Positions 1 to 64,000 of a DNA stretch of 64,000 bases are shown piece by piece (position 1 is the first letter of the stretch; each line of letters begins with the position of its first letter). A program made the position numbers and the translations under genes. The stretch is from contig CAKZPB010000078.1 of assembly GCA_937138395.1 (NCBI GenBank), forward strand, positions 1 to 64,000, given 5' to 3'. This stretch comes from an uncultured Pseudomonadota bacterium. Its GTDB lineage: Bacteria; Pseudomonadota; Gammaproteobacteria; Xanthomonadales; Wenzhouxiangellaceae. The notes under the pieces were generated by a model that had not been told where the DNA came from, searched no databases, and was given only the letters and a program-made list of their open reading frames with translations.

Positions 1-121
1 TCGGACCGCTGGCTGGAAATTCGAAGTCGCCGTTCAGAGCAAGATTCTCGCTGGCCAATCCCGGCAGGCAGAATCCGCATAAAAGCCATGAGACGAGAAA
101 AAGAGTTCGCTTGTTTTGCAT
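1..121 (-). CDS. Secreted protein, N-terminal fragment
   Basis: The reverse strand opens with ATG at 121 and stays open to the window edge, giving about 40 residues. They form a clear signal peptide (basic MQNKR start, hydrophobic core, cleavage near LASEN) followed by NLALNGDFEFP. A mature start of the N-x-x-x-NGDFE type is common in secreted proteins with a galactose-binding or carbohydrate-binding beta-sandwich, but too little is visible to name a family. It diverges from the glycoside-hydrolase-like gene at 294. An exported protein is well supported; its function is not. Confidence 0.6.
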   Translation of the reverse strand, partial: MQNKRTLFLVSWLLCGFCLPGLASENLALNGDFEFPASGP

Positions 122-293
122 GATGATTCTCCGCACATTGTTGATGACCCCACTGCAGGCTTCACTAATACCAATGCGTCGGTTCGCGAATTCCGAACAG
201 GAAAACGCGCTTTTCATACCCCAAGCAGTGAATTTGGTAGTATTCATGGTTTAGTGATCAGACCTACGCAGGTGTTACAGGCTTATCATCAGC

Positions 294-1502
294 GTGCTTT
301 TGCTGAGTAGCGGTCAGGTTTTTTCAGCAGAGTTGCCCGAAACGCGTACATTCTGGATGGGTTTTACGCCGTTTCCCTATGACATCACTGACGCAGCCCT
401 GATCGATACCCGCGAATCGCTGCGTCAAAATTCCGATTTGGTATCCAATCATCTGGATGAAGGGATTCCGTGGGTTGAGATGCTGAACGGCGAGAATGTC
501 AGTGGTGAACTGCTGAGTGAATGGCAATACCGGCTGGCGTTGACCGAAGGCAAGATTTCGCTGCTGTCGATTACGCCGATTGATATCTCGCGCAGCCAGA
601 TGGCACCCTATTTCAGCCCAAGCGGCGTTCAATCGCTGCCTGAGCCCTGGGCTTCGTATGCTTTTGATCATCCCGACGTGAAGAGTGCATACCTGAATTA
701 CGCCCGGCAGGCCGTTGCGTTCTTTCAGCCCGATTATCTGGTGCTGGGCATTGAAGTCAACGGTCTGATGAAAAACAGCCCGCAGCAGTGGCCTGGCTAC
801 CTGGATCTGCATCGGACGGTGTTTCAGGCCTTGAAGCAGGCTTACCCCGAACTGCCAATCATGGTCAGCCTGACGGGGATGGACCTGCTGCAGGACGCGA
901 CCGATGCGAATGCGGACGATCAGGCTCAGGCGCTGGAGCAAATCCTGCCGTACACGGATTATTTTGCGCTTTCGCTATATCCCTACATGTCGGCATTTAC
1001 GGCCGATATCATCCCGGACGATCTGTTCAGCCGTCTCCGAGCCTTGAGCACAAAACCCATGGCTATTACCGAAACGGGCTATATTGCCGAGCCATTGACT
1101 GTCACGTTCCCGCACGGGCCCTATACCTTTTCAGGTAGCGAGGCAAAACAGCTCGAATACATGGCGTTGCTATTTCAGTCCGCGCAGGCATTTGATATAC
1201 GCCTGGTTGTGAATTTTGTGCTGCGCGATTACGATCGAATCTGGGACCTGATGGGCCAGGGCGAAACGCTGGCAATCTGGCGTGATACCGGTATTTATGA
1301 CGAAGCTGGAAACCTGCGAGCGGCCGGCCAGCTCTGGCAGCAATGGCTGGCGGCCGATACGCGCGTCAGCAATCGAGGTTCGCCGTTTAAGCCGCGTACC
1401 GTGCCGGTCAATGATCCGCTGATGCTTGGCATGTTCGTCCTTGCAATGTTGGCGTCAGCACTGTGGTTCAACACCAAGAGGCTTTTCCGCGCTATGGATT
1501 AG
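294..1502 (+). CDS. Glycoside-hydrolase-like TIM-barrel protein, membrane anchored
   Basis: This 402-residue exported protein looks like a clan-A glycoside hydrolase fold. VLGIEVNGLM near residue 150 resembles the acid/base strand of GH53-type enzymes (there G-N-E), with the Asn replaced by Ile. ITETGY near residue 258 fits the nucleophile strand. The C-terminus is a single hydrophobic helix (LMLGMFVLAMLASALWF) after VPVNDP and before basic residues, so it is probably anchored in the inner membrane or sorted. The GTG at 294 is the only usual start near the signal peptide, but codons just upstream (from 264) would extend the peptide with basic residues RRCYR, so the start is uncertain. The substrate is unknown; a role in exopolysaccharide handling is inferred from the next gene. 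Confidence 0.65.
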   Translation: MLLLSSGQVFSAELPETRTFWMGFTPFPYDITDAALIDTRESLRQNSDLVSNHLDEGIPWVEMLNGENVSGELLSEWQYRLALTEGKISLLSITPIDISRSQMAPYFSPSGVQSLPEPWASYAFDHPDVKSAYLNYARQAVAFFQPDYLVLGIEVNGLMKNSPQQWPGYLDLHRTVFQALKQAYPELPIMVSLTGMDLLQDATDANADDQAQALEQILPYTDYFALSLYPYMSAFTADIIPDDLFSRLRALSTKPMAITETGYIAEPLTVTFPHGPYTFSGSEAKQLEYMALLFQSAQAFDIRLVVNFVLRDYDRIWDLMGQGETLAIWRDTGIYDEAGNLRAAGQLWQQWLAADTRVSNRGSPFKPRTVPVNDPLMLGMFVLAMLASALWFNTKRLFRAMD

Positions 1503-1539
1503 GCTTGGCCTCCGGCCTGGCATTTCCAGACAAATCTGC

Positions 1540-1567
1540 CGATTGCCGCATTGCGATTGCCGCATTG
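1540..1567. repeat. Tandem 14-bp direct repeat
   Basis: Two perfect head-to-tail copies of CGATTGCCGCATTG lie in the 187-bp gap between the glycoside-hydrolase-like gene and the outer-membrane protein gene. It may be a binding-site duplication or a slippage product; nothing decides between them. A CATAAT hexamer that could serve as a -10 element lies downstream at 1620-1625. Confidence 0.8.
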
Positions 1568-1689
1568 AAAGCATATCCGCTCAGGTTAAATGGCAGCACC
1601 CAAGCTGTAAAGAAAGTGTCATAATTCACGCCCCGTTCGATCGCTTTTGGCTTCTTCGGCCTGACAACGTTCAAATCTGTGATTCACTG

Positions 1690-2874
1690 ATGCATCTCGG
1701 CAAGCGTCTTCAAGCTCTTTTTTCGGCTATTGCGGTGATCGGGTCATTGCAATTGGCTCAGGCTGCATGGGCGGTTGATCGCGCAACCGAATCAAGCTGG
1801 AACATCAGCGGTGATGCACGTCTTGCCTATACGCCGCTGTGGCGCGACGACCGTGACGGCAGTTCGCTGAGCCGTGATGGTTTTGGCGCCCGGTTCAGGC
1901 TCCGTTTGCAGCGTGAATTGAACTCCAAATGGAATGTTCAAACTCGTTTTGCTGCAACGGCAGCAGATCAAAACAATGACTTTGATCTGTATCTTCAACC
2001 AGAGCGTCAGGGCGGGACGGCCGTCACGCCGGGCACCGCTACGCTTGACGAGCTTTTCCTTCAGTATCGCTCGCCGAACGGCCGTACCCAAATACGGCTG
2101 GGCCGGCAGCAAAGCTCGACAGACCGGGCACTGGTCACCAACAAGAATCTTGACCGGCAGCAAACCAGTAACGTCAATATCGGCTGGACCGATGGACTGT
2201 CGCTGGTTCAGGCGCTTGAGCGCGGTTGGAAAGCAACGCTTTTCCTCGAATACAACAGCAGAAACGGCAATGGGTCGAACACCCGTGGGCCGATCGATTT
2301 CACCGACGCCGGCAGTCGCATCAGCGGTTTTATCAGTCTGGAGAATCAGGAAAGCTTGGGCCCGATCATTTTTCGAGCGCTTTCGCTGACCTGGTATCCG
2401 GATGCACTGGCGGTCAAGGGTCTGGATGATAGCCGCCGCGATGACTACCTGACGCTGACCGCCAAGCTGGCTGCGGGCTGGGATGTCGGTCATGTCATCG
2501 GCAGTGATGCCACGCGTCTGGTGATCGGGGGCGAGATTGGCTACGCGCCGAATCGCCAGCGGGCTTTTGTATCCAACTTGCCGGGTAGGGCAGAGGTCGG
2601 CGGCAGTGGTTGGCAGTTGGGAGCCGACCTGCACGACTTTCTGCCGGCCCACAAGATTGGCATCGTGTATGGACGAGCCGATGCTGGCTGGCTGATATCG
2701 AATGCCTTTCGCCAGAATGAAGAACAGGTCGAGCTCCGATGGCAGTGGCGGTTTGCGCCGAACTGGCGGGTCGAATACCGTGCTCGATGGCGCTATGAGC
2801 TTGAGCTGCTTGATGGTGCTCAGCAGCGGCGTCGAGATCGGGATATGCGACTTCGGTTTACCTATCGGTTTTGA
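1690..2874 (+). CDS. Outer-membrane beta-barrel protein (alginate-export-like)
   Basis: The 394-residue protein starts at ATG 1690 with a signal peptide (MHLGKRLQALFSAIAVIGSL, cleavage near AWAVD). The open frame begins further upstream, but that part does not look coding. The mature part alternates aromatic and polar residues in amphipathic strands, for example ARFRLRLQREL, LDELFLQYRSP and IRLGRQ, and ends RLRFTYRF with the terminal Phe recognised by the BAM complex. The pattern matches alginate-export/porin-like barrels. It probably forms a 16-18-strand channel in the outer membrane; the cargo is unknown. It follows the glycoside-hydrolase-like gene on the same strand. Confidence 0.7.
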   Translation: MHLGKRLQALFSAIAVIGSLQLAQAAWAVDRATESSWNISGDARLAYTPLWRDDRDGSSLSRDGFGARFRLRLQRELNSKWNVQTRFAATAADQNNDFDLYLQPERQGGTAVTPGTATLDELFLQYRSPNGRTQIRLGRQQSSTDRALVTNKNLDRQQTSNVNIGWTDGLSLVQALERGWKATLFLEYNSRNGNGSNTRGPIDFTDAGSRISGFISLENQESLGPIIFRALSLTWYPDALAVKGLDDSRRDDYLTLTAKLAAGWDVGHVIGSDATRLVIGGEIGYAPNRQRAFVSNLPGRAEVGGSGWQLGADLHDFLPAHKIGIVYGRADAGWLISNAFRQNEEQVELRWQWRFAPNWRVEYRARWRYELELLDGAQQRRRDRDMRLRFTYRF

Positions 2875-2973
2875 TCGAGTTCAGCAGGATTCAATGCAAT
2901 GAGCACGCAGCTGGGTGAAAAACGACTGGTAAAATAGCTACCCAGAAATCAACCAACCTTCCGGGAACTTCTA

Positions 2974-4428
2974 ATGAGTGCAGAAATTGATTTACGTGCG
3001 GCGGCTCGTCCAGAGCCGGATTCTTTACTTGTCCAGATTGCGGATTATGTCTGTGATTATGAAATCGAGTCTGACGAGGCCTGGAAAACCGCGCATTACT
3101 GCCTGAAGGATTCGCTGGCCTGCAGCCTGCTGGCATTGAGGTTTCCCGAATGCGTCAAGCTGCTGGGCCCGGTGGTTCCTGGAGCCCACCTGGCCGGCGG
3201 TGCCCGTGTGCCCGGCACTCACTTCGAGCTCGATCCAGTCCAGGCCGCTTTCAATATCGGCGTATTGGTGCGCTATCTGGACTTCAATGACACCTGGCTG
3301 GCGGCGGAATGGGGCCACCCGTCCGATAATCTGGGCGCGATCCTGGCCGTAGCCGACTACGTGTCCCGTACCGAAATCAGCGAAGGCCGCGAGCCCTTGT
3401 CCGTGCGCGATGTGCTTGAGGCCATGATCAAGGCGCATGAAATTCAGGGCGTGCTGGCGCTGAAGAACTCCTTCAATCGGGTCGGTCTGGACCATGTCTT
3501 GTTGGTTCGGGTTGCATCGACGGCTGTTGTGACGCGCATGCTGGGTGGCAGTCGCGACGATGTCATCAATGCTCTCAGCCAGGCCTGGATCGACGGCGGG
3601 GCGCTCAGAACGTACCGTCATGCCCCGAATGCCGGTCCACGCAAGAGCTGGGCGGCAGGTGATGCCTGTCGACGAGCAGTTCAGTTGGCACTGCTCACAC
3701 TGAAAGGTGAAATCGGCTATCCGTCGGCGCTAACGGCCAAAGGCTGGGGATTTCAGGATGTGCTGTTCAAGGGTCAGCCTGTCGTACTGGAACGCGAGCT
3801 GGGTAGCTACGTCATGGAAAATATTCTATTCAAGATCGCCTTTCCAGCCGAATTCCATGCCCAGACCGCAGTGGAGTGTGCGTTGCAGCTGCATGCTGAA
3901 GTTCGTGACCGGCTTGAAGATATCGAGCGTATCGAGTTGGAAACTCAAGAAGCGGGCGTCCGGATCATCGATAAAACCGGGCCGTTGAATAACTATGCAG
4001 ACCGCGATCACTGCCTGCAATACATGGTGGCCATCCCGATGATCTTTGGCAAACTGACTGCCGAGTCCTACACGGATGCAGTGGCTTCCGATCCAAGAAT
4101 CGATGCGCTGCGCGACAAGATGGTGGTCAAGGAGAATCCGCAATTCACTGCAGACTATTTTGACTCCGACAAACGGGCCATCGGCAATGCCATCCAGGTG
4201 CATTTCACCGATGGTTCGTCGACCGAACAAGTCTCGATTGATTATCCGGTTGGCCATCGCCGCCGCCGGGATGAGGGAATTCCACTGCTTGAAGACAAGT
4301 TTGCGCGCGCGGTCGAGGGTCAGCTGGATGCGCGTCAGGCGCAGGCGATTCAGCAGGCGATGGCGCAATACGACGCTGCGCAAGGCATGGATGTGCATGA
4401 GTTTTCGGCGCTGTGGTCGCTGATCTAA
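2974..4428 (+). CDS. prpD: 2-methylcitrate dehydratase (MmgE/PrpD family)
   Basis: This 484-residue protein matches the length and layout of PrpD, which dehydrates 2-methylcitrate to 2-methyl-cis-aconitate in propionate breakdown. Recognisable segments are [21 protein letters not shown] near residue 95, typical of the MmgE/PrpD active-site lid, [18 protein letters not shown] near residue 225, and [15 protein letters not shown] near residue 290. The usual partners prpB and prpC are not adjacent; the next gene, three bases on, is a cytochrome b561. The family also includes other hydro-lyases, so the substrate rests on similarity alone. Confidence 0.88.
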
Positions 4429-4431
4429 GCA

Positions 4432-4974
4432 GTGCGCCAGGCCGGTGAGTCCGCTGTTACGACCGCTGCTCGATACCCGGGCCGTTTGATTCTGCTGCAC
4501 TGGCTGCTTGCGGTTTTATTGCTTGGCATGATTGTGCTGGGTCTGATGATGGGCGCGCTTGCGCGAGGCAATGCCTTGAAGTCATTAATGCTCAACCTGC
4601 ATCTGATGACCGGCCTGTTAGTGCTGTTTCTGTCGGGTGTCCGGGCTTACTACCGGCAGAACAGTCGATTGCCCGCAATGCCCGCCCGTTATTCGATCTG
4701 GAGGGCCCGCCTGGCGCAAACGGTACACCGGCTGTTCTATGGATTGATGTTCGGCTTGCCGCTGCTGGGATTGTCGGTCTGGGCAATTGATCCATTTGTC
4801 GGCGGCCCCGCGCTGTTCGGGGAAGGAGTTGCGATCAGCAACGCGGCGGCCAGATTGCATACGGCTCACTATCTGGGCGCCTGGCTGATATTGGTTGCGC
4901 TGTTGCTGCACATTGTCGGCGCGATGGGAACGGACGATCAAGGCCGACGAATACTGCGAAGGATGCTGCCCTGA
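4432..4974 (+). CDS. Cytochrome b561 family protein
   Basis: The 180-residue protein has four membrane segments and the histidines expected for two b-type hemes: LLHWLLAVLL in helix 1, LHLMTGLLVLFL in helix 2, and TAHYLGAWL with LLLHIVGAMG in helix 4. Bacterial di-heme b561 proteins pass electrons between the quinone pool and periplasmic acceptors such as superoxide. It starts at GTG 4432, three bases after prpD, so the two genes are probably co-transcribed. No link to propionate metabolism is evident. Confidence 0.85.
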   Translation: MRQAGESAVTTAARYPGRLILLHWLLAVLLLGMIVLGLMMGALARGNALKSLMLNLHLMTGLLVLFLSGVRAYYRQNSRLPAMPARYSIWRARLAQTVHRLFYGLMFGLPLLGLSVWAIDPFVGGPALFGEGVAISNAAARLHTAHYLGAWLILVALLLHIVGAMGTDDQGRRILRRMLP

Positions 4975-5017
4975 TCGTGGGACGTATTAACGACAGCGAC
5001 AGCACGCTTGAAACGCA

Positions 5018-5623
5018 TCAATGCATGGCAGCCTGGGCTCTGCGGACAAAGAATCCGACAATTGGCAGGTGCTCATACAGTCCGGCAGCCGCGTCCCAGA
5101 AATCCTGGTGCAGGATGATTTCGCCCTGTTCATTGAAGCGCAGATGCGTCATGCCGATGGACTCCGAGTCAACACCCATGCCGTAGGCGCTGGATGAAAA
5201 GTGCATGTTCCAGCGGACGAAAACGTCCTCACCATCACGAATGACCTGATCGATCTTGACTGTGCTGACGTTCAGCCGGTCCGATGTTTTGCCCATGTAT
5301 TCACTCAAATCCGTTCGAGTTCTCAACGTGGTTACAGTGTCGTTGAAGTACAACGATGAGGCATACAGCTGACTGATCTTGTCAGCCGTCGACGGGTCGG
5401 CCAGGTTTGCATAGGTTTGTTTGAAATTTTCAAGGCCCTGCTCGACGCCATCGGTGCTTCCGGGAAAGTCATTCAGGGCTTGCTGATACTGCTCGGTGTA
5501 GTTACTCATGGTTGATTGGATGGTACTTTGAATGAAGAAAATTGCAAGCATTGCAAACACCAGCGTTGAAAACACGGAAATTACGACCGTGAGTAGCAGT
5601 TTTGTAGGCTTTGCTGTTGTCAT
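5018..5623 (-). CDS. NTF2/SnoaL-like protein with N-terminal membrane segment
   Basis: The 201-residue protein begins with an uncleaved-looking hydrophobic helix (LLLTVVISVFSTLVFAMLAI). After a helical stretch comes an NTF2-like cone fold: KISQLYASSLYFNDTV, then VIRDGEDVFVRWNMHF and GMTHLRFNEQGEIILHQDFW, the typical closing strands of SnoaL-like proteins. Related NTF2-like proteins occur in gene sets with cyclopropane-synthase homologues and flavin oxidases in other proteobacteria. It diverges from the desaturase, sharing a 111-bp intergenic region, so common control is likely. No catalytic residues can be assigned. Confidence 0.7.
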   Translation of the reverse strand: MTTAKPTKLLLTVVISVFSTLVFAMLAIFFIQSTIQSTMSNYTEQYQQALNDFPGSTDGVEQGLENFKQTYANLADPSTADKISQLYASSLYFNDTVTTLRTRTDLSEYMGKTSDRLNVSTVKIDQVIRDGEDVFVRWNMHFSSSAYGMGVDSESIGMTHLRFNEQGEIILHQDFWDAAAGLYEHLPIVGFFVRRAQAAMH

Positions 5624-5734
5624 GTTGTTTCAATTCTGGTTGCATTTAAATCCTCGCCGAACAGACGTTGACTTAAATAAGGTGTGCAGGAATGCTTCAT
5701 GCAGTTTTTGTACTCGGGAGACTATACTTCAGCC

Positions 5735-6664
5735 ATGTCATTAGCCCGTTCAGTTCTGCGCTGGTTCGATACCCAGCAGTCCGCGCCCGTTGAGTGTTCG
5801 AATCAATCGCATTCGGTTGACCTGGCCCGTGTCATTCCCTTTATTGTCCTGCATTTGTCCTGCCTGGCCGTACTTTGGGTTGGCGTATCGGCCACTGCGG
5901 TCGCAGTCTGTGTACTGAGTTATCTGCTGAGAATGTTCGCCATTACTGCGTTCTATCATCGATACTTTGCGCATCGCGCGTTCAAGACCTCACGTGCCCT
6001 GCAATTCCTCTTTGCGCTTGTCGGTGCCTCTGCAACACAACGTGGGCCGCTGTGGTGGGCTGCGCATCACCGCAGACACCACAAGCATTCAGATCAACAA
6101 GGCGATCCGCACAGCCCGCGAAAGGGCCTGTTCTGGAGTCACATGGGCTGGTTCCTCAGTCGAGCGCACTTTGCGACTGAATGGAAGCAGATTCCTGATC
6201 TTGCACGCTACCCTGAACTGCGATGGCTTGATCGTTTCGATATTGTGGTGCCTGTGCTGTATGCCACGGCATTGTTCGGCTTGGGCAGTGTGCTGGATAC
6301 GGTTGCACCAGGACTGAATACCAGCGGTTGGCAGCTGCTGGTCTGGGGCTACCTGGTCTCCACGGTCGTGTTGATTCATGCCACGCTGACGATCAATTCG
6401 CTGGCGCATCGTTTTGGCCGCAGACGCTACTCCACGCGAGACGATTCCCGCAACAATCTTTGGCTGGCATTGCTGACGCTCGGCGAGGGCTGGCACAACA
6501 ATCACCATCACTTTCCGGGCGCTGCCCGTCAGGGGTTTTTCTGGTGGGAGATCGATGTCAGCTACGCTGTACTCAAAGCTATGTCCTGGTTGGGTTTGGT
6601 CTGGGATCTGAAGCCGGTGCCGCAGGGCGTTCGTGAGCGGCGTCAGATTCGAGTTCAAGGCTGA
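5735..6664 (+). CDS. Membrane fatty acid desaturase (acyl-CoA desaturase type)
   Basis: The protein has the three His clusters of the non-heme di-iron stearoyl-CoA desaturase family: HRYFAHRAF near residue 75, HHRRHHKHSD near residue 112 and EGWHNNHHHFP near residue 252, with hydrophobic pairs between. It would introduce a cis double bond into acyl chains in the inner membrane. ATG 5735 begins MSLARSVLRWF; an upstream GTG (5684) is in frame but would add residues unlike the family. Its TGA overlaps the next gene's ATG by one base. As first gene of the lipid cluster it may supply the unsaturated chain on which the downstream methyltransferases act; that order is inference. Confidence 0.9.
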   Translation: MSLARSVLRWFDTQQSAPVECSNQSHSVDLARVIPFIVLHLSCLAVLWVGVSATAVAVCVLSYLLRMFAITAFYHRYFAHRAFKTSRALQFLFALVGASATQRGPLWWAAHHRRHHKHSDQQGDPHSPRKGLFWSHMGWFLSRAHFATEWKQIPDLARYPELRWLDRFDIVVPVLYATALFGLGSVLDTVAPGLNTSGWQLLVWGYLVSTVVLIHATLTINSLAHRFGRRRYSTRDDSRNNLWLALLTLGEGWHNNHHHFPGAARQGFFWWEIDVSYAVLKAMSWLGLVWDLKPVPQGVRERRQIRVQG

Positions 6665-7917
6665 TGCGCATTGCGGTCATCGGCGCCGGTGTTGCGGGGC
6701 TCTACGCTGCCTGGCATTTGGCGCAACAGCATCGGGTCGTTTTATTCGAGCAACACGGCCGTGCTGGCGGCCATACTGATACCCATGCGATCACGTCAAA
6801 TGGACGGACGCTCGCGGTGGATACCGGTTTTATCGTATTCAATCCAGAGCGCTATCCGCTGTTCAATGCCTGGATCGATCAGCATGGGGTCGAGAGTCGC
6901 GAAAGCGTGATGAGCTTTGGCGTCAGCTGCACGAAGTCCGGCCTGGAGTACAACGCAACCGATCTCGATTCTTTATTTTGTCAGCGCAGTAATCTGATCA
7001 AGCCGGGGTTTCTGAGGATGCTGCTGGATCTGTTCAGATTCTACAGGCAAGCACCCGGGCTGCTGCGGTCGCTGGATGACGGGACCACGCTCGGCGAATG
7101 GCTGGAAGATGCAGGCATGTGCAGGGAATTCAGCGAGTACCATCTGGTGCCAATGGCGTCGGCATTATGGTCTACGCCGCCGGGCCAGGTTTCTGATTTT
7201 CCAATGCGATATCTGCTCGAATTCATGCAGAATCACCAAATGCTGCAGGCCTTCAATCGTCCGATCTGGAAAACCATTCGGGGCGGTAGCCGGCAATACG
7301 TTGACCGGGTTCTGCAAAGCTACTGCGGCGAACTACGCGTTGGCTGCAGAGTGCATCAGCTGGAACGGCATGACGATCATATCGTGTTGCGACACGAGGC
7401 GGGCGAAGAACCGTTTGATCAGGCTGTTCTGGCGTGCCATGCCGATCAGGCACTCGCGCTGATGTCATCGCCGAGTCAGGCTGAGCATCAGGTGTTGTCG
7501 GCATTCGAATATTCAGATAACGATACGGTTTTGCACACGGACCGCTCGGTGATGCCCAGCAATCGCAAGGCATGGGCGAGCTGGAATGTTCGTATTGGTT
7601 CCGGTTCCGGCGAGCAGCAGGGTGCGATCTCGTACTGGATGAATCGCCTGCAGGGCATCGAGGATCCGACGCCGTATATCGTTTCGTTGAATCAAACCAG
7701 CCAGATTGATCCGGCCAGGATTCTGAAGCGAAGGCAATACCAGCACCCGCTGTACACGCGCAAATCCAGGCAGGCACAGACTCGCCTGGCCGAAATCAAC
7801 GGATTGGACCGCGTATGGTTCTGCGGCGCTCACTGGGGCTGGGGTTTCCACGAGGATGCCGTTCGAAGCGCGGGTCAGGTGCTTACAGGCCTTGAGGCAT
7901 ATGCACGGGCGGCCTGA
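6664..7917 (+). CDS. FAD-dependent oxidoreductase (amine-oxidase fold)
   Basis: The 417-residue flavoprotein opens directly with the dinucleotide-binding motif MRIAVIGAGVAGLYAAWHL, followed by the FAD-ribose Glu (LFEQHGRAGGHTDT). It ends with the second FAD motif (FCGAHWGWGFHEDA). It belongs to the amine-oxidase/phytoene-desaturase superfamily, in the branch that sits beside cyclopropane fatty acid synthase homologues and DUF1365 in many proteobacteria. The reaction is not established; oxidation or desaturation of a modified acyl chain is a reasonable inference. Translation is coupled to the genes on both sides by overlaps of 1 and 17 bases. Confidence 0.85.
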   Translation: MRIAVIGAGVAGLYAAWHLAQQHRVVLFEQHGRAGGHTDTHAITSNGRTLAVDTGFIVFNPERYPLFNAWIDQHGVESRESVMSFGVSCTKSGLEYNATDLDSLFCQRSNLIKPGFLRMLLDLFRFYRQAPGLLRSLDDGTTLGEWLEDAGMCREFSEYHLVPMASALWSTPPGQVSDFPMRYLLEFMQNHQMLQAFNRPIWKTIRGGSRQYVDRVLQSYCGELRVGCRVHQLERHDDHIVLRHEAGEEPFDQAVLACHADQALALMSSPSQAEHQVLSAFEYSDNDTVLHTDRSVMPSNRKAWASWNVRIGSGSGEQQGAISYWMNRLQGIEDPTPYIVSLNQTSQIDPARILKRRQYQHPLYTRKSRQAQTRLAEINGLDRVWFCGAHWGWGFHEDAVRSAGQVLTGLEAYARAA

Positions 7918-8668
7918 TCAATTCGGCGTTGGTGACGTCTGGCATCGGCGGGTGCGAGAGCATGACCATCACTTCCGTTATTCCATCAGTTACTGCCTGC
8001 TTGACGTGGATCGAATTGATCAGCGTCTGTCCCGGTCGAGACTCTGGAGCCGAAAGCCCTGGGCGCCGGTTCGCTATCGAAGGTCCGATTACATGCTGCC
8101 GCAGGATCAATCGTTGGGTACCGTTGTGCGTGACCGGGTCGAGCAACACCTGGGTCGGCGCCCGGCAGGTCAGATCCGTTTATTGACCCAGCTTCGCCAA
8201 TGGGGGTTGTGTTTCAATCCGGTGTCCTTTTATTTTTGCTACGCCAGGCCAAATGTGATGGATTGCATTGTTGCTGAAATTCACAATACGCCCTGGGGTG
8301 AGCGACATGCCTACGTGCTGGACGCGAGCGGGCCCAACCATGATCAGCAAGCAATGGAATTCACTTTCAAAAAGGCGTTTCATGTGTCACCCTTTCTGCC
8401 CATGGATATGCAGTACCACTGGCGTATTGGGTTAGCTGATGACAAAGTCAGGATTCACATGCTGGTGACCGAGCAGGGCGCAGAATCGCTCAAAACCGGG
8501 CTTCAGCTGGAGCTCAAGCAGCTGGACACCCGTGCGATGAACAGGCTGCCATTTCAGTTTCCGCTACAGGCGGCCAAAGTCGTGGGCGGCATTTACTGGC
8601 AGGCGTTTCGGCTGTGGCACAAACGAACCCAGTTTTTTCCGCACCCCGGGCGCGGCTCGTCTTCCTGA
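7901..8668 (+). CDS. DUF1365 family protein
   Basis: This 255-residue protein matches DUF1365: an early V-W-H-R-R motif (GVGDVWHRRVREHDHHFRYS), the conserved FNPVSFYFCY segment near residue 105, EIHNTPWGERHAYVL, and FKKAFHVSPFLPMD. ATG 7901 puts the family's V-x-H-R-R motif at the usual distance from the start; an upstream ATG at 7856 would lie deep inside the oxidoreductase gene. The family has no settled biochemical role and co-occurs with flavin oxidases and cyclopropane-synthase homologues, exactly as here. Confidence 0.88.
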   Translation: MHGRPDQFGVGDVWHRRVREHDHHFRYSISYCLLDVDRIDQRLSRSRLWSRKPWAPVRYRRSDYMLPQDQSLGTVVRDRVEQHLGRRPAGQIRLLTQLRQWGLCFNPVSFYFCYARPNVMDCIVAEIHNTPWGERHAYVLDASGPNHDQQAMEFTFKKAFHVSPFLPMDMQYHWRIGLADDKVRIHMLVTEQGAESLKTGLQLELKQLDTRAMNRLPFQFPLQAAKVVGGIYWQAFRLWHKRTQFFPHPGRGSSS

Positions 8669-8677
8669 TTGAACGCC

Positions 8678-8708
8678 TTGCACAATGCAAACCATAGTTA
8701 AAAATAAT
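8678..8708 (+). promoter_or_regulatory. Possible internal promoter with palindromic -35 region
   Basis: In the 48-bp gap before the cyclopropane synthase gene, TTGCACAATGCAA (8678-8690) is an inverted repeat with 5-bp arms. Its left half resembles a -35 box. AATAAT at 8703-8708 is one mismatch from a -10 box, but the 19-base spacing is long. The stretch is AT-rich compared with its surroundings. It may let the distal half of the cluster be transcribed separately, with the palindrome as operator. Confidence 0.35.
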
Positions 8709-8716
8709 CTAACGGT

Positions 8717-10045
8717 ATGAACGAGCCCAGTATTTCCAAGCAGACACTCACCTCTGAACCGGATCATGAGGCCATGGCCCGTTCCCTGGACGCGCCGGAC
8801 ACGAAGCCCGAATCTGCGAAAGATGCCAGCCGACTCGGTATGTCGATCAATCGATTTTGCCGCCGAAAAGTACTCGAACGAATATCGAGTCTGACGCGGG
8901 GACAAATGACCCTGATCGACCAGGATGGTCGCTACACGCTGGATGGGTCTGATTCGATTTCAGCAGAAGTCATCATTCATGATCTGCGCTTCTGGCGCAT
9001 GATGGCTACCGGCGGCAGTGTCGGTGCAGGCGAGGCCTATGTTGCAGGTCTGTGGGATAGCCCGGATTTGACCGCGGTCATTCGGGTGTTGGCTCGAAAC
9101 CGTGAGTTGCTCTCGAGGATGGAGCAGGGTGCAGCGTGGCTTTCGAGAATTCCATTGGCCTGGCTGCATCGGTTGAATCGAAACAGCGTGGACGGGAGCC
9201 GCAAGAATATTTCGGCCCACTATGATCTTGGCAACGATTTTTTTGCTCACTGGCTGGATCAACGCATGCAGTATTCATCTGCATGGTTTCAATCTTCCTC
9301 GGATTCGCTGGATCAAGCGCAGGAACAGAAACTGTCCCGCATTGCCGAGCGCCTCGAGCTGGGACCCGAGGATCATCTACTGGAAATCGGGACCGGCTGG
9401 GGCGGTCTGGCGATTTACATGGCCAGCACCACGGGTTGCAAGGTAACCACAACCACCATTTCACGCCAGCAATACGACTATGCCAGTCAGCGTATTCGGC
9501 AGGCGGGGCTCGAGGATCGTATCGAATTGCTGTTGCAGGATTACCGTGAGCTCAGCGGTGAATATGACAAGCTGGTATCGGTTGAAATGATCGAAGCCGT
9601 TGGTGCAGACTTCCTCGACACCTACCTTAAGATCATCGAACAACGACTGAAGCCGAATGGACTGGCTCTGGTTCAGGCAATCACAATCGAGGATTTCCGC
9701 TACGCCGGCGCATTGAAGCGGGTAGATTTCATCCAGCGCTATATATTTCCCGGCAGTTTTATCCCATCACTGACCGCGATCGTGAACAGTATGGCGCGCG
9801 GCACCGATATGACCTTGATTGATCTGCATGACATGGGCGGCAGTTATGCACGAACCCTGGCATGCTGGCATCAGCGTTTCGAGCTGGCCTGGCCCGAGAT
9901 TCAGCAGTCGACCGCGTTTGATGAGGTGTTCCGGCGCCGTTGGCGCTTTTACCTGAACTACTGCGAAGGCGGATTTCGCGAACGGGCGATCAGCGATCAG
10001 CAATTGCTGTTCGCCCGGCCGGATTACGTGTCAGCGGCGGGCTGA
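8717..10045 (+). CDS. cfa: Cyclopropane-fatty-acyl-phospholipid synthase
   Basis: The 442-residue protein has the two-domain layout of Cfa. The N-terminal lipid-binding domain covers about residues 60-140 (GGSVGAGEAYVAGLWDSPDL). The SAM-dependent fold follows, with YDLGNDFFAHWLD near residue 165, the SAM loop LLEIGTGWGGLAIYMA near residue 220, VEMIEAVG near residue 290 and the conserved C-terminal YLNYCEGGFRERAI. Cfa transfers a methylene from S-adenosylmethionine across a cis double bond in membrane phospholipid. A desaturase five genes upstream could make that double bond. About 60 polar residues precede the domain. A different SAM-dependent modification of the double bond cannot be excluded. 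Confidence 0.9.
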   Translation: MNEPSISKQTLTSEPDHEAMARSLDAPDTKPESAKDASRLGMSINRFCRRKVLERISSLTRGQMTLIDQDGRYTLDGSDSISAEVIIHDLRFWRMMATGGSVGAGEAYVAGLWDSPDLTAVIRVLARNRELLSRMEQGAAWLSRIPLAWLHRLNRNSVDGSRKNISAHYDLGNDFFAHWLDQRMQYSSAWFQSSSDSLDQAQEQKLSRIAERLELGPEDHLLEIGTGWGGLAIYMASTTGCKVTTTTISRQQYDYASQRIRQAGLEDRIELLLQDYRELSGEYDKLVSVEMIEAVGADFLDTYLKIIEQRLKPNGLALVQAITIEDFRYAGALKRVDFIQRYIFPGSFIPSLTAIVNSMARGTDMTLIDLHDMGGSYARTLACWHQRFELAWPEIQQSTAFDEVFRRRWRFYLNYCEGGFRERAISDQQLLFARPDYVSAAG

Positions 10046-10061
10046 GCCGGGATGAATCCGC

Positions 10062-10616
10062 ATGAAACCTGATTTCTGGATCAATATGGCGTTCTTTCAG
10101 CTGGCCTGGCCGGCCTGCGTAGTTGGTGCCGCCTATGGGATGATCTGGCCATCGGTCGCGCTGGTCGGCTTGTTTGCAGCCTGGCAGCTTCATCCGCGCA
10201 ACGCCCATCCCAATGACCGATGGCTGGTGCTCGTATTCATCGCCACCGGTCTGATTCTGGATTCTGTCTGGATTCAAAACGATGTACTTCAGTACAACGC
10301 AGCCTGGCCGTCTGAGGCCACTACACCACTGTGGCTGCTGATGCTGTGGGTTGCCCTGGCGCTGTCTGTCAATCATTCGATGCGTTACTTTCGACAGCAC
10401 TGGCTGCGCTGGTCGATCCTGTTGTGCTTCGCTTCTCCATTTTCATACTGGATGGCCGCCCGCCTTGGCGCCGTAGAATGGCTGGCGCCGGATTGGGTGG
10501 TTGTGCTGTTGCTCGGCCCCGGTTGGGCCATCGTGGTTGGCGCATTATTCGCGCTGGCAAAACGGATGGCAGGGTCGAACGAAGCCGGGCGGCCAGCTTT
10601 CTATCAAAAGGATTAA
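10062..10616 (+). CDS. DUF2878 family membrane protein
   Basis: This 184-residue protein has about five to six membrane segments. It matches DUF2878 in its start (FWINMAFFQLAWPACVVGAAYG), in GLILDSVWIQNDVLQY near residue 65, and in the C-terminal pair of helices. The family has no known activity but travels with cyclopropane synthase, DUF1365 and flavin oxidase genes. It lies 16 bases after the cyclopropane synthase gene and 6 bases before the second methyltransferase, so it is part of the same operon. Confidence 0.8.
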   Translation: MKPDFWINMAFFQLAWPACVVGAAYGMIWPSVALVGLFAAWQLHPRNAHPNDRWLVLVFIATGLILDSVWIQNDVLQYNAAWPSEATTPLWLLMLWVALALSVNHSMRYFRQHWLRWSILLCFASPFSYWMAARLGAVEWLAPDWVVVLLLGPGWAIVVGALFALAKRMAGSNEAGRPAFYQKD

Positions 10617-10622
10617 TTGCTC

Positions 10623-11648
10623 ATGAATGTGATTGAACTTGCCGAACGTGGATGGCTGCCCGACCGCTTGGTCCGGATTGGCATTCGTCGATTACTCAAG
10701 ATTCGTCTTGGCCAACAGGATGCGACCGATGTGGAGCAACAATCGGAACACTTTACGCGGTTGATCCAGTCCTTGACGGAGTCTGATATTGCCATTGAGA
10801 CCGACGCGGCCAATCAACAGCATTACGAGGTGCCGGCAGCATTTTATCGACTGGCCCTGGGCAAGCACCTGAAGTATTCCTGTGGCTATTGGCCCAACGG
10901 CGTTCAAACACTGGATGATTCCGAAGCGGCCATGCTTGCACAGAGCTGCGAGGCGGCTCAGCTGTCCAACGGCCAGACCATCCTGGAGCTTGGCTGTGGC
11001 TGGGGATCACTGACGCTATGGATGGCTCAGCATTATCCGGACAGTCAAATTACCGCAGTCTCCAACTCGAATTCACAGCGCGAGTGGATTCTTGGGCAGG
11101 CGGACGAACGTGGCCTGACGAATCTTGAAGTGCTGACCTGCGACGTGAATGATCTGGAGCTGGATCGCAGCTTTGATCGAGTGGTATCGATTGAAATGTT
11201 TGAACATGTTCGTAACTATCAGCAGTTGATGAAAAAGATTGCCGGCTGGCTCACACCACAGGGTGTACTGTTTGTACATATTTTCTGTCACAGGCATCTG
11301 ATGTATCCGTTTGAAACCGAAGGAGATGGCAACTGGATGGGCCGTTATTTTTTTGCTGGCGGCCTGATGCCGGCGGCCGATACGTTGCTGTATTTCCAGG
11401 ACGATCTAAACATTGATCGCCGCTGGCTGTTCAGTGGAACACACTATGCGCAAACCGCACGGGCCTGGCTTGATCAAACCGATCGGCACCGTACTGAAAT
11501 CCAGGCTGTATTTGAACAGACTTACGGTGCGGATGCGTCGATCTGGTTGCAGCGCTGGCGCATGTTCTTCATGGCCTGCGAAGAGCTGTTCAACTACAAT
11601 TCCGGCCAGGACTGGATGGTTGGCCATTTTCGGTTTACCAAGCGCTGA
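10623..11648 (+). CDS. Second cyclopropane-synthase-type SAM methyltransferase
   Basis: The 341-residue protein carries the same methyltransferase core as the Cfa-like enzyme upstream but lacks its long N-terminal domain. It shows QQHYEVPAAFYRLALGKHLKYSCGYW near residue 60, the SAM loop ILELGCGWGSLTLWMA near residue 120 and VVSIEMFEHVRNY near residue 190. The C-terminal half differs (WLQRWRMFFMACEELFNY). This branch resembles small-molecule and lipid methyltransferases of the cyclopropane superfamily rather than Cfa itself. ATG 10623 is preceded by AAAGGA. The product is probably a methylated acyl chain or head group; the exact substrate cannot be read from sequence. Confidence 0.82.
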   Translation: MNVIELAERGWLPDRLVRIGIRRLLKIRLGQQDATDVEQQSEHFTRLIQSLTESDIAIETDAANQQHYEVPAAFYRLALGKHLKYSCGYWPNGVQTLDDSEAAMLAQSCEAAQLSNGQTILELGCGWGSLTLWMAQHYPDSQITAVSNSNSQREWILGQADERGLTNLEVLTCDVNDLELDRSFDRVVSIEMFEHVRNYQQLMKKIAGWLTPQGVLFVHIFCHRHLMYPFETEGDGNWMGRYFFAGGLMPAADTLLYFQDDLNIDRRWLFSGTHYAQTARAWLDQTDRHRTEIQAVFEQTYGADASIWLQRWRMFFMACEELFNYNSGQDWMVGHFRFTKR

Positions 11649-11651
11649 ATC

Positions 11652-13007
11652 GTGAACCTGCCGCCGTTCAAAAAGTTACCGACAGGCAGCATCAACTCCA
11701 AGCTGGTGCGGGTGTTCCTTGCCCAGATTCTGGCGATCTCGATCGCAACCATCGTGGGCGTATACGGTGCGGCACTGGTCGTCGAAAAAGTGCTGGTGCG
11801 AGAGGCCCTGAACGGTGAAGCTGAACATTTCTGGGAGCAACACAACCGCGATATCGCATTCCAGTTGCCCAACACCAATAATCTACGTGGTTATCTGGCG
11901 CCGAATGGCGATGTGTCGATGGTGCCGGACTGGTTGGCTGATGTCGAGACCGGTTTCCACCGTGTGACTACCGTTGATGGTGCCAATCCCGTAGTGCACG
12001 TGACTGAGCAGAATGGTCACCGTCTCTACCTTGTATTCGACGAGGTGCAGGTCTCGAATCTCGCATTTTATTTCGGCATTGCACCCTTGACGGCGGTGCT
12101 GCTGGTGATTTACATGTTGGCCTGGCTGGGTTATGTCATGAGCCGACGTGCTGTATCAGCACTGGTTCAGTTGTCCGAGGCAGTCCGCACCTTTGACTTT
12201 CAATCCGGAGATTTCCAGTCCCTGAAGCTTCAGCAATTTGCAGGAACAAATGATGATGAAGTGCTGGCGCTGATTACCGCGCTTGAGCAATTCACCAATC
12301 GCCTGGAACGTTTCGTGGCGCGCGAGCGCAATTTCACCCGCAATGCTTCGCATGAGCTGCGCACGCCGCTGGCGGTGTTGAAGGGTAATGTTGAACTGCT
12401 GATGAAGTTCCCGGATTCGCCCACGCGTGATGACGTTATACAGCGCATGGATCGAACGTTGCGCGACATGGAGGCGCTGGTTGAAACCCTGCTGATTCTG
12501 GCGCGTGAATCGGAATCCAAGTTGTCCTGGTCAAAAGTCATTCTGAATGATCTGATTGCAGAACAGCTGGATCAAGTGGTTCGCGCGATCGATAAACCTG
12601 ATGTTCAGACATCAATAGAAGCCGATTGCCTGCTTGAAACCAAAGCACCGGAACGCGTCCTGGGCATTATCTTTCACAACTTGTTCAGGAATGCGATGAC
12701 GTTTACCGATACAGGCAGTGTGCGTATTGAAATCGATTCAGGCGGCGTTACCATTCGCGACACTGGATGTGGAATGAGCGAAGCCGATCTCGAACGAGCA
12801 TTCGAGCCGTTCTATCGTGCACATGACCGTTCCAACGAGGGTTATGGGATGGGCCTGGCCATTGTCAATCGTTTAACGCGTCGATTCGGCTGGCCTCTTG
12901 AGGCCGACAGCGAATTAGGCGCTGGAACCGTGTTTCGGGTCAATTTTCCCAAGGCGCGGCCAATCCCGCTGAACCCGGACAAAAAACATTATGCGGATCT
13001 GGAATAG
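11652..13007 (+). CDS. Sensor histidine kinase
   Basis: The 451-residue kinase has two membrane helices (about residues 18-40 and 136-158) bracketing a roughly 95-residue periplasmic sensor. The dimerisation box RNASHELRTPLAVL follows, with phospho-acceptor His about 234, then an HATPase domain: N box HNLFRNAMTF, G1 DTGCGM and G2 GYGMGLAIVNRL. It starts at GTG 11652, three bases after the methyltransferase stop, so it belongs to the lipid operon. Its likely partner is the OmpR-type regulator encoded convergently at 13143-13844. The signal is unknown; a lipid or envelope cue is inference from position. Confidence 0.92.
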   Translation: MNLPPFKKLPTGSINSKLVRVFLAQILAISIATIVGVYGAALVVEKVLVREALNGEAEHFWEQHNRDIAFQLPNTNNLRGYLAPNGDVSMVPDWLADVETGFHRVTTVDGANPVVHVTEQNGHRLYLVFDEVQVSNLAFYFGIAPLTAVLLVIYMLAWLGYVMSRRAVSALVQLSEAVRTFDFQSGDFQSLKLQQFAGTNDDEVLALITALEQFTNRLERFVARERNFTRNASHELRTPLAVLKGNVELLMKFPDSPTRDDVIQRMDRTLRDMEALVETLLILARESESKLSWSKVILNDLIAEQLDQVVRAIDKPDVQTSIEADCLLETKAPERVLGIIFHNLFRNAMTFTDTGSVRIEIDSGGVTIRDTGCGMSEADLERAFEPFYRAHDRSNEGYGMGLAIVNRLTRRFGWPLEADSELGAGTVFRVNFPKARPIPLNPDKKHYADLE

Positions 13008-13096
13008 GACGATTCGAAATGCCGTTGGCAGCCGGCTGCCTGGCCGGAATTCTGGTCAGGCGCCCACGACATAGGAATTCTGCTTCAGCACGTAAA

Positions 13097-13120
13097 AAAA
13101 CCCGCGGATGCGCGGGTTTT
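13097..13120. terminator. Bidirectional rho-independent terminator
   Basis: A perfect 10-bp stem (AAAACCCGCG / CGCGGGTTTT) with a GATG loop lies between the convergent kinase and regulator genes. The A/T ends of the stem supply U-tracts for transcripts arriving from either side. Confidence 0.9.
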
Positions 13121-13142
13121 ATAGTTCAACGATGACTGGTCA

Positions 13143-13844
13143 TCATGCGTCGTCAGGATGAGCCAGCTTGAACCCCATGCCCTGGACCGTGTGCAAGAGC
13201 TTGCTCTCGAAAGGTCGATCAATGCTCTTGCGCAAATTGTACATGTGGCTTCTAAGCGTGTCGGAATCCGGCAACATGTCGCCCCACAGCTCGTTTTCGA
13301 TCTGTTCGCGGCTGACCAGTCGAGGCGATTCCCTCATCAGCACCCGCAATATGCGAATGGACGTGGGGGATAAGTTCAGGCGCTGTCCCTGACGTTCCAC
13401 GCGCATGGTGCGAGGGTCAAACACCAGATCACCGACTTTGATTGCACCGTCCGACACTTCGCCGCGCGCTCGTCGAATCAGTGCACTGGCACGCGCGATC
13501 AGCTCATCCATCTCGAAGGGTTTGACCAGATAGTCATCAGCGCCGGAATCGAATCCTTCCAGCTTGTCGTCCAGGGAATCCCGGGCGGTCAGCATCAAGA
13601 TTGGCGTAGAGTCCCCTCGATCACGCAGGCGCTTGCATACCTTGATGCCATCGACTTTCGGCATCATCAGGTCGAGCACGATCAGATCATAATGATGTTC
13701 TTCGAGCAGATTCAGGGCAATAGAACCATCGGCCGCATAGTCCATCGCGAATCCTGAATTTTCCATATATCCGCCAATCGTGGCAGCCAGATCGTCATGA
13801 TCCTCCACGAGCAGAATGGTGGCGTTGGCTTGTTCTTCGTTCAT
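13143..13844 (-). CDS. OmpR/PhoB-family response regulator
   Basis: The 233-residue regulator has a receiver domain with the acidic pair VEDHDD, phospho-acceptor Asp58 (IVLDLMMPKVDG) and Lys in DDYLVKPFEM. A winged-helix DNA-binding domain follows (LNLSPTSIRILRVLM, LRSHMYNLRKSID, HTVQGMGFKL). ATG 13844 is chosen over the upstream in-frame ATG (13898) because it starts the receiver domain normally. It is convergent with the kinase at 11652-13007, the obvious partner. An inverted repeat 27 bp upstream may be its own binding site. Control of the lipid cluster is the expected role but is not shown. Confidence 0.9.
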   Translation of the reverse strand: MNEEQANATILLVEDHDDLAATIGGYMENSGFAMDYAADGSIALNLLEEHHYDLIVLDLMMPKVDGIKVCKRLRDRGDSTPILMLTARDSLDDKLEGFDSGADDYLVKPFEMDELIARASALIRRARGEVSDGAIKVGDLVFDPRTMRVERQGQRLNLSPTSIRILRVLMRESPRLVSREQIENELWGDMLPDSDTLRSHMYNLRKSIDRPFESKLLHTVQGMGFKLAHPDDA

Positions 13845-13871
13845 GGGTACACCTGTTGCTGAGAATTGAGT

Positions 13872-13885
13872 TTCACAAATGTGAA
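13872..13885. promoter_or_regulatory. Palindrome upstream of the response regulator
   Basis: TTCACAAATGTGAA is a palindrome with 6-bp arms around AA, located 27 bp upstream of the regulator start. Position and symmetry suit an operator for autoregulation or for another dimeric factor. The arm order (TCACA then TGTGA) is opposite to a CRP site. Confidence 0.4.
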
Positions 13886-13964
13886 TCGGACAATGCACAG
13901 AGTACCCAGTGCGTGTCGATGAAACATCAACAATGCGTTAAATACCCAGCAAGTAAGGGGATTA

Positions 13965-14831
13965 TCAGAAATTTCGCCGCAAAATACGCTGTGCCATCCA
14001 GCGGAGCGGCTCGGTATTGCCTTCCAGGCGTTGTAAAGACTCGGCGGCCTGCTGAATTAGCGCTTCCGACCGTTGATGTGCAGCGTCAATTCCGTATAGC
14101 AGCGGCCAGCTGGCCTTGTCCATGGCCTGATCCGAGCCGGCAGGCTTACCGATCTGTTCCGATGTGCCTTCCACATCGAGTAGATCATCGATGATCTGGA
14201 ATGCAAGGCCAACAGATTCAGCAAATTCACGCAGCGCAAGGCAGTCGTTTTTGCTTGATCCTGCCAACAGCGCCGGCATCAGCACTGCGGCGTCGAGCAA
14301 GGCGCCGGTCTTCAGCCTGAACATGTGCTCGATGTCGGCCTGCTCAGGCCGCGTTGCTTCATACATCAAGTCCAGCGCCTGTCCTCCGGCCATACCTGCC
14401 GAACTGCAGGCACTGGCCAGGTAGCCAACGATCGCAGCCTGTTGTGTCTCGTTTGCCAGCTTTTCAAATGCCAGCGCCTGTAGTGCGTCACCGCACAGAA
14501 TTGCGGTGGCTTCGTCGAAGGCGCGATGAACGGTCGGTTTACCGCGCCTGAGGTCATCGTCATCCATGGCAGGAAGATCATCGTGCACCAGCGAATAGCA
14601 ATGAATCAACTCGATTGCAGCTGCGATCGGGTCGACGGACTGCCGCTCGATGCCAAGTACGTCGGCCGTTGCATAGCTCAGCAAGGGTCGGATTCGTTTG
14701 CCGCCATTGAATACCGCATACCGCATGGATCGATGCAGAGGGCGGGGCGGCATGGCGTCATCAGGCAACCATTCATCCAGGGTGGATTCGACGCGCCGAT
14801 TCAGTTCTTCGACGTGATGTTCGAACGACAT
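13965..14831 (-). CDS. ispA: Farnesyl diphosphate synthase (short-chain polyprenyl synthase)
   Basis: The 288-residue protein condenses isopentenyl diphosphate with allylic diphosphates to C15. The first Asp-rich motif is DDLPAMDDDDLRRGKPT near residue 86, with YSLVHDDL just before it as in bacterial short-chain synthases. The second is FQIIDDLLDVEG near residue 215, followed by GKPAGSD. NGGKRIRPLL near residue 42 binds the homoallylic substrate. The gene diverges from the mevalonate operon beginning at 14966, putting supply and first use of C5 units back to back. Confidence 0.92.
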   Translation of the reverse strand: MSFEHHVEELNRRVESTLDEWLPDDAMPPRPLHRSMRYAVFNGGKRIRPLLSYATADVLGIERQSVDPIAAAIELIHCYSLVHDDLPAMDDDDLRRGKPTVHRAFDEATAILCGDALQALAFEKLANETQQAAIVGYLASACSSAGMAGGQALDLMYEATRPEQADIEHMFRLKTGALLDAAVLMPALLAGSSKNDCLALREFAESVGLAFQIIDDLLDVEGTSEQIGKPAGSDQAMDKASWPLLYGIDAAHQRSEALIQQAAESLQRLEGNTEPLRWMAQRILRRNF

Positions 14832-14965
14832 GAGGCAGTCCAGGGTTTGGCAGGACGCTAGTGTAATGGCTAGCGCTGCCTGTTGCGGAGTGGGCGAGGT
14901 AATGAGCCGGTTTCAGTCGGCAATGTCCAGGCAATTACTCGATGATCAGGGTACTATCGTCAGCC

Positions 14966-15979
14966 ATGTCCATACACGACTCGAAACCGACCGACGCTGC
15001 AGTTGCTACAGCGCGAGCGCACGCGAATTTTGCGCTCGTTAAATACTGGGGCAAACGCAATTCGGAGCTGAACCTGCCCGATGTAGGCTCGATTTCGATT
15101 ACGCTCGACGCACTGCACACGACAACCCGCGTTACGCTCGATCAAAACCTGCAGCGAGATGAGCTATGGCTGAACGGGCAGCGGAGTCCTGCAGCTGAAC
15201 TGCGCGCCCGCCAGGTCCTGGATCGCATTCGTGAAGCTGCAGGTGTCTCATCCTGTTGCCGCATCGATAGTGAAAACAATTTTCCAACCGCCGCCGGCCT
15301 GGCCTCGTCAGCCTCCGGTTTTGCGGCTTTAGTCACGGCTGCGACTGCAGCCATGCGCTATGACACACCTGAAAGCAAGCGATCCGAGTGGGCAAGAATG
15401 GGGTCGGGCTCGGCTGCGCGCTCGATCTTCGGAGGCTTCTCCGAAATGGCGAAAGGCAGACTCGATGATGGAACCGACAGCGTTGCGCGTCCTTTGCTTG
15501 ATGCTGCAGCTTGGCCGTTGGAAGTCGTCGTGGCCATCACCCGGCGGGAGCAGAAAGGCGTCAGTTCTACCGAAGGCATGCTGCGAACCGCCCAAACTTC
15601 ACCTTTTTACAAGGCCTGGGTCAAGCATCAGGATCAGGATCTCGACCTGGCACGTGACGCCATCGCGGCGCAAGACTTCGACGCGCTGGCAGACGTTGCC
15701 GAGGCCAGTGCGCTCAGCATGCATGGCCTGGCCATGTCGGCGCGTCCGGGCTTGTTGTATTTCAATCCGACAACATTGGCCTGTCTGCACCGTGTTCGCG
15801 AGCTGCGCGCCGAAGGTACTCCGGTGTTTTTTACCGTCGATGCAGGCCCCCAGGTCAAAGCGATCTGTATGCCGGATCATCGTCATCAGGTCAGTACCGC
15901 ACTGAGTGAAATTTCCGGTGTTACCGAGGTGATCAGCAGCGTACTGGGCCCTGCGGCGCATCTCATCGATACGGTTTGA
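14966..15979 (+). CDS. mvaD: Diphosphomevalonate decarboxylase
   Basis: The 337-residue GHMP-family enzyme makes isopentenyl diphosphate from mevalonate diphosphate with ATP. Diagnostic segments are ANFALVKYWGKRN near residue 20, TAAGLASSASGFAALV near residue 110, the serine loop SGSAARSIFGGF near residue 150, and FFTVDAGPQVKAIC near residue 290, containing the catalytic Asp. ATG 14966 is preferred; ATG 14942 in frame would add eight residues and neither has a strong ribosome site. Its stop lies five bases before the next gene. It is the first gene of the mevalonate operon. Confidence 0.93.
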   Translation: MSIHDSKPTDAAVATARAHANFALVKYWGKRNSELNLPDVGSISITLDALHTTTRVTLDQNLQRDELWLNGQRSPAAELRARQVLDRIREAAGVSSCCRIDSENNFPTAAGLASSASGFAALVTAATAAMRYDTPESKRSEWARMGSGSAARSIFGGFSEMAKGRLDDGTDSVARPLLDAAAWPLEVVVAITRREQKGVSSTEGMLRTAQTSPFYKAWVKHQDQDLDLARDAIAAQDFDALADVAEASALSMHGLAMSARPGLLYFNPTTLACLHRVRELRAEGTPVFFTVDAGPQVKAICMPDHRHQVSTALSEISGVTEVISSVLGPAAHLIDTV

Positions 15980-15984
15980 ACCGG

Positions 15985-17049
15985 ATGAACCCCGTTGAAG
16001 CTCAGGCGCCTGGCAAGCTGATGCTTAGCGGTGAATACGCTGTGTTGTGCAATGCGCCAGCCATACTTGTGCCCGTTGAACGACGCGTTTTTGTTCGCAT
16101 TCGACCGCTTCAGCATGGCCCCAGCCGATTGCAGGCAACACCACTGATCGAAGGTTCGCTTGAGTTCGCTCCGGACCACGGGGCCTTCTGGATGAATCCA
16201 GTCCAGGCTCACCAAGCGCTGGGCATGAGCGCTCGGCTGCTACCTCGACTTTGGGCCATGTTGAGCCTGCGTAAATCAGTGGCGTGGGTTGAAATCCAGG
16301 TTGATAGTTCGGAGCTGTTCGAGCAGCACGCCGGCAGTCAGATCAAACTGGGTATCGGCTCCAGTGCTGCGGTCAGTGTGGCACTCTATCGTGCACTGCA
16401 GGCACTGGTCGGTGACCGTGTCTCGACGCGTGATCCAGCGCGGGACTTGTCGACGTTGCTACCGGTCTATCGGGCATCACTCGAGGCCGATGCCAGCGGC
16501 GCTGATCTGGCAGCCAGCCTGTACGGTGATCTGATCGCCGTGACGCCGAACCATCATGGCCTTGCAGCACAGCCATTGTCCTGGCCCGAGGGGCTGTTCT
16601 ACCAGCCGGTCTGGACGCAAGAAGCCGCCCAGACGGTCGACTTCGTTGAGCGCTTCACTCAGTGGCGACAATCGGATCGCTGCGCTGAGTCGCTGGTTAC
16701 TGAATTGTCTTCCCGGGCAGCACAGGTTGTTGTCTCATTTCAACACGAGTCACCCGCGCTGATTCTGGAAGCGCTCGCAGGTTTTGCCCAAACATTGCGC
16801 CGCATGGATGACCACATCGTGTCCAGCACGGCATCGCAGCAGCGGATCGTCAGTCCAGCTCATCAGCAGCTGGCTCGGCTTGCTGAGCGGCATGGTGTGG
16901 TGTACAAGAGTTGTGGTGCCGGGGGCGGAGATTTGGGGGTCGCCCTGAGTGATCAGCGTCAATCGATGCAGGCGTTTGTCGACAGCCTGGATTCGATCCA
17001 GGCCCGCCCGATCGCACTGACTGCCCAGACAGGACCCTACATGCAATAA
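15985..17049 (+). CDS. GHMP kinase, probable phosphomevalonate kinase
   Basis: The 354-residue protein shows the three GHMP kinase motifs: N-terminal APGKLMLSGEYAVL, ATP-binding KLGIGSSAAVSVALYRAL near residue 120 and C-terminal SCGAGGGDLGVAL near residue 310. SGADLAASLYG is typical of the phosphomevalonate kinase branch. Assignment rests partly on context: decarboxylase and mevalonate kinase are both accounted for by neighbours, leaving phosphomevalonate phosphorylation as the missing step. ATG 15985 places the family start correctly; the in-frame TTG at 15976 overlaps the upstream stop. Sequence alone could also fit another mevalonate-type kinase. Confidence 0.8.
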   Translation: MNPVEAQAPGKLMLSGEYAVLCNAPAILVPVERRVFVRIRPLQHGPSRLQATPLIEGSLEFAPDHGAFWMNPVQAHQALGMSARLLPRLWAMLSLRKSVAWVEIQVDSSELFEQHAGSQIKLGIGSSAAVSVALYRALQALVGDRVSTRDPARDLSTLLPVYRASLEADASGADLAASLYGDLIAVTPNHHGLAAQPLSWPEGLFYQPVWTQEAAQTVDFVERFTQWRQSDRCAESLVTELSSRAAQVVVSFQHESPALILEALAGFAQTLRRMDDHIVSSTASQQRIVSPAHQQLARLAERHGVVYKSCGAGGGDLGVALSDQRQSMQAFVDSLDSIQARPIALTAQTGPYMQ

Positions 17050-17107
17050 AATCAGCATCCTGCACTGATGGTCTGCAGTGCGTTTCGCTGTACGATGACA
17101 AATGGTT

Positions 17108-17113
17108 GAGGGA
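17108..17113 (+). promoter_or_regulatory. Shine-Dalgarno site deciding a TTG start
   Basis: GAGGGA lies 7 bases before TTG 17121. This favours TTG 17121 over the in-frame TTG at 17106, which would overlap the site itself. The nearby ATG at 17102 is in another frame. Confidence 0.65.
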
Positions 17114-17120
17114 ACCGGAT

Positions 17121-19424
17121 TTGGCCAGAATTCCAGAATTTTATAAACTGTCGGTTGCTGAGCGTGTTCGCGCGGTGCAGCAGCAGGGGCTGCTGTCCAA
17201 TCAGGATTGTCAGGCGCTGACCACCGGCGAACACACCCTGTCGGTGCAGTCGGCCGACAAGATGATCGAAAATGTCATTGGTGTCATGGGTCTCCCGGTT
17301 GGTCTGGGCATGAATTTCCTGATTAATGATCAGGAATACGCCGTCCCGCTGGTCGTCGAAGAGCCGTCGATCGTGGCAGCGTTGAGTTCGGCCGCGAAAC
17401 TGGCGCGCAGCGGCGGTGGATTCCGGGTACACAGCAGCGAGCCGATACTGATCGGCCAGATCCAGGTGGTTCATGTTCCTCACCCGGCGCGTGCCAAGGC
17501 AGCCCTGATCGAACGCAAACGAGACATTCTGAACCTTGCCAACAGCCTGCATCCCAATATGGTCGCTCGCGGAGGTGGTGCCAAGGATCTGGAGGTCATC
17601 ATCCATCCATCGTCGGGGCAGGGCGGCGACATGGTGGTAGTGCACCTGCTGGTCGATACCTGCGATGCGATGGGCGCCAACCTGGTCAACACCATGTGTG
17701 AAGGCGTTGCCTCGATGGTCGAAAGCATCAGTGAAGGCCGCGTGTTCCTTAAAATTCTGTCCAACCTGACTGATCGATCGATGGTCAAGGCTGAAGTCAC
17801 CATTCCTGTTGCGGCGCTGGCCGGCAAAGGCTTTGATGGTGAAGAGGTGCGCGACGGTATCATCCTGGCCAATGAATTTGCATCGATCGATCCCTACCGG
17901 GCTGCAACCCACAATAAGGGCATCATGAATGGGATCGATGCCGTTGCACTGGCAACCGGAAATGACTGGCGTGCAATCGAGGCGGGAGCGCATGCCTGGG
18001 CTGCCAGAGGCTCGCATTATGCATCCTTGACGCAGTGGACAAAGGATTCGAATGGTGCCCTGAAGGGCAGCCTCGAAATTCCGCTCAAGGTCGGCATTGT
18101 CGGCGGTCCATTGGAGTCCAATCCTACGGTCGGTATGAATCTTCGCTTGCTCGGCGTCAAGAGCGCACGCGAACTGGCTGAGGTCATGGGTGCTGTGGGT
18201 CTGGCGCAGAACTTTTCCGCGATTCGCGCGCTGACCACAGAAGGCATCCAGCAGGGCCATATGACGCTGCATGCACGAAGCGTCGTGTCGGCGGCTGGAG
18301 CGCCGCCGGATATCTTTGAAACGGTGGTCGAGCGCCTGATTGCCAGCGATCAAATCAAGATCTGGAAGGCGCGCGAAATTATCCAGGCGCTGGAAAAAAC
18401 GGCGCCCCAACCAGCGGCCAGAACCAATGGCAGTCAGTATGCCGAAGCCGATTCGGGCGGAGACATGTCTTCGGGTCACGGCAAGATCATCCTGCTGGGC
18501 GAGCATTCCGTGGTGTATGGCCGACACGCGATTGCAGCCCCTGTACCACTCGCGATTCAGGCCCGGATTGCCGATGGCGACAAGGGCGTCGAGTTGATCA
18601 TTCCACGCTGGAGCATCAAACAACGGCTGCATCACTCGGAAGCAAAGCAGCACTCCTTCGAGAAGTCGCTGTCGCTGGTGCTTGGCGAGTTGAAACTGAA
18701 TCAGCCGTCGATGCGGATCGAGATTTTTCCGAACGTGCCCAGAGCCATGGGGCTCGGTGGCTCCGCTGCGCTGGCAGTTGCGGTGATCCGGGCACTCGAC
18801 CGTCGCTATCAGCTGGGGTTGAGCGATGAGCGCGTCAATGAGCTTGCGTTTGAGTGCGAAAAAATTGCCCACGGCACCCCTTCAGGTATCGACAACACGT
18901 TGTCGGTTTATGGCAAACCGATGCTGTTTCGCGCGGGTGACCAGCCGCTACGTGAAGAGATTGCAATTCAAGGTCCGATCGATCTCGTCATCGGGATCAG
19001 TGGAATCGAAAGCCTGACGGCTGCGACGGTCGCAAGGGTCAAGAAAGCGCGAGAACAGCGGCCGGCCCTGTATGAAGAAATCTTCGATCAAATCGATTCG
19101 CTGGTGCTGCAGGCTGTCCAGGCCTTGCAACAGCGCGATATCGAAACCCTCGGCGAGCTGATGAATGTCTGCCAGGGCCTGTTGAATGCCATGCAGGTAT
19201 CGAGCTGGGAGCTGGAGGAAATGATTCAGATTGCGCGCAATTGCGGTGCACTCGGCGCCAAGTTGACCGGAGGTGGCGGCGGTGGTTCGATGATCGCACT
19301 CTGTCCGTCTGATCCGGAGGCGATCGCCCGCGTCGAACATGGCCTGAAACAGGCTGGCTACCAATCGATGGCCGTCACGATTGGCAGTACGGACAAACCG
19401 AAAGGCAACGGAGTCAGCGTCTGA
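17121..19424 (+). CDS. HMG-CoA reductase / mevalonate kinase fusion
   Basis: One uninterrupted 767-residue frame joins two mevalonate-pathway enzymes. Residues 1 to about 428 are a class II (bacterial-type) HMG-CoA reductase: VVEEPSIVAALSSAAK with the catalytic Glu, DAMGANLVNTMCEGVA, HNKGIMNGIDAVALATGNDW with the Lys and Asp, and GHMTLHARSV with the catalytic His. A polar linker of about 20 residues follows. Residues from about 450 are a mevalonate kinase: GKIILLGEHSVVYG, PRAMGLGGSAALAVAV, HGTPSGIDNTLSVYG and KLTGGGGGGSMIALC. The protein would turn HMG-CoA into mevalonate and then phosphomevalonate. An in-frame ATG at 18465 preceded by GGAG could allow separate kinase synthesis, though the spacing is short. 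The stop overlaps the idi start. Confidence 0.95.
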   Translation: MARIPEFYKLSVAERVRAVQQQGLLSNQDCQALTTGEHTLSVQSADKMIENVIGVMGLPVGLGMNFLINDQEYAVPLVVEEPSIVAALSSAAKLARSGGGFRVHSSEPILIGQIQVVHVPHPARAKAALIERKRDILNLANSLHPNMVARGGGAKDLEVIIHPSSGQGGDMVVVHLLVDTCDAMGANLVNTMCEGVASMVESISEGRVFLKILSNLTDRSMVKAEVTIPVAALAGKGFDGEEVRDGIILANEFASIDPYRAATHNKGIMNGIDAVALATGNDWRAIEAGAHAWAARGSHYASLTQWTKDSNGALKGSLEIPLKVGIVGGPLESNPTVGMNLRLLGVKSARELAEVMGAVGLAQNFSAIRALTTEGIQQGHMTLHARSVVSAAGAPPDIFETVVERLIASDQIKIWKAREIIQALEKTAPQPAARTNGSQYAEADSGGDMSSGHGKIILLGEHSVVYGRHAIAAPVPLAIQARIADGDKGVELIIPRWSIKQRLHHSEAKQHSFEKSLSLVLGELKLNQPSMRIEIFPNVPRAMGLGGSAALAVAVIRALDRRYQLGLSDERVNELAFECEKIAHGTPSGIDNTLSVYGKPMLFRAGDQPLREEIAIQGPIDLVIGISGIESLTAATVARVKKAREQRPALYEEIFDQIDSLVLQAVQALQQRDIETLGELMNVCQGLLNAMQVSSWELEEMIQIARNCGALGAKLTGGGGGGSMIALCPSDPEAIARVEHGLKQAGYQSMAVTIGSTDKPKGNGVSV

Positions 19425-20005
19425 TGGAACCATCCAATCCTGTTTCGTTTGATTCCGAGCCGTTGATTCTGGTCGACCAGGAGGATCAGACCATCGGGTT
19501 TTTGCCCAAGGTCGATTGTCATCGCGGTCATGGCCGTCTGCACCGGGCATTTTCAATCTTCTTGTTTGATCAGAATGGGCGTGTGCTGCTGCAGCAGCGT
19601 AGCCAGCAAAAGCCGTTGTGGCCGTTGTTCTGGTCCAACAGTTGTTGCAGTCATCCACGCAAGGGTGAGTCCATCGAACTGGCTGCCGAGCGACGCTTGC
19701 GCGAGGAGCTGGGCGTCAGCACCCAATTGAACTGGTTGTATAAGTTTATTTACCAGGCCGATTTCGAGGATGTCGGCGCCGAGCACGAGCTGTGCCATGT
19801 GCTGATTGGCCGTTTCGATGGCGACATTCAGGTGCATCCCGATGAAATTGCTGCCTGGCGTTGGCTCACGATCGATCAGATCAATCAGGAACTGATTGAA
19901 TGCGCGGAGCGCTACACGCCCTGGTTCAAGCTTGAATGGCAGCGCTTGCTGAACGATTGGCAGCCCGAAATACAGGCCCTGTCGGGACGGCGAAAAAGCG
20001 CCTGA
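19424..20005 (+). CDS. idi: Isopentenyl-diphosphate delta-isomerase, type I
   Basis: The 193-residue Nudix-fold enzyme interconverts isopentenyl and dimethylallyl diphosphate, which is essential where only the mevalonate route makes C5 units. Visible features are the metal-binding HRGHGRLHRAFS near residue 30, active-site Cys in WSNSCCSHPRKGE near residue 70, the Nudix helix AAERRLREELG, and catalytic Glu in AEHELCHVL near residue 124. Its ATG overlaps the fusion gene's TGA by one base. It ends exactly where the convergent rluB gene ends, with no base between the stop codons. Confidence 0.95.
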   Translation: MEPSNPVSFDSEPLILVDQEDQTIGFLPKVDCHRGHGRLHRAFSIFLFDQNGRVLLQQRSQQKPLWPLFWSNSCCSHPRKGESIELAAERRLREELGVSTQLNWLYKFIYQADFEDVGAEHELCHVLIGRFDGDIQVHPDEIAAWRWLTIDQINQELIECAERYTPWFKLEWQRLLNDWQPEIQALSGRRKSA

Positions 20006-20950
20006 TTATCTGCGGGACCGCGGTTTCCCTCGACCTTTGGCCGGTTTTGCAGAAGCTGGTTTTGACGCTACGCGCCTGCCGGCCTTTCCTGATTCGCTGA
20101 GCGCCAAACTGGTGCCATAACCCGCCAGGCCAACGTCTTCTCGCAGCACGCGATGATCATTGTTGTTGAGTCGTTGATATTGGCCCGTGCGCAGCTTGGC
20201 AGGCAAAAACACCGGGCCGAACCGTACCCGTTTGAGGCGGGCAACCTGGGCACCGACGGCCTCCCACAGCCGTCGTACTTCTCGATTTCGACCTTCCATC
20301 AGCGTGACCGTGAACCACGTGTGGCCCGATGTCTGTTCACCGATAATCAGGTCGCTGAATTTGGCTTGGCCGTCTTCGAGCTCAATGCCGTCGAGTAGCT
20401 GTTGCAGTTGCTCGTCGCTGACCTCTCCGCGAATGCGACAGAGGTATTCACGATCGACACCGCCCGAAGGATGCATCATCTGGTTGGCCAACTCGCCGTC
20501 GGTAGTCAACAACAGCAGTCCCGCGGTGTTCAAGTCCAACCGACCGACCGCAATCCAGCGCCCATCCCGAACAGCCGGCAAGCGATCGAACACGGTTCGC
20601 CGGCCTTCCGGGTCATTCCGGGTTGTCAATTCACCTTCCGGCTTGTGATAAATCAGGGTCTGATGCAATACCTGTTCGGCCACGACCTGCAGGCTGCGAC
20701 CATCGATCTGAATCCGGTCACCGGCACCGGCTTGTGCCCCGAGTTCGGCCTTTGCTCCATTGAGATTGACCTGGCCCGCAGCGATTCGTTGCTCGATGGC
20801 ACGACGTGAGCCAAAACCAGCCCCGGCCAGAATCTTCTGCAGGCGCTCCGGCGGCGCTGACAGCTCGGATCGGGTCTTGCGACGGTCGAGTGTCAGTCTG
20901 GTATCAGCTGGGCTGCTGGCTTGACGCTTCGGGTGATTGCGTTTGTTCAT
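20006..20950 (-). CDS. rluB: 23S rRNA pseudouridine synthase B
   Basis: The 314-residue protein of the RsuA/RluB family isomerises a uridine in 23S rRNA. An S4 RNA-binding domain (RLQKILAGAGFGSRRAIEQR) comes first, then the catalytic domain with Asp in VGRLDLNTAGLLLLT, DREYLCRI and EGRNREVRRLWEAVG. Basic tails at both ends (MNKRNHPKRQ and KGRGKPRSRR) probably add RNA contacts. ATG 20950 lies inside the end of scpB, a 47-base overlap; the longer open frame upstream is scpB sequence read out of frame. scpA-scpB-rluB is a conserved operon. Confidence 0.92.
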   Translation of the reverse strand: MNKRNHPKRQASSPADTRLTLDRRKTRSELSAPPERLQKILAGAGFGSRRAIEQRIAAGQVNLNGAKAELGAQAGAGDRIQIDGRSLQVVAEQVLHQTLIYHKPEGELTTRNDPEGRRTVFDRLPAVRDGRWIAVGRLDLNTAGLLLLTTDGELANQMMHPSGGVDREYLCRIRGEVSDEQLQQLLDGIELEDGQAKFSDLIIGEQTSGHTWFTVTLMEGRNREVRRLWEAVGAQVARLKRVRFGPVFLPAKLRTGQYQRLNNNDHRVLREDVGLAGYGTSLALSESGKAGRRVASKPASAKPAKGRGKPRSRR

Positions 20951-21680
20951 TGTTGTCCTGCTGTGAAGTGCTGCTATCCGATACAGGGCTGGCTTGGCCA
21001 TCCGCGTGCGGGTCGTCCTGGTGTTCAGCGTCATGCCGTGCTTCAGGCGTATCTGTAGTTGAACCCTGGTCAGCAGTGCTTGACTCGGAATTCTGCTCGG
21101 TGTCTGGCACCGGTCCATCTGGATCGTTCAGTTCCAGCTCGGGTTCCAGATTATCCAGGTCGCGAATTTCGGCCAGGGTTGGCAGATCATCCAGGCCTTT
21201 CAGATTGAAATAATCGAGAAATACCTTGGTCGTCCCCAGCAGTTCCGGTTTCCCGGGGACGTCACGGTGCCCGACCGTCTTGATCCAGTCACGCTCCTGC
21301 AGCGTCTTGAGTATATTGGCGCTCAGTGATACACCCCGGATCTGTTCGATTTCACCACGTGTGATCGGCTGTCGATAGGCAATGATGGCCAGCGTTTCAA
21401 GTAATGCACGAGAATACCTCGGCGGTTTTTCCCGCCACAGATTCGATACGGTCGGCATCAGTGACTGGCGAATCTGCAGCCGGTAGCCACTGCCGGTTTC
21501 CACGAGCTCAACGGCGCGCTGCTCCAGCTCGGCATCCAGTGCCGAAAGTGCCTGGCGCAGCAATCCATGGCCAGGCTGCTGGTCTTCATCAAACAGGCTG
21601 TTCAACTGGCTCAGGGACAGCGGTTGACCGGCGGCCAGCAATGCCCCCTCTACGATGGTTTTAAGTCGTTCTGCATCCAT
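20904..21680 (-). CDS. scpB: Segregation and condensation protein B
   Basis: The first 170 residues of this 258-residue protein form the tandem winged helices of ScpB, a subunit of the SMC-ScpAB condensin: KTIVEGALLAAGQPLSLSQL at the start, LLETLAIIAYRQPITRGEI and WIKTVGHRDVPGKPELLGTT. The remaining 85 residues are a low-complexity acidic tail rich in Asp, Glu, Ser, Thr and Gln, likely disordered. The tail makes the protein longer than the usual 180-200 residues. Its 3' end overlaps rluB. Confidence 0.92.
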   Translation of the reverse strand: MDAERLKTIVEGALLAAGQPLSLSQLNSLFDEDQQPGHGLLRQALSALDAELEQRAVELVETGSGYRLQIRQSLMPTVSNLWREKPPRYSRALLETLAIIAYRQPITRGEIEQIRGVSLSANILKTLQERDWIKTVGHRDVPGKPELLGTTKVFLDYFNLKGLDDLPTLAEIRDLDNLEPELELNDPDGPVPDTEQNSESSTADQGSTTDTPEARHDAEHQDDPHADGQASPVSDSSTSQQDNNEQTQSPEASSQQPS

Positions 21681-21717
21681 ATCGCGTTACTATTCAATTC
21701 ATTGTGATCATCAATCA

Positions 21718-22548
21718 TCAGGCCGCGGATTCAGGGCTGGGCGCACGCAGGTACATTCTTCCATACAGTTCCTGCTGAACCAGATCGACCAGATGCTCAC
21801 GCAGCAATTCAAGCAGCGCCAGAAAGGTGACTACAACACCGAGTCGTCCCTCGCTCAGGTCAAACAGGCTTTCAAAGCGAACAAATTCGCTTTCATCATC
21901 GGGATGATTGATGGCCTGCATGATTCGGCTCATGCGCTCGCGCACGCTCAACGGCTCTGACTGGATGTGGTGCTGGGCAAATAACTCGGCGCGTGTCATG
22001 ACATCGCGGAGCGCCAGTAGCACTTCACGCAAATCCACTTCTGGCGGTAATTTGATCTGTCGTTGCTCGGCAATCTCGGCCTGAGCGGGCATGATGTCGC
22101 GTTCCAGGCGGGGCAGCGCATCCAGGTCTTCAGCGGCTTGCTTGAAGCGCTCGTATTCCTGAAGTCTGCGTATCAATTCGGTGCGCGGATCCTCCTCATC
22201 CTGGAGCTCGGGCTCAGGACGTGGCAGCAGCATGCGTGATTTGATTTCGGCCAGAATTGCGGCCATGACCAGATACTCTGCAGCCAATTCGAGCCGCAGC
22301 CCTTCCATCATTTCGATGTAGCCTGTGTATTGGCGCGTAATTTCTGCAATCGGGATATCCAGAATGTCCAGGTTGTGCCTGCGAATCAGGTACAGCAGCA
22401 GATCCAGCGGCCCCTCGAACGCATCGAGAAAAACTTCCAGCGCATCGGGCGGGATGTAGAGGTCATCCGGTAATTTCAGCAGCGGCTCTCCGCGCACGGT
22501 GGCGAGTGGCATCTCCTGCTGACGGCTGGCGGTTGTGGTGTCTGACAT
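21718..22548 (-). CDS. scpA: Segregation and condensation protein A
   Basis: The 276-residue kleisin subunit of bacterial condensin is recognised by FEGPLDLLLYLIRRHNLDILDIPIAEIT near residue 48, YLVMAAILAEIKSRMLLPRPE near residue 90, and a C-terminal winged helix (FLALLELLREHLVDLVQQELYG). It would bridge the SMC heads. It is first in the scpA-scpB-rluB operon and is divergent from the YciI-like gene. Confidence 0.93.
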   Translation of the reverse strand: MSDTTTASRQQEMPLATVRGEPLLKLPDDLYIPPDALEVFLDAFEGPLDLLLYLIRRHNLDILDIPIAEITRQYTGYIEMMEGLRLELAAEYLVMAAILAEIKSRMLLPRPEPELQDEEDPRTELIRRLQEYERFKQAAEDLDALPRLERDIMPAQAEIAEQRQIKLPPEVDLREVLLALRDVMTRAELFAQHHIQSEPLSVRERMSRIMQAINHPDDESEFVRFESLFDLSEGRLGVVVTFLALLELLREHLVDLVQQELYGRMYLRAPSPESAA

Positions 22549-22631
22549 GGGGCAGCAGTGTATCAGCCCGCCGGCTCATTCAGGCAGCCGGTATACTATT
22601 TGATCTTGACTCAACGAGGCATCATTCAACC

Positions 22632-22931
22632 ATGCTGTACATGATTCTGGGGCGCGATCAGGCCGAATCGCTGGAGGCCCGAAAAGCCTGTCGTCAGCAG
22701 CATATTGACCGCATCGATGCACTGCAGGATCAGGGTCGGCTGATTCTGGCAGGTCCATTGCCGTCGATCGACGCTGCCGATCCAGGGCCGGCAGGCTATT
22801 CAGGCTCGCTGATTGTGGCCGAGTTTGATTGTCTTGAAGATGCAGCGCATTGGGCCAGCGAGGACCCGTATCTGGAATCCGGAGCCTGGCAGGACGTTGA
22901 CGTGCGGCCCTGGATTCAGGTTCGGCCATGA
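22632..22931 (+). CDS. YciI family protein
   Basis: The 99-residue protein is a ferredoxin-like fold of the YciI type: YMILGRDQAESLEARK at the start, HIDRIDALQDQGRLILAGPLP with the conserved His and Gly-Pro, and DPYLESGAWQDVDVRPW with the Asp-Pro-Tyr. The in vivo role of the family is unsettled. ATG 22632 starts the fold directly. An ATGA overlap couples it to bolA; yciI next to bolA is common in gammaproteobacteria. Confidence 0.88.
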   Translation: MLYMILGRDQAESLEARKACRQQHIDRIDALQDQGRLILAGPLPSIDAADPGPAGYSGSLIVAEFDCLEDAAHWASEDPYLESGAWQDVDVRPWIQVRP

Positions 22932-23224
22932 ACGACCATCCCGATGCACTGGAGCCTGACGATCGTGTCGGCGCAATCCAACACCGGCTTACGGCTGCGC
23001 TGTCACCGGATTCGCTGGAGGTCATTGATGAATCGCACTTGCACGCAGGGCATCCGGGTGCCCGTGACGGACGGGGGCACTTTCGAGTCCGCATCGTGTC
23101 CGACCAATTTGCCGGGTTACCGAGACTGGCCCGACACCGCAAGATTTACCAGGCGATGGGTCGATTGATGCAGTCTGATATTCATGCGCTATCAATTGAG
23201 GCATTTTCGAATAATGAAACATAA
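22928..23224 (+). CDS. bolA: BolA family protein
   Basis: The 98-residue BolA-like protein has the family core: RLTAALSPDSLEVIDESHLHAGH, with the His residues used for Fe-S cluster sharing with a monothiol glutaredoxin, then HFRVRIVSDQFAGLPRLARHRKIYQAMG, the helix-turn-helix-like segment. BolA proteins act in iron-sulfur trafficking and stress morphology. The gene overlaps yciI by four bases and the following lipoprotein gene by eleven. Confidence 0.88.
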   Translation: MNDHPDALEPDDRVGAIQHRLTAALSPDSLEVIDESHLHAGHPGARDGRGHFRVRIVSDQFAGLPRLARHRKIYQAMGRLMQSDIHALSIEAFSNNET

Positions 23225-24044
23225 ACTATTGATAATATTGACTATGGCCTTGTATGTTTCAGGCTGTAGTGATGCTACTCATGCGCCATTGATCGAGCAG
23301 GACGAGGTGGTGCTGGTCGAGGTGGATGGTCATCCGATTACGCTGACCATGCTTGAATTCCTGATGGAGGCACGCGGCGTTGCGGAGGACGATACCGAGC
23401 AGATGCGCCAGCTCCTCGATGAACTGATTCGCCTGCGCGCCATGGCCAACCGGGCCGAGTTGGAGGGTATTTCGCAAGCGCCAAAAGTGCGTGCCGAACG
23501 CATGATCAAGGATATCGAAGTGCAGTATGTCCGCTATCTGGAGCACTTCCAGAAGGAAAACCCGATTGGCGACGCTGAAATTCAGCAGGTCTATCGGCAG
23601 CAGGTCCAACGTGCGGGTGATCTGCAATATCGCCTCGAAACCATCGTTTTTGACTCCCAGTCCGATGCGCTGGCAGCGCTCAGTGCAATTGAAGACGGCT
23701 CCAGTGAGTTCGATCAGCAAGTTGCTCAGGCCATTGACGCGGGCCATCAGGTGCTGCAACCGAACTGGATTGACCGCAGTCAGGTCCCCGAGGATATCTC
23801 CGCTGCCTTGGCGGGCTCGGAGGTCGGCGATACCGTTCCTGCGCTAATGCCGTATCAGGATCAGTGGGTGGTGGCCCGAATCCTGGAAACCCAGCCCAAT
23901 CAAGTGCCTGCGCTCGACGAGGTCAGGGAAGGCATTCGCAGAACGCTGACGCGCGAACAGAATCAACTGCTGATTGATGACGTGTTCGAGTCAGCCGAAA
24001 TCACACCGATGCTGCCGCTGGACGGGGCTGGCGAAGAATCATAG
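23214..24044 (+). CDS. Lipoprotein peptidyl-prolyl isomerase-like foldase
   Basis: The 276-residue protein starts at ATG 23214 with a lipoprotein signal (LTMALYVSGCSD, lipidated Cys about residue 18). A SurA/PpiD-like N-terminal helical region follows (LEFLMEARGVAEDDTEQMRQ, LLDELIRLRAMANRAE), then a parvulin-type domain from about residue 140 (LQYRLETIVFDSQSDALAAL, VGDTVPALMPYQDQWVVARI). It is probably a periplasmic foldase or chaperone. The parvulin core is short and divergent, so isomerase activity is uncertain. Confidence 0.75.
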   Translation: MKHKLLIILTMALYVSGCSDATHAPLIEQDEVVLVEVDGHPITLTMLEFLMEARGVAEDDTEQMRQLLDELIRLRAMANRAELEGISQAPKVRAERMIKDIEVQYVRYLEHFQKENPIGDAEIQQVYRQQVQRAGDLQYRLETIVFDSQSDALAALSAIEDGSSEFDQQVAQAIDAGHQVLQPNWIDRSQVPEDISAALAGSEVGDTVPALMPYQDQWVVARILETQPNQVPALDEVREGIRRTLTREQNQLLIDDVFESAEITPMLPLDGAGEES

Positions 24045-24157
24045 ACCGACGCGGGGTCGCGCTGAACTGGCTGGCGGGTAGCATCAAGTCGCTGAACAGT
24101 GATGAAACTCCAGTCAGATTTTCTGCCGGGTGACTGGTTCCGAATGAAAAACTCGGC

Positions 24158-24163
24158 TATAAT
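24158..24163 (+). promoter_or_regulatory. -10 element of the rpmI-rplT promoter
   Basis: A perfect TATAAT lies about 155 bp upstream of rpmI. No good -35 box is at 17 bases; TGACTG is further up. Initiation near 24170 would give a leader of about 150 nt. Confidence 0.55.
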
Positions 24164-24189
24164 GCACGGCTATTTTAAAACCAGCCTAA

Positions 24190-24275
24190 CTGCAGCCAGC
24201 GGGCTTTCAAGTGTTTTGCCGGTTGATGCTCGGGTTTGATTCGAGCCTATCAGCTGATAGCAAATCCGCTGCAGT
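24190..24275 (+). promoter_or_regulatory. Structured leader upstream of rpmI-rplT
   Basis: The predicted leader contains a GCTCG...CGAGC hairpin (24228-24246), the perfect palindrome CTATCAGCTGATAG (24247-24260), and arms CTGCAG...AGCGG and CCGCTGCAG that can pair around both. L20 or L35 operons are often repressed by L20 binding to their leader RNA, so this may be such a control region. The pairing was found by eye. Confidence 0.4.
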
Positions 24276-24318
24276 CGGGTAAATGAAAACTTGCGACCGG
24301 ATTCTCAAGGAGTTGCAC

Positions 24319-24516
24319 ATGCCCAAGATGAAAACCCACCGTGGTGCTGCCAAGCGTTTTAGCGCCAATGGCAGTGGAAAATTCAAGCGCAAACGCGCCA
24401 ACCACAGCCACATTCTGACCAAGAAAGACACCAAGCGGAAGCGTCGCTTACGCTCAACGGTCCTGGTTTCCAAGGCCGATGAGAAAGCGGTTCGCAAGAT
24501 GCTACCGAATCTTTGA
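24319..24516 (+). CDS. rpmI: 50S ribosomal protein L35
   Basis: The 65-residue protein is L35 by its whole sequence: [31 protein letters not shown] and KRKRRLR, ending KMLPNL. AAGGAG sits 6 bases before the ATG. The gene for initiation factor 3, which normally precedes rpmI, is not upstream; instead there is a separate promoter and a long leader. Confidence 0.97.
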
Positions 24517-24567
24517 TTCGGCTAGTGGCGTTTGATTTGTTAAAGAACTTGATCAGAGGAAAGCAAC

Positions 24568-25946
<1,379 letters not shown>

Positions 25947-26044
25947 GCACGGGCTCGCTAAGCCAATGAATAACGAGCAACACCGAGTGGCGAGCTTCAA
26001 GTCACGACCCCAGTCGTTTTTTTATCCCGTGAATAGGCCCTAAC

Positions 26045-28429
26045 ATGCGCTTCAGTTTCAACTGGCTGTCTGAATGGCTGGATCTCGAAAGCAGTGCTGA
26101 CGAAGTCGCGAAGCGACTGACGTCGGCCGGCCTCGAGGCGGATTCCGTCACGCCTGTCGGCGTCGGTCTCGACGGCGTGGTGGTCGGTGAAATCGTCGAC
26201 TGCAAGCCACACCCTGACGCTGACCGGTTGCAAATCTGCACGGTAAAAGCAGGTGATGATGAAGCGCTCCAGATTGTGTGTGGCGCACCCAATGCACGGA
26301 CCGGCCTGAAAGCACCTCTAGCACGGATCGGTGCAGCATTACCCGGCGGCTTGAAGATCAAACCGGCAAAGTTGCGTGGCATTGAATCAAACGGCATGTT
26401 GTGTTCTGCCCCTGAACTTGGTTTGGGCGATGACGCTGCTGGGCTGCTCGAACTGCCTGAGCAAAGTTCTGCCGGAACGCCGCTGGCCTGCCTGCTTGGA
26501 TTGCCTGACTGGGTGATCGAGCTGGATCTGACGCCGAATCGATCGGATTGCCTGTCGCTGCGCGGGATTGCGCATGAACTGGCCGCGCTGGAAGGCTGCG
26601 CATTGCGCGTGCCGGATATGCCGCCCGTGCCGGCCCAGATTGATGACACGCTTGCAATCGAACTCAAAGCGCCGGCTGACTGCCCGCGTTATGCCGGACG
26701 GGTGATCCGGGGCATTAACCCAACGGCTGCTACACCGGCCTGGATGGTGGAGCGGCTGACCCGCAGTGGCGTGCGAAGTCTCGGCCCTGTGGTTGACGTC
26801 ACCAACTATGTATTGCTGGAACTCGGCCAGCCGATGCATGCCTTCGATTTGGAGCGAATCGAGGGGCCGATCCAAGTGCGTAGAGCAGCTGAAAATGAGT
26901 CGCTGGTGTTGCTTGATGAATCGGATATCAAGGCCGAGTCGGACATGTTGTTGATTGCAGATCAAACCAAGCCACTGGCCCTGGCCGGCATCATGGGTGG
27001 AGCGGATTCAGCCGTGAGCGATGAGACCCGCGATATTTTGCTCGAATCGGCCTGGTTCAACCCGGCAAGCATTTCGGGGCGCGCGCGGCGCCTGGGAATG
27101 GCAACCGATTCATCGCATCGCTTCGAGCGCGGTGTAGACCCTGAGCTCCAGCGCCTTGCGATTGAGCGCGCAACGGCTTTAATCATCGAGATTGCCGGTG
27201 GTCGCCCCGGACCGGTATTGGATGAATCGGATCCACAGCATATGCCAGCAACGCACGATGTTGATCTGCGGCCAGCACGGGTCAATCAACTGTTGGGTAC
27301 TGACCTGGCTTCGAATCGAATTGCCGATCTGTTGTCGGGGCTCGGTATGCAGGTTGCTGCAGACGGCGAGCGGCTGAGTGTGCGGCCACCTTCGCGTCGG
27401 CGCGATATTGAGCTTGAGGTGGATTTGATCGAAGAAGTGGCGCGCCTGGTTGGCTATGACGCGCTACCCTCCAAGCGGCCTGGAGGCAGCCTGCGTAGCC
27501 AGGTGCCGAGCGAAAAACAGGTGCCGGAGCGTGCGATTCGCGATGGACTTCAGGCGCGTGGGTTCCAGGAAATCATGAGCTGGAGTTTTGTATCTTCTGC
27601 TGATCTTGGCCGCTTCCAGATGACCGATTCAGCGCAGCCGCTGGCCAATCCGTTGAATGTTGACATGAGCGTGTTGCGCACTTCTTTGCTGCCAGGCCTG
27701 GTGCGAACCGCCCGGACCAATCTTCGCCATCAGCGTTCGCGCTTACGCTTGTATGAATTGGGCCATGTGTTCAGTCAGGACACGAGCCAGGGTGAGCAGC
27801 TTCGACTGGCTTTGTTACTGACCGGCCAGCGCCACCGTGAATCCTGGTCGCAGCCTTCGTTGACGGTCGATTTTTACGACGTCAAGGGTGAAGTCGAGCA
27901 GCTGCTCGCCACTGCAGGCCACGCATCGACCGAGCTGGAGCTGTCCGACGCACAGGTACCGTACCTACATCCAGGGCAGTCTGCGCAGATCAAGCTGAAA
28001 GGCCAATCAATCGGCTGGATCGGGCAGCTGCACCCGACCTTGCTGGATGAACTGGATATCAGTCAATCCGTATTCGTTGCCGAAATGGACTGGCGGCGGA
28101 TCAGCGACCGTCAGTTGCCGTCCTATCGAGCGGTTGGGCGCTTTCCAGCGGTGCGTCGAGACCTTGCGCTGATTGCACCGGAATCGCTCAGCGCTGCAAA
28201 TATTCAGAAAACCATCGAATCCGCTGCCGGTGCGTTGCTCGAACAGTGTATTATTTTCGATATCTACGCTGGAAAAGGGATAGAATCAGGCTTTAAAAGT
28301 ATTGCTATAGGCTTGATTTTCCGCGAAGTTTCGCGCACGCTTACGGATGAAGAAATTGAACGCGTCGTATCCAGTGTTGTAACCCGATTGCAACAAGACT
28401 GCAATGTGACGCTACGAGGTACAAACTGA
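26045..28429 (+). CDS. pheT: Phenylalanyl-tRNA synthetase beta subunit
   Basis: The 794-residue subunit has the usual order: N-terminal fold ([16 protein letters not shown]), a tRNA-binding OB domain near residues 40-150 ([21 protein letters not shown]), B3/B4 editing ([33 protein letters not shown]), a catalytic-like core ([17 protein letters not shown]) and an anticodon-binding ferredoxin-like end ([19 protein letters not shown]). Its stop overlaps the ihfA start by one base. Confidence 0.97.
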
Positions 28430-28728
28430 TGGCATTAACCAAGGCAGACCTGGCAAACAACTTGTTCGAGCAAGTCGGGCTGAACAAGCGCGAAGCCAAA
28501 GAATTTGTTGATGCATGGTTCGAATCGATCCGCAACGCATTGGAGGCCGGCGAAAACGTCAAACTGTCGGGGTTTGGCAATTTTCAGCTGCGCGACAAGA
28601 ATCAGCGGCCTGGACGAAACCCGAAGACGGGCGAAGAGATTCCGATTTCTGCGCGCCGCGTGGTCACGTTCAAGCCAGGTCAGAAACTGAGAGGTCGAGT
28701 GGAGGCGTATGCTGGATCCGGGGAGTAA
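28429..28728 (+). CDS. ihfA: Integration host factor alpha subunit
   Basis: The 99-residue DNA-bending protein matches Ihf[52 protein letters not shown] with the intercalating Pro arm, and [11 protein letters not shown]. It needs IhfB, encoded elsewhere. It overlaps pheT by one base and merR by 20 bases. Confidence 0.97.
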
Positions 28729-29065
28729 CAAGGAGCTGCCGCCGATCCCGGCGAAACGGTATTTCACCATTGGTGAAGTCAGCGAGTTGTGTTCGGTCAA
28801 GCCGCACGTATTGCGCTACTGGGAGCAGGAATTTCCCCAGCTTGAGCCGGTAAAACGACGTGGCAACCGGCGGTATTATCAGCGTCATGATGTCATCATG
28901 ATTCGTCAGATTCGAAGCCTGTTGCACGAACAGGGCTTTACCATCCTTGGCGCACGGCAGCAGTTGGAAGGTGAAACTGCGCAGGATGACGTATCACGCA
29001 GTCAGCAAATGGCCCGTCAACTCAGAGCTGAACTCGAAGATATTCTGGCCGTTCTTCGACGCTGA
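28709..29065 (+). CDS. MerR-family transcriptional regulator
   Basis: The 118-residue protein has the MerR winged helix: [25 protein letters not shown], then [28 protein letters not shown] short coiled coil forms the rest, without the Cys set of metal sensors. It is the small MerR-like gene regularly found after ihfA; its targets are unknown. ATG 28709 is preceded by GGAGG inside the end of ihfA. Confidence 0.92.
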
Positions 29066-29085
29066 TTGTTTCTTTTTTTTCCGGT

Positions 29086-29162
29086 CGGAGCGTAGCGCAG
29101 CCTGGTAGCGCACCACAATGGGGTTGTGGGGGTCGGGAGTTCGAATCTCCCCGCTCCGACCA
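29086..29162 (+). tRNA. tRNA-Pro (anticodon GGG)
   Basis: A 77-nt cloverleaf: acceptor CGGAGCG pairs with CGCTCCG, D-arm GCGC...GCGC, anticodon stem CCACA/TGTGG with loop ATGGGGT (anticodon GGG), T-arm GGGAG TTCGAAT CTCCC, discriminator A and an encoded CCA. It sits 20 bases after merR; a T-rich run precedes it and TTTTT follows. The ihfA-merR-tRNA-Pro order is conserved in related bacteria. Confidence 0.97.
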
Positions 29163-29322
29163 TTTTTCTGTTGGCTCGAAATGGACGGCTCTCAGCGTCA
29201 GAAATTAGAATGCATCGGTCTCACTCAATGTTGACTTCAACAAGGCATAGTTTCATTTGAAGAAACACTGTCGCCTAGCGTGACAGTTCAACCATATGCA
29301 GATCAGCACTAGGAAAGTAGCA

Positions 29323-30291
29323 ATGGATATGAAACGCAGACTCGAAAGCATGCCCGATATCGCCAGTCATGCCCAGGCTCAGGTTGCCGGAAAACTGGAC
29401 TGGGTCGGCATGAATGAAATCGAAATGCCCGTTTTTGTTGACATCGGCGATGGCGAGCGCATGCAGGTTGCAGCTCGCATCAGTGCCTTTGTCAACTTGA
29501 ATCGTCCGGATGTCCGCGGTATTCACATGTCGCGGCTCTATTTGCATCTGGATCGCGCACTGGCCGAGCATTCGGTTACGCCGCTGGCATTGCGCCATTT
29601 GTTGCGTGACTTTTTGGAATCACATGAAGATCTCAGTTCGCGCGCAATGCTGCGTATCGACTTTGACTATCAGATCCGCCGGCCGGCCCTGGCGAGTGAT
29701 AATTCAGGCTGGCGGGGGTATCCATTCAGCGTGATCGCTAGCCTTGAAGGCAAGAAGTTCGAGCTTGAACTGGCCTTTGAAGTGACCTATTCCAGTACCT
29801 GCCCATGTTCTGCAGCACTGGCCCGGCAATTGATTCAGGAACAGTTCGACAAGGATTTCACCCAGGGCACGGTGATTACACGCGAGTTGGTTCGCGATTG
29901 GCTTGGAACCGAGCAGGGCATCATGGCTACCCCTCATAGCCAGCGTTCAACGGCCGACGTTCGAGTACAACTGACGCCCAGCTTCGAGGCATTTCCGTTT
30001 GTCGAACTGATTGATTTGATCGAAGGATCGCTGAAAACGCCGGTCCAGACCGCCGTCAAGCGTGAAGACGAACAAGAGTTTGCGCGACTGAACGGCCAGA
30101 ACCTCATGTTTTGTGAAGACGCCGGTCGACGTGTACAGATTGCCCTGAACAAGGACGAGCGCATTCTGGATTTCTGGGCTCGATGCCAGCATTTTGAAAG
30201 TTTGCATCCGCACAATGCCGTGTCGATTGTGACCAAGGGTATCGAGAATGGCTACAAGCCCATTGACGGCCACGCCAGGGGGCGAAGCTAA
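29323..30291 (+). CDS. folE2: GTP cyclohydrolase FolE2 (type IB)
   Basis: The 322-residue enzyme converts GTP to dihydroneopterin triphosphate for folate. Family signatures are VGMNEIEMPV near residue 30, the metal-site Cys in YSSTCPCSAALAR near residue 165, ATPHSQRSTADV near residue 205, LMFCEDAGRR near residue 260 and HPHNAVSIV near the end. FolE2 works with metals other than zinc and is often zinc-repressed, but I see no Zur-like box upstream. ATG 29323 is chosen because AGGA lies 8 bases before it; ATG 29296 is in frame. Confidence 0.94.
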   Translation: MDMKRRLESMPDIASHAQAQVAGKLDWVGMNEIEMPVFVDIGDGERMQVAARISAFVNLNRPDVRGIHMSRLYLHLDRALAEHSVTPLALRHLLRDFLESHEDLSSRAMLRIDFDYQIRRPALASDNSGWRGYPFSVIASLEGKKFELELAFEVTYSSTCPCSAALARQLIQEQFDKDFTQGTVITRELVRDWLGTEQGIMATPHSQRSTADVRVQLTPSFEAFPFVELIDLIEGSLKTPVQTAVKREDEQEFARLNGQNLMFCEDAGRRVQIALNKDERILDFWARCQHFESLHPHNAVSIVTKGIENGYKPIDGHARGRS

Positions 30292-30348
30292 TGACTTGCC
30301 TCAATATGACTGCGGCCTGATCAGGTAGTGCCCTGACCAACACTCCGA

Positions 30349-31095
30349 TCAGGCTGGCGTTCTGTCCAGCCTGATCAATTCAGCGCCCTGTTGGCTCACG
30401 CGTAATACGCTGCCTGACTGGTGCCAATCCCCCAGCACGATGCGTTCCAGCGAGTCTTGTTGACCTTGCCGATGGCAGTGGATGTTCGGACGGTGGGTGT
30501 GACCATGGATCATTCGTTGTGCGCCTGTCTGTTCGAACAGCGCCAATACTGCCGAATTGCTCACATCCGTGATGTGTTCCGGCTTGTTTCTGGTGCGGTA
30601 CCGACTGATCGACCGTAATAGCGAAGCCAGCAAGCGCCGCAGCCAGACCGGACGATTCAGCATACGTTGCTGCCAGTCCGGGCTGCTCACGCGCTGCCGG
30701 TATCGCTGATATTCGATGTCATCGGTACACAGCACATCGCCATGCAGTAATACCGTTTTCGTCCCGTGCAGGTCGATGACCAGGGGCTCGCGGACCAGCT
30801 GCATTCCGGCCTGGTTGCAGTAGTGTTCCTGAATCAGGAAATCCCGGTTGCCGCAGATAAACTGGATCGGTACTCCGAGCGCGCGTAAATCCTTCAGCGC
30901 ATCAGCGATCCGTTGCTCGAATGGGCCGGCCGCATCATCGCCGATCCAGGCTTCGAATAAGTCCCCCAGGATCCATAAGCCATCGGCCTGACGGGCTGGG
31001 CCCGACAGGAATTGCAGCAATTGTTCGGTGATATCAGGGCGGCCACGCTCCAGATGCAGATCCGAGATGAAATAGGTGAAGGAAGGCTGGATCAG
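30349..31095 (-). CDS. lpxH: UDP-2,3-diacylglucosamine diphosphatase
   Basis: The calcineurin-like phosphoesterase of lipid A synthesis releases lipid X from UDP-2,3-diacylglucosamine. Motifs run FISDLHLE (metal Asp12 and His14), WILGDLFEAWIGDD, CGNRDFLI, LLHGDVL and the closing HGHTHRP. The essential FISDLHLE lies upstream of every ATG, GTG or TTG in frame. The only plausible start is CTG at 31095, whose CTGA overlaps the upstream stop just as ATGA would. That gives 248 residues, near the family's 240. It is co-directional with the cyclophilin gene, the same pairing as ppiB-lpxH in E. coli. A non-AUG start such as ATC is the alternative. Confidence 0.9.
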   Translation of the reverse strand: MIQPSFTYFISDLHLERGRPDITEQLLQFLSGPARQADGLWILGDLFEAWIGDDAAGPFEQRIADALKDLRALGVPIQFICGNRDFLIQEHYCNQAGMQLVREPLVIDLHGTKTVLLHGDVLCTDDIEYQRYRQRVSSPDWQQRMLNRPVWLRRLLASLLRSISRYRTRNKPEHITDVSNSAVLALFEQTGAQRMIHGHTHRPNIHCHRQGQQDSLERIVLGDWHQSGSVLRVSQQGAELIRLDRTPA

Positions 31096-31688
31096 AGTAT
31101 CTCGACGCGCTCGATTATCACGTCTTCGACCGGAACATCAGCATGCGGTGCACGGGTTTCAGTCGCCACCTGCCGGATTTCATCCACTACCTCCATGCCT
31201 TCGGTAACCCGGCCGAATACAGCATAGCCCCAGGTCGAGCCAGACTGCTTGCCGCGATGGTCCAACATTCCGTTGTCGCGAACGTTGATGAAAAACTGTG
31301 CCGTGGCTGAATGTGGCATGCCGGTCCGCGCCATGGCAACCGTGCCGCGTTCGTTTGAAAGGCCGTTGTCGGCTTCATTAGTGATTGGATCATTGGTGGA
31401 CTTCTGTTTGAAATCGCTGTCGAAGCCACCGCCCTGGATCATGAAATTACCAATGACACGATGGAAGATCGTGCCGTCATAGAAGCCTGAACCAGCATAA
31501 TCAAGGAAGTTCTTGACGGTGATCGGGGCATCGTCCTCAAACAACTCGAGGGTAATCGCCCCCTTATTGGTGTGCAGAATCACAGTTGGAAGCTCCTTTA
31601 AAAATGGGTTTTCAGAATCATCAGGGCTGGTGTCCTGGGCGCCGACAAGAACAGGCAGCACAAGTCCGAGCACAAGTAAAAATCGCAT
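31092..31688 (-). CDS. Periplasmic cyclophilin-type peptidyl-prolyl isomerase
   Basis: The 198-residue protein has a signal peptide (MRFLLVLGLVLPVLVGAQ) and a full cyclophilin domain: GAITLELFEDDAPITVKNFL, the catalytic FHRVIGNFMIQGGGF, ATAQFFINV and YAVFGRVTEGMEVV. It would catalyse proline isomerisation in the periplasm. ATG 31688 follows a GAGG ribosome site; the longer frame upstream is not a signal sequence. Its stop overlaps the CTG start of lpxH by four bases. Confidence 0.92.
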   Translation of the reverse strand: MRFLLVLGLVLPVLVGAQDTSPDDSENPFLKELPTVILHTNKGAITLELFEDDAPITVKNFLDYAGSGFYDGTIFHRVIGNFMIQGGGFDSDFKQKSTNDPITNEADNGLSNERGTVAMARTGMPHSATAQFFINVRDNGMLDHRGKQSGSTWGYAVFGRVTEGMEVVDEIRQVATETRAPHADVPVEDVIIERVEIL

Positions 31689-31829
31689 AATAAAGACCTC
31701 GAAAGTGTTGCATTGAGAATTGGTCATCGAGCGTTTCGGATTCCAGCAGCCCAATCGCAGATTGCTTCGCTTGAATCCAGCTGCGTGCGTGGCAACATTG
31801 TAGCCAATTCCAATCTCGGAATGGGATCA

Positions 31830-31859
31830 TTGACGGGCTTTTCGAACCCCGGTTATGGT
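31830..31859 (+). promoter_or_regulatory. Probable gyrA promoter
   Basis: TTGACG (31830-31835) and TATGGT (31854-31859) are spaced 18 bases, about 110 bp before gyrA; TAAAAT follows directly as an alternative -10. The region down to 31970 is AT-rich and free of genes. Confidence 0.5.
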
Positions 31860-31970
31860 AAAATTACATCTTTGTTAATTGGCCCTTACCGGTTGGATTT
31901 CGGCGCTTGATTAATGGTTTAAAAACAATCATTTGCCTTTTCCCGCACCGCACAAGACCCCATCCCGCAT

Positions 31971-34526
31971 ATGGCTGAAAACTCACAGGAAATTCTACCG
32001 GTCAATCTCGAAGACGAGATGCGCCAGTCTTACCTCGACTACGCAATGAGCGTGATTGTCGGACGTGCGCTTCCCGACGTCCGTGATGGTTTGAAACCCG
32101 TTCACCGTCGTGTCCTGTACGCCATGCACGAGCTCGGCAATGATTTCAACAAACCCTACAAGAAATCAGCGCGCGTTGTCGGTGACGTGATCGGTAAATA
32201 TCATCCGCACGGTGATACGGCCGTATACGACACTATCGTGCGAATGGCGCAGCCGTTTTCACTTCGCTACATGCTGGTCGATGGTCAGGGTAATTTTGGT
32301 TCGGTCGACGGTGATTCGCCTGCCGCCATGCGATACACGGAAGTTCGTATGGCGCGTTTGGCGCATGAGCTGCTTGCCGATATTGATAAGGATACGGTCG
32401 GATTCACGCCGAACTATGATGAATCCGAATACGAGCCTGCGGTGCTGCCAACGCGGGTGCCGAATCTACTGATCAATGGTGCATCCGGAATTGCGGTCGG
32501 TATGGCGACCAATATTCCTCCGCATAATCTGAATGAGGTCATTGCAGCACTACTTGCACTGATCGATGACCCCGAGTTGGATATTGACGGCATCATGCAC
32601 TATTTGCCGGGCCCGGATTTCCCGACGGCCGGCATCATCAACGGCGCCAACGGGATCGATGAGGCTTATCGAACCGGACGTGGACGCATCTACATGCGGG
32701 CACGCGCTCACTTCGAAAACGAAGAGACCGACAAGACCCATATCGTGGTCACCGAATTGCCGTACCAGGTCAATAAAGCCCGCTTGCTGATGAATATCAG
32801 CGAGTTGGTCAAGACCAAGCGGCTGGAAGGCATCTCCGATCTGCGTGATGAGTCCGACAAGGACGGCATGCGCATGGTCATCGAACTCAAGCGCGGTGAA
32901 GTGGGCGAGGTTGTGCTGAACAACCTGTACAAGCTGACGCAAATGCAGAGCGTGTTCGGTATCAACATGGTAGCGCTGGTTGATAACCAGCCACGTTTGC
33001 TGAATATCCGTCAGGTGTTGCAGGCATTTCTGGCCCACCGTCGTGATGTCGTCACCCGCCGGACGTTATTCGAACTGAAGAAATCCAGGGCCCGTGCGCA
33101 TATTTTGGAGGGGCTGACGGTCGCGCTGGCCAATCTTGACGAAATCATCGCGCTGATCAAGGCCTCGCCGACTCCGGCCGATGCTCGCGAGGGCCTTCAG
33201 GGTCAGCTTTGGCAGCCCGGTCCGGTAGGGGCGCTGCTGGAGCAGGCCGGTGCAGATCTTTCCCGACCGGAAGACCTGCTGCCAGAATTCGGCCTCGGAG
33301 AAAAAGGCTATCGATTGTCGGCTACCCAGGCCCAGGCCATTCTGGACTTGCGGCTGCAGAAGCTGACCGGTCTGGAACAGGAAAAGCTGTCTGATGAATA
33401 TCGAGACATTCTGAAGCAGATTCTGGAGCTGATGAAGATCCTGTCCGAGCCCGATGCGCTGATGCAGGTCATCCGTGATGAGCTCACCGCGATTGTGGAT
33501 GGTTTTGGCGACGATAGACGCACTGAAATCGTCCAGCATCAGCTGGATCTGACCATGGAAGACCTGATCACACCGGAAGACGTGGTCGTGACCCTTTCCC
33601 ATGCAGGCTATGCAAAGTATCAACCGCTGGATCGGTATCGAAGCCAGAAGCGGGGTGGGCGGGGACGATCGGCCGCCAAGACCAAGCAGGAGGATTTCGT
33701 CGAGCGTTTCTGGGTGACCAACACGCACGATACCCTGTTGGTCTTTACCAGTGCCGGCAAGGTGTATAAAACCAAGGTCTACGAATTGCCACAGGCCAGT
33801 CATACCAGTCGTGGACGACCGATGGTCAATCTGCTGCCGCTCGATGATGGCGAGCGCATCAATGCGGTCCTGCCGACGCGGGAATTTCCCGAAGACTGGT
33901 TCGTGTTTTTTGCGACGCGTTCCGGTCGGGTAAAAAAAACCCGCTTGTCTGATTTTGCGCATATTCGTTCTAACGGCATCTGGGCGATTGAGCTCGAAGG
34001 TGATGACCAGGTTGTCGACGTGGCGTTTACCGACGGCTCGCGCGATATCCTGTTGTTTTCCTCGTCCGGCAAGACCACGCGGTTCCACGAAAGTGGCGTG
34101 CGCCCGATGGGCCGGCAAACCCGGGGCGTGATTGGCATCAAGCTGAAGGATCAGCAGCATCTGGTCGCGATGATGGTTGCCGATGAAGGCGATGTATTGC
34201 TGGCAACGGAGAAAGGCTACGGCAAGCGCACCAGCCTGGAGGAATTTCCGGTTTACAATCGCGGTGGTCAGGGTGTCATTGGCATCCAGACCAGTGAGCG
34301 CAACGGCCCGCTGGTTACGGCCCTGGCGGTCAATGAAGATGATGATGTCATGCTGACCTCGAATGCCGGTACGTTAGTGCGCACCTCAGTCGGTGAAATT
34401 TCCCGTCTTGGACGCAACACGCAGGGCGTGACCCTGATGCGACTCGCTGACGATGAAGAATTGATTGGCCTGGCACGCATCGTGATCAGTGAGGATGAAG
34501 AAGAGGCCGATACGGAGTCCGAGTAG
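31971..34526 (+). CDS. gyrA: DNA gyrase subunit A
   Basis: The 851-residue breakage-reunion subunit has the catalytic Tyr in [12 protein letters not shown] near residue 122. The quinolone-determining loop [20 protein letters not shown] has Thr at the position equivalent to E. coli Ser83 and the usual Asp four residues on. The C-terminal pinwheel repeats begin near residue 530, with the GyrA box inside [15 protein letters not shown]. It ends in an acidic tail ([12 protein letters not shown]). The gene stands alone. Confidence 0.97.
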
Positions 34527-34658
34527 ATCGCTCCGGCCCCAGGCCGCGCTACTGCATTCCATCTGCTGACGACTTAGGTTCGGTGTCGTCCCCGGCTTGG
34601 CTTTTGCATGGGCTTGGGTTATCTTGTTGATCCTTTATAAGTCTGCATCAGGATCGAT

Positions 34659-37600
34659 ATGCCTTTGAAGCCAGTGCTGTGGTACAGCCGTTTGTCCTTG
34701 CTGATTCTTGCACTCATCTTTTTCAGCGTCTCAGCCTGGTCGAGTCAGGCGATCCGGATCACCGATCCGGATTCGGTTCAGAGCCTGGCTCGCGCCAATG
34801 CATCTCTGGATGTGATCTATCAGCGTGATTACGGCAGCTATGTCTGGATGGTTCTTGAATCGAATTCCGTCGAGCAGCTGGATACGCTGGATGTCACGTT
34901 TGACTCGGTGCCAGACCCATTCACGGTCCGTATTCAGGACCAGCAGTTCGATCCGGCCGACGCCAGTCGCTTTGAAGCGGCCAGAACCGAGCAAGGCTTC
35001 GGGCTGAGCCTGGTGCAATTCAACGGCCCACTGCTGGGATCGGACCTGCAGTCGCTGCGCGAACAGGGCATGGACGTGCTGCAATACTATCCAGGATTCA
35101 CCTATCTCGTATGGTCTGATCGCTCGTCGCTACAAGCCGCACGCGGACTGGCATCAATTCGTGCCGTTGCCGACTACGATCCAATGCTGAAAGCGCAGCC
35201 GAGCCTGTCGCGCCTTGGGCCAAGAATTCAGAACATCAATCTGCATTTTTTCAACAGCGGGGATCCATCCAGACTGGTTGATCGCGCCGAAGCACTGGGC
35301 GTTGTAGTGCTGGATTATTGGCCGGCTCAGCCGGATCAAACGCTGTGGAATGCCGTCATCGAGGCGGACGTATCCCAATTGGGTGTTTTGGCTTCGTTGC
35401 CAGAAGTCATTGCGTTGAGCTATTTGAGTCCGGAGCCTGCCTTGGAGGATGAGAGCGCAACCCAGGTGTTGGCTGGCAATCTGGACATCAATAATGAGCC
35501 GTTTCCCGGCTATCCGACCTGGTTGGGCCAGGTCGGGCTGGACGGCAGCGGCGTGACCTGGGCGACGACGGACTCCGGCGTCTGGTATGGACACGGCGAT
35601 TACAACGCCCGAATTACCGGCGGTCTGAACTATGGCAACTGCTCGTTTGACAATCCTGGTGATGATCCGGAAAGCGGCGGTGGGCACGGTACGCACGTGA
35701 CCGGAATATTTGCCGGCGATGGTACGGCTGGATTTACCGATAGCGATGGCTTTCTGTACGGTCACGGCATGGCCCCTGGTGTCAGTATCTTTGCTCAGAA
35801 CCCGATTGCTGGCTGTCGGGTCTCCTGGCCCCCGGCAGGCGGTTGGCAGGTGCTCTCCAGAGATGCACTGCAGGGTGGTGCCATTGGCTCGAACAATTCG
35901 TGGACGTCCGGGGAAGGGACTCAGCACGGCTACCAGGCCACCGAACGAACCTATGACCTGATGGTGTTGGACGGTAATTTTGATACGACGTCTGTGCTCG
36001 AGCCGTTTATGGTTGTATTTTCCGCGGGCAACTCGGGCAGCAGCGGCGTCACGGCACCCAAAGAGGCCAAGAATGTCGTTGTCACCGGCGGCACCCAGAC
36101 GTTCCGCGTGTCCGGCAATGTCGACGCCATCTACAGCTCGTCGAGCCGGGGCCCGGCAGTGGATGGACGTATCCTTCCAACGATTGCGGCGCCGGGCCAG
36201 TCGGTCAGCTCGACACGGCGTCCGAATGCTTCGAGCTGCGGCACCGCGATTGGCGGAACCAGCGGGGAATACTCCTTTTGTACCGGCACATCGATGGCCG
36301 CACCCCATGCTTCGGGCGCACTGATTCTGCTGTCGGAATGGTGGCGAAATAGTAATGCCGGCGCGGATTTCAGTCCGGCGATGGGTAAGGCACTGCTGAT
36401 CAACTCGGCAACCGCACTATCGGGGTCGACGCCGCCAAACAACGATATCGGCTGGGGGCGCATCGATGTCTCGCAGATTGTTGATACCGATGCCACGTTC
36501 GAATTCATTGACCAAACCGAACTGTTCACCAGCAGCGGTGATCAATTTCAGACAACGGTGGGCGTGGTCGAACCCAGCGAGCCGCTCAAAATTACCCTGG
36601 TCTGGAGTGATGCGCCAGGTGCCATTGGCGCGAACCCCGCCATCGTCAATGACCTTGATCTCACCGTGGTCAACGGCGGCGATACGTATTTGGGCAATCA
36701 GTTCAACAATGGACTATCAGTACCCGGCGGCTCGGCCGACCGACTGAATAACATCGAGCAGGTCCTGATTGAGAATCCCGGCAATTCAGCCGTCATCACG
36801 GTTGATGCGTTTCAAATTGCCGGCAGCGTGCTGCTGGATCAGCCGGGCGTCAATACTGCGCAGCATTTTGCGCTGGTTTGCCAGAACTGCCTGCAGCAGC
36901 CCGATTTCACGCTGGATATCAGCCCCGACGAATTGAGCGTTTGCCTGCCGGACAGCGCCACCGTTCAGGTCGACGTTGGCAGTCTGCTGGGCTTCAATGA
37001 CCCGGTCAACCTGGGCATCATCGACTTGCCTTCAGGCATCAGCGCGCAATGGGACAATGCCGTGCCGATTCCACCCGCCAGCCAGAGCCTGGATCTGACG
37101 TTTTCCGGAGTGGCATCGCCAGGCTCGACGACGGCCAGCATTCAGGGCACGTCGACCACGGGTAGCAAGCTGGTGGATCTTGAACTGAACCTCTTTGATG
37201 CTGTGCCAACAGCCGCAACGCTGCTATCGCCGACCGATGGTGTCATCAATGTCGATCCGGACGTGCAATTCAGTTGGGATCCGGTGCCGCAGGCAGGGGA
37301 ATATGTGCTGGAGATTTCGACCGATCCGAATTTCGGCTCGCTGGCTGAAAGTATCAGCACCGATCAAACCAGCGCAACGGTCAACCTGGATACATCGACC
37401 GAATACTACTGGCGCCTGCGCGTTGTCAATGCCTGTGGTGAGCAGATTTCGGCGATGTCTTCGTTCGTGACCAGGCCCGAACCGGGTGATTGTCCGATCG
37501 GCATCGAACCGCTCACAGTTTTCAGCGACGATGTTGAGACCGGCGACAATGGCTGGACGCTCGGGTCGGGTAGTACTGCCAATACCTGGCAGCGCACGGA

Positions 37601-38105
37601 TGTGGATGCGTCGTCCGGTGACTGGAGCTGGCATGCCGAAAACCTGGATTCAATCAGCGATCAACGACTGGTTTCACCCGCGATGATGTTGCCAGGCCAG
37701 GCTGACTTGCCGATCACATTACGGTTTGAAAATCGACAAGTTATCGAAGACGATGGCGGCACAGCCTGCTGGGATGGCGCGATCCTGGAAATTTCAACGG
37801 ATAGTGGTAGTAGCTGGCAACAGGTTGATGATGCAGCACTATTGAGCCAGGGCTACACCGGCACGGTGAACAACTTTGCTCAGGGGCCCAATCCACTGCT
37901 TGGTCTGGAAGCCTGGTGTGGTGACCCGGCACCCTGGCAGCAGAATGTGGTCAACCTTTCCGGTTTTGCCGGCGAAGAAATCCAGCTCCGCTTTCGTTTG
38001 GGTTCCGATGGTACGGTTGGCAGGGAAGGTTGGTACATCGATGATGTGCGGGTTGAATCCTGTCGCGCCAATGAAGTCTTCATGGATGGCTTCGAGGGCG
38101 ACTAG
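34659..38105 (+). CDS. Secreted subtilisin-like serine protease (S8) with C-terminal beta-sandwich domains
   Basis: The 1148-residue exported protease has a signal peptide (cleavage near AWSSQA) and a prodomain of about 240 residues. The catalytic triad is Asp305 (WATTDSGVW), His343 (GGGHGTHVTGIFAG) and Ser545 (CTGTSMAAPHASGA). After the catalytic domain come a beta-sandwich (residues about 610-740), fibronectin-like repeats (SPTDGVINVDPDVQFSWDP) and an immune-inhibitor-A/MAM-like domain (DNGWTLGSGSTANTWQRTD, WYIDDVRVESC). It ends NEVFMDGFEGD, a tail resembling a recurrent DGFE ending on secreted proteins of some Xanthomonadales-like bacteria. Likely extracellular, perhaps via the type II system encoded at 47.6 kb; that is inference. 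Confidence 0.92.
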   Translation: MPLKPVLWYSRLSLLILALIFFSVSAWSSQAIRITDPDSVQSLARANASLDVIYQRDYGSYVWMVLESNSVEQLDTLDVTFDSVPDPFTVRIQDQQFDPADASRFEAARTEQGFGLSLVQFNGPLLGSDLQSLREQGMDVLQYYPGFTYLVWSDRSSLQAARGLASIRAVADYDPMLKAQPSLSRLGPRIQNINLHFFNSGDPSRLVDRAEALGVVVLDYWPAQPDQTLWNAVIEADVSQLGVLASLPEVIALSYLSPEPALEDESATQVLAGNLDINNEPFPGYPTWLGQVGLDGSGVTWATTDSGVWYGHGDYNARITGGLNYGNCSFDNPGDDPESGGGHGTHVTGIFAGDGTAGFTDSDGFLYGHGMAPGVSIFAQNPIAGCRVSWPPAGGWQVLSRDALQGGAIGSNNSWTSGEGTQHGYQATERTYDLMVLDGNFDTTSVLEPFMVVFSAGNSGSSGVTAPKEAKNVVVTGGTQTFRVSGNVDAIYSSSSRGPAVDGRILPTIAAPGQSVSSTRRPNASSCGTAIGGTSGEYSFCTGTSMAAPHASGALILLSEWWRNSNAGADFSPAMGKALLINSATALSGSTPPNNDIGWGRIDVSQIVDTDATFEFIDQTELFTSSGDQFQTTVGVVEPSEPLKITLVWSDAPGAIGANPAIVNDLDLTVVNGGDTYLGNQFNNGLSVPGGSADRLNNIEQVLIENPGNSAVITVDAFQIAGSVLLDQPGVNTAQHFALVCQNCLQQPDFTLDISPDELSVCLPDSATVQVDVGSLLGFNDPVNLGIIDLPSGISAQWDNAVPIPPASQSLDLTFSGVASPGSTTASIQGTSTTGSKLVDLELNLFDAVPTAATLLSPTDGVINVDPDVQFSWDPVPQAGEYVLEISTDPNFGSLAESISTDQTSATVNLDTSTEYYWRLRVVNACGEQISAMSSFVTRPEPGDCPIGIEPLTVFSDDVETGDNGWTLGSGSTANTWQRTDVDASSGDWSWHAENLDSISDQRLVSPAMMLPGQADLPITLRFENRQVIEDDGGTACWDGAILEISTDSGSSWQQVDDAALLSQGYTGTVNNFAQGPNPLLGLEAWCGDPAPWQQNVVNLSGFAGEEIQLRFRLGSDGTVGREGWYIDDVRVESCRANEVFMDGFEGD

Positions 38106-38132
38106 CCGCTATCAGCAAATGCCGTGAACCAT

Positions 38133-38158
38133 GGCCGACTCCATCGCAGGAGTCGGCC
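38133..38158. terminator. Hairpin between convergent genes (no T-tract)
   Basis: A perfect 10-bp GC-rich stem, GGCCGACTCC / GGAGTCGGCC with a 6-base loop, lies between the protease and the Sel1-like gene. Neither side has a run of T, so if it ends transcription it is not a canonical terminator. Confidence 0.45.
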
Positions 38159-38178
38159 GAAGTTCCAATCGGGCAGGG

Positions 38179-38922
38179 TTATTGCTCGTTGTCCGATTGA
38201 TTCTCGTTAGCATCCTCGTCTTCCAAGACCTGGAATTCCCCGAGCTCAACGCGACCCTGTTCGATGGCGAACACCACTGCGGTCTCATACTGGACCAGAT
38301 TGCGAAAATTCCATTTCTCCTCGGCGAAATATTCAGCACCTTCCCGGCGCCGGCCATCTCCGTCGATGATCTGGAGTGAACCTGCAGCGCCCAAGCGTGA
38401 TCCGGTAGCCTCTCTGAGTTCACGCTGCATCTTGCGTGCGGTTTTTTCGATGGCGACGTCATCACCGTATTTCGGCAGTAATTCATCCTGCAGGATGGAT
38501 TGTGCCTGGCGTTGCTGACCAGCGTCCAGTTTGCGCCACAGATTGTCTGCCGTTTCGACCATATCCGGATAGTCACGTTCGGCAGCTAGCTCGAACCAGG
38601 CCCAGGCGCGAACCGGGTCGAATTCCGTACCCTCACCACGCAGATACATGGCGCCGACGTTGAACTGAGCAAATTTGTCGGCCCAGCGGGCAGCGGATTT
38701 GAAGCCCGACAGCGCAGAGAAGTGCTGGCCTGCCTCATAGGCACGCTTTGCGCTTCGCATGGCTTGAAAACTGGGCGTATGTTCGTTATAGGGCTGCGCA
38801 TTCTGTCCTGGACGGCTGATTTGAGCATCGGCCGTTGCCATAGCGGCATTGATGCCGTACATGAAGATCAACGCGATCAACAAGCTTGCGCCGGGATGAA
38901 TGGCCTTGACGATTCGATTCAT
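38179..38922 (-). CDS. Sel1-like repeat protein, exported
   Basis: The 247-residue protein begins with a signal peptide or anchor (ASLLIALIFMYGINAAMATA). It contains Sel1/TPR-type helical repeats near residues 60-115: AKRAYEAGQHFSALSGFKSA, FNVGAMYLRGEGTEFDPVRA and AWFELAAERDYP. The C-terminal 80 residues are charged and end in an acidic stretch. Sel1 repeats scaffold protein contacts, usually in the periplasm; the partner is unknown. It is convergent with the protease gene. Confidence 0.78.
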   Translation of the reverse strand: MNRIVKAIHPGASLLIALIFMYGINAAMATADAQISRPGQNAQPYNEHTPSFQAMRSAKRAYEAGQHFSALSGFKSAARWADKFAQFNVGAMYLRGEGTEFDPVRAWAWFELAAERDYPDMVETADNLWRKLDAGQQRQAQSILQDELLPKYGDDVAIEKTARKMQRELREATGSRLGAAGSLQIIDGDGRRREGAEYFAEEKWNFRNLVQYETAVVFAIEQGRVELGEFQVLEDEDANENQSDNEQ

Positions 38923-39090
38923 TGCAGTGCTCCTCTGGGTTGAATAGCTTCTTGCTTCATGGTGGCGATGTATTACCCTACGGCGTTGAGCTTCAAAAAT
39001 AAATATGACTAACAGCCCATGCGTTGTCTGGCAGCATGGCCTAGTCTCTACACATAATCTTTATGACCCCTCTATTCGTTGGAGATTCCC

Positions 39091-42000
39091 TTGAACAAAT
39101 CATTTGTCCTTGTCGTTACCGGTCTGCTGCTGTTGGCAGGCTTCACGTCGGCCGTATTCGGCCAGACCAAGCTGCTTCGTTTCCCGGACATCCACAATGA
39201 TCGCATCGTGTTTACCTACGGCGGAGATCTGTGGTCTGTTTCGGCCGCGGGTGGGACTGCGATCCGCCTGACCAGTCATCCTGGTCTTGAATTGTTTGCC
39301 AAGTTCTCGCCGGACGGCACTCAAGTGGCGTTCACTGGCCAGTATGCCGGGAGTGAGCAGGTCTACATCATGTCTGCAATGGGATCGGAGCCTGAGCAGC
39401 TGACGTGGTACCCGTCGGAAGGGCCGCTGCCGCCGCGCTGGGGTTACGATCATCAAGTTTACGGTTGGACACCCTCAGGCGATGCAGTCCTGTTCCGGTC
39501 GCTGCGCGATGCCTGGGATTCCAGCGAGGGCCGTTTGTATACCGTCAATGCGGCGGGTGGACTTCCCGTTCCGCTGGATATTCCGGTATCCGGTGCAGGC
39601 ACATTTGCAGGTAGTGAACAACGAATCTTCTACTCACCGCTGGCCAGGGATTTCCGGACCTGGAAGCGCTACCAGGGCGGCTGGTCGCAGGATCTATGGA
39701 TTTATGACGGCGAAGCCGGAACTGCCGAGCAAATCACGGACAACCCGTTTACCGACCGTGATCCGATGTGGATCAATGGACAGGGCTATTTCGTCTCTGA
39801 TCGAGGCGCCAATGGAAAGTTGAACCTGTATCGCTATAACCCCGAAAACGACGAAATTACCCAAATCACTACCCACGAAGATTGGGATGTACGCTGGCCC
39901 GGACATGACGATGAAGGCCGGATCGTGTATGAGCACAATGGCGAACTTCGCATTTTTGATACCCGTACCAATCAGGACAGCGCCATTCAGGTCAATGTGC
40001 CTGATGATGGCGTCAATCGCCGCCCGTACACCGCATCGGTTGGCGACCAGATTGGCAGTGCATTCCTGAGCCCAACGGGAGCACGCGTACTGTTTTATGC
40101 ACGAGGGAATTTGTTCAATGCGCCGGCTGAGCAAGGCGTGGTGCGCAATCTGACCCACCGTTCTACAGCGCATGACCGTGAACCCGCCTGGTCGCCGGAT
40201 GGACAGCGCATCGCGTTTATTTCCGATATCAGCGGTGAAGAAGCGTTGTACAGCATGGCCGTGGATGGTAGTGGTCAGGTCGAAACCATCCTGGAAGGGA
40301 CCGAAACACGCTACTACGATCCGCAGTACTCACCGGATGGTGAGCATATTGCGCTGTCGGACAAGGACGGCAATATTCTGGTTGTGCCAGCGGATGGCGA
40401 TGGCCAGGCAGTCCGCGTGGGCACAGACCCAAGCTGGCGCAATCGCGATTACGTCTGGTCGCCGGACGGTCAATGGCTGGCGTTCAGCCTGACGCAGACG
40501 AGCGGTTTGCGTGCGCTCTATGTTTACGGAGTCGAGGACGAGGATACCCGGCAGATCAGTGAAGGGCTGTTTTCAGAGTATCAGCCCTCGTTTTCTCCTG
40601 ATGGGCAGCACCTGTTTTTTCTTGCTGACCGAGAATTTGCGCCTCAGATTTCGATGCGTGAATGGAACTATGCCGCGAACCGCATGACCGGCATCTTTGC
40701 TTATGCGTTGACCGCAGATGCAGGCAACCCGTTTGCCCCCAAGGATGAGGCAGACCCGGGCCTGAATTCGTCGGACGACGATTCCGGCGATAACTCGGAC
40801 AGCGATGAGAATGGCGAAGACGCAGTACGTATCGAATTTGATGGGTTGGCCAATCGTGTGATTCGCGTGCCACTGGAACCATCCAACTATACCGGCCTGC
40901 ACGTGCTGGACGGCGCGCTGATGGTCGTTGAATATGAAGCCTGGTACTACGGCCGTGGCCCGGCCAACCAGCCTGTGCTGAAAAAATACACGATTGAAGA
41001 TCAGGCGTTTTCCGATTTCGCTCAGGGCATTTCCAGCTACGACTTCAGCGCCGACGGCAAGCAGATACTGCTGCGGCGTGACGGCAGCTTTGAAATCGTG
41101 TCCACTGACGGTGACGGCAAGAATGGTGAAGCAGTCGCAACCGATCGACTGATTGCCGATATTGATCCCGTTGCAGAGTGGAATACGATTTATGACGAAG
41201 TCTGGCGTCGTTTCCGTGATCACTTTTACGTCGAAAACATGCATGGCTACGACTGGGCAGGGCTGCGTGATCAATATCGGCCCTGGCTGGCCCATGTTGC
41301 GCATCGCTCGGATCTGAATTACCTGATGGGTGAATTGATTGGTGAGCTGAATGTGTCGCATGCCTATGTATCCGGCGGTGACCTGGGATTGCCGGATCGC
41401 CATCCGGTTGCATTGCCGGGTGCACGGTTCGAGCTGGATCCGCGTGCCGAGCGCTACCGGTTGGCCAGCATCCTGACGGGTCAGAATGATGAAGCTCGCT
41501 ACCGCTCACCGTTGACCGAGTCCGGAGTAGATGCGGCCGAGGGTGATTACGTGCTGGCGATCAATGGTCAATCGCTGACAGCGGATGACAATCCGTATCG
41601 CCTGCTGACCGGCCTGACCGGACCGGTCGAGTTCCTGCTGGCTGACGCTGCCGATCCGGATCAGGATGATGTCCGCAGCGTGGTATTCGAGCCGATCTCG
41701 AACGAAACCGGTTTGTTCTATCACCACTATGTAACCGATAATCTGCGCCGTGTGGAAGAGGCCAGCGATGGTCGTCTGGGCTATCTACATATCCCTGATA
41801 TGGGCGCGAACGGCATCCGTGAGTTCATCAAGTGGTTTTATGGGCAGATTGACCGCGACGGTCTTGTGATTGACGTTCGCAGCAACGGCGGCGGCAATGT
41901 GTCGCAGATGTTGATTGAACGGCTGGCCCGTAAGCCGCTGGCGCTGGGTTATTCGCGCACCATGCCGAATGCATCGACCTATCCCAACCAGGCGTTCAAC

Positions 42001-42378
42001 GGCCATCTGGTGTCGATTCTGAATCAGAATTCAGCGTCGGACGGTGATATTTTTCCCTACCAATTCCGCAATGCGGGCTTGGGGCCGCTGATCGGCATGA
42101 AATCGTGGGGTGGCGTGGTTGGGATTACCAGCCATGGTCCAACCATTGATGGCGGCGGCGTCAATGTGCCTGAATTCGGCTTCTTGAATACCGAAGGCGA
42201 CTATGTTGTCGAAGGTGAGGGTGTGCAGCCCGATATCGAGCTGGAGAACGATCCCATCAGCCGCCTGCAGGGCCGAGATCTGCAGCTGGAGCGTGCGGTG
42301 CAGGAATTGATGCAGATGATCGAGCAGAATCCGCCAGAATTTCCGGAGCGACCAGCGGACCCGGTCAAGACCCCTTGA
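39091..42378 (+). CDS. Tricorn-type protease (S41 family) with beta-propeller
   Basis: The 1095-residue exported protein has a signal peptide (VLVVTGLLLLAGFTSAVFGQ). Propeller repeats of the TolB/PD40 type cover about residues 25-680 (AKFSPDGTQVAFTG, PAWSPDGQRIAFIS, PQYSPDGEHIALSD, YVWSPDGQWLAFS). A helical core follows (WNTIYDEVWRRFRDHFYVENMHG), then a PDZ-like domain (SGVDAAEGDYVLAINGQSL) and the S41 catalytic domain with VIDVRSNGGGNV and the nucleophile region NSASDGDIFPY (about residues 980-985). Tricorn proteins degrade peptides; bacterial ones are mostly periplasmic. TTG 39091 is chosen because GGAG lies 6 bases before it; TTG 39079 overlaps that site. An acidic Ser/Asp insert lies near residue 565. 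Confidence 0.9.
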   Translation: MNKSFVLVVTGLLLLAGFTSAVFGQTKLLRFPDIHNDRIVFTYGGDLWSVSAAGGTAIRLTSHPGLELFAKFSPDGTQVAFTGQYAGSEQVYIMSAMGSEPEQLTWYPSEGPLPPRWGYDHQVYGWTPSGDAVLFRSLRDAWDSSEGRLYTVNAAGGLPVPLDIPVSGAGTFAGSEQRIFYSPLARDFRTWKRYQGGWSQDLWIYDGEAGTAEQITDNPFTDRDPMWINGQGYFVSDRGANGKLNLYRYNPENDEITQITTHEDWDVRWPGHDDEGRIVYEHNGELRIFDTRTNQDSAIQVNVPDDGVNRRPYTASVGDQIGSAFLSPTGARVLFYARGNLFNAPAEQGVVRNLTHRSTAHDREPAWSPDGQRIAFISDISGEEALYSMAVDGSGQVETILEGTETRYYDPQYSPDGEHIALSDKDGNILVVPADGDGQAVRVGTDPSWRNRDYVWSPDGQWLAFSLTQTSGLRALYVYGVEDEDTRQISEGLFSEYQPSFSPDGQHLFFLADREFAPQISMREWNYAANRMTGIFAYALTADAGNPFAPKDEADPGLNSSDDDSGDNSDSDENGEDAVRIEFDGLANRVIRVPLEPSNYTGLHVLDGALMVVEYEAWYYGRGPANQPVLKKYTIEDQAFSDFAQGISSYDFSADGKQILLRRDGSFEIVSTDGDGKNGEAVATDRLIADIDPVAEWNTIYDEVWRRFRDHFYVENMHGYDWAGLRDQYRPWLAHVAHRSDLNYLMGELIGELNVSHAYVSGGDLGLPDRHPVALPGARFELDPRAERYRLASILTGQNDEARYRSPLTESGVDAAEGDYVLAINGQSLTADDNPYRLLTGLTGPVEFLLADAADPDQDDVRSVVFEPISNETGLFYHHYVTDNLRRVEEASDGRLGYLHIPDMGANGIREFIKWFYGQIDRDGLVIDVRSNGGGNVSQMLIERLARKPLALGYSRTMPNASTYPNQAFNGHLVSILNQNSASDGDIFPYQFRNAGLGPLIGMKSWGGVVGITSHGPTIDGGGVNVPEFGFLNTEGDYVVEGEGVQPDIELENDPISRLQGRDLQLERAVQELMQMIEQNPPEFPERPADPVKTP

Positions 42379-42409
42379 TCCATCACCGGTGTTTGCTCGA
42401 TTACAATAG

Positions 42410-42435
42410 CCGCGCTTATTCGAGCGCGGTTTTTT
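42410..42435 (+). terminator. Rho-independent terminator after the tricorn gene
   Basis: Stem CCGCGCT / AGCGCGG (7 bp), loop TATTCG, followed by six T residues, 32 bases after the tricorn-type protease gene. Confidence 0.9.
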
Positions 42436-42498
42436 CTGGCGTGTATTATTCAAACAATGTCAGTCACTCATTCCAGCACATTGGATCTTCGATTCAAG

Positions 42499-43749
42499 AT
42501 GAATGCAACTGCAGGCGGCCTTTTTAATAGCTTGAATCGCAGGCTGTGGACCAGAGTGATGGCAATGGTTCTCCTATGGGTTGGCCTGTGCTGGAACGCT
42601 CACGCCCAACAGGTCTGGCTGATGACCTACGGAACCGGTGACCTGATAGAAGAACGTTTTGGTCATAATGCGCTTTGGGTACGCGACCCATCGAACGGCA
42701 TTGATCATATCTACAATTTCGGCTTTTTTGACTTCGATCAGCCCGATTTCTACAAGAACTATCTGTTTGGCCGCATGCAGTACTTTGCCGTCGCGCGCGA
42801 TCCGGCTGAAGAATTGAGCTATTACGAATGGCGCGACCGCGAGGTGCGCGCGCAGCAGTTGAATCTTTCGAATGAACAGATGGCGCGGCTGATCGATTGG
42901 TTGACGCTTCAGGTATCGCCAGCGCAGCGTGAGTTTGACTATGATTATTACTTCAACAACTGTTCGAACCGGGTTCGCGATGCACTCGATTTTGCCCTGA
43001 ACGGCTGGCTGAAACAGACCACCAGCCAAATCGAAGCGAAACAGAATTTCCGTCAGCATACGCGGCGCCTGATTCAATCCTCGCCGCTACTCTACCTGGG
43101 TATTCATACCGGCCTGGGTCGAGCCACCGACCGCGAACGAAGCGTTTGGGAGGCCATGTTTCTGCCCGAAGTTGTTGCAGAACAACTCGTGAACCTTCAA
43201 GTTCGCACGCCAGACGGCACGCTGGAGCCCCTGGTATTGAACGACCAGATCCTGATCGAATCAACCCGGTCCGCACCCCCGGACCATGCGGAAACGTCTT
43301 GGCAGTTATTTGCTGTACTTGGCTTGATCACAGCGGCGTTGATCATCGTCCCGGCAACCCTGTGTTCATCGTCTGGATGGGGGTTGCTGGCGTTTCGGGC
43401 CTGGCTGCTGACATCCTTTCTGGCCGGCAGCGGGCTGCTGTTTCTGTGGTTGTTGACCGAGCATCAGGCAGCCTGGCGAAATGAGAATTTGCTGCTGCTG
43501 AATCCGTTGATGATCGCGTTATGGCGCGCTCGTGATGGGCGATGGGCCAAGGCCTGCGCAGTTCTGTGCGGCATGTCAGTGATACTGGCGCTTGCGCTGA
43601 AGTTCTTCAACGGCGCGCAGTGGAACTACGATCTGATGCTGTGGTGGATTCCGTCTCAATTGGCGGCGTTGGGTGTTTGGTGGCTTCGGCCATTCCGACA
43701 GCGATCGTCAGGCACTGATGGTCAACAGGATCTTGCGCAAATGGGCTGA
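42499..43749 (+). CDS. DUF4105 membrane protein
   Basis: The protein (416 residues from ATG 42499) has a signal sequence or anchor (VMAMVLLWVGLCWNAHAQ) and a periplasmic DUF4105 domain: LMTYGTGDLIEERFGHNALWV, IYNFGFFDFDQPDFYKNYLFG and the conserved Cys in YYFNNCSNRVRDAL. About five membrane helices follow near residues 270-400. An in-frame ATG at 42457 is possible, but it lies only 21 bases after the terminator, so 42499 suits a promoter in between (TATTAT near 42444) better. The activity of DUF4105 is unknown. Its last 42 bases overlap the convergent yjbQ gene. Confidence 0.82.
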   Translation: MNATAGGLFNSLNRRLWTRVMAMVLLWVGLCWNAHAQQVWLMTYGTGDLIEERFGHNALWVRDPSNGIDHIYNFGFFDFDQPDFYKNYLFGRMQYFAVARDPAEELSYYEWRDREVRAQQLNLSNEQMARLIDWLTLQVSPAQREFDYDYYFNNCSNRVRDALDFALNGWLKQTTSQIEAKQNFRQHTRRLIQSSPLLYLGIHTGLGRATDRERSVWEAMFLPEVVAEQLVNLQVRTPDGTLEPLVLNDQILIESTRSAPPDHAETSWQLFAVLGLITAALIIVPATLCSSSGWGLLAFRAWLLTSFLAGSGLLFLWLLTEHQAAWRNENLLLLNPLMIALWRARDGRWAKACAVLCGMSVILALALKFFNGAQWNYDLMLWWIPSQLAALGVWWLRPFRQRSSGTDGQQDLAQMG

Positions 43750-44124
43750 CGTTCGATGCTCCCAAAGGTAGATTGATTGCCACGTGCCGAGTGCCAGTCT
43801 GCCGTCGATCACCGGAATGTTGAGTGATGTTTGAGTCAGGATCGAGCGCACATGCGCCGACATGTCATCCGGTCCTTCAGCGGTATGTGTGAACCGCGAA
43901 TCGCCGTCGATCACCAGATCCGAAATGAATCGCTCAAGATCATTCTGCACGGCCGGATCAGCGTTTTCATTGATGATCAGTGAAGCAGACGTGTGCTGAA
44001 TGAAGGCATTGCACAGGCCAGAGACCATACCGCTGGTTCGGACGAATGCTTCGATGTCATCATCCAGCCGGTAGAAGCCACGGCCCCGGGTCTGTTGCTG
44101 TAATACTGTTTGCTGAATGGGCAC
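43708..44124 (-). CDS. yjbQ: YjbQ family protein (UPF0047)
   Basis: The 138-residue protein matches YjbQ: GLCNAFIQHTSASLIINENADP with the conserved His and Asn, DMSAHVRSILTQTSLNIPV and the closing LGTWQSIYLWEHR. Members show weak thiamine-phosphate-synthase activity in some tests, but the physiological role is unclear. The gene starts 9 bases after rho and is probably co-transcribed with it. Its 3' end overlaps the DUF4105 gene. Confidence 0.93.
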   Translation of the reverse strand: MPIQQTVLQQQTRGRGFYRLDDDIEAFVRTSGMVSGLCNAFIQHTSASLIINENADPAVQNDLERFISDLVIDGDSRFTHTAEGPDDMSAHVRSILTQTSLNIPVIDGRLALGTWQSIYLWEHRTSAHLRKILLTISA

Positions 44125-44133
44125 GATCGCGCG

Positions 44134-45390
44134 CTAGCGCTTCATGTAGTTGAAGAACTCTTCGTTGGTCTTGGTGGATTTCAGTTTGTCCAGCATGAAC
44201 TCGATGGCCTGACTCTCATCCATCGGATGAAGAATACGACGTAGAATCCAGATTTTCTGCAGCAGATCATTATCAATCATCAACTCTTCGCGACGTGTGC
44301 CCGAACGGTTGATGTCAATCGCCGGGAATACACGTTTTTCTGCAATCCGGCGATTCAAGTGCACTTCCATGTTACCGGTGCCCTTGAACTCCTCGTAAAT
44401 GACTTCGTCCATTTTCGAGCCGGTATCGACCAGCGCAGTTGCAATGATGGTCAGGCTTCCACCGCTTTCGATCTTGCGCGCAGCACCAAAGAACCGCTTC
44501 GGTCGCTGCAGTGCATTGGCATCGACACCACCGGTCAGCACTTTGCCTGAGGACGGCACAACCGTGTTGTAAGCGCGTGCAAGACGGGTAATGGAATCGA
44601 GCAGGATCACGACATCGTTCTTGTGTTCAACCAGCCGTTTGGCGCGTTCGATAACCATATCGGCGACCTGTACATGGCGGGTCGCAGGCTCATCAAACGT
44701 CGATGAAATGACTTCTGCATCGACCGTGCGCTGCATTTCAGTCACTTCTTCCGGACGCTCATCGATCAGCAGAATGATCATATGCGCTTCGGGGTTGTTG
44801 GCACGAATTGCGGTGGCAACATGCTGCAGCAGCATGGTTTTACCCGCTTTTGGCGGCGACACGATCAACCCGCGCTGCCCTTTGCCGATGGGCGCAATCA
44901 GATCGATAATTCGCCCTGTGATGTCTTCGGTCGAACCGTTGCCGCGTTCGAGCGGGAATTGCTCACGTGGAAATTCGGGCGTCAGGTTTTCGAACAGAAT
45001 CTTGTTCTTGGTGGCCTCGGGCTTGTCGAAGTTGATTTCCTCGACTTTAAGCAGGGCAAAGTAGCGCTCGGAATCCTTTGGCGGTCGGATTTTGCCCGAA
45101 ATCATGTCTCCGGTGCGCAGATTGAAGCGTCGGATCTGGCTAGGGGACACATAGATATCATCTGGCCCGGCCATGTAGGACCCAAGGGAGGATCGCAAGA
45201 AGCCGAATCCGTCCTGAAGAATCTCCAGCACACCATCGCCGTAAATCGGTTCTTTTTTTCTGGCACGAGCTTTCAGGATGGCGAAAATGACGTCTTGTTT
45301 CCGTGACCGACCAATGTTGTCGATCCCGAGCTCATTGGCCATTTCAATCAGGTCCTGGACGGATAATTTTTTCAGGTCTGTGAGGTTCAT
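44134..45390 (-). CDS. rho: Transcription termination factor Rho
   Basis: The 418-residue hexameric RNA helicase has the N-terminal helical domain ([20 protein letters not shown]), the OB-fold RNA site ([21 protein letters not shown]), Walker [10 protein letters not shown], Walker [14 protein letters not shown], the Q-loop/R-loop region (RNA-contacting [20 protein letters not shown]) and the closing FFNYMK. ATG 45390 gives the E. coli length. A gap of about 220 bases to trxA upstream is consistent with the long autoregulated leader known for rho. Confidence 0.97.
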
Positions 45391-45559
45391 CGCTTGTTTT
45401 TTTGGTAAGCGCAATGGGGGCTCAAGCCGAGCGGCTAGGCATGTTTACCCACTACGCGGGTTATGAATCTGTTCGATTTGAATACGTAAGGAGCGCGCTT
45501 GTGCGATCGAGGCAGGGGAGCCGGCACGAACACGAGTGAAGAATAGCATTGAAAAGGGA

Positions 45560-45592
45560 TTGCGTCCAGCATTTTTTCAAGGCCGGACGCAA
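45560..45592 (-). terminator. Hairpin downstream of trxA
   Basis: Arms TTGCGTCC and GGACGCAA (8 bp) flank a 17-base loop, about 20 bases after the trxA stop on the reverse strand, and TCCCTTTTC follows. It could be a weak terminator or attenuator between trxA and rho. Confidence 0.4.
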
Positions 45593-45611
45593 CCGTGAAT
45601 GGTCTGTTCAG

Positions 45612-45938
45612 TCAGATATGTTGATCAACAAACTGCTTCAAGACGCCCTTGGTGACCGCGCCTACTTTCATGCCCTGGACCTGGCCATCATGAAAGACCA
45701 TCAGCGTTGGTATGCCACGGATCTTGAACTGGGTCGTAATTTGTTGATTTTCATCGATATTGACCTTGGCGATCTTGAGCTTACCGGCATATTCTTCGGC
45801 CAGTTCATGCAGGATGGGTTCGATCATCTTGCATGGACCGCACCATTCGGCCCAGTAATCGACGAGCACCGGGTGTTCGGATTTCAATACTTCGCTTTCG
45901 AAGGTATCATCGGAAACGTGCGTTACGTTGTCTGACAC
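45612..45938 (-). CDS. trxA: Thioredoxin
   Basis: The 108-residue thioredoxin has the redox site WAEWCGPCKM near residue 33, the cis-Pro in RGIPTLMVF near residue 76, and the family ends. It reduces disulfides in the cytoplasm. GTG 45938 is preceded by AGGAG at 7 bases and gives the standard length; the longer open frame upstream is not thioredoxin-like. It is divergent from rhlB, as in E. coli. Confidence 0.97.
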   Translation of the reverse strand: MSDNVTHVSDDTFESEVLKSEHPVLVDYWAEWCGPCKMIEPILHELAEEYAGKLKIAKVNIDENQQITTQFKIRGIPTLMVFHDGQVQGMKVGAVTKGVLKQFVDQHI

Positions 45939-46229
45939 GACAATTCTCCTGAATAGTTGTAAGAGCTGCTGCGGGTCGGTGGTATGCAAATGGTACACTG
46001 CTAGGCTGCGCTGGTCGAAAACAGAACAGCGTTGTGCCATCCCCAGGTTGTTTCAGAATACCTCAATTAGCAACTTGAGATTGACCAGGCACTGAACCAA
46101 GTTGTTGTGCGCCCGATTGAACACACTATACGATTCGGTCGGCAGCACCTTTTTTCAAGCTTTTGTCATGGATTGGACATTCAATGGATGGATCCAGTCC
46201 CTGCTTACTATTACGGAAACCTTTATTCA

Positions 46230-47531
46230 ATGAGCGCTGAACTCGAGCAGGAACCATCGAAGCAATCCGATTCACAGCGGGTATTGACCGACGTTTCATT
46301 CGAGCAGTTCGAACTGCCCGAATCCGTGCGGCATGGCCTTCAGTCCGCAGGCTTCAGTCACTGCACCCCGATTCAAGCCGACACGCTGCCGCTGGCTTTA
46401 TCCGGGCGCGACGTCGCCGGGCAGGCCAGGACCGGTACCGGAAAAACCGCGGCGTTTCTGCTTGCAGTATTCAAGCGCCTGATCGACGATGATCAGGCCC
46501 AAGCAGCCGGGCATCATCCGCGTTCGATCATCATTGCGCCAACGCGCGAATTGGCCATCCAGATTCATCGTGATGCCGAGATGCTTGGTGGCCAAACCGG
46601 ACTGACCTTTGCATTGGCCTATGGCGGTGTGGACTATCAGAAACAACGCGACCATATTGCCAATGGCTGCGATGTGCTGATTGGCACTCCGGGCCGCATC
46701 ATCGATTTTTTCAAGCAACGGGTATTCGGGCTCAAGCACATCCGCATTGCCGTGCTCGATGAAGCCGATCGAATGTTTGATCTCGGGTTCATCAGCGACA
46801 TCCGCTACCTGTTTCGTGCAATGCCGCCGGTCGACCAGCGTCAGTGCCTGATGTTTTCGGCCACGTTTCCGCTCAAAGTCACTGAACTGGCCTATGAGCA
46901 CATGAACGACGCGGTGACGATCCGCATTGATGATGATCAGAAAACCACTGAGCGCGTTCGACAGACGGTCTACTATCCCTCCAATCGTGAAAAACTGCCG
47001 CTGCTGGTCCAGTTGATCCGTCAATTCGACGATGGGCATATCATCGTATTTGTCAATACGCGGCGGGCTGCCGACCTGGTCGATCGAATGTTGAAAGGGA
47101 ACGGCTTTGACTGTGCCATGCTGGCAGGTTCCGTCGCCCAGAAAAAACGGCAGCGATTGCTGCAGGCATTCCACGACGGCCAACTGCCAATTCTGGTCGC
47201 AACCGACGTTGCGGCGCGGGGGTTGCATATCCCGGATGTAAGCCATGTCATCAATTTTGATCTTCCGCAGGATGCTGCCGATTATGTTCACAGAATCGGG
47301 CGGACGGCTCGTCTCGGCGCAACCGGTGAAGCCATCAGTTTTGCTTGTGAAGACTATGCGTTTCATCTGCCTGAAATCGAGGACTACATCGATAAAAGTA
47401 TCGAGCTCATCAATCACGATGCCGACAATCTGCCGAGTCTGGAGCCCGCAATTCCGGCCAAAAAACCCAACCGGGGCCGCGGCGGCAAGAACCCCTCACA
47501 CCGGCGACGGCGGCCGTCCCGTTCTAATTAA
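46230..47531 (+). CDS. rhlB: DEAD-box RNA helicase RhlB
   Basis: The 433-residue helicase carries Q motif FSHCTPIQADTLP, motif I ARTGTGKTAAF, PTRELAIQIH, DEAD motif LDEADRMFDLGF, SAT in MFSATFP, and the motif VI HRIGRTARLG. The C-terminal tail is basic (PNRGRGGKNPSHRRRRPSRS). RhlB unwinds mRNA for the RNA degradosome in enterobacteria. ATG 46230 begins as family members do; the upstream frame to 46107 is unlike them. Location opposite trxA-rho supports RhlB over other DEAD proteins. Confidence 0.93.
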   Translation: MSAELEQEPSKQSDSQRVLTDVSFEQFELPESVRHGLQSAGFSHCTPIQADTLPLALSGRDVAGQARTGTGKTAAFLLAVFKRLIDDDQAQAAGHHPRSIIIAPTRELAIQIHRDAEMLGGQTGLTFALAYGGVDYQKQRDHIANGCDVLIGTPGRIIDFFKQRVFGLKHIRIAVLDEADRMFDLGFISDIRYLFRAMPPVDQRQCLMFSATFPLKVTELAYEHMNDAVTIRIDDDQKTTERVRQTVYYPSNREKLPLLVQLIRQFDDGHIIVFVNTRRAADLVDRMLKGNGFDCAMLAGSVAQKKRQRLLQAFHDGQLPILVATDVAARGLHIPDVSHVINFDLPQDAADYVHRIGRTARLGATGEAISFACEDYAFHLPEIEDYIDKSIELINHDADNLPSLEPAIPAKKPNRGRGGKNPSHRRRRPSRSN

Positions 47532-47653
47532 TTCAGCTATTGCTGAGCGGCCTGGATTCACGATGAACCGACCGTTGACCAGGGTTGGTTCAGTAACAAT
47601 ATGCTACTCTCGAAACTTGACTTCGGTTTGACTCGGCCATCGGCCCACTCTGT

Positions 47654-48505
47654 ATGCAGCTTGCAATTCATGAAAGCCCGATCCTGCTGACGCGCATCCG
47701 GTGGACAGTGCTTGTACTGTTGTGTCTGGGCCTGGTCTGGATGTCGATACGGCTGCTCGCCCTCTGGCTGTCGGGTCCCGATATACCGTTACCCGATCTG
47801 CCTGAAATCAGTCAACCGCAAGCTGAACTGACCGTTGTAGAGAACGATTGGGAATTGTTCGGTCGAGCGGCTCCCGATGATTTCGGTGTACCCGAAGCCG
47901 TGCAGCCTACGGCGCTGAATCTGATGCTTCGAGGCGTCGTGACCGGACCATCCGGATATGCAATCATCCTGGATGAGCGAGGTGATGAGGGTGTCTATCG
48001 TGTCGGCGACGAAATTAGCGATGGCGCCGAGGTCGAACGAATAGAAGACCGGCGGGTCGTGCTTGTACGAAACGGCCAGCGTGAAGCGCTGGAGCTGCCC
48101 GGTGCTGCGATGCAGACCCAACCACGCGGTCCTGCACCGGCTTCCTCGACGGATGATGAAAACAATGCGCTGCCGACAGGGCTGGGCATTGCATCCCTGT
48201 CCAGCCTTACAGGGCCTCTGGCAATGGATCCGTCACAAATGGCCAACCAGATCACCATCCTGCCGGTTGCTGGCGGTGGCTTCCGTGTTCGTGCGGGGCG
48301 AGATGCCACGATTTTCACTGGACTGGGTTTTCACTTGAATGACATCGTCACGGCAATCAACGGACAACCCGTCAATACCCGGGCCGATGTCGAGGCGCTG
48401 TTTTCGGACTATCAGCTCGGACAGCCAATCGCGATTACAATCAAGCGAGGCGATCGGCAATTGGTGCTGACTCCGGACCTGAATGATTTGATGGGAGAAC
48501 TGTAG
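47654..48505 (+). CDS. gspC: Type II secretion protein GspC
   Basis: The 283-residue inner-membrane protein links the inner-membrane platform to the secretin. It has one membrane helix (about residues 17-38), the homology region near residues 60-140 (LNLMLRGVVTGPSGYAIIL, GVYRVGDEISDGAEVERIE), a low-complexity linker, and a C-terminal PDZ domain (FTGLGFHLNDIVTAINGQPV, DVEALFSDYQLG). It is first in a gspC-gspD-gspE set, with gspD following after four bases. Confidence 0.92.
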   Translation: MQLAIHESPILLTRIRWTVLVLLCLGLVWMSIRLLALWLSGPDIPLPDLPEISQPQAELTVVENDWELFGRAAPDDFGVPEAVQPTALNLMLRGVVTGPSGYAIILDERGDEGVYRVGDEISDGAEVERIEDRRVVLVRNGQREALELPGAAMQTQPRGPAPASSTDDENNALPTGLGIASLSSLTGPLAMDPSQMANQITILPVAGGGFRVRAGRDATIFTGLGFHLNDIVTAINGQPVNTRADVEALFSDYQLGQPIAITIKRGDRQLVLTPDLNDLMGEL

Positions 48506-48509
48506 AGAC

Positions 48510-50498
48510 ATGCAGCAACAACAATTACTGCCCGTTGGAACGATTCGATTCAGTGCCTGGTTGATCCATTGCAGCTGTGTGCTGACTGTATGCGTGCTGC
48601 TGTCGGTGCTGCCGGTAGCCGCACAAGACAACAACCCCGGCATGGCCAACGGTAATGGCCATGTGCTGAATTTCCAGGATGCGGATATCCGCTCCCTGAT
48701 TGCAACGGTGGCCGACATTACCGGGCGTAGCATCGTGGTTGACCCGGCGGTCACCGGCCGGGTAACGGTTGTATCCAGCGAGTCACTGGATCAGGATGCT
48801 GTATACGACATGTTTTTATCCATCCTGGCAGTGCATGGCTTCAGCGCGGTCAGCGACGGTCGCGTCACACGGATCGTGCCGGACAGTGCTGCCCGTTTTG
48901 CGGCTGCGGGTAGGGAATCCGGTGGCACTCTGTCGCAGCAGGATCCGGTCACGCGGATCATTCCGCTGCGCCATGTGCGCACTGCGGACGTGCTGCCGAT
49001 GCTGCGTTCACTCGTGCCACAAACCGCGGTGCTGACTGCTCATGAGCCGACCAACAGCCTGCTGATCAGCGATCGAGAGCGTAATGTTCGCCGTATCGAA
49101 GCGGTGCTTCAGCGCCTCGATGCTGCGACCGATGAATCCCTCGAAGTCATCGTCCTGAGTCATGCCAATGCAGAAGAAGTGGCTGAAATCGCAGGCCAGA
49201 TTTTTTCCGGCAGCGAGCAATCGGTAGCGATGGCCGATGCACGCACCAACAGCATCATTCTGAGTGGTGATCCAGGTCAACGGCTGCGGCTGCGCACGCT
49301 GATCAGTCATCTGGATACGCCGATGGATCTGGCCGGTGGTTCGCGTGTGATTTATCTGCGCTATGCCGATGTCGAGCAACTGGTGCCGGTGCTCGAAAAC
49401 CTGGTTGCCGAACCCGACGGTAGTTTGTCTGAGGTGCGCATCCAGTCGCATGCTGAAACCAATGCACTGATCATTTCAGCGCCGCCATCCATCTATCGCG
49501 AGCTGCAGTCGATTGTCGATCAGCTAGACATCCGGCGTGCGCAGGTTCTGGTCGAGGCGATCATCGCTGAAGTCGCTGCCGATACAGGCCGCGAGCTTGG
49601 AATTCAGTGGCAGTTCTTCGAGTCCGGTGACAGCGGCTTTTTCGGCGGCACCAATTTCCAACAGGGCGGAAACAATATTCTGAATTTGAGTGCTGGTCTT
49701 GGCTCCGATGAAGGCGGCTTGCTCTTGCCGGGTGGTGGTCTGAATCTCGGCTATGTCGGTGGGCGCACCAGTCTGCTCGGTATCGATCTGCTTGAAATCG
49801 GCGCGCTCGCCCGTGCATTGGCAACCGATGGCGACACCAACGTGCTGTCGACGCCTTCGATCGTGACGATGGACAATCACCCGGCCAGTATCAATGTAGG
49901 TCAGGAAGTGCCGTTCCTGTCCGGCAGCTTTGCGACGGAAGGGATTTCGACATCGGATGGCCAAGTCAATCCGTTCCAGACGATTAATCGGGAAGAAATC
50001 GGCGTCAAGCTGAACGTCACGCCTTACATCAATGAAGGTGACAGCATCATGCTGGCCATCGAGCAGGAAGTGTCGACCCTTGCGCCCGTGGTCGGTGCCG
50101 TTGACCTGATCACCAACAAGCGCACCATCAACACGCGGGTCATGGTTCCCGACGGGGCCATGCTGGTGCTGGGCGGTCTGATTCAGGATGATTTACAGGA
50201 GACTGTCGAACGGGTTCCGGGTGTGAGTCGGATTCCTTTGTTGGGCGAGTTGTTTACGTATCGTTCATCGACTCAGGTCAAGCGCAATCTGATGGTCTTC
50301 ATCCGTCCTCAGATTCTTGTCGATGACGGTTTGGCCAGCGAACTGACTGCCCGCAAGTATTCCTACATCCGGAATCGCCAACTGCAGCAGCAGGACGCCG
50401 ATGGATTGCGCCTTGTGCCTGAAGAAGACATGCCGTTGCTACCTGAACTCTACGATTTTCTGCAAACCCGGCCCAGCCAGGGTGCGGGTGATCAATGA
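48510..50498 (+). CDS. gspD: Type II secretion secretin GspD
   Basis: The 662-residue outer-membrane channel has a signal peptide (cleavage near VAAQD). Domain N0 comes first (LNFQDADIRSLIATVADITG), then N1-N3 repeats (VIPLRHVRTADVLPMLRSLV-type segments near residues 150, 215 and 285). The secretin core runs from about residue 340 with VLVEAIIAEVAADTGRELG, VLSTPSIVTMDNHPASINVG and VPDGAMLVLGGLIQDD. No S-domain for a dedicated pilotin is obvious. It follows gspC directly. Confidence 0.95.
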   Translation: MQQQQLLPVGTIRFSAWLIHCSCVLTVCVLLSVLPVAAQDNNPGMANGNGHVLNFQDADIRSLIATVADITGRSIVVDPAVTGRVTVVSSESLDQDAVYDMFLSILAVHGFSAVSDGRVTRIVPDSAARFAAAGRESGGTLSQQDPVTRIIPLRHVRTADVLPMLRSLVPQTAVLTAHEPTNSLLISDRERNVRRIEAVLQRLDAATDESLEVIVLSHANAEEVAEIAGQIFSGSEQSVAMADARTNSIILSGDPGQRLRLRTLISHLDTPMDLAGGSRVIYLRYADVEQLVPVLENLVAEPDGSLSEVRIQSHAETNALIISAPPSIYRELQSIVDQLDIRRAQVLVEAIIAEVAADTGRELGIQWQFFESGDSGFFGGTNFQQGGNNILNLSAGLGSDEGGLLLPGGGLNLGYVGGRTSLLGIDLLEIGALARALATDGDTNVLSTPSIVTMDNHPASINVGQEVPFLSGSFATEGISTSDGQVNPFQTINREEIGVKLNVTPYINEGDSIMLAIEQEVSTLAPVVGAVDLITNKRTINTRVMVPDGAMLVLGGLIQDDLQETVERVPGVSRIPLLGELFTYRSSTQVKRNLMVFIRPQILVDDGLASELTARKYSYIRNRQLQQQDADGLRLVPEEDMPLLPELYDFLQTRPSQGAGDQ

Positions 50499-50502
50499 TC
50501 AA

Positions 50503-51978
50503 ATGACGATTGCGCGGCCGCCGTTTGGTTTTGCCCGACGTCGAGGGGTGACTGTGGCTGGCCTTGATGACCAGGGCAGGGCGCGCATTGTCATTCGAAA
50601 ACCGGCCGATCTTGAGGCGCTGCGTGAGGTACGCAGAACCATCACGGGTGAGACCGTCGTCGAAAAGCTCAGCGAAGCCGATTTCAGTTTGCTGATTACG
50701 CGACTGTACGAAGCCGGCCACGATGAAGCCAGCCAGCTCGCTGCAGACCTGGATGACGAGATGGATCTGGGCCGTCTGGCCGAACAGATCCCCGAATCTA
50801 CTGATTTGATGGAGCGCGCGGACGATGCGCCGGTCATTCGCTTGATTAACGGCATCCTGTCTCAGGCCGTACGCGAGGGCGCTTCTGATATTCATCTTGA
50901 GCCGTTTGAAGATCGGCTGTCGGTGCGATTCCGCATCGATGGTTTGCTGCGTGAAGCCATGTCGACCAGTCGTGCCCTGGCGCCATTGGTGTGCTCCAGA
51001 ATCAAAGTCATGGCGCGGCTCGATATTGCCGAAAAGCGATTGCCTCAGGATGGCCGCATCGGCTTGAAGCTGGCGGGTCGTCCCGTCGATGTGCGCGTGT
51101 CCACGCTGCCTTCTAGCCATGGCGAACGCGTCGTGCTCCGGCTGCTCGACAAGCAAGCCGGCCAACTGGGCCTGTCTGAACTGGGCATGGACGACGATAC
51201 GCTGCGACGGACTGAACAACTGATTCACCAGCCGAATGGCATTGTGCTGGTGACAGGGCCGACCGGGTCCGGTAAATCCACGACCCTGTACGGCGCCTTG
51301 CTGAAGTTGAACGACCGCAGTCGCAACATCATGACCGTCGAAGATCCGGTTGAATACGATATTGATGGAATCGGACAGACCCAGGTCAACCCGAAAGTGG
51401 ACCTGAGCTTCGCACGGGGCCTTCGGGCGATCCTGAGGCAAGACCCCGATGTCGTCATGATTGGTGAAATCCGTGATCTTGAAACCGCCCGCATCGCTGT
51501 GCAGGCCTCGCTGACCGGTCACCTGGTGCTGTCGACCCTGCATACCAACACCGCGGTGGGTGCAATCAATCGGTTGGTGGATATGGGCATCGAGCCATTT
51601 CTGCTGTCCTCGAGCCTGACCGCAGTCATGGCTCAGCGACTGGTGCGCAAACTGAATCCTGACTGCCGCGAGGCTTTTGTAGCCGAGGAAGAACAGCTTC
51701 GAGCCGCCGGGTTGAGCGTTTCAGGGCCGGTCACACTCTATCGAGCTCGAACAGATTTACCGGACGGCGCCAAGGCTTTTACCGGCCGGACCGGTATTTA
51801 TGAGTTGATTCGGCTTGATGACGCGCTTCGCGCGCTGATTCACGCACGTGCAGCCGAGGCCGAGCTCGAGCAGGCGGCACGAAAGACCGCGCCATCGATC
51901 CTCGACAATGGATGGGCCAAAGTCAAAGCCGGGATGACCACCCTGGATGAGCTGCTGCGCGTGACTCGAGCCGGCTGA
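50503..51978 (+). CDS. gspE: Type II secretion ATPase GspE
   Basis: The 491-residue ATPase powers pseudopilus assembly. After an N1E-like domain come Walker A GPTGSGKSTTLYG near residue 255, the Asp box MTVEDPVEYDIDGIGQTQVN, Walker B ILRQDPDVVMIGEIRD and the His box TGHLVLSTLHTNTA. The CxxC...CxxC zinc element usual before the C-terminus is missing: the region reads NPDCREAF and then has no Cys. ATG 50503 is preferred; GTG 50488, overlapping the gspD stop, is possible. gspF and the pseudopilin genes do not follow. Confidence 0.94.
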   Translation: MTIARPPFGFARRRGVTVAGLDDQGRARIVIRKPADLEALREVRRTITGETVVEKLSEADFSLLITRLYEAGHDEASQLAADLDDEMDLGRLAEQIPESTDLMERADDAPVIRLINGILSQAVREGASDIHLEPFEDRLSVRFRIDGLLREAMSTSRALAPLVCSRIKVMARLDIAEKRLPQDGRIGLKLAGRPVDVRVSTLPSSHGERVVLRLLDKQAGQLGLSELGMDDDTLRRTEQLIHQPNGIVLVTGPTGSGKSTTLYGALLKLNDRSRNIMTVEDPVEYDIDGIGQTQVNPKVDLSFARGLRAILRQDPDVVMIGEIRDLETARIAVQASLTGHLVLSTLHTNTAVGAINRLVDMGIEPFLLSSSLTAVMAQRLVRKLNPDCREAFVAEEEQLRAAGLSVSGPVTLYRARTDLPDGAKAFTGRTGIYELIRLDDALRALIHARAAEAELEQAARKTAPSILDNGWAKVKAGMTTLDELLRVTRAG

Positions 51979-52011
51979 CAGGGTCTAGACTGTTAAATTC
52001 AAATTTACTTA

Positions 52012-52039
52012 AGAACTAATTGATCTAATTACGGTCCTA
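52012..52039 (+). promoter_or_regulatory. Sigma-E-type promoter of rpoE
   Basis: AGAACTA (52012-52018) and TCCTA (52035-52039) are separated by exactly 16 bases, matching the sigma-E form GGAACTT-N16-TCTGA at five of seven and three of five positions. It lies 45 bp before rpoE in an AT-rich gap, as expected for autoregulation. Confidence 0.6.
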
Positions 52040-52083
52040 AATGACAGCCATTCGGGCCGATCAATAACAAGAGGCGGCCCCAA

Positions 52084-52668
52084 ATGGGCGAACGGGAAAC
52101 CGACCAACTGTTGGTCGAACGAGTACAGCAAGGAGACAAGCGGGCTTTCGACCTGCTGGTGCTGAAGTACCAGCATAAGATCACAAGCCTCGTTATGCGA
52201 TACGTTTCAGACCATGCAGAAGCCCTGGATGTTACCCAGGAGGCGTTCATCAAGGCGTACAGGGCCATTGGCCGTTTTCGAGGCGATAGTGCGTTTTATA
52301 CCTGGATGTATCGTATTGCCATCAACACGGCGAAAAACCACCTGGTTTCACTCGGGCGGAGGCCGCCGCAAACGGATGTTGATGCACAGGATGCCGAACA
52401 GTACAGCATTGATACCAGGCTCAAGGATCGCGGATCGCCTGAACATGAATTGCTGAAAGAAGAAATTGAACAAACGATTCAAAATGCGATCAATGATTTA
52501 CCCGATGACCTGCGCGTAGCCATCACGCTCAGGGAAATGGAAGGTATGAGCTATGAAGATATTGCGACCAGTATGAACTGCCCGATTGGCACGGTCCGCT
52601 CGCGAATATTTCGGGCCAGAGAAGCCATCGACCAGCGCTTGAGGCCATTACTTGATGAGACTCGTTAA
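52084..52668 (+). CDS. rpoE: RNA polymerase sigma-E factor (AlgU/RpoE)
   Basis: The 194-residue ECF sigma factor has region 2 (VERVQQGDKRAFDLLVLKYQ, DVTQEAFIKAYRAIGRFRGD, FYTWMYRIAINTAKNHL) and region 4 (DLRVAITLREMEGMSYEDIA, CPIGTVRSRIFRAREAID). It runs the envelope stress response. rseA follows at 79 bases and a sigma-E-like promoter precedes it. Confidence 0.96.
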   Translation: MGERETDQLLVERVQQGDKRAFDLLVLKYQHKITSLVMRYVSDHAEALDVTQEAFIKAYRAIGRFRGDSAFYTWMYRIAINTAKNHLVSLGRRPPQTDVDAQDAEQYSIDTRLKDRGSPEHELLKEEIEQTIQNAINDLPDDLRVAITLREMEGMSYEDIATSMNCPIGTVRSRIFRAREAIDQRLRPLLDETR

Positions 52669-52747
52669 CCGGAACATCATGCGACTCGACGTTTTTGTAT
52701 GAGCGTCCATTTACAACGTCAACAACTGCAGCTACGGACAATTAACA

Positions 52748-53404
52748 GTGAACAATAGCAACGATCAGATTTCTGCTTTAATGGACGGTGAACTCGAAGC
52801 CCATGAATGTGAGCTTGTTGTTCGTCGATTAGCAAACGATGACTCGCTGAAACAGTCCTGGGGCCGATATCATCTGGTGCGCGCGTGCTTGCTCAAGGAA
52901 TATGCAGGCTCGCACGACATCTACAGTCGTGTGCGCGCGGCAGTGGACGATGAATCTGTTCAACACAGCGTCGCGCCAGCACGTCATTCCTGGCTGAAAA
53001 CCAGTCTTGGAGGTGCGATGGCTGCAAGCGTCGCACTGGTTGCGGTTATTGGACTGAATACGCGCCTGGAACCACCCGCTGAATCTGATTTCAATCAGGC
53101 GGTTGCGCCCGGCTTTGTCAGTCAGAGTACGGCATTGGATCGACAGTTCAACCGACAGGCTCAGCCGGTTGGTCTGGGCGGGTTATCCGGCGATTCCAGT
53201 CAATATGCCACTCCTTCACAGCTCGCGGCCAAGCCATTCACCGAGCCGCGCGCTCGAATTCAGCAATACAGTGTTCAAGCGTTTGAGCTGAATACGCAAG
53301 CACCAACGTTTACTCCACTTGCGCCGGCTGGCGTTCAGTCAATTCCGACCGGCAATGTTCGGGGAGAAGTGGAGCTACCGGATCGAGTTACTGAACAGAA
53401 CTGA
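52748..53404 (+). CDS. rseA: Anti-sigma-E factor RseA
   Basis: The 218-residue protein has the RseA N-terminal sigma-binding domain (QISALMDGELEAHECELVVRR, WGRYHLVRACLLKEY), one membrane helix near residues 85-102 (GAMAASVALVAVIGL) and a Gln/Ser-rich periplasmic part. It holds RpoE at the membrane until cleaved by stress proteases. It starts at GTG 52748. No rseB gene, the usual periplasmic partner, follows; rseC comes next. Confidence 0.92.
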   Translation: MNNSNDQISALMDGELEAHECELVVRRLANDDSLKQSWGRYHLVRACLLKEYAGSHDIYSRVRAAVDDESVQHSVAPARHSWLKTSLGGAMAASVALVAVIGLNTRLEPPAESDFNQAVAPGFVSQSTALDRQFNRQAQPVGLGGLSGDSSQYATPSQLAAKPFTEPRARIQQYSVQAFELNTQAPTFTPLAPAGVQSIPTGNVRGEVELPDRVTEQN

Positions 53405-53426
53405 CCCGGCGCGCGCTTCGGCACCC

Positions 53427-53912
53427 ATGGTTCCCGCATCGGAATTGATCTGGCAGCAGGCCATCGTGTCTCGTGATCGTCAGCGTAGCTTCGCTGAAAT
53501 TTCGAAGCGGTCTGCGTGTAGTCGATGCCTGGCAGGCAAGGGCTGTGGAGCGGGCCTGTTTAGCTTGTTGTTTGCCGGAAGAAATGCGCGCATTCCAATA
53601 CCCGATGGGGATCTTTATGCACCGGGCCAGCGCATTCGAATAGGCGTTCAGCCCGGACAGCTAATGCTGGCCAGTGCAGTGTTGTATTTGTTTCCACTGC
53701 TGTGCTTTATGCTTGGCCTTGCTGTTTCTGAACTATGGCTGGGTATAAATGAGTTGTTCAGCCTTTTGATCGCAGTCTTGTGTTCATTGGTTGCATTGCA
53801 CCTGGTTCGACGCCAAAACGGGTCCTTGAATGTCTTGACCATTGAACGCATACACCCAGTGAATTCAGAAACAATAATTATTGATGACCGCTGCGGTTCA
53901 ACTGACCAGTAA
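53427..53912 (+). CDS. rseC: RseC/SoxR-reducing-system protein
   Basis: The 161-residue protein matches RseC: an N-terminal region with the Cys motif SACSRCLAGKGCGAGL near residue 32, a beta-rich part (YAPGQRIRIGVQPGQLMLAS) and two membrane helices near residues 80-120. RseC modulates sigma-E in enterobacteria and is related to RnfB-linked SoxR reduction. ATG 53427 lies 22 bases after rseA and gives the family length; the frame upstream overlaps rseA. Confidence 0.9.
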   Translation: MVPASELIWQQAIVSRDRQRSFAEISKRSACSRCLAGKGCGAGLFSLLFAGRNARIPIPDGDLYAPGQRIRIGVQPGQLMLASAVLYLFPLLCFMLGLAVSELWLGINELFSLLIAVLCSLVALHLVRRQNGSLNVLTIERIHPVNSETIIIDDRCGSTDQ

Positions 53913-53990
53913 TAAAAACGGGACGAATGGCTTGAAATTCGTCTACAACGATCGAATGTACTCTTCCAACATAAAACCGAGTTACTGAGC

Positions 53991-55427
53991 ATGAACAGAT
54001 CAACATCCAGTTATCTTCGCTACCCAATCTCGCTAATCTTTGCTGTCGTGTTCGGATGGATGGCATGCATCCCATCATTTGCATTCACCGAAGACTTTTC
54101 AGACGTCGTCGAGGCCAGCATTCCGGCCGTCGTCAACATCGAGACCACACGGTTCGGTGAGCGTCCAAATGCAAATACTGATCAGAATGACCAGTTGCCG
54201 GATGACCTGCCTGAAATGTTCCGCAGATTTTTTGAATCGCCCTATGGTGGGCCACGCGGAAGACCCGATCAAATGGGCGGTGGTTCCGGCTTCATCATGG
54301 ATTCCGACGGCCTGGTTGTGACCAATCATCATGTGATCGAAGATGCTGATGAAATCATCGTTCGCTTGTCTGACCGGCGTGAGTTTGTCGCAGAACTGGT
54401 CGGTTCTGACCCTGAAACCGATGTAGCGGTCTTGCGTATTGATGCCGAATCGCTGCCGGTGCTTGAATTTGGTGATTCTGATGCCCTTCGTGCAGGGCAA
54501 TGGGTTATTGCCATTGGCTCGCCGTTCCGCTTCGAGCAAAGCGTGTCTGCAGGCATTGTCAGCGCCACAGGCCGCAGTGCTGCAAGTACCCAACAACAAT
54601 ATGTGCCGTTCATCCAGACCGATGCGGCCATCAACCGAGGAAACTCGGGTGGGCCGTTGATTGATCGTAATGGTCAGGTTGTCGGCATCAACTCATGGAT
54701 TTTGAGCTCATCCGGTGGGAACATTGGACTGTCTTTCTCGATTCCAATAGAAATTGCCTCCAGAACGATTGACCAATTACTCGAATTCGGTCGCGTGTCG
54801 CGTGGCTATCTCGGTGTTGGCATTGAGAGCGTTGACCGTAACGAAGCCGATGCGCTTGGTCTGGATCGCCCGATTGGCGCGCTGGTCAATCGAATTGAAC
54901 CAGGCAGCGCTGCACAGCGTGGTGGTATCGAGGTGGGTGATGTCATTCTGGAAGTCAATGGCCAGACCATCGAAGTGTTTTCAGATCTCCCGCCGCTGGT
55001 TGGTGCAGTACCACCCGGTGACGAAGTCGAGCTGTTGATTTCACGCTGGGGCGACACCCGGACACTGGATATCGAACTCGATGAGCGTGAACCCACTACG
55101 GCCACAGCCTCGAGCGACAATGATCAGGAGATCGAGCCAAGCAACGCGCTTGGGTTGACGGTAGAGCCGCTTTCACAAGAACAGCGACGTCAGCTCGAGG
55201 GCATACAAGGTGGCGTGCTGGTTACCGAAATTGAAAGCGACAATGCCTATCGTGCGGGCGTGCGCCGCGGCGACTTGCTGCAAATGATCAACAATCAGGA
55301 AGTCGGTGACCTGGACGATTTCAATCGCATCGTCGACGGGATCGAGGACGGTCGGAGCGTGGCTCTGCTGTTATGGCGTAATGGCGCTACCCAGTTCGTC
55401 GCCTACACGCCGGAATCGCCTGAATGA
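53991..55427 (+). CDS. mucD: Periplasmic serine protease DegQ/MucD (HtrA family)
   Basis: The 478-residue protease-chaperone has a signal peptide (cleavage near SFAFT), a trypsin-like domain with His114 (VTNHHVIEDADEI), Asp144 (PETDVAVLRID) and Ser219 (INRGNSGGPLID), and two PDZ domains (YLGVGIESVDRNEADALGL and GVLVTEIESDNAYRAGVRRG). It degrades misfolded envelope proteins. It follows rseC by 78 bases; rpoE-rseA-...-mucD is the arrangement of Pseudomonas and Xanthomonas. A strong terminator lies 65 bases downstream. Confidence 0.95.
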   Translation: MNRSTSSYLRYPISLIFAVVFGWMACIPSFAFTEDFSDVVEASIPAVVNIETTRFGERPNANTDQNDQLPDDLPEMFRRFFESPYGGPRGRPDQMGGGSGFIMDSDGLVVTNHHVIEDADEIIVRLSDRREFVAELVGSDPETDVAVLRIDAESLPVLEFGDSDALRAGQWVIAIGSPFRFEQSVSAGIVSATGRSAASTQQQYVPFIQTDAAINRGNSGGPLIDRNGQVVGINSWILSSSGGNIGLSFSIPIEIASRTIDQLLEFGRVSRGYLGVGIESVDRNEADALGLDRPIGALVNRIEPGSAAQRGGIEVGDVILEVNGQTIEVFSDLPPLVGAVPPGDEVELLISRWGDTRTLDIELDEREPTTATASSDNDQEIEPSNALGLTVEPLSQEQRRQLEGIQGGVLVTEIESDNAYRAGVRRGDLLQMINNQEVGDLDDFNRIVDGIEDGRSVALLLWRNGATQFVAYTPESPE

Positions 55428-55491
55428 TCTGATTTAGTTCATATGGCCCATGGCTGTCGAAAGCCTGAATGGATATAATAGGGCTCACGTA

Positions 55492-55525
55492 AGCCGCCGC
55501 CGGCCACTCGGCGGCGGCTTTTTTT
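55492..55525 (+). terminator. Strong rho-independent terminator after mucD
   Basis: Stem AGCCGCCGCCG / CGGCGGCGGCT (11 bp, all paired), loop GCCACT, then a run of seven T residues. It separates the stress operon from the lepA operon. Confidence 0.95.
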
Positions 55526-55579
55526 CTTGACTGATTCAAGGCCATCGCCTGCATGATGAATACTGCAAAGACGCTTAAG

Positions 55580-55642
55580 GGACCGCTGAACCACTGCGCA
55601 CGAAGCGCGTTTCAGGCAGATGCGCTGCCGATCGTGCGGTCC
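55580..55642. repeat. Three-way-junction structured element
   Basis: An outer 7-bp stem (GGACCGC 55580-55586 with GCGGTCC 55636-55642) encloses two hairpins. The first spans 55587-55614: TGAA/TTCA, AC/GT and GCGC/GCGC around loop ACGAA. The second spans 55615-55629: GGCAG/CTGCC around loop ATGCG. All helices are Watson-Crick. The shape suits a structured RNA or a palindromic intergenic repeat unit; the strand cannot be fixed. Confidence 0.5.
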
Positions 55643-55883
55643 GAGCCGTGTTTCAGTAGCCGTGATTACGGTCGTGGGTCGTGGCGAGCGACACGGGCCT
55701 ATTGCAACGGAGTTCGTGCGGGCCGTGCCCAGCAAGATGACTGCGGCAGGTGCTCTGCGGCGCTTCCGACACGATTGGACTCGATGATTTTGGACCATCG
55801 GGTGTTACAAGCATTGGCGCTCGCCCACGCCGAACCGGCGCCGCTCGCAGCGATGCGGTTGCATTCGCACAACGGTATTCAGG

Positions 55884-55934
55884 GGTCGCCTGAATGGTTG
55901 TTGGATTCTGGCGCCCTCCGGGCTTCAGGCGACC
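55884..55934. repeat. Inverted repeat just upstream of lepA
   Basis: GGTCGCCTGAA (55884-55894) and TTCAGGCGACC (55924-55934) form a perfect 11-bp stem with a 29-base loop, ending 16 bases before the lepA ATG. In mRNA it would sit directly beside the lepA ribosome site. Confidence 0.7.
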
Positions 55935-55950
55935 GGGGCTGAATGCGAGC

Positions 55951-57753
55951 ATGAGTTCCGATAGCCTGATTCGCAATTTCTCGATCATTGCCCATGTCGA
56001 TCATGGCAAGTCCACGCTGGCAGACCGGTTTATCCAGCACTGCGGGGGCTTGACCGAGCGTGAAATGGCCGAGCAGGTACTCGACTCGATGGATATCGAG
56101 CGCGAGCGGGGCATTACCATCAAGGCTCAAAGCGTCACGCTCGACTACACAGCCCGTGACGGCAAGACCTATCAGCTGAATTTCATTGACACACCGGGGC
56201 ACGTGGACTTTTCCTACGAAGTATCGCGCTCCTTGGCCGCCTGTGAAGGTGCGCTGCTGGTTGTCGATGCGGCACAGGGCGTGGAAGCGCAGAGCGTGGC
56301 CAACTGTTACACGGCGGTCGAGCAGGGGCTTGAAGTGATCCCGGTGATCAACAAGATCGATCTACCTTCAGCCGAACCTGAACGCGTCCGCGAGCAGATC
56401 GAGGACATCATCGGTATTGACGCCAGTGATGCGGTACTGACCAGCGCCAAGACCGGGCTGGGAATCGACGACGTGCTTGAAGCGTTGGTTAGTCGCGTGC
56501 CTCCGCCTTCCATCAAGGACGGGCCGCTGCAGGCGTTGATTATCGATTCGTGGTTCGATAATTATCTTGGCGTGAACTCACTGGTCCGCATCAAGCAGGG
56601 GCGATTGAACAAGGGCGAGCGCCTGCGAGTCATGTCGACGCTTGAGGACCATGATGCGGACCAGATTGGTATTTTTACGCCTCGCCGAACTGAAAGCACG
56701 GTGTTGGAATGTGGGCAAGTGGGCTTTGTTGCCGCCGGCATCAAGGACATCAATGGAGCGCCGGTCGGCGACACCTTGACTACGGCAAAGCAGCCGGCCG
56801 ACCAGCCGCTGCCTGGTTTCAAGCCGATCCAGCCGCGGGTGTTTGCCGGTGTTTTTCCGGTGGATTCATCCGATTATCCTGATCTCAGGGAAGCGCTTGA
56901 CAAACTTCGTCTGAATGATTCCGCGCTTCAGTATGAGCCGGAGACTTCGATGGCGCTTGGCTTCGGCTTTCGCTGCGGATTCCTGGGCATGCTGCACATG
57001 GAGATCGTGCAGGAGCGTTTGGAGCGAGAATATGATCTGGATTTGATCATCACCGCGCCGACGGTGGTGTATCAGTTGGCGCTGACCGATGGCACGGTGA
57101 TCGAACTGGACAACCCGGCCGATTTGCCGCCCTTGAACAAGATCGACGAAATTCGTGAGCCGATCATTCGAGCCAATATTCTTGTGCCGCAGGATTATCT
57201 CGGAGCTGTCATTGGCTTGTGCGAGGAGAAGCGCGGCGCGCAAGTGGACATGAAATTTCTCGGTGGCCAGGTTCAGCTCAGTTACGAGCTGCCGCTGGCG
57301 GAAGTGGTGATCGACTTTTTTGATCGCCTCAAATCGGTTAGTCGAGGATTCGCATCATTCGAATATGCGTTTGATCGCCATCAGGCGGGGCCTTTTGTGC
57401 GGCTTGACCTCTTGATCAATACCGAACGCGTCGATGCACTGAGTTCGATTGTTCATCGCGATCTGGCCCAGCGACGTGGCCGGGACCTGGCCGAGCGCAT
57501 GCGTGAGCTGATTCCCCGACAGATGTTCGACATCGCGATCCAGGCGTCCATCGGCTCGAATGTGATTGCCCGATCAACCGTGAAGGCTTATCGCAAGAAC
57601 GTGACCGCCAAGTGTTACGGCGGCGACATCACGCGTAAGCGGAAATTGCTCGAAAAGCAGAAAGCAGGCAAGCGAAGAATGAAAAACGTCGGCAGTGTGG
57701 AAATTCCCCAGGAAGCCTTTCTGGCCGTATTGCGAACAGATCGTGAGTCCTGA
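55951..57753 (+). CDS. lepA: Elongation factor 4 (LepA)
   Basis: The 600-residue ribosomal GTPase has G1 [14 protein letters not shown], switch-region [13 protein letters not shown]3 [13 protein letters not shown]4 [13 protein letters not shown]-like domains, and the LepA-specific C-terminal domain ([20 protein letters not shown]). It acts on stalled or initiating ribosomes. ATG 55951 starts [19 protein letters not shown] as in the family. It heads the lepA-lepB-DUF4845-rnc-era-recO-pdxJ operon. Confidence 0.97.
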
Positions 57754-57807
57754 CCCGACGATGCCAGGACCCATCCTTTGCATAGAAACCAATCGGAAAC
57801 GTAGTCT

Positions 57808-58614
57808 ATGAATCTTGATTTTGCACTTATTATCAGTCTTTTGACGCTGTCGACCGGTATTGTCTGGGCCGTTGATAAATTCTGGCTGCGCAAGCGCCGC
57901 GCCGAACAACTGGCCGCAGGGCGTGCCAGCGATGATCAGCCGTCCAAGCCGGTTGAATTTCTGGCTTCGTTTTTCCCGCTGCTGTTGCTGGTACTGGTGT
58001 TTCGCTCGTTTGTTTTCGAGCCGTTCAAGATTCCATCAGGCTCAATGATTCCAACGCTGCTGATTGGTGATTTCATTGTTGTTTCGAAGTATTCCTACGG
58101 ATTGCGCTTGCCGGTCTTCAACAACAAGATTCTCGAAACCGGTGAGCCCGAGCGTGGCGATGTTTTTGTTTTCCGCTTTCCAGAGGATAATCGCACCAAC
58201 TACATCAAGCGGGTCATCGGTTTGCCCGGTGATTCAATTACGTACAGGAATAAGGTACTGTTCATCAATGGTGAGCCGATCGAGCAGCAGGTCGTCGGCC
58301 CCTGGATCGGCCAGGGCCTGAATCGGAACCAGCCGGGTACCCGACCGCAGTTGCGCATTGAACAATTGAGCGATGTCGACCACGAGATTCTTGTACACGG
58401 TAACCCCGTCCGGTCGCGCCAGGCCAGCTGGGTTGTGCCGGAAGGCCACTATTTCGCCATGGGTGACAACCGGGACCAGTCGCTGGACAGCCGCTCCTGG
58501 GGGTTTGTGCCGGAGGAAAATCTGGTTGGCAAGGCAATTCGGATCTGGATGCACTGGGACTGTGGCAGCGGCTTTTGTATCGACTTTTCCAGAATTGGTG
58601 ATAAAATCGAATAA
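57808..58614 (+). CDS. lepB: Signal peptidase I
   Basis: The 268-residue enzyme cleaves Sec and Tat signal peptides at the inner membrane. It has two N-terminal helices (residues about 5-24 and 50-68), the catalytic Ser in FKIPSGSMIPTLLIGD near residue 76, the catalytic Lys in NYIKRVIGLPGDSI near residue 135, and box E GDNRDQSLDSRSWG near residue 222. It lies 54 bases after lepA. Confidence 0.96.
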   Translation: MNLDFALIISLLTLSTGIVWAVDKFWLRKRRAEQLAAGRASDDQPSKPVEFLASFFPLLLLVLVFRSFVFEPFKIPSGSMIPTLLIGDFIVVSKYSYGLRLPVFNNKILETGEPERGDVFVFRFPEDNRTNYIKRVIGLPGDSITYRNKVLFINGEPIEQQVVGPWIGQGLNRNQPGTRPQLRIEQLSDVDHEILVHGNPVRSRQASWVVPEGHYFAMGDNRDQSLDSRSWGFVPEENLVGKAIRIWMHWDCGSGFCIDFSRIGDKIE

Positions 58615-58778
58615 AAGGCAGCGATTAAATACTGTTTTACTTCGTTTTTTGCTGTCGGCTAGACCTGCTGATCGTGATGATTGGCTGAGAATCAGAGCCC
58701 AAGTTGCGCATGATTCTGTGACATACTTTGCAACCACCTACTTTCATTGATCAGGGCTGAACCAGGGAGAATTGTCCT

Positions 58779-59141
58779 ATGTTCGTGAAACGCCAGCTTG
58801 GCATGACGTTGATTGGTTTTCTGCTGCTGTTGTCAGCGGGTCTGTTCGTGGTTTACATCGGCATGAGGCTCGTGCCGGTTTACATCCAGTATTACTCGGT
58901 CACTGCCATCATGAAAGAGCTTGGCGAAGAGCCGAATTCATCGAACCTATCCGAGTCACAGATCAGAAACAATCTGTCAAGGCGCCTGTCGATCAACTCT
59001 GTTTATGATGTCGATGCCAGAGATTTTGAGATTGTTCGCAGCAATGGCGTTAATCTGATCCTGGACTATGAGGTCAGAAAGCCATTGATTGGCAATGTTG
59101 ATGCGGTGATGTCTTTCCGGCGTGTCCAGGCACTGGATTGA
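58779..59141 (+). CDS. DUF4845 membrane protein
   Basis: The 120-residue protein matches DUF4845, the small gene usually between lepB and rnc. It has a type-II-pseudopilin-like start (KRQLGMTLIGFLLLLSAGLFVVYIG) giving one membrane helix, then a periplasmic domain (VPVYIQYYSVTAIMKEL, NLILDYEVRKPLIGNVDAVM). Its function is unknown. A GGGAG ribosome site precedes ATG 58779, and a 164-base gap follows lepB. Confidence 0.88.
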   Translation: MFVKRQLGMTLIGFLLLLSAGLFVVYIGMRLVPVYIQYYSVTAIMKELGEEPNSSNLSESQIRNNLSRRLSINSVYDVDARDFEIVRSNGVNLILDYEVRKPLIGNVDAVMSFRRVQALD

Positions 59142-59171
59142 ACCTCTGCCTTTGATCCACTCAGCTCCATC

Positions 59172-59855
59172 TTGAATAAACTGCCCGGGCTTGGCTATAT
59201 CTTTCGGAACGAGGCCCTGCTGGACCAGGCGCTGACGCACCGCAGCTGCGGCAGTCACAACAACGAACGGCTGGAATTTCTAGGCGACGGCTTGTTGAAT
59301 TTCGTTACCGCAGAACTCCTATATCACGCCCGCCCAGACGTGCCGGAAGGTGACTTGTCGCGTCTACGCGCGCGACTGGTCCGCGATCGCACGCTTGCTC
59401 ATATCGCAACGGAGTTGGAGTTGGGGCAGTATTTGAAGCTCGGTACCGGTGAATTGAAAAGCGGTGGGTTCCTGCGCCAGTCGATTCTGGCCGATACGAT
59501 CGAAGCTCTGATCGGTGCCGCCTATCTTGACGGTGGGTTCGACGCGGCGCGCCTGCTGGTTCAAGAATTGCTGGACTCCCGCATCCGGGATTTGCCGGAT
59601 GCCGAATCATTGAAGGATCCGAAAACCCGGCTGCAGGAATATTTGCAGGCACGCGGGCTTGATCTGCCGATCTATTCGATTCTTGCACAGCAGGGCCCTG
59701 ACCATCAGCGAGAATTTACCGTTGATTGTCAGGTCAGTCTCCTGGATCGTCCGGTGGTTGCAACAGCTGGTTCGCGCCGAAAGGCCGAACAGGCCGCAGC
59801 GCTCAAGGCGCTCGCTCAAGTGCAGCAAGCGGCCATGGGATCGGCCAATGGCTGA
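59172..59855 (+). CDS. rnc: Ribonuclease III
   Basis: The 227-residue double-strand RNase has the signature NERLEFLGDGLLNFV with metal-binding Glu and Asp, the second acidic site ADTIEALIGAAYLDGG, and a C-terminal dsRNA-binding domain (KTRLQEYLQARGLDLPIY, GSRRKAEQAAALKAL). It processes rRNA precursors. TTG 59172 is the only start that keeps the complete N-terminus; no strong ribosome site precedes it. It overlaps era by eight bases. Confidence 0.95.
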   Translation: MNKLPGLGYIFRNEALLDQALTHRSCGSHNNERLEFLGDGLLNFVTAELLYHARPDVPEGDLSRLRARLVRDRTLAHIATELELGQYLKLGTGELKSGGFLRQSILADTIEALIGAAYLDGGFDAARLLVQELLDSRIRDLPDAESLKDPKTRLQEYLQARGLDLPIYSILAQQGPDHQREFTVDCQVSLLDRPVVATAGSRRKAEQAAALKALAQVQQAAMGSANG

Positions 59856-60747
59856 ATCGGATCGACTCCGATGTGGTCACGTTGCGCTGATTGGTCGCCC
59901 CAACGTAGGCAAGTCCACGCTGATCAACCTGCTGGTCGGCGAACGGATTTCGATTGTGACGCACAAGCCGCAGACGACCCGCCACCGAATCACTGGAATT
60001 TTGAATACAGCCCAGGGCCAGGCTGTGCTGGTCGATACCCCCGGGTTGCATCAACGCCGCGATCACGCCTTGAATCGCCACATGAACCGAGTCGCTGCTG
60101 AAACGGTACAGGGCGTTGATCTGATTATCCTGATGCTTGATGCGCAGCATCAGACCGAGGAAGATGAGTTGGCTGCGTCTGCTGTCTCCAGTGCAGGATT
60201 ACCCTCGCTGCTGGTATTCAATAAAGTCGATCAGCTCAATGGTCGTGATCAGTTGCTTCCCCTTGCCGAGAAGTGGAGTCGACGCATTCAGCCGTCCGCG
60301 GTCCACTTTATTTCAGCACTGAAAGGCGACGGTGTTGACGGGCTGCGTGATTCTCTGTTTACTTTCCTTCCGGAATCGGAACCGATCTACCCGGACGACG
60401 TTTTCACCAATCATTCCGAGCGCTTCCTTGCCGCTGAACTGGTGCGTGAGCAACTGATGCAGAATCTGCATCAGGAAATTCCCTATGGGACAACGGTGAT
60501 CATTGAATCTTTCGAAGAACTGGATGGTCGCTATCGGATTGCGGCCAAGGTACTGGTCAGTGAAAAACGGCATAAAGGGATGGTCATTGGTCGTCAGGGA
60601 CAAACGCTGAAACGCATCGGCAGCCGTGCGCGAAAGGAAATGCAGGCCTTGTTCGGGATTTCTGTACACCTGGATCTTCAGGTTGTCGATGAGCCGGGTT
60701 GGATTGATCGTGAGAATGCATTTAATCGGTTGGGCTATGAACGGTGA
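59848..60747 (+). CDS. era: GTPase Era
   Basis: The 299-residue GTPase has G1 GRPNVGKSTLINLL, G2 TTRHRITGI, G3 DTPGLH, G4 NKVDQL, and the C-terminal KH domain (VSEKRHKGMVIGRQGQTLKRIG) that binds the 3' end of 16S rRNA. It couples ribosome assembly to growth. ATG 59848 lies within the end of rnc; the longer open frame upstream is rnc read out of frame. Confidence 0.96.
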   Translation: MAESDRLRCGHVALIGRPNVGKSTLINLLVGERISIVTHKPQTTRHRITGILNTAQGQAVLVDTPGLHQRRDHALNRHMNRVAAETVQGVDLIILMLDAQHQTEEDELAASAVSSAGLPSLLVFNKVDQLNGRDQLLPLAEKWSRRIQPSAVHFISALKGDGVDGLRDSLFTFLPESEPIYPDDVFTNHSERFLAAELVREQLMQNLHQEIPYGTTVIIESFEELDGRYRIAAKVLVSEKRHKGMVIGRQGQTLKRIGSRARKEMQALFGISVHLDLQVVDEPGWIDRENAFNRLGYER

Positions 60748-61448
60748 GTCGCGTTGATCGCGAGCCTTGTTACATTCTGCATCGGCGGGCGTATCGCGAA
60801 AGCAGCCTGACCATTGAGCTGTACAGCCTGAATTACGGCAGATTGGGGGCCGTGGCGAGGGCGGCCCGCTCCAATAAATCGTCGTTTCGTGGCATTACCG
60901 AGCCCTTTGTACCGCTCCAGGCCTCGTGGGTAAGACGCGGCGAAATGGCAACGCTGACGGCGCTTGATCGAACCGATAGAAACACCAGTCGCTATACGCG
61001 CAATGCAGTATGGTGCGGCCTGTACATCAACGAGCTGCTGATGCGATTGCTGGCACGTGATGATCCGGAACCCGTGCTTTATCATTGCTATGCAGATTCA
61101 TTGCAGCGGCTGTATGGCAGCGAACATCAGGCAAGCATACTGCGGCGTTTCGAGCTTGAGCTGCTGCGTGCAATTGGCGTTGCACCCGATCTGGTGATCT
61201 GCAGCGACAACGGCAAGCCCGTATCGCCCGAAAGCTACTACCGCTTTGATCCGGCCGCCGGCCCAGTGGAAGCACCAGCATCGACGTCAGATGCAGTCAG
61301 TGGCGCTACACTGCTTAATCTGGATCAGCAAATCCCGCTGTCGAATGAGCAGGCCAGGGAGGCGAAACGACTGCTACGCAGCCTGATTGATCAACAGCTG
61401 GATGGGCGTCCGCTGCAGACGCCAATGGTTTTCAGGAGACTGGTATGA
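60744..61448 (+). CDS. recO: DNA repair protein RecO
   Basis: The 234-residue recombination mediator has the N-terminal OB fold ([32 protein letters not shown]) and a helical C-terminal domain ([36 protein letters not shown]). Cys residues of the zinc site seen in some RecO proteins are absent apart from one. It loads RecA with RecR. GTG 60744 overlaps the era stop (GTGA). Confidence 0.94.
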
Positions 61449-62170
61449 ACACTCCATTGCTTGGAATCAATATCGATCATGTCGCTACGCTGCGTCAGGC
61501 CCGTGGCACCTCATATCCATCAGTAGTGCAGGCCGCACAGATTGCTGAGGCCAGCGGCGCGGACTTGATTACCGTCCACCTGCGCGAGGACCGCCGACAC
61601 ATCCAGGATGCGGATATCCCGGAACTGCAGGCGGTGATCAAGACCAGAATGAATCTGGAGCTGGGCGTAACGCCAGCAATGCTGGACTTTGCGATGCGGC
61701 AGATGCCGGCCGATGTCTGCCTGGTTCCGGAACGACGTCAGGAACTGACAACCGAGGGTGGGCTGGATGTGGTAGCCAACCAGGCGACGATCAAGCAGGC
61801 TTGCCGCACATTACAGGATGCCGGTATTCGGGTGTCGCTATTTATCGATCCCGATTCCGAGCAGATTCTAGCTGCGCGCGATTGTGGCGCACAGGTCATT
61901 GAACTTCATACCGGAGATTATGCCAATCAGTCATCCAATTCCGATGCCCTGGAACGGATCCGCCAAGCGGCCGAGCAGGCCAGTCATCTGGGTCTGGTCG
62001 TCAACGCAGGCCATGGGTTGACATTGGACAATGCCGCCCCGGTTGCGGCCATTGAGCAGATTGTCGAGTTCAACATTGGTCATGCCATCGTGGCTCGATC
62101 AGTCTTTGTTGGCCTGGCCGAAGCCGTTCGGGAAATGAAAGCCCTGTTGATTGCAAGCCGGGGCAACTGA
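61445..62170 (+). CDS. pdxJ: Pyridoxine 5'-phosphate synthase
   Basis: The 241-residue TIM-barrel enzyme joins 1-deoxyxylulose 5-phosphate to an aminoacetone phosphate. Motifs are [58 protein letters not shown] and the closing [15 protein letters not shown]. One substrate, DXP, is also the first MEP-pathway intermediate, so a DXP synthase must exist although this window encodes a mevalonate route. ATGA overlap with recO; acpS does not follow. Confidence 0.96.
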
Positions 62171-62182
62171 CCGACGCACGGA

Positions 62183-62959
62183 TTACGATTGGATCTGCAC
62201 GTTCAATCGCAGGGCCTGCAGGGTTGACTCGACCCGACGCACCAGGTCGAGATACAGTGCACCTGCACCCTGATGATCATCAGATCGCAAGCGCTGCTCC
62301 AACGCCTGGCTGGATTGTCTGAGCAGTTCTGCGCCCGCATAGCCACAGGCCCCGCTCCATTGATGCAGTGCGTCGATTGCAGTACTAAATTTTCTTGTGT
62401 GCATCGCGTGATCAAGCACGTGAAACTGTCGTTCGAGCTCTTCGGCCAGCGCTTGCTGCATTTGCAGTGCGCGCTTGGAACTACCGCAGCGCTTGATCGA
62501 CTGCTCATGGTCGAGGATCCGGCAACGTGACTCAACCGGAGGATTTTGCACGCTGAACGCAGTTGTGCCGCGCTGCACCAGCAACAGGGCACTGCACAGG
62601 TCGTCCGGCGATACCGGCTTGTGCAGGTAGCCCGAAAACCCGGCTTTTTGGATACGGCGCTGTTCCTCTTCGCGATTTTCGGCGGTCAGCGCTATTGCAC
62701 GCGTTGCTTTTTTGCCGGGTAGGTTCTGTTGAATCTTTCGCCATGCGCTGACCCCATCCATATCCGGCATATGCAGATCCATCAGGATCAGGTCAAAGCG
62801 ATGTTCTCGACAGGCATCAATCGCCTGTTGACCATTGCGAACGATATGCAAAGAATTGACCAGCGGCCTCAGTGCAGCCTCGATGAACTCACAATTGATG
62901 CGATGGTCATCAACAGCCAATAGGTCGACTTGCTTGAGCGCCTGCCAGTCTGGATTCAT
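62183..62959 (-). CDS. Receiver-Hpt phosphorelay protein
   Basis: The 258-residue protein has a receiver domain with acidic pair AVDDHRIN, phospho-acceptor Asp61 (ILMDLHMPDMDG), Thr in ALTAEN and Lys in YLHKPVSP. A C-terminal histidine phosphotransfer domain carries His199 (ALHQWSGACGYAGAELL). It has no kinase or output domain, so it resembles the tail of a BarA-type hybrid kinase as a separate gene. It would pass phosphate between a kinase and a regulator encoded elsewhere. It is convergent with pdxJ, 12 bases apart. Confidence 0.88.
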   Translation of the reverse strand: MNPDWQALKQVDLLAVDDHRINCEFIEAALRPLVNSLHIVRNGQQAIDACREHRFDLILMDLHMPDMDGVSAWRKIQQNLPGKKATRAIALTAENREEEQRRIQKAGFSGYLHKPVSPDDLCSALLLVQRGTTAFSVQNPPVESRCRILDHEQSIKRCGSSKRALQMQQALAEELERQFHVLDHAMHTRKFSTAIDALHQWSGACGYAGAELLRQSSQALEQRLRSDDHQGAGALYLDLVRRVESTLQALRLNVQIQS

Positions 62960-63021
62960 TCTGTCACTATAGCCCTATGCTTCGAAATTGTCCTCCACTG
63001 ACCAGTATATCGCCGAACACA

Positions 63022-64000
63022 ATGAGCATTCGGCTGGCCAGCCTGATTCTGCTGCTCGGCTATGCGACGATGAGTAGTGCGCTTGAATGGCGCATCCAGG
63101 CCAATCAGGTGCAGGTGCTTGATGTGCAGGTGGACAAGCTGCAGCTGGATTCGGATGCTGCGAGGTTACTGCTGGAACAGATTTCTCATCCGTCGATTGG
63201 CGTGATCGGCAGCCTTGAGGCTCGCTGTAGCCCTGTTGGTCGTCTTGTCAGCTGCGACGAAGCGACACTGGCCTGGCAAAGGCCAAACCAGGAGCTCGTA
63301 ACCGGGACGCTGTCTATCGACGAATCCGGGCTGGACATACAACTGGCCGACAGCAGTCTTCGCGCAACATTGCAGGAAGGCTCATCGGGACCGTTTGTTT
63401 CACTACAGTTTGAAGAATGGATGATGGAGTGGCTGCCTGAACAGCACCAGCGCGCGCTCGGTTTGACTCAGTTAGAAGGGCGTATCGGCATTGATAGCCG
63501 CATCGCCGATGACGAACTTTCGTTTGAAGCCACGGTGGCTTCACTATCGTTTGACACCGAAAACGGCGCTGCTGCCGCTGCGAATATTGAATTGAATCTC
63601 AGCGGATTGTACCGGCCGGCGACACGCTCCATCGAAGCTGCAGTCCAATGGGTCGATGGGGAAGCGCTGCTTGGGCCGGTGTATCTGCCGCCACCACCGG
63701 TGCCTGTCACGCTTTCATTGAAGAGTGACCGGCCATCGAATAGAACTCATTGGGAGAGTCAATTGCAGCTAGTGGCCGGCGATTTCATGCGCCTGAGGGC
63801 TGTAATGGATCGCCTGCCGGATTTAACTTCAGCTGAACACACTCTTGCAGCCATTTCGGGCCAGATCGATCTCGATCGACTGGATCTGGCATCGGTTTGG
63901 CCGATGGGCCTGAATTCGGTTGCTGACTGGCTCGGTTTTGGCAGGATTGAGCCCGCAGGCTCGATCACTGGTCAGATCAAGCTGCTCGATGGCCAGATCG
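63022..64000 (+). CDS. Large exported protein, AsmA-like in style, truncated by window end
   Basis: An open frame from ATG 63022 runs off the window end (326 codons). The start is a short signal peptide (IRLASLILLLGYATMSSALEW). The rest is beta-rich with alternating hydrophobic residues and repeated short motifs (LTQLEGRIGIDSRI, ISGQIDLDRLDLASVW, EPAGSITGQIKLLDG). This layout recalls AsmA/TamB/YhdP-type envelope proteins, which carry long repetitive beta domains in the periplasm. The N-terminal anchor of true AsmA proteins is not evident. Function unknown. Confidence 0.65.
   Translation, partial: MSIRLASLILLLGYATMSSALEWRIQANQVQVLDVQVDKLQLDSDAARLLLEQISHPSIGVIGSLEARCSPVGRLVSCDEATLAWQRPNQELVTGTLSIDESGLDIQLADSSLRATLQEGSSGPFVSLQFEEWMMEWLPEQHQRALGLTQLEGRIGIDSRIADDELSFEATVASLSFDTENGAAAAANIELNLSGLYRPATRSIEAAVQWVDGEALLGPVYLPPPPVPVTLSLKSDRPSNRTHWESQLQLVAGDFMRLRAVMDRLPDLTSAEHTLAAISGQIDLDRLDLASVWPMGLNSVADWLGFGRIEPAGSITGQIKLLDGQI

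Follow-up and report, generated by a model that had tools for sequence, protein, structure and literature searches.

A single open reading frame encodes a class II HMG-CoA reductase (HMGR) fused to a mevalonate kinase (MK), and this fusion is real and conserved across at least a hundred genomes, most of them gammaproteobacterial. We place a probability of about 0.88 on the fusion being a bifunctional biosynthetic enzyme that would take HMG-CoA to mevalonate and then to a phosphorylated product, on an essential isoprenoid route; both activities, the cofactor and the kinetic benefit of the fusion are predictions from sequence. The gene lies in the window (the whole 64,000-nt stretch of DNA that was analysed, from an uncultured member of the Wenzhouxiangellaceae) among the following features.

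13965-14831, minus strand: farnesyl diphosphate synthase, divergent from the operon (NF045485, 319 bits, cut-off 275)
14942-15979, plus strand: mvaD, diphosphomevalonate decarboxylase, the operon's first gene (TIGR01240, 290 bits, cut-off 171)
15976-17049, plus strand: phosphomevalonate kinase (PMK)-like GHMP kinase, overlapping mvaD by 4 nt (TIGR01220, 100 bits, under the cut-off of 165.7)
17121-19424, plus strand: HMGR–MK fusion (open reading frame with Pfam and NCBIfam domains; start placed by GAGGGA and relatives' starts)
17121-18392, plus strand: class II HMGR domain, including the C-terminal flap with GHMTLHAR (TIGR00532, alignment with 1qax, Foldseek)
18393-18488, plus strand: variable linker (model residues 427-445 below pLDDT 50; its overlap with the first MK residues is definitional)
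18465-19421, plus strand: mevalonate kinase (GHMP) domain (TIGR00549, match to 2hfs, Foldseek)
19424-20005, plus strand: idi, isopentenyl-diphosphate isomerase type I, Nudix (TIGR02150, 157 bits, cut-off 106)

The frame is open throughout, from a TTG at 17121 to a TGA at 19424, and encodes 767 amino acids. GAGGGA sits just 5' of 17121 and the starts of relatives align with the residue at 17121 or a few residues earlier, and for these reasons we prefer this start to the TTG at 17106, which seems the less likely one. Among NCBIfam models, TIGR00532 (HMGR) scores 397 bits against a cut-off of 259.95, over residues 5-390 of the 772-aa form and positions 20-395 of a 395-position profile, and TIGR00549 (mevalonate kinase) scores 252 bits against a cut-off of 163, over residues 458-732 of the same form. 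Pfam finds HMGR and GHMP domains only, with no thiolase domain. The HMGR half can be aligned with PDB 1qax across residues 2-416, and the MK half matches the Leishmania major kinase 2hfs at E 9e-48. Almost every one of 121 fused sequences retains the HMGR catalytic motifs EEPS, HNKG, GND and GHMxLHAR (which supply Glu, Lys, Asp and His), and the kinase motifs GKxILxGEH, GLGGSAA, HGxPSGxDN and GGGGGG are similarly conserved among 106. The first-pass annotation had read here one frame with a class II HMGR, a polar linker and a complete MK, and these scores and motifs bear it out; it was also right that the two enzymes catalyze successive steps and that a 1:1 ratio is implied, with both on a single chain. 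Promoter and terminator scans gave background levels only. A 606-aa antisense frame over the fusion (17052-18872, minus strand) has no Pfam match and is probably a by-product of codon composition.

The fusion is common among relatives of the window's genome. It is carried by 37 of the 61 related genomes compared, 34 from the window's own family and all three of those sampled from family f5 of the same order. Of the 34, two are incomplete: G002 runs off its contig, and the apparent break at residue 592 in G005 proved to be a run of N, so we reject G005 as an example of a broken fusion. A scan of named genomes returned at least 80 loci, every one an HMGR–MK match; carriers include isolates of Wenzhouxiangella, Dyella, Litchfieldella, Marinobacter and Rhodanobacter, many gammaproteobacterial metagenome-assembled genomes (MAGs) among the matches listed, and MAGs that by their labels belong to Thermoanaerobaculia, Calditrichaeota, KSB1 and Nakamurella. 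Two-domain proteins had been proposed at first pass as something to look for in other genomes, and all loci together yield at least 118 full-length fused frames (106 distinct), the linker always in frame, from at least seven families of the class. In the class sample, nine full-length fusions and one at a contig end come from 369 genomes and span seven families; the phylum sample holds the fusion in 2 of 398 genomes, and the plasmid collection holds unfused HMGRs only, with no locus spanning 80% of the query. The fusion of Marinobacter gelidimuriae (L035, NZ_KB889829.1) shares about 77% identity with the window's, much more than the taxonomy of its host would suggest, and may reflect horizontal transfer or contamination; that genome also has Dxr.

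How the fused frames vary is informative about their architecture. Linker length ranges from 18 to 36 residues, and mean pairwise identity is 73% for HMGR, 21% for the linker and 62% for MK. Between close pairs, dN is 0.08, 0.51 and 0.14 for the same three segments, and median dN/dS is about 0.10 for HMGR and 0.15 for MK, figures that are rough, given partial saturation at synonymous sites. Such variation is what two constrained domains joined by a free tether on a single chain would show, with purifying selection on both domains and drift in the linker.

The genomic context speaks to a biosynthetic role. The operon runs mvaD–PMK–[HMGR–MK]–idi with genes overlapping or nearly so, the start of idi overlapping the fusion's stop at 19424, and this order is retained in most relatives' loci with enough flank. 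The PMK-like gene is assigned by position and family, because its TIGR01220 score falls below the cut-off. HMG-CoA synthase is encoded on the same contig past the window's end, with PF08540 matches at 72.2-72.9 kb. Across the 61 relatives, Dxr is found in none of the 37 fusion genomes and in 22 of the 24 non-carriers (the two exceptions being 84% and 73% complete), and IspH in 0 of 26 fusion genomes versus 15 of 15 others, absences that are read from draft assemblies, many of them more than 95% complete. Given this distribution, mevalonate probably replaces the MEP pathway as the only isoprenoid route in the fusion-carrying relatives. Apart from the fusion, a single GHMP protein in the window's genome matches the MK domain, and both its sequence and its neighbor, a threonine synthase-like frame, point to ThrB; the fused MK is thus that genome's only MK candidate, and probably the only mevalonate kinase of the fusion-carrying relatives. 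G011, a member of the window's family (f1), has no fusion but does have Dxr and IspH, the reverse of its relatives, and set against the rest of f1 would make a clean case of a swap from MEP to mevalonate within one bacterial family. Mevalonate is not the sole route everywhere, since 5 of the 26 named fusion genomes listed also have Dxr above the cut-off. Dyella flava (G432) and D. acidiphila (G433) have, beside the fusion, full-length Dxr matches below the cut-off (220 and 204 bits), possibly a divergent or repurposed Dxr. The accessible part of a Wenzhouxiangella genome paper gives the mevalonate pathway as genus-specific relative to Marinicella, and contains no mention of an HMGR–MK fusion (PMC7691419). 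Elsewhere in the window, a lipid-modification cluster (5684-11648, plus strand) encodes a fatty acid desaturase, a flavin amine oxidase-like protein, a DUF1365 protein and two CMAS-type cyclopropane synthases.

The fusion probably arose once. In a quick maximum likelihood tree of the HMGR domain with a midpoint root, one branch (SH-aLRT 95.9) separates 39 fused from 16 unfused rows, and because the root is a midpoint we infer, rather than observe, that the fused rows form a clade. The MK tree keeps the fused rows in one group, which takes in just one free copy, that of G012, placed beside its own genome's fused MK. This copy is partly identical to the fused domain and is a tandem duplicate of it: at locus L118 (G012:C4, minus strand, about 1970-2890 and 2919-5165) a free, 320-aa MK gene comes immediately after the fusion. 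The G012 copy aside, no split genes were seen within the sampled fused clade, and a single fusion event followed by spread would be the simplest reading. Past the fused clade the MK tree has long branches, and no unfused source of the kinase was identified.

An AlphaFold2 model of the monomer, built from 61 relatives, has a mean pLDDT of 82.5 and a pTM of 0.50, and Foldseek matches it to Pseudomonas mevalonii HMGR and to the L. major and Methanosarcina mazei mevalonate kinases. Confidence drops below a pLDDT of 50 at residues 427-445, the linker, and at 374-379, just before GHMTLHAR. In class II HMGRs the C-terminal flap closes over the active site, as structures of the P. mevalonii enzyme show, and the low-confidence hinge of the model coincides with the location of this flap, so the kinase would hang on the flap via a disordered tether. 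We picture an N-terminal reductase that would convert HMG-CoA to mevalonate, probably with NADPH, and a C-terminal kinase that would then phosphorylate it, joined by a flexible tether of 20-35 residues that follows the reductase's mobile flap. The likely benefit would be fixed 1:1 dosage together with local capture of mevalonate at a raised local concentration, and ATP-driven phosphorylation would pull the reversible reductase reaction forward. Such an enzyme would supply the essential, and apparently the only, isoprenoid route in these bacteria.

Two alternatives bear on whether the product is one bifunctional chain. That an assembly artefact or a frameshift has joined two genes is practically inconceivable given so many full-length fused frames from so many assemblies, including isolates of Dyella, Wenzhouxiangella, Litchfieldella and Rhodanobacter, and these relatives lead us to reject sequencing error or a chance frame as well; a stop or frameshift in the linker region, named at first pass as something that would overturn the fusion, is absent from all 118 recovered frames. 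The other alternative is that two proteins are made, one being the full fusion or the reductase and the other a separate MK, whose translation would begin at the ATG at 18465 or which would be freed when the linker is cleaved. That ATG precedes SSGHGK in the window, a GGAG lies 2 nt upstream of it, L006, L007 and L032 have ATG at the same codon, and G012 has its free MK gene directly after the fusion. However, 2 nt is too little spacing for an efficient ribosome-binding site, the codon equivalent to 18465 is CTC, CTT or GTC in L005, L008, L013, L015 and L022, and any ATG, GTG or TTG within 12 codons upstream is found in just 46 of 104 frames. We therefore reject an internal start as a conserved feature, and the separate proteins that the first-pass annotation had allowed for find no conserved start at the linker among relatives. 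Moreover, although the linker drifts, every relative keeps the frame intact, a constraint that would be needless if selection favored two proteins, and we regard the production of two proteins as improbable.

Two further alternatives accept a single chain and concern what it does. The reductase half could be catabolic, oxidizing mevalonate, with the fusion serving mevalonate use instead of synthesis: TIGR00532 is named degradative, and the nearest unfused HMGRs found, which group next to the fused clade, include catabolic-type copies adjoining TRAP transporters or HMG-CoA lyase. The operon, with its mvaD, PMK-like kinase and idi, does not fit this role, nor does the absence of Dxr and IspH, and with a kinase on the same chain mevalonate would be committed to IPP. 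The cofactor site argues the same way. Asp146 of P. mevalonii HMGR, which from mutagenesis we take to be the residue that sets NAD specificity, is Asp in all eight catabolic-type unfused HMGRs, and 118 of 120 fused sequences have His at the equivalent position and the other two Gln; in the Streptococcus pneumoniae HMGR, whose structure includes NADPH, the residue is Tyr. With this Asp lost, and in a biosynthetic operon rather than beside an uptake transporter or HMG-CoA lyase, the fused HMGR is probably a biosynthetic, NADPH-using enzyme despite the family name, and we judge a catabolic role highly improbable. The channelling raised by the first-pass annotation could be direct, across a fixed interface joining the two active sites. 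In its favor, the steps are successive on one chain and no fission of the fusion was seen in the sampled clade. In the monomer model, however, the linker is disordered, and among relatives both its length and its sequence vary; because the model holds no confident domain-domain arrangement (pTM 0.50) it gives nothing for channelling. The idea thus finds no support so far and seems rather unlikely; as the tether is disordered in the model and no fixed docking is seen there, we favor tethered proximity and 1:1 dosage over a tunnel. It is a similarly doubtful idea that, in an oligomer, the kinase might sit over the reductase's moving flap, such that mevalonate would be passed on before bulk mixing and the state of the kinase would gate the reductase. 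If true, this would be an undescribed means by which the mevalonate pathway, having recruited a reversible reductase of the catabolic kind, becomes in effect irreversible. Feedback inhibition of the kinase acting on a bifunctional protein, also raised at first pass, likewise finds no support so far.

Two other HMGRs are encoded in the window's genome, bringing its HMGR genes to three, seemingly an unusual number for a bacterium. One is a second HMGR–kinase fusion of 799 aa (G000:C36:8828-11221; L003 346-2745, minus strand; L137 1826-4225, minus strand), in which a class I-type HMGR (PF00368, 44-414) is followed by an EcKL/APH-like kinase (PF02958, 558-737) with motifs HNDLSTRN and YDWE. No full-length fusion of this type was found among 60 related genomes; similar HMGR–APH/EcKL frames occur in the gammaproteobacterium G297 (L166, 840 aa) and on a plasmid of Streptomyces sp. 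NBC_01435 (L169). Mevalonate as the substrate of this kinase half is one guess. The third (G000:C125:12680-13792; L001 1480-3039, minus strand) has 519 aa and an HMG-CoA_red_N domain, with similar genes in several relatives.

Each half of the fusion resembles known proteins. The best PDB matches by sequence and structure, the P. mevalonii and Delftia class II HMGRs (1qax, 6dio), share its fold and catalytic residues; those enzymes are separate, NAD-bound and have Asp146, whereas the fusion has His at this position, carries a kinase and lies in a biosynthetic operon. The closest solved kinases by sequence and structure, from L. major (2hfs) and M. mazei (6mde), are stand-alone, unlike the fused MK. 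In its accessible sections, a 2026 review names two natural isoprenoid enzyme fusions, Enterococcus MvaE and the common bacterial IspDF, and does not name HMGR–MK (PMC13001223). MvaE likewise joins HMGR to a mevalonate-pathway enzyme, an acetoacetyl-CoA thiolase two steps upstream, where Pfam finds no thiolase domain in our fusion; IspDF joins non-consecutive MEP steps, unlike HMGR–MK. No published description of the HMGR–MK fusion was found in the open-access literature searched, where it looks undescribed, and no bifunctional NCBIfam model matched it; its domains and pathway are known and its architecture is widespread. The initial remark that this is not a standard bacterial architecture thus holds for that literature and fails for the window's family, in which the fusion is usual, and for at least seven families of the class. 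We see HMGR–MK as a variant on the isoprenoid-pathway fusions already known, and within its clade it is nothing out of the ordinary.

An annotation drawn solely from the family name would label the protein as degradative HMGR and might overlook its kinase, and surveys of pathway presence may therefore misread these genomes. HMGR is the statin target and the classic control enzyme of its pathway, and here it is fused to the next enzyme across a broad bacterial group. The fusion offers a direct test of channelling versus simple co-expression, as well as a ready part for isoprenoid engineering. Some carriers are cultured (Dyella, Rhodanobacter and Wenzhouxiangella), and in many carriers the fusion probably makes all isoprenoids.
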